16,608 nucleotides of DNA from Gemmatimonadota bacterium (GTDB taxonomy: Bacteria > Gemmatimonadota > Gemmatimonadetes > Longimicrobiales > Gaopeijiaceae), in contig JAHHMJ010000518.1 in the NCBI GenBank assembly GCA_018678395.1, positions 1 to 16,608 of the forward strand, in the 5' to 3' direction. The first letter of the stretch is position 1. Every line of letters starts with the position of its first letter. Made by a program: the position numbers and the translations under genes. Below are positions 1 to 16,608 of the stretch, one piece after another. Below the pieces are notes generated by a model. The model searched no databases. It was not told where the DNA came from and was given only the letters and a program-made list of their open reading frames with translations.

Positions 1-87
1 GCCCCACCCCGTCCACCCCCGTCAACACGGCATTTGTCGCCGAATCCCGCGACGATCCGGATCTCACCATCCGTCTCCCGGGCCGGT

Positions 88-104
88 TTGGCATCGAATC
101 TGCA
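88..104 (+). promoter_or_regulatory. Candidate sigma-54 promoter upstream of the OmpA-like gene
   Basis: TGGCA at 89-93 and TGCA at 101-104 place the GG (90-91) and GC (102-103) exactly 10 bases apart, as required for a -24/-12 promoter. It matches about 9 of 12 positions of the consensus TGGCACG-N4-TTGCW. The expected transcript start is near 115, about 45 bases before the ATG at 159. GG-N10-GC alone is common in GC-rich DNA, so the call rests on the extra TGGCA and TGCA matches and on a sigma-54 activator encoded in the same window. Confidence 0.4.
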
Positions 105-158
105 ACGTGGGAAGTCTCCGCGGGCCCGACTCGCCCACATACCGAGGAGAGATATACG

Positions 159-830
159 ATGATGGACGGATTCAAGGGACGGTTCCTGGCCGCGACGGCG
201 CTGCTGGCCGTGACCGGCGGCTGCGCCACCGTGAAGCAGGATGAGTTCCGGGCGGAGATGGACCGTGTTCGCGCCGAAATGGTCGAGGGCGACGCCGCCG
301 TCGAGAATCGCCTCAACGGCCGCGTCGACGGCGTCGAGACCTCGCTCATGCAGCTCGAGGCGCGCATGGATGCGCTCGAGACCGACCTGATCGCGCTGGG
401 TGCCGAGATGGACGCCACCGTGCAGCGGCTCGAGGCTTCGCTCCGCTTCACGGCTCCGATCCACTTCGGCTTCGACGAGGCCATGGTCGATGCGGACGGT
501 CGCGAGACGCTCGCGCGGTTCGCAGGCGTCGTCGGCGAGCACTACCCGGCGGCCGTCGTGACCGTCGAGGGCTTCACCGATCCCTCGGGCTCCGCCGAGT
601 ACAATCTCCGTCTCGGTCAGCGCCGTGCGGACGCCGTGAAGTCGGTTCTGGTCGACGAGGCCGGGATGAGCGGCGAGCAGATCCGCTCCGTCAGCTACGG
701 CGAGGACACGCGCCGTCTGGTCCAGCCCGGTCAGTCCGGGCCCGGACAGCGCGGGATGGCCAACCGCCGCGTGGTGCTCGTGATCGAGCACGCGGGGACG
801 ACCCCGGCCGCGATCGTCGCCGGATCGTAG
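159..830 (+). CDS. OmpA/Pal-like peptidoglycan-binding lipoprotein
   Basis: This 223-residue envelope protein likely tethers the outer membrane to peptidoglycan. It has a hydrophobic signal at residues 8-21 ending in VTGGC, so Cys22 is the probable lipidation site, although the lipobox is not textbook. A charged heptad-like region at about 26-95 (repeated E/D, R, L, M spacing) looks like a coiled coil, as in Lpp or coiled-coil OmpA proteins. An OmpA C-terminal domain follows at about 97-212, with the GFTDPSG and LGQRRADAV segments carrying the Asp and Arg that bind diaminopimelate, and a closing NRRV motif. The start at 159 has an AGGAG (145-149) nine bases upstream; a second ATG at 162 is possible. 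A strong terminator follows the gene. Its stop codon lies inside a 17-bp tandem repeat. The family call is firm; a role in EPS is only inferred from location. Confidence 0.9.
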   Translation: MMDGFKGRFLAATALLAVTGGCATVKQDEFRAEMDRVRAEMVEGDAAVENRLNGRVDGVETSLMQLEARMDALETDLIALGAEMDATVQRLEASLRFTAPIHFGFDEAMVDADGRETLARFAGVVGEHYPAAVVTVEGFTDPSGSAEYNLRLGQRRADAVKSVLVDEAGMSGEQIRSVSYGEDTRRLVQPGQSGPGQRGMANRRVVLVIEHAGTTPAAIVAGS

Positions 831-873
831 GCGTCACCGGATCGTAGGCGTCGCCGGATCGTAGGCGTCGCCG
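814..873 (+). repeat. 17-bp tandem repeat, three copies plus a partial, covering the stop codon
   Basis: The unit gcgtcgccggatcgtag occurs at 814-830 (first two bases differ), 831-847 (one base differs) and 848-864, and its first nine bases recur at 865-873. Each full copy ends in TAG. The TAG of the first copy is the stop codon of the OmpA-like gene. Because 17 is not a multiple of three, the later copies fall in other frames. Confidence 0.9.
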
Positions 874-886
874 ACGCTACACGACG

Positions 887-923
887 AAGCGCCCCGGGCC
901 GACACTTCGGCCCGGGGCGCTTT
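887..923 (+). terminator. Intrinsic terminator after the OmpA-like gene
   Basis: A perfect 14-bp stem pairs 887-900 with 909-922 around the loop gacacttc. The core is GC-only and the stem ends in AAGC/GCTT followed by T. It lies 57 bases after the stop at 830 and 47 bases before the next gene, so it separates the two transcripts. The U tract is short, but the stem is very stable. Confidence 0.85.
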
Positions 924-969
924 CGCATATCCAGATGCTCGCAACGACCGGAATCGGTACACTGTCACC

Positions 970-2130
970 GTGAAGAGAATCCTGTTCGTCGAGCTCAACG
1001 AAGACGGCACGGTCGGTGGATCGCACGGAATCCTGTTCGATCTGGTGACACGACTGCCGAGCGACTTCGAGCCGGTCGTCCTCTTCTACGAGGACAACCC
1101 CTGGGTAGGCCGCCTCCGCGGCGAGGGCATCGAGGTCCACGTCTGGGACGCTCGCCGACGTGAAGAGTCCGCGTCTCTGGCGGGATCGCGGTGGAACACC
1201 GCAAAGGCCATGGGGGGGTTGATCGCCTATCGGCGCGCGTTCATTCGCGACGCCGATATCGACATGGTGCACCTCAACAATTCGCCGTTCCAGGGCTGGG
1301 ACGACTGGCTCTTGGCCGCGCGCTGGGCCGGCGTGCCCTGCGTGGTGTACGCGATGGGCGACGCGCACCGGGAGCCGAGCGCCGTGAAGCGCTGGTTCAT
1401 GCGGCAATTCGACCGGGTCTTCCCGCTCAGCCGCCTCGTGATGCACAGCCTGATCGACAACGAGATCCCGGCGGAGCGAATGGTCCTCACCTACCCGGGT
1501 CTCGACCTCGAGGCGCTGTCCGTACGGCCCTACCGGCCTCGCGACGAGGTCCGTGACGAGCTCGGCGTCGAGCCCGGGCAGGTCCTCGCGGTCATGGTGG
1601 GCAACGTGCGCCGCTGGAAGGGCCAGCACGTCGTCGTCGAGGGTGTCGGCGGACTCTCCTCCGAGCAGCGCGCGAGACTCGTCCTGCTGCTGGTCGGAGA
1701 CATCGGCCCCCTGCACGGAGACTACGCCGACGAACTCCGCGCACGCATCGCGGAACTCGGCATCGGCGACACCGTCCGGTTCACGGGTCGGCGAGAGGAC
1801 GTCCCCGACCTGCTGGAAGCCGCCGACGTGGCAATCCACGCGTCCATCATGCCCGAGCCGTTCGGGCTCGTCGTACTCGAGGGGCTGACCCACGGCTGCG
1901 CCGTCGTCGCGGCTGGGGCCGGTGGGCCGGTCGAGATGATCGACGAGAAAGCCGGCCTCCTCTACGACCCCGCGAAACCGGCTGAACTGACCGAGCGGCT
2001 CGCGCGTCTCCTCGACGACCCCGAAGGGCGCGCCCGTCTCGGAGCCGCGGCCCGTGTCCGTGCGCGGGACTTCGACATCCGGGACCACGTCCGGCTCATC
2101 GTCGAGACCTATCGGGAGCTTCTCGACTGA
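970..2130 (+). CDS. GT4-family (GT-B fold) glycosyltransferase
   Basis: This 386-residue cytoplasmic or membrane-associated glycosyltransferase probably transfers a sugar from a nucleotide donor to a growing glycan lipid. The N-terminal Rossmann half begins MKRILFVELNEDGTVGGSHG, whose glycine-rich loop is typical of GT4 enzymes. The C-terminal half has VGNVRRWKGQH (Lys217) and the E-x7-E motif EPFGLVVLE (Glu296 and Glu304), followed by a glycine-rich stretch with GGPVEMI that contacts the donor in this family. No signal peptide or clear membrane segment is seen. The start is GTG at 970 with no visible Shine-Dalgarno. A TACACT hexamer at 958-963 could place the transcript start almost on the GTG, so the mRNA may be leaderless (inference). 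Its 3' end faces the 2143-2583 gene with a 12-base gap. Sugar specificity cannot be read from sequence. Confidence 0.9.
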   Translation: MKRILFVELNEDGTVGGSHGILFDLVTRLPSDFEPVVLFYEDNPWVGRLRGEGIEVHVWDARRREESASLAGSRWNTAKAMGGLIAYRRAFIRDADIDMVHLNNSPFQGWDDWLLAARWAGVPCVVYAMGDAHREPSAVKRWFMRQFDRVFPLSRLVMHSLIDNEIPAERMVLTYPGLDLEALSVRPYRPRDEVRDELGVEPGQVLAVMVGNVRRWKGQHVVVEGVGGLSSEQRARLVLLLVGDIGPLHGDYADELRARIAELGIGDTVRFTGRREDVPDLLEAADVAIHASIMPEPFGLVVLEGLTHGCAVVAAGAGGPVEMIDEKAGLLYDPAKPAELTERLARLLDDPEGRARLGAAARVRARDFDIRDHVRLIVETYRELLD

Positions 2131-2142
2131 GCCGCGCCCTCT

Positions 2143-2583
2143 TCAGAGGTCCGGATTCCCGGCCATGAAGCGCAGCTGAAACCGAAGGGTGTGGATGTGC
2201 CAGCCGCGAGGCGAGTCGCGGAGGCCGATGTCGTAGGTTCCGACCAACGTCCGCGTGTTCTCCCCCACCGGATTGCTCCGGTAGTGGTATGCGATCCCGT
2301 GGCAGGCCACGTGGGCTTCGTCCTCGTGGATCGTCGAACGGAGGTTGCCGATCTGGTGGTGAACGGCGTCCAGAGACGAGAGCCCCCGCATCCAGGCCGC
2401 CACCAGATCGTCCGCACCCATCGTCCCGACGGCGCCCCTCACTGACGACAGCTCGACCTGCAGTTCGTCGTCGAACAGCCGGCGCACGCGTGCCCACTCC
2501 CCCTGGTCGATGGCCACGAACAGCTCGACCACCGCACGCTCGGCCGAAGCCTGACGAACCATGGTACGGATCAGTGCGTCCAC
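2143..2583 (-). CDS. NTF2/SnoaL-like small protein
   Basis: This 146-residue protein looks like the NTF2-like/SnoaL cone fold, with the pattern of an N-terminal helix pair (AERAVVELFVAIDQGEWARVRRLF) and later strands with conserved aromatics (AYHYR, GWHIHTLRFQLRF). Members range from isomerases and hydrolases to pure binding domains, so no reaction can be assigned. The start is GTG at 2583, chosen because AAGGAGAGG lies just upstream; the ATG at 2562 has no ribosome site, and an upstream in-frame start at 2658 would add 25 unlikely residues. The GTG lies inside the end of the metallo-hydrolase gene (13-bp overlap), so the two are probably translationally coupled. The product may act with the hydrolase, but no signal peptide is present, so they would be in different compartments. 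Confidence 0.75.
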   Translation of the reverse strand: MDALIRTMVRQASAERAVVELFVAIDQGEWARVRRLFDDELQVELSSVRGAVGTMGADDLVAAWMRGLSSLDAVHHQIGNLRSTIHEDEAHVACHGIAYHYRSNPVGENTRTLVGTYDIGLRDSPRGWHIHTLRFQLRFMAGNPDL

Positions 2584-3605
2584 GAGTCCTCTCCTTCGAG
2601 TTCGGTGAGCCAGGCTCCAAGCGCCCGCTCGAAGTACGACGGGCTGAACGAGGTCCAATGGGTGCTTTCGCTCGGCAGCTCGAAGTCCGCCGCCGCCTCG
2701 GCGGCGGTCCGCCCGACACGCCGCGCTTCGCGGGCGTGCGCCTCGACCGCGTCGAGAACGGCCACGTATCGCCCGAACGCGTCGGCATCGGACAGTGGCC
2801 CGTGCCCCGGTACCAGCACGGAGTCCGGGCCGACGGCGATCGATGCCACCGCCCGACGCAATTCTGAGGGGCGGGCGTCCACGTAGTTCGGGAACATCTC
2901 GTTCCAGACCAGATCGCCGCAGAACACGACGGGGGGGGCGTCCAGCTCGACCGTCACGTCGCTCGCCGTGTGCCCCCTGCGTGCGCCGATGCGCACGCGG
3001 CGCCCCCCCAGATCGAGCGTATCGTCTTCGTCATCGGGGCGCGCGACGGCGCGTTCGAGCGCACGTGCCATCGGGTCGGCGCGTTCGGGAGCCGCCTCTC
3101 GGAGGCCCTCGGTCAACCGGTTCCGGGTCGCCCCGGTCAACCATACCTCGGGCGCGGACTCGTCCACCCCGAAGCCGGGCAGTCCGGCGGAGTGGTCGCC
3201 GTGGTAGTGGCTGACGACCACGACGTCGGGCCGGCGCCCCGTCAGCCGCAGGGCCTGGTCCGCCATCCACTCCGCACCGCGCGTCGATGCGAACGCCTCG
3301 ATCACCGCAACGCCGGATCGACCGGCGACGATCCCGCCGTTGCACAGCGTGGTCCGGTCCGCCATCGGATTCGAGATCATCGCCCAGACCCCGTCGGCGA
3401 TCTCGACGAGGCTTCCCCACGGCTCCTGGGCCCGCAGGACACCGCCGACGCCGCTGTCTCGAGTCCGCCACGGGATCCCACCCGCACCGAGCATCACCAG
3501 GTGCGCGAGACAACCGCCGGCCACACCGAGAAAACGACGACGGCCGACCCCGACCGACGGCGCGGCAGGTTTCGGGAGACGACGGCTGCAATCTGGATCG
3601 ATCAT
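2571..3605 (-). CDS. Tat-exported metallo-beta-lactamase-fold hydrolase
   Basis: This is a 344-residue MBL-fold hydrolase, counting from the ATG at 3605. A twin-arginine signal (GRRRFLGVAGG followed by a hydrophobic run) at about residues 21-45 predicts export of the folded, metal-loaded enzyme. The zinc motif H133-x-H135-x-D137-H138 (HYHGDH) is intact, with further family ligands in RRGHTASD, FCGDLVWNE and VPGHGPLS. It therefore has a full binuclear site. The family includes lactamases, quinoprotein-linked hydrolases (SoxH-like) and lactonases, and the substrate is unknown. A GTG at 3644 would add 13 residues; neither start has a good Shine-Dalgarno, but the ATG gives a more normal Tat leader length. 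The gene overlaps the downstream NTF2-like gene by 13 bases. It has no obvious tie to polysaccharide synthesis. Confidence 0.85.
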   Translation of the reverse strand: MIDPDCSRRLPKPAAPSVGVGRRRFLGVAGGCLAHLVMLGAGGIPWRTRDSGVGGVLRAQEPWGSLVEIADGVWAMISNPMADRTTLCNGGIVAGRSGVAVIEAFASTRGAEWMADQALRLTGRRPDVVVVSHYHGDHSAGLPGFGVDESAPEVWLTGATRNRLTEGLREAAPERADPMARALERAVARPDDEDDTLDLGGRRVRIGARRGHTASDVTVELDAPPVVFCGDLVWNEMFPNYVDARPSELRRAVASIAVGPDSVLVPGHGPLSDADAFGRYVAVLDAVEAHAREARRVGRTAAEAAADFELPSESTHWTSFSPSYFERALGAWLTELEGEDSWTH

Positions 3606-3789
3606 GGCGGCGGGGTCACGGTTCCGAAGTCGACGGACCCCCACGCTCTCGCGGTACGGCTCACGACGCGCCCGGAGGTTCGGCGGGGACTCTCACTGGA
3701 TCATGGCGAGGCCCAGGATCCCGGGCAATCGGGACCGGAAGTCTCGGTTTCAGCGTAGAACCCGGTGAGACCCACGACTGGAGAACCCC
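3606..3789. other. Divergent intergenic region, no clear signals
   Basis: These 184 bases separate the leftward metallo-hydrolase gene from the rightward small gene at 3790 and must carry their promoters if each is transcribed on its own. I searched for sigma-54 spacing and strong -35/-10 pairs and found none I would call. Confidence 0.4.
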
Positions 3790-4185
3790 TTGAATCGGCC
3801 GACGCGAACCGCCCTGCTCCTGGTCGCCCTGACCGGCGCCGCATGCGCCGCGCCCACCCAGGGCAGCCCGTTCGGCGCGGGACCGCAAGGAGAGCGCACC
3901 ATCCGCATCGAAGTGCGCAATCTCAACTTCTCGGACGCCACGCTTCACGCCCTCCGGGGGTCCGAACGCGTGCGACTGGGAATCGTGACGGGGAAGGTGG
4001 ATCGCAGCTTCGACATCGACTGGACGATCAGCCTCCCGTTGCAGATCGAGATCGATCTACTGGCCGGCGAGCGGTGCACCACCCGTCCCATCAACGTCGA
4101 CCCGGGTGACGTCATCGTGCTCCAGATCGAGTCGGACCTGCGGCGCTCGGGCGACTGTCTGGCCCCCGGAGCGTCGCCACCGTGA
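3790..4185 (+). CDS. Small secreted protein or lipoprotein of unknown function
   Basis: I do not recognise a family for this 131-residue protein. It begins with a basic MNRPTRT and a hydrophobic stretch (ALLLVALTGAAC), so it is exported; Cys19 could be lipidated but the lipobox (GAAC) is poor, and ordinary signal-peptidase cleavage is equally likely. The mature part alternates strand-like segments (RTIRIEVRNLNFSDATLHAL, LPLQIEIDLL, DVIVLQIESDL) and ends in two Cys-containing turns (ERCTTRP, SGDCLAP) that could form a disulfide, suggesting a small beta-sandwich. The start is TTG at 3790, supported by GGAG at 3780-3783 six bases upstream. It converges on the 4260-5423 gene, with a tandem repeat between them. 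Confidence 0.7.
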   Translation: MNRPTRTALLLVALTGAACAAPTQGSPFGAGPQGERTIRIEVRNLNFSDATLHALRGSERVRLGIVTGKVDRSFDIDWTISLPLQIEIDLLAGERCTTRPINVDPGDVIVLQIESDLRRSGDCLAPGASPP

Positions 4186-4189
4186 AGCG

Positions 4190-4215
4190 GTGAGCCACCC
4201 GGCGCGGGGGCTCAC
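4190..4215 (+). terminator. Hairpin after the small secreted gene
   Basis: GTGAGCC at 4190-4196 pairs with GGCTCAC at 4209-4215, and the adjoining CCC/GGG extends the stem past one bulged A, leaving a short GGCGC loop. It begins five bases after the stop at 4185, but no T tract follows. The right arm is part of the first copy of the 24-bp tandem repeat. It could act as a terminator or a 3' stabiliser. Confidence 0.4.
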
Positions 4216-4275
4216 GTCGGACCCGGTGCGGGGGCTCACGTCGGATCCGGTGCGGGGGCTCACGTCGGACCCGGT
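4204..4275 (+). repeat. 24-bp tandem repeat, three copies, covering a stop codon
   Basis: The unit begins gcgggggctcacgtcgga and is present at 4204-4227, 4228-4251 and 4252-4275; only one base differs (C to T in the middle copy). On the minus strand each copy carries an in-frame TGA. The TGA of the 4252-4275 copy (4262-4260) is the stop of the glycerate-kinase-like gene, so any readthrough would meet two further stops 24 and 48 bases on. Confidence 0.95.
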
Positions 4276-5423
4276 GCCGTCGCATCCGGAGCGGCCGCGA
4301 CCACCGCGACGAGATCGGTGCCACCCGGAAGGGGGGTCCACGATGCCAGCCGGACTCCGGGGAGATCCCCCGAGGCGGCGTGAGCCGACCGAGCGAGCCG
4401 CTGATGGCGCTCCTCACCACCCTCCAGCCGCATCTCGGCCAACGCACAACCGGGACGGGTGAGAGCGAGCCCATCCGCGACGGCCCGAGCGACCCTTCCC
4501 ATGCCCCGGCCGACGGCCTCGGGCTCGCCCGTCCGTCCCGTGCCCAGCAGGACCGTATCGAGACCGAGTCGGCGTGCCTCGGCGAGCGCCGTCTCGACGG
4601 CCGCGTCGGGCGGTCCCGCTCGCACGACGCCGACGCGCACCCGATCCTCCGGAGGATCTCCGCCGACTCCGGCGTCGGCGAGACGGTCGCGCACCCCGTG
4701 AGAAAGCTCCTCCCACACCCCTTCCTCCCTCAGGTCGCGCTCGAGCGACGGCCCCGCGTGGGGCCGGTACACGATCGGGGTCAGCGAGCCGTCGTCGTCC
4801 CCACCCGGATCGATCAACGAGACCGCCAGCACCTCGGCGGGGGATGCTGCCGCACCCAGGCCGCCGCCGTGGAGTCCGTCCAGTCGCTCACGCACACCCC
4901 GACGCAACGGTTCCGGGCACCCCGAGACCGCCCGGAGCGCGGACTCGAAGTCGCTGCGGCTCAGACCGGGGAGCGGGCATGCGGCAGCGGCGGACACCCC
5001 CTCGGAGAGCAGCAGCAGCAGCCGGTCCGAGGCGCCGAGATCCCTCGTCAGGGCGTCGATGCCGGCACCCGCTGCGAGGGCCCCGGACTCGAGATGCACC
5101 CAGGTCGATAGAGAAGGCGCCGGCGCGCTCGGCGCGGCCACCACCGGATCCAGGGCGTCCCCGAACACGGCTCGCGCGCCCTCGAGCATCGGCTCGGCAT
5201 GAATGCCGAGCGCTACCGCGGCGAGGCGACCGGGCGCGTCACCCCCCGGGCTCCCGCCCAACAGACGGAGCGCCTCCGTCGATGCGCCGTGGATCGACCA
5301 GTCGTGGGCGGCCAGGGTCTCGGCCACGCGACGACCCGGGTCCGCACCGCGAACACTCGCGCGCACGACGGCCCGCAAGAGCCGGTCGACGTCGGACCCG
5401 AGCGGGTCCCCCGGTTCACTCAG
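4260..5423 (-). CDS. Glycerate 2-kinase-like (DUF4147/MOFRL) probable pseudoenzyme
   Basis: The protein (372 residues from TTG 5378; 387 from a possible CTG at 5423) follows the order of GckA/TtuD glycerate 2-kinases, compared with family sequence recalled from memory. The N-terminal helix reads DRLLRAVVRASVRGADP. VALGIHAEPM stands where the family has VGxGKAAxxM, LLLLSEGVSAA for LLSGGGSAL, RERLDGLHGGGL for KHLSxxKGGRL, and SLIDPGGDDDGSLTPIV for LSDVxGDDxxxIASGP. The MOFRL half has LEGGEERHQRLA for GxGGRNQELA and then ends early. The fold is therefore recognisable while the catalytic Lys, the glycine-rich nucleotide loop and the GGRNQE motif are all altered. The frame is long and open, so it is not simply a decayed gene. 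It follows the wza-like gene, with its predicted start overlapping that gene's stop. The homology includes residues upstream of TTG 5378, favouring the CTG. A binding or regulatory role is a guess. Confidence 0.72.
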   Translation of the reverse strand: MSEPGDPLGSDVDRLLRAVVRASVRGADPGRRVAETLAAHDWSIHGASTEALRLLGGSPGGDAPGRLAAVALGIHAEPMLEGARAVFGDALDPVVAAPSAPAPSLSTWVHLESGALAAGAGIDALTRDLGASDRLLLLLSEGVSAAAACPLPGLSRSDFESALRAVSGCPEPLRRGVRERLDGLHGGGLGAAASPAEVLAVSLIDPGGDDDGSLTPIVYRPHAGPSLERDLREEGVWEELSHGVRDRLADAGVGGDPPEDRVRVGVVRAGPPDAAVETALAEARRLGLDTVLLGTGRTGEPEAVGRGMGRVARAVADGLALTRPGCALAEMRLEGGEERHQRLARSAHAASGDLPGVRLASWTPLPGGTDLVAVVAAAPDATAPGPT

Positions 5424-6274
5424 AAGACGCGGATCCCCAGCAACAGGGTCGATCCCGCGATCAGGGCGAACCGCCCGATCTCCAACCAGACGTTGTTGTT
5501 CGACTGCTGGGGTACCTCGATGATGTCTCCCGCCAGGAAGTTCAGCTGATCGAGCGTCCGGCCCTCGGCCATCACGGCCTGGAGCTCCTCACCGCCCCAG
5601 AGCTGATCTTCACCCCGCTTGATGCTGATCTCTTCGTAGTTCGCGTCGGAACTCGGTCCGCCCGCGAGCATGATGACATCGCCGACGTTCTGCTCCGCCC
5701 CGGGATAGTAGAAGCCCGGCGCGCCCACTGACCCGAAGATGGATACGCGGATCAGGGTCTGAGCCGACACCTGTGGGTCGCGGATGTAGCGCGACAGCTC
5801 CTCCGAGAGGAACGCTTCGAGTTCCGACCGCAGGACGCCCCGCAGTGAGACCGCCGGGATGTTGGGGAGCTTCACCGAGGGGCCCGACTGGACCGCGAAC
5901 GTCACGCCCACGGCGCCCTGCCCCGTGGGGACCGAGGGTGACCCCGGTGCGGGAGCGACCAGGCGAGCGGGAGCGATGGCCCCCGGGCTCTGGTTCGTCC
6001 AGTTCTCTCCGGCGACCTGAACCTGTATCCGGTCACCCACTCGGAAGTCGCCCTCTTCCAGCCGTCGACGGATCAGTTGGGCGCGTGCACGAGCCTGCTC
6101 CCGAAGCGACTCCCCCTGGCTCTCGTCGAGAATGGCCTGCTCGAGGTTCGCCAGGTACGCTTCCAGATCGGTCCGGGACATCTCTCGTCCCGACGAGATG
6201 AAGGGATCAGCACTCTGCGCCGCCACGCCGGGGGCGAGGAGGAGGCCGAGAGACAGCAGAATCCACGCTCTCAT
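5420..6274 (-). CDS. Wza-like polysaccharide export protein (Poly_export/SLBB)
   Basis: This 284-residue protein would form or contribute to the outer-membrane channel for EPS. It has a Sec signal (residues 1-19, ending near GVAAQ) without a lipobox Cys, unlike E. coli Wza. A helical segment at about 33-75 is followed by the Poly_export start FRVGDRIQVQVAGE, then an insert rich in Pro, Ala and Gly (about 90-125) before LPNIPAVSLRGVLRSELEAFLSEELSRYIRDPQV. One SLBB-type domain follows (VSIFGSVGAPGFYYPGAEQNVGDVIMLAGG), then DIIEVPQ. The C-terminus (about 264-284) is a hydrophobic helix, the position of the membrane-spanning helix in Wza. It lies 42 bases downstream of glmS and upstream of the glycerate-kinase-like gene, consistent with an operon. 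Confidence 0.88.
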   Translation of the reverse strand: MRAWILLSLGLLLAPGVAAQSADPFISSGREMSRTDLEAYLANLEQAILDESQGESLREQARARAQLIRRRLEEGDFRVGDRIQVQVAGENWTNQSPGAIAPARLVAPAPGSPSVPTGQGAVGVTFAVQSGPSVKLPNIPAVSLRGVLRSELEAFLSEELSRYIRDPQVSAQTLIRVSIFGSVGAPGFYYPGAEQNVGDVIMLAGGPSSDANYEEISIKRGEDQLWGGEELQAVMAEGRTLDQLNFLAGDIIEVPQQSNNNVWLEIGRFALIAGSTLLLGIRVF

Positions 6275-6316
6275 GGTGCGGTTTGCCCTGTGTATTCGGG
6301 TGGACAGTGTACGACC

Positions 6317-8143
6317 CTATTCGACCGTCACACTCTTAGCAAGGTTCCTCGGACGGTCTACGTCGCACCCCCGAAGAACGGCGATGTGGTAGGCCAGGAG
6401 CTGTAGAGGAATCACGGTCAGAAGCGGTGTCAGCAGTTCATGTGTTTCGGGGACCAGGACCTCGTGATCCGCCACGGTCGCGAGGTCGCGATTGCCTTCG
6501 GTGGTGACCACCAGAATCCGGCCTCCGCGAGCCCGTACCTCCTGCACGTTGGACACGACCTTCGAGAAGATCTGGTCCGACGGTGCGACCACGACCACCG
6601 GCATGTCGTCGTCGATCAACGCGATGGGCCCGTGCTTGAGTTCCGCCGCCGGATAGCCCTCCGCGTGGGCGTAGCTGACCTCCTTCAGCTTCAACGCGCC
6701 CTCGAGCGCGACCGGGAAGGAGACGCCACGTCCCAGATATAGAGCATTGTCGGCTTCTGCGAAGAGAAGTGCGAGTCTCGCCATCTCGTCGTCGAGGCGG
6801 AGGGTCCGTTTCAGCAGCGCCGGAATACGGCTCAGAGCCGCCACGACTTCGCGTCCGTCCTCGACGCTCAGCCCCCGCCGACGGCCCAGATGGAGGCCCA
6901 GCATCAGCAGGGCCGCGAGCTGTGAGGTGAACGCCTTGGTCGAGGCGACACCCACCTCCGGGCCGGCGTGCAGGTAGATGCCGCCGTGCGCCTCACGGGC
7001 GATCGTGCTGCCGACCGCGTTCACGATGCCGACCACCCGCCCGCCCCGCTCCCGGGCAGCCTTCATGGCCGCGAGCGTGTCGGCGGTCTCGCCGGACTGC
7101 GATATGGCCACCACCAGGCAGTCCTTCAGGGAAAGGGGGGCGTGGTACCGGAATTCCGAGGCGTACTCGACCTCGACGGGCAACTGGGCGAGCGCCTCGA
7201 TGAAGTGGCGTCCGACCATCCCCGAGTGCCACGACGTCCCGCACCCGAGAATCAGAACGCGTCGCAGGTGTCCGATCTCCCCACTCGTCAAGCGAAGTCC
7301 GCCCAGGTGCGCGTCCCCCTCGTCGAACACGAGGCGGCCCCGCAGCGTGTTGCAGAGGCTTTCGGGCTGCTCGAAGATCTCCTTCTGCATGAAGTGGGCG
7401 TAGCCGCCCAGTTCGATGGCCTCGACGTCCCAGTGGATCGAGTCGGTCGGGCGCCCGGGGTCGTTGCCCTCCCGATCCAGCACGCGGTAGCCCTCGGGGC
7501 TCAGGACCGCGATGTCCCCATCCTCCAGATAGATGACCGAGCGCGTGTGTTCGACCACGGCAGCCGGATCCGAGGCGACGAAGGTCTCGCCCTCGCCGAG
7601 GCCCAGCAGAACGGGCGATCCCTGTCGCGCTACGACGATGCGGTCGCGGAATTCCCCCGACATCACGGCGATCCCGTACGCGCCCTCCACGAGACGGAGG
7701 GCGGCGCGCACCTGTTCCTCCAGCGTCTCGCCCTCGGCGTCTTCGATCAGGTGGGCGAGGACCTCGGTATCGGTCGGGGTCAGGAAGGTGTGACCTCGAT
7801 CGCGCAGCAGCGTGCGCAGTGTATCGGCGTTCTCGATGATCCCGTTGTGGACGACGGCGATTTCACCGGTGCAATCCAGGTGAGGATGTGCGTTGCCGCT
7901 CGTCGGAGGTCCGTGGGTGGCCCACCGCGTATGCGCGATGCCCATGTGTCCGTCGATCGGATTCGCCGACAGGTGGTCGGCGAGTTCGCGGACCCGGCCG
8001 CGACGCTTGCGGACCCGCAGGCCACGGCCGTTCTGGATCGCTACGCCCGCCGAGTCGTAGCCCCGGTACTCCATGCGCTGGAGGCCGTCGATGAGAACGG
8101 GTTGGGCCGGACGAGCGCCGATGAATCCGATGATCCCGCACAC
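6317..8143 (-). CDS. glmS: Glutamine--fructose-6-phosphate aminotransferase (isomerizing)
   Basis: GlmS converts fructose-6-phosphate and glutamine to glucosamine-6-phosphate, the entry step to UDP-GlcNAc for peptidoglycan, lipopolysaccharide and EPS. The product is 608 residues, the usual length. The start is GTG at 8143 because it puts the nucleophile Cys directly after Met (MCGIIGFIGARPAQ) and has GGAGG five bases upstream; the longer open frame to 8653 is not coding. The class-II glutaminase domain (1 to about 225) has MEYRGYDSAG and HTRWATHG. The first SIS domain has GCGTSWHSG and SQSGETADT. The second has LGRGVSFPVALEGALKLKEVSY and AELKHGPIALID. It ends in KSVTVE like E. coli GlmS (ESVTVE). 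A palindrome lies in its leader. Being upstream of the wza-like gene ties precursor supply to export. Confidence 0.97.
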   Translation of the reverse strand: MCGIIGFIGARPAQPVLIDGLQRMEYRGYDSAGVAIQNGRGLRVRKRRGRVRELADHLSANPIDGHMGIAHTRWATHGPPTSGNAHPHLDCTGEIAVVHNGIIENADTLRTLLRDRGHTFLTPTDTEVLAHLIEDAEGETLEEQVRAALRLVEGAYGIAVMSGEFRDRIVVARQGSPVLLGLGEGETFVASDPAAVVEHTRSVIYLEDGDIAVLSPEGYRVLDREGNDPGRPTDSIHWDVEAIELGGYAHFMQKEIFEQPESLCNTLRGRLVFDEGDAHLGGLRLTSGEIGHLRRVLILGCGTSWHSGMVGRHFIEALAQLPVEVEYASEFRYHAPLSLKDCLVVAISQSGETADTLAAMKAARERGGRVVGIVNAVGSTIAREAHGGIYLHAGPEVGVASTKAFTSQLAALLMLGLHLGRRRGLSVEDGREVVAALSRIPALLKRTLRLDDEMARLALLFAEADNALYLGRGVSFPVALEGALKLKEVSYAHAEGYPAAELKHGPIALIDDDMPVVVVAPSDQIFSKVVSNVQEVRARGGRILVVTTEGNRDLATVADHEVLVPETHELLTPLLTVIPLQLLAYHIAVLRGCDVDRPRNLAKSVTVE

Positions 8144-8166
8144 TGCATCCTCCGAATCGTTGTGTC

Positions 8167-8182
8167 GAAGTCCGGGGACTTC
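8167..8182. promoter_or_regulatory. 16-bp palindrome in the glmS leader
   Basis: GAAGTCC at 8167-8173 and GGACTTC at 8176-8182 are perfect inverted arms with a 2-base gap. It ends 24 bases upstream of the glmS GTG and clear of its Shine-Dalgarno, so it could be an operator; the tight gap makes an RNA hairpin less favourable. Confidence 0.4.
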
Positions 8183-8270
8183 ACGCCACCCTCCTTGGAA
8201 CAAGACCCGGACCACCCGAGCCCCACGGACGGATTCCCGCATGACACAGCGACATCCCGGGGTCGCCCCC

Positions 8271-8315
8271 CGACCGTGGGGGACGGCGACCGTAGCGGGC
8301 CCGCAACGGTCGTCG
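8271..8315. promoter_or_regulatory. 32-bp dyad with repeated CGACCGT half-sites
   Basis: The dyad spans 8284-8315. Of 16 symmetric pairs, 14 are Watson-Crick, one is G-T and one is A-A. Its inner part is GCGGGCCCGC (8295-8304), flanked by CGACCGT (8287-8293) and ACGGTCG (8306-8312). A further direct CGACCGT lies at 8271-8277. It sits between glmS and the rightward REC-GGDEF gene, about 36 bases before the GTG at 8351, and no T tract follows on either strand. A DNA-binding operator is the simplest reading; a stable RNA hairpin is also possible. Confidence 0.55.
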
Positions 8316-8350
8316 CCCTGTGACCACGGGACCGGAGCGCGACCGGCGGC

Positions 8351-9367
8351 GTGCACCCGAGGTGGGCGTCCGGGCGCCCGACGTGCGCAACTCGCGGCTC
8401 GGCCGTACTCTTGACGAGATCGCTTCAGGCTCTCCCCGTCGCCCCCCTCGCCGTGGCCGCTGACGCCCATCCCGAACCCGAGCACGGATTCGCTCGGTCG
8501 CCGCTGGCCGTCGTCGTCGACGACCAGGCGTGGACCCGCCGATCTCTCGAGCAGATCCTGGGCGGTGCGGGCTACCGGGTCCGGACCGCGGTCGACGCCA
8601 AGCAGGCTCTCGACGTCGTACCACGGGCGGATGCCGACGTGCTCCTCGTCCATCTCGACCTGGCTCGGGCCGGAGGTCCGGCACTCATCGGCGAACTCAG
8701 CGACCGGGCCTTCGTGGACGTGTCGACGCCCATCATCGCCTTTTCACGCGAGCGCACGACGCGGGAAGTCCGACTCGAGGCGCTGAGGCGGGGGGCGTGG
8801 TACGTCCTCGACCTGCCGTTCGACGCCGACGAGCTTCTGCTGCGCCTGCGCCCGATGGTCCGGGCGAAGCAGCGAGCCTCGGATCTGCGGAAGGCGTCGC
8901 TGGTGGATGCGGTGACCGGCCTGTACAACGAGCATGGAGTCCTCCGCAGGCTCTCGGAACTGCGCGCCGCCGCCTCTCGGGGCGCCCGGCCCCTCGCCTG
9001 CGTCGTGGTCGGCCCCCGTGGGGAGTCCCCGCCACCGCGGCTCGCCGAGGCGAAGGGTGAGTCGGTGGGGCGGATCCATCGAGCAACCCGCCGTTCGGAC
9101 GCGAAGGGAGCGCTCGCTCCGGACCTCTACGTCGTGGTCGCGCCCGACACCGATGTGACCGGAGCCCGCATCCTGGCTCAGCGTATCCTCGCCGACTCGG
9201 GAGAACCGTCTGCGGATTGGGTCGCCGGGCTCTTCGCCGAGGCGGATCTGGAGGCCTCGTCGACGACGGCGCCGGACTATCTCGTCCGTGCGACCGAGGC
9301 GTTCCGACGTGCGCAGGTCGCCGAGGCCTCGAGTCGCATCATGGACTACGCGCGCGAACTCGCCTAG
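8351..9367 (+). CDS. Degenerate receiver plus degenerate GGDEF protein
   Basis: This 338-residue protein resembles a PleD-type response regulator with both active sites lost. The receiver (about residues 50-170) keeps the acidic pair in VVVDDQ, but the phosphoacceptor Asp position is His101 (VLLVHLDL) and the conserved Lys before Pro-Phe is Leu155 (LDLPFD). The second domain opens with DAVTGLYNEHG, like GGDEF domains (DxLTGLxNR), but the active-site loop reads APDLY (256-260) instead of GGDEF. It cannot be a normal diguanylate cyclase and is unlikely to be phosphorylated; it may bind a partner. The start is uncertain: GTG 8351, TTG 8411 or a later GTG are in frame and none has a clear Shine-Dalgarno; the first roughly 45 residues look low-information. 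It is divergent from glmS, and its stop overlaps the stop of the facing wzc-like gene. Confidence 0.8.
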   Translation: MHPRWASGRPTCATRGSAVLLTRSLQALPVAPLAVAADAHPEPEHGFARSPLAVVVDDQAWTRRSLEQILGGAGYRVRTAVDAKQALDVVPRADADVLLVHLDLARAGGPALIGELSDRAFVDVSTPIIAFSRERTTREVRLEALRRGAWYVLDLPFDADELLLRLRPMVRAKQRASDLRKASLVDAVTGLYNEHGVLRRLSELRAAASRGARPLACVVVGPRGESPPPRLAEAKGESVGRIHRATRRSDAKGALAPDLYVVVAPDTDVTGARILAQRILADSGEPSADWVAGLFAEADLEASSTTAPDYLVRATEAFRRAQVAEASSRIMDYARELA

Positions 9368-11790
9368 TCGGCGGCTCCGGCGCTGGCGGCGGGTAGCGCC
9401 TTCGTCTCCTCCTCGTCCTCGGCGTACTGCTCGTCCTCCGCCTCGTAGCCGGGGAGATAGTACGAGGAGTAGTAGCCGTACGACTTCACCATCTTGCTCG
9501 AGAGGTCGTTCAGGATCCCGCCCAGGATACGCAGCGGTACGTCGCCCAGGCTGCGCAGCTTCGCCTCCACGAGCGCCTTGTCCGACGCACCCGCTCGGAA
9601 GACGATCGCCATCGCCCCCGTGAGCAGGCCGATCTGGAAGGCGTCGGCACCCGCGGCCATCGGCGGCGTGTCGACGATGATCACCTCGTAGTGCGAGCGC
9701 AGGCGCCCGAGCAAACGCTGCATCTGGGCGCCGGTCAGGAGTTCCGGGGCCCGTGCCAACCGCGTCCCCGAGCCCAGCACGTGCAGGTTCGGGTACTCGG
9801 TCTTCTGGATCAGCCCGTCGGCACGGCCGCCCGACAGGTAGTCGACGAGGCCGGGCTTCCGATTGACCCCGAGGATGTGGTGCAGATCGCCCCGCCTGGT
9901 ATCGGCGTCGATCAGGAGCGTCCGACGGCCGGTCTCGGCGAAGGAGAGCGCCAGGTTCGAGGCGATGAACGTCTTGCCTTCCTCGGGTCCGGGACTCGAG
10001 ATCGCGACCATGAGGGGCCCGGCCGAGCCGTGTGCGTACATCAGCCGCAGGCGGAGCTCCCGGAAGGCCTCCTGGACGTCGAATCCGGCTCCCTTGGGCA
10101 GGACCCTCGGAATCGTGCCCAGGATCTCCAGCCCCAGGCCCACCGAGACGTCCTCGGGGTAGCGGAAGCGATCGTCCGAGCGATCGAGGAAGACCGCACC
10201 GGCAACGCCGACCGCGAGCAGGCCGCCGAAGATCATCATGGCGAGCGGTAGCCTCGAGTCCTCGGCCGGGAACTGAGGCACGACGGCCTCGTCCAGAATC
10301 CGGACGTCCGGGACACTGCTGGCGGCGGCGAGTCGGGCCCGCTCATAGCGCTGGCGGACATCCTGGTACTGCTGGCTCGCGATGTCGAAGGAGCGCTGGA
10401 GACGCGCCTCCTGAATGGTGCGGGTCGGGATCGCGCGCAGTTCGCGCGACGTCCCCTCGATGCGCGTGTCCAGCTCCCCGATGCGCGTGTCCAGCGCCGC
10501 CACGAGATTCCCGAGCTGCCTCGGGATCGTGTTGCTCTCGAGACCCTCGATCGCCTGCATTTCCTGCTGGACGGGCGGGTACTCCTCCGTGTAGCGCTCG
10601 AGATAGGCGCGCAAGGTCGCCTTGCGGTTGTTGTACTCCTGGAACACGGCGCCGAGCTCCGACGAGCCCTGTACCGAAGGGATCAGTTCGAGCTGCGTGA
10701 CCGGGATCTCCTCTCCGGGAGTCGCCAGGATATCGGCCACCCGCGCCCGGTCGCGGCGCAGGTCGTCGAGGTTGACCTGCATGTTGAAGAAGTTGCCGAA
10801 CACCGGGTCCCGAGTCTCCGTGACTCCGGGCGCCACCGGCGCCGTCCGCTCCTCACCGGGCAGGGTGATGGTCGCGATCTTGAACGCCTCGAGCGCGAAC
10901 TCGGCCGAATCGACTTCGAGCTGCGCGCGATCGAGCTGCTCCTTCAATGCCTCGGTACGGTCGTCGAGCGACAGCCGCTTCAGGCTGGCCGCGACGGTCT
11001 CGAACTGCCGCATGACGGCGTTCAGGGTCGCCGTGACCTCTTCCGGGTCGGGGCCCAGGAGATTCATGTGCAGGACGTTCCCCTCCTGGTCCATGCGCGA
11101 GGTCAGGCGCTCGCCCAGCGTCCCGGTGACCCACCGTTCGTTGAGCAGCGTGAATCGCATCACCCGCCCAGGGGTCAGAACATCCCGTCCGGGCCGCCAG
11201 CGAATCCCGACCTCCTGACCGACGGGCGTGCCCACGGCACCCCGGTCGACCTCGACACCCTCGGCGGTGGCCAGCACGAACTCCTCCCCCGCGTCGTCGA
11301 CGCTCAGGACGTAGCTCCCGAACTGGGTGCCGTCCTGGAGGAACAGCTGGCTCATGTCCTCACGCGTTCCCGACGGGGCCGACAGATAGAGGCGCTGCGC
11401 GATCACGACGGGGTCGAGGACCAGGCCGGTCAGCAACAGCTCCTGCCACGAGTAGCCCTGGAACAGTTCGGCCGTCTGGATGGGACCCTGCGCCTCTTCG
11501 GCTTGAGAGGTCGTTTCCAGCCAGATCGTCCCCGTCGCCTCGTACTGAGGCTGAACGAGCGTCGTCGAGTAGACGCCCCCCACGAGCCCGAGACCACCCG
11601 CGAGTACGACCAACCACCAGTAGCGCCGGAGTGCCAGCACCACCCGCCGGAGCGAGAACGTGCTCCCCGTTCCGAAGGCCGCGCCCTCGTCGCCGGCATC
11701 GGCCCAGGCCTCGTCGGAGGTCTGGGGAGGGTACACTTCCGCTGCGGGAAGAGGGTTGTTGTCCCTGAGGGTCGGAAGCCGTTCTGACAT
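9364..11790 (-). CDS. Wzc-like polysaccharide co-polymerase with fused BY-kinase
   Basis: This 808-residue inner-membrane protein would control chain length and couple polymerisation to export through the Wza-like protein. After a cytoplasmic tail come TM1 (about 58-77, RRYWWLVVLAGG), a Wzz domain, a long periplasmic coiled coil (about 270-500) and TM2 (about 514-535). The cytoplasmic tyrosine kinase has Walker A GPEEGKT (601-607), Walker A' LLIDAD (625-630) and Walker B VIIVDTPP (703-710). The C-terminal tail carries a Tyr cluster YGYYSSYYLPGY (771-782) and another Tyr in an acidic stretch, the usual autophosphorylation region. The start is ATG 11790; a TTG at 11844 is less likely. A good sigma-54 promoter lies at 11840-11855. 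The last four bases overlap the facing REC-GGDEF gene. Confidence 0.95.
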   Translation of the reverse strand: MSERLPTLRDNNPLPAAEVYPPQTSDEAWADAGDEGAAFGTGSTFSLRRVVLALRRYWWLVVLAGGLGLVGGVYSTTLVQPQYEATGTIWLETTSQAEEAQGPIQTAELFQGYSWQELLLTGLVLDPVVIAQRLYLSAPSGTREDMSQLFLQDGTQFGSYVLSVDDAGEEFVLATAEGVEVDRGAVGTPVGQEVGIRWRPGRDVLTPGRVMRFTLLNERWVTGTLGERLTSRMDQEGNVLHMNLLGPDPEEVTATLNAVMRQFETVAASLKRLSLDDRTEALKEQLDRAQLEVDSAEFALEAFKIATITLPGEERTAPVAPGVTETRDPVFGNFFNMQVNLDDLRRDRARVADILATPGEEIPVTQLELIPSVQGSSELGAVFQEYNNRKATLRAYLERYTEEYPPVQQEMQAIEGLESNTIPRQLGNLVAALDTRIGELDTRIEGTSRELRAIPTRTIQEARLQRSFDIASQQYQDVRQRYERARLAAASSVPDVRILDEAVVPQFPAEDSRLPLAMMIFGGLLAVGVAGAVFLDRSDDRFRYPEDVSVGLGLEILGTIPRVLPKGAGFDVQEAFRELRLRLMYAHGSAGPLMVAISSPGPEEGKTFIASNLALSFAETGRRTLLIDADTRRGDLHHILGVNRKPGLVDYLSGGRADGLIQKTEYPNLHVLGSGTRLARAPELLTGAQMQRLLGRLRSHYEVIIVDTPPMAAGADAFQIGLLTGAMAIVFRAGASDKALVEAKLRSLGDVPLRILGGILNDLSSKMVKSYGYYSSYYLPGYEAEDEQYAEDEEETKALPAASAGAAD

Positions 11791-11839
11791 GCGATGGTTC
11801 CCAATCGGTGGTGCGTCTCGTGTGCCGCAGAGGAGGTAG

Positions 11840-11855
11840 AGCAACCCTCATGCCC
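11840..11855 (-). promoter_or_regulatory. Candidate sigma-54 promoter for the wzc-like gene
   Basis: Read on the minus strand, GGGCATG-AGGG-TTGCT has the GG (11854-11853) and GC (11842-11841) exactly 10 bases apart, and matches about 10 of 12 positions of TGGCACG-N4-TTGCW, with a perfect TTGCT -12 element. The predicted start is near 11829, giving a leader of about 40 bases before the ATG at 11790. The gene for a sigma-54 activator begins about 200 bases away on the other strand. Confidence 0.55.
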
Positions 11856-11903
11856 AGAGTCGGCCTTGCGGCACGCTCGCTGAATCTACGGTGCAATCCG
11901 GAG

Positions 11904-11926
11904 GAAACAAAAGATTCTTTCGTTTC
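11904..11926. promoter_or_regulatory. AT-rich inverted repeat in the wzc/regulator intergenic region
   Basis: GAAACAAAAG (11904-11913) and CTTTCGTTTC (11917-11926) are inverted arms with one mismatch around ATT. The repeat is markedly AT-rich for this window. It lies about 50 bases upstream of the -24 element of the wzc-like promoter, a reasonable place for an activator site. IHF-type bending DNA or a plain promoter element are alternatives. Confidence 0.5.
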
Positions 11927-12053
11927 GAGGCTGCGCCAGGCACGCCACGCCTGTTGCGACGAGTCCACACGGGAGCTTGGATTCGCGCTGGCAATGCCGA
12001 CGCTGACATGAAGGGGAAGGCTCCCGAGGACCTCTTCGTGTTCAGGAGTGGGG

Positions 12054-13523
12054 ATGGATCGTCCGATTTCGGTGCTCGTCGTAGACGACGACGACACGCT
12101 ACGGGAAACCTGCGCGCAGTACCTGCAGGGCTTCGGCTTCGACGTACACGCGGAAAGTCGAGGCGAACGCGCGCTCGATTCGCTGCGGCGCCGGTGCTTC
12201 GACATCCTGGTCGTCGACCTCTATCTCCCGGGCTCGTCGGGCATGGACATCCTGACGGATGCCATCGAGCGGTACCCGCACTCCAAGGTCATCCTGATGA
12301 CCGGCAACCCGTCGGTCGAGTCCTCGCACCGCGCGCTCGAGGCCGGGGCCTTCGACTTCCTGCCGAAGCCGTTCAGCGCCACCCACCTCGAGATCCTGGT
12401 GGACCGCGCCGTCCAATCGATTGAAGACGATCGGGCAGCCGAGCCCGATGTGCCCTCCGTGGAGCCGCGCAAGCCCCGGGCGTCGACCCCCGCCGACGCC
12501 ATCGTCGAACAGGTGGGCGACTACGGCCTGCTGGCCGAATCGAAGGCGCTCCGCAACGTGATCGACCTCGCTCGACGCGTCGCGCGCACCGATGCTTCCG
12601 TGTTCATCACCGGAGAGAGCGGCACGGGCAAGGAGCTCATCGCCCACTTCATCCACGCCAACAGCCGGCGCAAGGTCGACCCGTGGGTGCCGGTCAACTG
12701 CGCCGCGATCCCCGAGTCCCTCATGGAGTCCGAGATGTTCGGGCACGTCGAGGGCGCGTTCACCGGCGCCAGCCGGGCGAAGGAGGGACTCCTGGAGACG
12801 GCCCACGGCGGCAGTCTCTTCCTGGACGAGCTGGCCGAGATGCCGATGTCGATCCAGGCGAAGCTGCTTCGCGTCCTGCAGGACGGCGTGGTTCGCCGCG
12901 TCGGGAGTACGCGAACCGACGCCACGGTCGACGCGCGCTTCATCGCGGCGACGAATCGCGATCCGCATCAGGCGATCGAGGAGCAGCTCCTGCGGAAGGA
13001 CCTCTACTACCGGCTGCGGGTGGTCCCGATCCACATTCCGCCGCTGCGCGAGCGGCCCGAGGACATCCGCTATCTGTCTGCGTACTATCTGCGTCACTTC
13101 TGGACCCGCCATCGTCCGGACGAGGACATTCCCCAGCTGACGGACGGCGCGCGCGCCTTCCTGGTCTCGCACACCTGGCCCGGCAACGTCCGCGAGCTTC
13201 GCAACGTCATCGAGCACGCCGTCGTCGTCGCCGATCCCGGCGCGCACATCGCCCCCTCTGCCTTCGACCTCGACGGGGCCGGGGAGTGGGGAAACGCGGT
13301 CGACGGAGGCTTCGGCATCGACCGGAGTCTCTTCCGCAAGGACTACCACACCGCGCGCGAAGAGATGCTCGCGGCCTTCGAGCGGGACTATCTCGCGTAC
13401 ATCCTCCAGGAATCCGACGGCAACATGAGCGGTGCCGCCCGTCTCGCCGGCGTGGACCGGACGACGCTCTATCGGATCATGGAGAAGCGGAACCTGCGAC
13501 GCCGGGACCTTCTCGAGGCCTGA
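12054..13523 (+). CDS. NtrC-family sigma-54-dependent response regulator
   Basis: This 489-residue activator of sigma-54 RNA polymerase is likely the local controller of EPS transcription. The receiver (1 to about 120) is intact: acidic residues Asp11-Asp14, phosphoacceptor Asp55 in VVDLYLPG, and Lys105 in LPKPF. The AAA+ domain has Walker A GESGTGKE (187-194), the sigma-54-contacting GAFTGA loop (234-239), Walker B with Asp258-Glu259, and the WPGNVREL motif. A Fis-type helix-turn-helix closes the protein (GNMSGAARLAGVDRTTLYRIM). The start is ATG 12054, with AGGAG (12044-12048) five bases upstream; GTG 12048 overlaps that site. No cognate histidine kinase is in the window. It is divergent from the wzc-like gene and precedes the sugar transferase, both of which have sigma-54-like promoters. 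In role it resembles PrsR-type regulators of exosortase-linked EPS loci. Confidence 0.96.
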   Translation: MDRPISVLVVDDDDTLRETCAQYLQGFGFDVHAESRGERALDSLRRRCFDILVVDLYLPGSSGMDILTDAIERYPHSKVILMTGNPSVESSHRALEAGAFDFLPKPFSATHLEILVDRAVQSIEDDRAAEPDVPSVEPRKPRASTPADAIVEQVGDYGLLAESKALRNVIDLARRVARTDASVFITGESGTGKELIAHFIHANSRRKVDPWVPVNCAAIPESLMESEMFGHVEGAFTGASRAKEGLLETAHGGSLFLDELAEMPMSIQAKLLRVLQDGVVRRVGSTRTDATVDARFIAATNRDPHQAIEEQLLRKDLYYRLRVVPIHIPPLRERPEDIRYLSAYYLRHFWTRHRPDEDIPQLTDGARAFLVSHTWPGNVRELRNVIEHAVVVADPGAHIAPSAFDLDGAGEWGNAVDGGFGIDRSLFRKDYHTAREEMLAAFERDYLAYILQESDGNMSGAARLAGVDRTTLYRIMEKRNLRRRDLLEA

Positions 13524-13605
13524 CGGAGGGGCCGTCGCACCGGCGCAGCACGCGCCACACGTTCCGTTGCGGGCACGCCACGAAGGGGCGTATTCGACGC
13601 GGCCG

Positions 13606-13621
13606 TTCCCGAACTCGGGAA
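13606..13621. promoter_or_regulatory. Perfect 16-bp palindrome upstream of the sigma-54 promoter
   Basis: TTCCCGA (13606-13612) and TCGGGAA (13615-13621) are perfect arms with a 2-base gap, ending about 53 bases before the -24 element. Size and position fit an upstream activator site for the NtrC-like protein encoded just before it. It is not followed by T residues, so a terminator for that gene is less likely. Confidence 0.45.
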
Positions 13622-13673
13622 TAGCCCGATTTCAAGCCGCATTTCGCGACTCGCCCACCACCCCGCACGGGTG

Positions 13674-13689
13674 TGGTTCGGGATTTGCT
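13674..13689 (+). promoter_or_regulatory. Candidate sigma-54 promoter for the sugar transferase
   Basis: TGGTTCG-GGAT-TTGCT has GG (13675-13676) and GC (13687-13688) exactly 10 bases apart and matches about 10 of 12 consensus positions, including a perfect TTGCT. The expected start is near 13700. It lies directly downstream of the sigma-54 activator gene and of a palindrome. Confidence 0.55.
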
Positions 13690-13821
13690 CAAGGAATCTT
13701 CACAATTCACACTTCGAGCGTTACTCTGTACCTGAATGCGTCGGACGAGCACGTCCCTACCGAGTCGACATCACCTTGAGCCACGCCGCCAAACATCTCC
13801 CTCCGGAGAGGAGTTCCGCGA

Positions 13822-13926
13822 ATGGCGCTCCCATCCGCCTCAGAGTCGAGGCGGGGGGTGCCACGAGGGGACGCCGTGTGGCCGTGGCCCGGCGCCGTCG
13901 GTGGAACGACCGGGCCGTGCGTCTGC
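13822..13926 (+). other. Short ORF with a good ribosome site, overlapping the transferase start
   Basis: The ATG at 13822 is preceded by GGAGAGGAG (13805-13813), the best ribosome site near this gene, but its frame gives about 34 codons and ends inside the sugar transferase. Adding one base in the G6 tract at 13853-13858 would fuse it (MALPSASESRRG) to the transferase frame. It may be the true N-terminus split by an indel, a leader peptide, or chance. Confidence 0.35.
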
Positions 13927-14543
13927 TGAACGTCGTCGTGGCCGCGATCGGCCTGGTGGTCACCGCGCCCCTGTTCCTGGTCATCGCGGCGCTCGTGAAG
14001 GGGACCTCGCGCGGACCTGTCTTCTACAGCCAGCCGCGCGTCGGGATCGACCGTCGACGGGGCCAGCCCACCCCCGAGCAGTCGGCGCGTCGCAAGCGCG
14101 ACTTCGGGGGATGCCTGTTCCGGATCTACAAGTTCCGGACGATGGTGCAGAATGCCGATGGCGCGCCGCAGGTCTGGGCGTCCGAAGACGACCCGCGCGT
14201 CACACCCGTCGGTCGGGTGCTGCGCCGGTACCGCCTCGACGAGCTCCCCCAGCTCTGGAACGTGCTGAAGGGAGACATGAACATCGTGGGCCCGCGGCCC
14301 GAACAGCCCGAGATCTTCGAGGATCTTCGGGATCAGGTGCGCGCCTACGAGCGTCGGCAGCGCGTCCTTCCGGGCATCACCGGCCTCGCCCAGGTCAGCC
14401 ATCACTACGATCGCAGCATCGACGACGTCCGCACCAAGGTGCGCTACGACCTCGAGTACATCCAGAAGCGGTCGTTGAGCGAAGACCTGCGGATCATGGC
14501 CCGGACGCTCCCGGTCATGGTCGGCAAGAAAGGGTCGATCTGA
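13878..14543 (+). CDS. Undecaprenyl-phosphate sugar-1-phosphate transferase (WcaJ/PglC type)
   Basis: This membrane enzyme starts repeat-unit synthesis by moving a sugar-1-phosphate from a nucleotide sugar to undecaprenyl phosphate. About 221 residues cover the minimal catalytic domain: a basic N-terminus, one hydrophobic (probably re-entrant) helix (VRLLNVVVAAIGLVVTAPLF), GPVFYSQPRVG, YKFRTM, RRYRLDELPQLWNVLKGDMN, VGPRPE and LPGITGLAQVS. The segment between GID and CLFRIYKF (RRRGQPTPEQSARRKRDFGG) looks longer and more basic than usual. The start is doubtful: GTG 13878 has AGGGG seven bases upstream, TTG 13776 would give 255 residues, and the best ribosome site belongs to an out-of-frame ATG at 13822. 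A terminator follows. The donor sugar cannot be told from sequence. Confidence 0.9.
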   Translation: MAVARRRRWNDRAVRLLNVVVAAIGLVVTAPLFLVIAALVKGTSRGPVFYSQPRVGIDRRRGQPTPEQSARRKRDFGGCLFRIYKFRTMVQNADGAPQVWASEDDPRVTPVGRVLRRYRLDELPQLWNVLKGDMNIVGPRPEQPEIFEDLRDQVRAYERRQRVLPGITGLAQVSHHYDRSIDDVRTKVRYDLEYIQKRSLSEDLRIMARTLPVMVGKKGSI

Positions 14544-14579
14544 CGGGACTCGATTCGCGTCGCCCGTCGGTCGAGGAGG

Positions 14580-14613
14580 CCCCTTCGGTGCTCAGGCACC
14601 GGAGGGGTCGTTT
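14580..14613 (+). terminator. Intrinsic terminator between convergent genes
   Basis: CCCCTTCGGTGC (14580-14591) pairs with GCACCGGAGGGG (14596-14607) around TCAG, a 12-bp stem with one T-G pair, followed by TCGTTT. It lies 36 bases after the sugar transferase stop and ends just before the stop of the facing GT2 gene, so it mainly terminates rightward transcription. Confidence 0.8.
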
Positions 14614-14616
14614 GCT

Positions 14617-15819
14617 TCAGGTCGAGAGCCGTCGGGTCGGCTCCCACACGGCCTGGCCTGCGCCCCGGAAGGCCCGCACCCACGCCCGCAGAATCGCGAT
14701 GTTGCCGAGTACCGCGAAGGCGCCGAGAGCGAGCAGCCCGGGAAGCGGCTTCTCCTCGGGGCGGCGCAGCGCGAGCCCGGCCAGGCCGAGCGCGAGCGCG
14801 AGGGCCGCGACCAGGCCGACGCCGACGGTCGTCCATCCCTGAGCCCCGGCGAGGGCGACCCCCCCGAGCCACAGAGCAACGGCGGCCACGGGGACCAGCC
14901 AGCGGCAGACCTTGTGGCTGAAGAGCATCCAGGCGAAGACCCCGTGGCGAAAGGGGTTCAGGAGGTGGCGTTTGTAGCCCAGCGTCTCCATCCCCCGCGT
15001 GATCGTCCGCACCTTGCGACGGTACTCCCGCGCCAGCGAGTGGGTGCGGGGCACGTAGCAGATCGCGTCGTTTACGGTCACCGCCCGGAAGCCGTGGTCG
15101 CGCGCGGTGAGCGCAGACGCGAAGTCCCGCGACAGATGTCCCGGCACGGGCGGGCGGTGCAGCTCGGACCGAATGGCATACAGTGAGCCGGACGCGCCGA
15201 CGATGCCCCCTCCGGCCCGGGTCTCGAGGTCGCGCAGCCACATCTCGTAGTTGACGTAGCGGGTCTCACCCGCATTCGCTTCGTCGCCCCGGTTCTCGAT
15301 GCTCACGTCGCGCCCCGAGGCGACGCCGACGGTGGGGTCGCCGAAATGCCGGACCAGAGCCTTGATCGCACCCGGCTCGAGCCGTATCGACGCGTCGGTG
15401 TTGACGATGATGTCGCCCTCGAGCGTGGGAGCGACCTCGTTCTCGGCCACCGTCTTGCCACCGCGCGCCTCCACCCGCCGCAGCTGAATGCCGCGATCGG
15501 CATAGCGCCGCACCACATCGTCGGTCCCGTCCGACGATGCGTCGGACACGATCACCCGCTCGATGCGGTCGGCGGGGTAATCGAGTTCGAGCAGCCCCTC
15601 GATCGTCTCCTCGATCTGGGCCACCTCGTTGTACGCCGGCACGGTGATGGTCACCGTAGGCCACTCGTCCGGGTCGCCCGGGTCGGACCCCCCGTCCCTG
15701 CGCAGACCCCTCACCGCACGCAGCAGCAGCGGATAGCCGAGGAATGTGTAGAGCGGCAGCAGGACGCCGAAGGCGACCAGCGACACGCCCGACACGAAGA
15801 GGAACGACTGGAGAGTCAT
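14617..15819 (-). CDS. Membrane GT2-family glycosyltransferase
   Basis: This 400-residue processive-type or EPS GT2 enzyme has an N-terminal membrane helix (about 5-30), a cytoplasmic GT-A domain and about three C-terminal hydrophobic helices (about 290-380). The GT-A domain shows VTVPAYNE, the first Asp in VSDASSDGT, the donor-site NTDAS (DxD-like), GASGSLYAIR, and the acceptor-site Asp in LSRDF. The later REYRRKVRTITRGMETL matches the Q/RxxRW-like segment of hyaluronan/cellulose-type synthases, but with a RKxRT form. The start is ATG 15819, which overlaps the preceding aminotransferase stop as ATGA, so translation is coupled. The substrate is unknown; candidates are hexosamines or the amino sugar made by the neighbouring aminotransferase (inference). 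Confidence 0.92.
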   Translation of the reverse strand: MTLQSFLFVSGVSLVAFGVLLPLYTFLGYPLLLRAVRGLRRDGGSDPGDPDEWPTVTITVPAYNEVAQIEETIEGLLELDYPADRIERVIVSDASSDGTDDVVRRYADRGIQLRRVEARGGKTVAENEVAPTLEGDIIVNTDASIRLEPGAIKALVRHFGDPTVGVASGRDVSIENRGDEANAGETRYVNYEMWLRDLETRAGGGIVGASGSLYAIRSELHRPPVPGHLSRDFASALTARDHGFRAVTVNDAICYVPRTHSLAREYRRKVRTITRGMETLGYKRHLLNPFRHGVFAWMLFSHKVCRWLVPVAAVALWLGGVALAGAQGWTTVGVGLVAALALALGLAGLALRRPEEKPLPGLLALGAFAVLGNIAILRAWVRAFRGAGQAVWEPTRRLST

Positions 15820-16608
15820 GGGCCCCGAGGGGACGGTGCGGGGGTGAGCCACGCCTGCAGCCGACGTCGGTCCGACGGCGACAGGCGGGAATGCGTGGGA
15901 AGGGTCAGGAGGCGCTCCGCGAGGACGTCGCTTCCGGGGGTAGGCTCGGCACTCGCCAGCAGGCCCTTGAGCGGCTCCAGGCGCCCGAGCGAGCGCGGGT
16001 AGCTGGGCAGGACGCCCAGGAGACGACCGGCGTCGCGATCGGCCGCCCCGCGATCCAGAACCGGGAACCGCAGGTAGCCCGGATCGACGTCTCGGGCCAC
16101 CCGTATCGGCTGCACGTCCGCCTCCGGCGTCGCCTCGAGGTGGGCGCGCAGTCGCGCCGCGGACGCGCGGCGATGCTCCGCCTCTCGATCGGCGTCCGGG
16201 GCCGAGGCCAGCAGGACGGCGGCGGCCCCGAGCCCGAGCGCCTCCAGCGGACGGGGCGGGTGGTACCGGGTCTCTCCGAGTCCCAGGGCGGGGATCCGAG
16301 CCGGCACGCCGTAGAGCGAAGGTCGCCCGAGTGCCCACTGCGCCACACCTCGCAGTGCCGCCCCGGCCGACTCGCCGGCGCCGGCGGGCGCCTCGGTGAG
16401 GTGCGCCGGGGATCTCCGCGCCCGATCCCGCATGCGCTCGCTCGACAGGATCAGGGCCCCTCCCGAGAGGCCCGTCCACCCCTTCCCTCGCCCGAATGAC
16501 AGCACCGTGACCTCGGCAGCGCTGTCGATGGAATTCGGCCCGAACCGGGCCCCGTGCGCCTGGGCGGCGTCGTGGATCAGGACCGGGCCGTCCGGCGCGC
16601 CCACGCCC
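15816..16608 (-). CDS. DegT/DnrJ/EryC1-type PLP aminotransferase, N-terminus outside the window
   Basis: The visible 264 or so codons run from the window edge to a TGA at 15818-15816. IHDAAQAHGA is the family segment with the PLP-contacting Asp and Gln, and SFGRGKGWTGLSGGAL carries the Schiff-base Lys followed by the glycine-rich turn. The C-terminal LPTHSRLSPSDRRRL matches the family's LPxHPxLTxxD ending. These enzymes aminate keto-sugars (nucleotide-linked) for EPS or O-antigen. The Lys-to-Gly-Gly segment is shorter than the usual KxLxxGEGG, and the mid-region is rich in Ala, Arg and Pro, so this is a divergent member. About 100-150 N-terminal residues are missing because the window ends, not because of truncation in the genome. 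It is coupled to the GT2 gene by a 4-base overlap. Confidence 0.82.
   Translation of the reverse strand, partial: GVGAPDGPVLIHDAAQAHGARFGPNSIDSAAEVTVLSFGRGKGWTGLSGGALILSSERMRDRARRSPAHLTEAPAGAGESAGAALRGVAQWALGRPSLYGVPARIPALGLGETRYHPPRPLEALGLGAAAVLLASAPDADREAEHRRASAARLRAHLEATPEADVQPIRVARDVDPGYLRFPVLDRGAADRDAGRLLGVLPSYPRSLGRLEPLKGLLASAEPTPGSDVLAERLLTLPTHSRLSPSDRRRLQAWLTPAPSPRGP

What the first reader, a model, noticed from the sequence alone, without database searches (positions are those of the whole stretch)
4260..5423. Glycerate-kinase-like pseudoenzyme in an EPS export operon
The protein lines up along its length with GckA/MOFRL glycerate 2-kinases, but each catalytic motif is changed: GKAA to GIHA, SGGGS to SEGVS, KHLSxxKGGR to RERLDGLHGGG, SDVxGDD to IDPGGDD, GGRNQE to GGEERHQ, and the C-terminal GTDGTDGPTD region is shortened. 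The long intact frame and its tight link to a wza-like gene suggest a retained non-catalytic role, for example binding a sugar acid or nucleotide, or an export accessory. The comparison uses family motifs from memory, not a search.
Basis: partly seen in the sequence, partly recalled or inferred. Interest (0 to 1): 0.72.

Follow-up and report, generated by a model that had tools for sequence, protein, structure and literature searches.

The report
Dead glycerate kinase kept beside wza
A bacterial gene that once made a glycerate-phosphorylating enzyme has lost nearly all of its working parts, apparently after an unrelated enzyme took over the job, yet it is still kept as an open gene at the end of a sugar-polymer export operon.

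The parts
4260..5423 (-). Degenerate class II glycerate kinase (DUF4147 without MOFRL), 387 aa from CTG
   Evidence: PF13660 E 3.3e-12, no PF05161; open frame; class II GK fold in the model
5420..5423 (-). CTGA overlap: wza stop TGA inside the proposed CTG start; same overlap in G002 and G004; G001 has a GTG a few codons on instead
   Evidence: codons read; start inferred, not tested
5420..6274 (-). wza-like polysaccharide export protein (Poly_export PF02563), directly upstream
   Evidence: E 4.2e-8; 60-70% identity among the four genomes
6317..8140 (-). glmS of the EPS locus (one of two glmS genes of the genome), upstream of wza in the same direction
   Evidence: TIGR01135 E 1.1e-236; second copies in G000, G001, G002, G004
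3790..4185 (+). small putative lipoprotein (my reading of the sequence), convergent with the kinase relic; also beside the kinase gene in G001, G002, G003, G004
   Evidence: tblastn; no Pfam hit
4197..4277 (.). 24-bp tandem repeat (3.4 copies) that reaches into the last codons and stop of the kinase relic
   Evidence: sequence

Best explanation
The gene is the orthologous remnant of a class II (GckA/MOFRL-type) glycerate 2-kinase. In the ancestor of one branch of a Gemmatimonadota genus its reaction was taken over by an unrelated class I glycerate kinase (PF02595), and a glmS-wza exopolysaccharide unit came to lie directly upstream of it. Freed from catalytic selection it lost the ATP/glycerate site and the C-terminal part of the MOFRL domain, and evolved several times faster. 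It is probably still translated, by stop-restart coupling at a CTGA overlap with wza, and folds as a non-catalytic, weakly constrained kinase-like protein. Shown: homology, predicted fold, loss of residues, one clade, synteny, presence of class I, near-exclusivity of the classes in the phylum sample. Inferred: order of events, translation from CTG, lack of activity, weak selection on the fold. Whether it has acquired a role in EPS production is open.
Against: No expression data. The start codon would be CTG in three genomes and GTG in the fourth. The codon-model test is inflated: codon-shuffled partners still align at 30-33% identity. Pairs with G004 are not clearly apart from neutral: up to 32 of 58 matched simulations reach the observed identity at 85% GC; the G004 copy has 293 codons against 387 and lacks a 41-column core stretch. 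All cases are one clade, so displacement, EPS linkage and decay are each at most one event there and cannot be separated statistically. 88 of 121 genomes of the family have neither kinase by these models (arithmetic), so the reaction is dispensable and need not have been replaced. G001 and G004 copies were missed by the PF13660 genome search, so eroded class II copies beside class I could be missed elsewhere too.
Confidence: 0.72

Rival explanations
1. Plain relic: the gene has no function at all; its frame is open only because the DNA is about 75% G+C and not enough time has passed.
For: Strong acceleration; loss of the MOFRL end; core deletion in G004; GC at second codon positions 0.57-0.64 against 0.51-0.55 in seven intact relatives; G004 pairs compatible with neutrality.
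Against: Under neutral substitution alone, without indels, 0-18 of 100 simulated lineages stay open at 0.45-0.6 substitutions per site (3-59 of 100 at 0.1-0.3), and four of four genomes are open; the five-row protein alignment has 26 distinct, partly overlapping internal gaps without a net frameshift (no DNA was seen for P0002); pairs among G000, G001 and G002 are more alike than nearly all matched neutral simulations. Hydrophobic core positions are kept in 185 of 275 cells (0.67) where neutral runs with a like loss of polar residues average 0.47-0.55, though single runs reach 0.70.
Confidence: 0.22
2. Repurposed pseudoenzyme: the folded remnant now serves exopolysaccharide production (for example binds GlmS, Wza or a sugar-acid ligand).
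For: Constant position after wza in 4 of 4 genomes with overlapping or near-overlapping start; signs of weak constraint in three of them; one Arg of the old site kept in 5 of 5.
Against: No obvious new conserved motif in the five proteins; 31-55% identity to the window protein while wza keeps 60-70% and glmS 82-88% between genomes; core deletion in G004; the link to wza is one event.
Confidence: 0.2
3. Still an active kinase with another substrate or a rearranged active site.
For: Fold kept in the model; Arg325 equivalent kept in 5 of 5.
Against: Lys47, Glu312, Asp351 and Asn407 equivalents gone in 5 of 5, and the residues in place of Lys47 and Asp351 differ between members; the glycine-rich SGGGS loop is not kept.
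Confidence: 0.03

Closest known systems
Class II glycerate 2-kinase (GckA/TtuD, MOFRL family; PDB 2b8n TM1585, 1x3l PH0495)
   Different: Active-site Lys, Glu, Asp, Asn, GHPxPD and SGGGS loops lost; C-terminal MOFRL part missing, no PF05161 hit
Class I glycerate kinase (GarK/GlxK type, PF02595, TIGR00045)
   Same: Presumed same reaction; found in the same four genomes
   Different: Unrelated family at another locus; it is the proposed replacement, not a relative
Pseudoenzymes (pseudokinases and the like; general knowledge)
   Same: Fold predicted to be kept, catalytic residues lost, frame kept
   Different: No non-catalytic role shown; erosion continues in one member
Non-orthologous gene displacement (general knowledge)
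   Same: Two enzyme classes of one activity hardly ever co-occur; PMC2063504 (passages read) says very few organisms hold two glycerate kinase classes
   Different: Here the displaced gene is still visible as an open frame, beside genus relatives with the motif-complete form

Membership tests
Class II glycerate kinase (MOFRL family) | DUF4147 domain PF13660 over cut-off | tested here: met
   46.8 bits, cut-off 23; of the five degenerate proteins 4 are over the cut-off, G004 is not
Class II glycerate kinase (MOFRL family) | MOFRL domain PF05161 | tested here: not met
   no hit up to E 10; the motif-complete P0008 (same protein as in G003) scores 126 bits
Class II glycerate kinase (MOFRL family) | Proposed active-site residues Lys47, Asp189, Glu312, Arg325, Asp351, Asn407 (PMC1079889) | tested here: not met
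   window keeps Arg325 and, by alignment, Asp189 only
Class II glycerate kinase (MOFRL family) | Consensus motif D-X(0,2)-G-X(0,1)-D-[GP]-X(4)-[APS]-[ACDGST] (PMC2063504) | tested here: not met
   absent in 5 of 5 degenerate proteins, present in 24 of 25 others (the 25th, G005, is cut by a contig end)
Class II glycerate kinase (MOFRL family) | Two-domain fold of 2b8n | tested here: met
Class II glycerate kinase (MOFRL family) | Glycerate kinase activity | not testable with these tools
   needs an enzyme assay
Pseudoenzyme (retained non-catalytic homologue) | Catalytic residues lost in a whole clade | tested here: met
Pseudoenzyme (retained non-catalytic homologue) | Purifying selection on the protein | tested here: inconclusive
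   pairs among G000, G001, G002 more alike than matched neutral simulations; G004 pairs not clearly so; silent sites saturated
Pseudoenzyme (retained non-catalytic homologue) | A demonstrated non-catalytic role | not tested
   none available
EPS export accessory | Constant linkage to wza beyond one lineage | tested here: not met
   4 of 4 genomes, all one clade; in G003 the kinase lies about 7 kb from a wza-like gene (35% identity), and no wza match lies on the 7.3-kb contig of G005; context of P0002 not seen

The most novel reading that the evidence does not exclude
A displaced metabolic kinase has been captured by an exopolysaccharide operon: after a class I enzyme took over its reaction, the dead class II glycerate kinase became a translationally coupled partner of Wza/GlmS, with a structural or ligand-sensing role, and evolves fast because only the fold and a partner surface matter.
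Probability: 0.2. Interest if true: 0.65.

Novelty: new variant of a known kind. Interest (0 to 1): 0.45.

Why it matters
Displacement of one enzyme by an unrelated one of the same activity is usually inferred from absence. Here the displaced gene is still present, in frame, in each of the four genomes of the genus that have the replacement, beside two genomes with the motif-complete form. That gives a syntenic series (complete, dead, eroded) in which one can ask how long a protein outlives its function and whether dead enzymes are captured for new uses. It also warns that a DUF4147 hit, or the name glycerate-2-kinase that a source gives to P0002, does not mean an active enzyme.

Tried and rejected
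Codon model (GY94-type, seven genes) gave omega well below 1 for all pairs, but silent sites are saturated and codon-shuffled controls (40 per pair) showed that the protein alignment alone makes shuffled GC-rich sequences look 30-33% identical. I therefore rest on neutral simulations: a first set and a larger set matched for third-position divergence (1008 runs). In one search the real pairs G000-G002 and G001-G002 lie outside all matched runs (0 of 132, 0 of 125), G000-G001 outside all but 2 of 136 (identity) and 1 of 136 (ratio), and the G004 pairs overlap them, most of all at 85% GC (21 of 52, 32 of 58 and 12 of 61 runs reach the observed identity). Antisense coding as the reason for the open frame was rejected: all five other frames have at least one stop in all four genomes. 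Hydrophobic-core retention is above the neutral mean but within the best single neutral runs, the real sequences were aligned to maximise matches, and gapped cells were left out; it is weak support. Protein database searches: 3 proteins at E<=1e-5 with the window alone and 7 with the five-row profile; degenerate members among the 7 are the window itself, P0002 and P0004. Candidate lists were capped near 8000, so rarity is not proven. The class II sets rest on PF13660 scores; motifs were checked only in the 25 proteins, four of them not from the genome searches. Order of the organisms: record titles differ (Longimicrobiales for the G004 contig, Gemmatimonadota for G001; Gemmatimonadales for the protein identical to that of G003), so I give the phylum only. 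Literature: 'glycerate kinase + MOFRL + catalytic + structure' and 'glycerate kinase + TM1585 + crystal structure' gave 1 and 5 papers; 'pseudoenzyme + glycerate kinase', 'DUF4147', 'non-orthologous gene displacement + pseudoenzyme', 'glycerate kinase + exopolysaccharide + Gemmatimonad' gave 1, 1, 0 and 0; PMC7729029 and PMC6141144 were seen as listings only. This covers open-licence papers only. PMC2063504 and PMC1079889 were read as passages.

Full report
What is there. On the minus strand, 5423 to 4260, a frame of 387 codons (from CTG) follows the wza-like gene 5420-6274 with a four-base CTGA overlap. It hits PF13660/DUF4147 at 3.3e-12 and not PF05161/MOFRL. No other DUF4147 match is in the genome bin G000, which is 78% complete.

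Relatives. Of the five other genomes held for the genus, G001, G002 and G004 carry the gene in the same order (OmpA, SnoaL-like, small lipoprotein, kinase-like, Wza, GlmS, response regulator, Wzc, NtrC-type regulator). Six neighbours tested are 48-88% identical between the genomes, the kinase-like protein 36-47%. G003 and G005 carry a kinase with the usual GKAA and SGGGS motifs, and GGRNQE in G003; the G005 copy is cut by its contig end. In G003 it lies beside the same small lipoprotein, so it is the ortholog by position, but the nearest wza-like gene found (35% identity) is about 7 kb away; no wza match lies on the 7.3-kb contig of G005. A metagenome protein, P0002, is 53% identical with like losses.

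Losses. Against 25 other DUF4147 proteins, the five keep 39, 31, 30, 20 and 31 of 89 conserved columns (G000, G001, G002, G004, P0002). Of the six residues proposed as the active site of TM1585 (PMC1079889, passages; the offset of 12 fits Lys47, Asp189, Glu312, Arg325 and Asp351 in the alignment; Asn407 is placed in the TGTN motif by inference), Lys47, Glu312, Asp351 and Asn407 are lost in 5 of 5, Asp189 in 4 of 5, Arg325 in 0 of 5. None of the five has a MOFRL hit, and the G004 protein has no PF13660 hit either.

Why it was free to decay. PF02595, the unrelated class I glycerate kinase, is found in G000 (two pieces at contig ends covering model positions 1-159 and 161-369), G001, G002 and G004 (cut by a contig end), and not in G003 or G005. 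TIGR00045 agrees for G001 and G002 (378 and 373 bits, cut-off 168) and for the two G000 pieces (175 and 163 bits, the second just under). In the family (121 genomes) 22 have PF13660 and 13 PF02595, both only in G000 and G002; the broken copies of G001 and G004 fall below that search's threshold. In the phylum sample (395; G004 is not among the matched genomes, so probably not drawn) it is 178 and 75, both only in G000 and G002; 176 and 75 independent draws would overlap in about 33. Lineages are not independent, so the nominal probability (6e-23) is not to be taken at face value; but both classes occur, in different genera, within families f2, f4, f7 and f9 too (genus labels typed). Genus g4 has both classes, in different genomes. 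PMC2063504 reports that very few organisms hold two classes (passage).

History. The GK tree puts the five degenerate proteins in one clade at 100/100; the GlmS tree puts one GlmS copy each of G000, G001, G002 and G004 in a clade at 100/99, with G003 and G005 just outside it (calling these copies housekeeping is my inference). The same four genomes, and not G003 or G005, hold a second glmS, the one next to wza. So the EPS glmS-wza unit, the class I kinase and the loss of the class II active site may all map to the same stem; their order is unknown.

Is it still kept? Tip branches of the four genome copies are 0.65-1.49 against 0.045-0.094 for GlmS, a ratio of about 7 to 22, compared with about 3 for G003 and G005. 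That is strong relaxation. Against full neutrality: open frames in 4 of 4 genomes where substitution-only neutral lineages stay open in 0-18 of 100 at 0.45-0.6 substitutions per site (more at smaller distances), no other frame open in any of the four, and identities of 41-47% among G000, G001 and G002 where neutral runs matched for third-position divergence average 30-36%. The counts of matched runs as constrained as the real pair are 0 of 132 (G000-G002), 0 of 125 (G001-G002), and 2 of 136 by identity or 1 of 136 by ratio (G000-G001). G004 pairs overlap the neutral runs. I read this as weak selection on a folded protein, with G004 further gone.

Mechanism. Translation would start at CTG by stop-restart at the wza stop; this start is present in G000, G002 and G004, while G001 has a GTG a few codons on. 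The 3' end runs into a 24-bp tandem repeat that supplies the last codons and the stop. An export or ligand-binding role is possible but nothing here tests it.

Noticed in passing
window 6317-8140 and L118-L121: The EPS-locus glmS is a second copy in four genomes of the genus; the other copies (L118-L121) are 56-57% identical to it and group with the glmS of other genomes of the family. G006 also has a glmS that groups with the EPS type, on a long branch.
   Followed up: partly
window 3790-4185: Small putative lipoprotein without a Pfam hit, next to the kinase locus in five genomes of the genus, including G003 with the motif-complete kinase.
   Followed up: no
window 4197-4277: 24-bp tandem repeat (3.4 copies) between the two convergent genes, reaching into the 3' end of the kinase relic.
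   Followed up: partly
window 2571-3644: Metallo-beta-lactamase-fold protein; in the fetched stretches a close match was found in G003 (53%) but none in G001, G002 or G004, so it seems lost or moved there.
   Followed up: no
L123 5849-7006, L127 2-496: The class I glycerate kinase lies near genes that look like an Nqr-type operon (my reading of the sequences, no search) in both G001 and G000.
   Followed up: no
phylum sample: By PF13660 and PF02595 searches, class I and class II glycerate kinases do not co-occur in 395 Gemmatimonadota genomes apart from two with the broken copy.
   Followed up: yes
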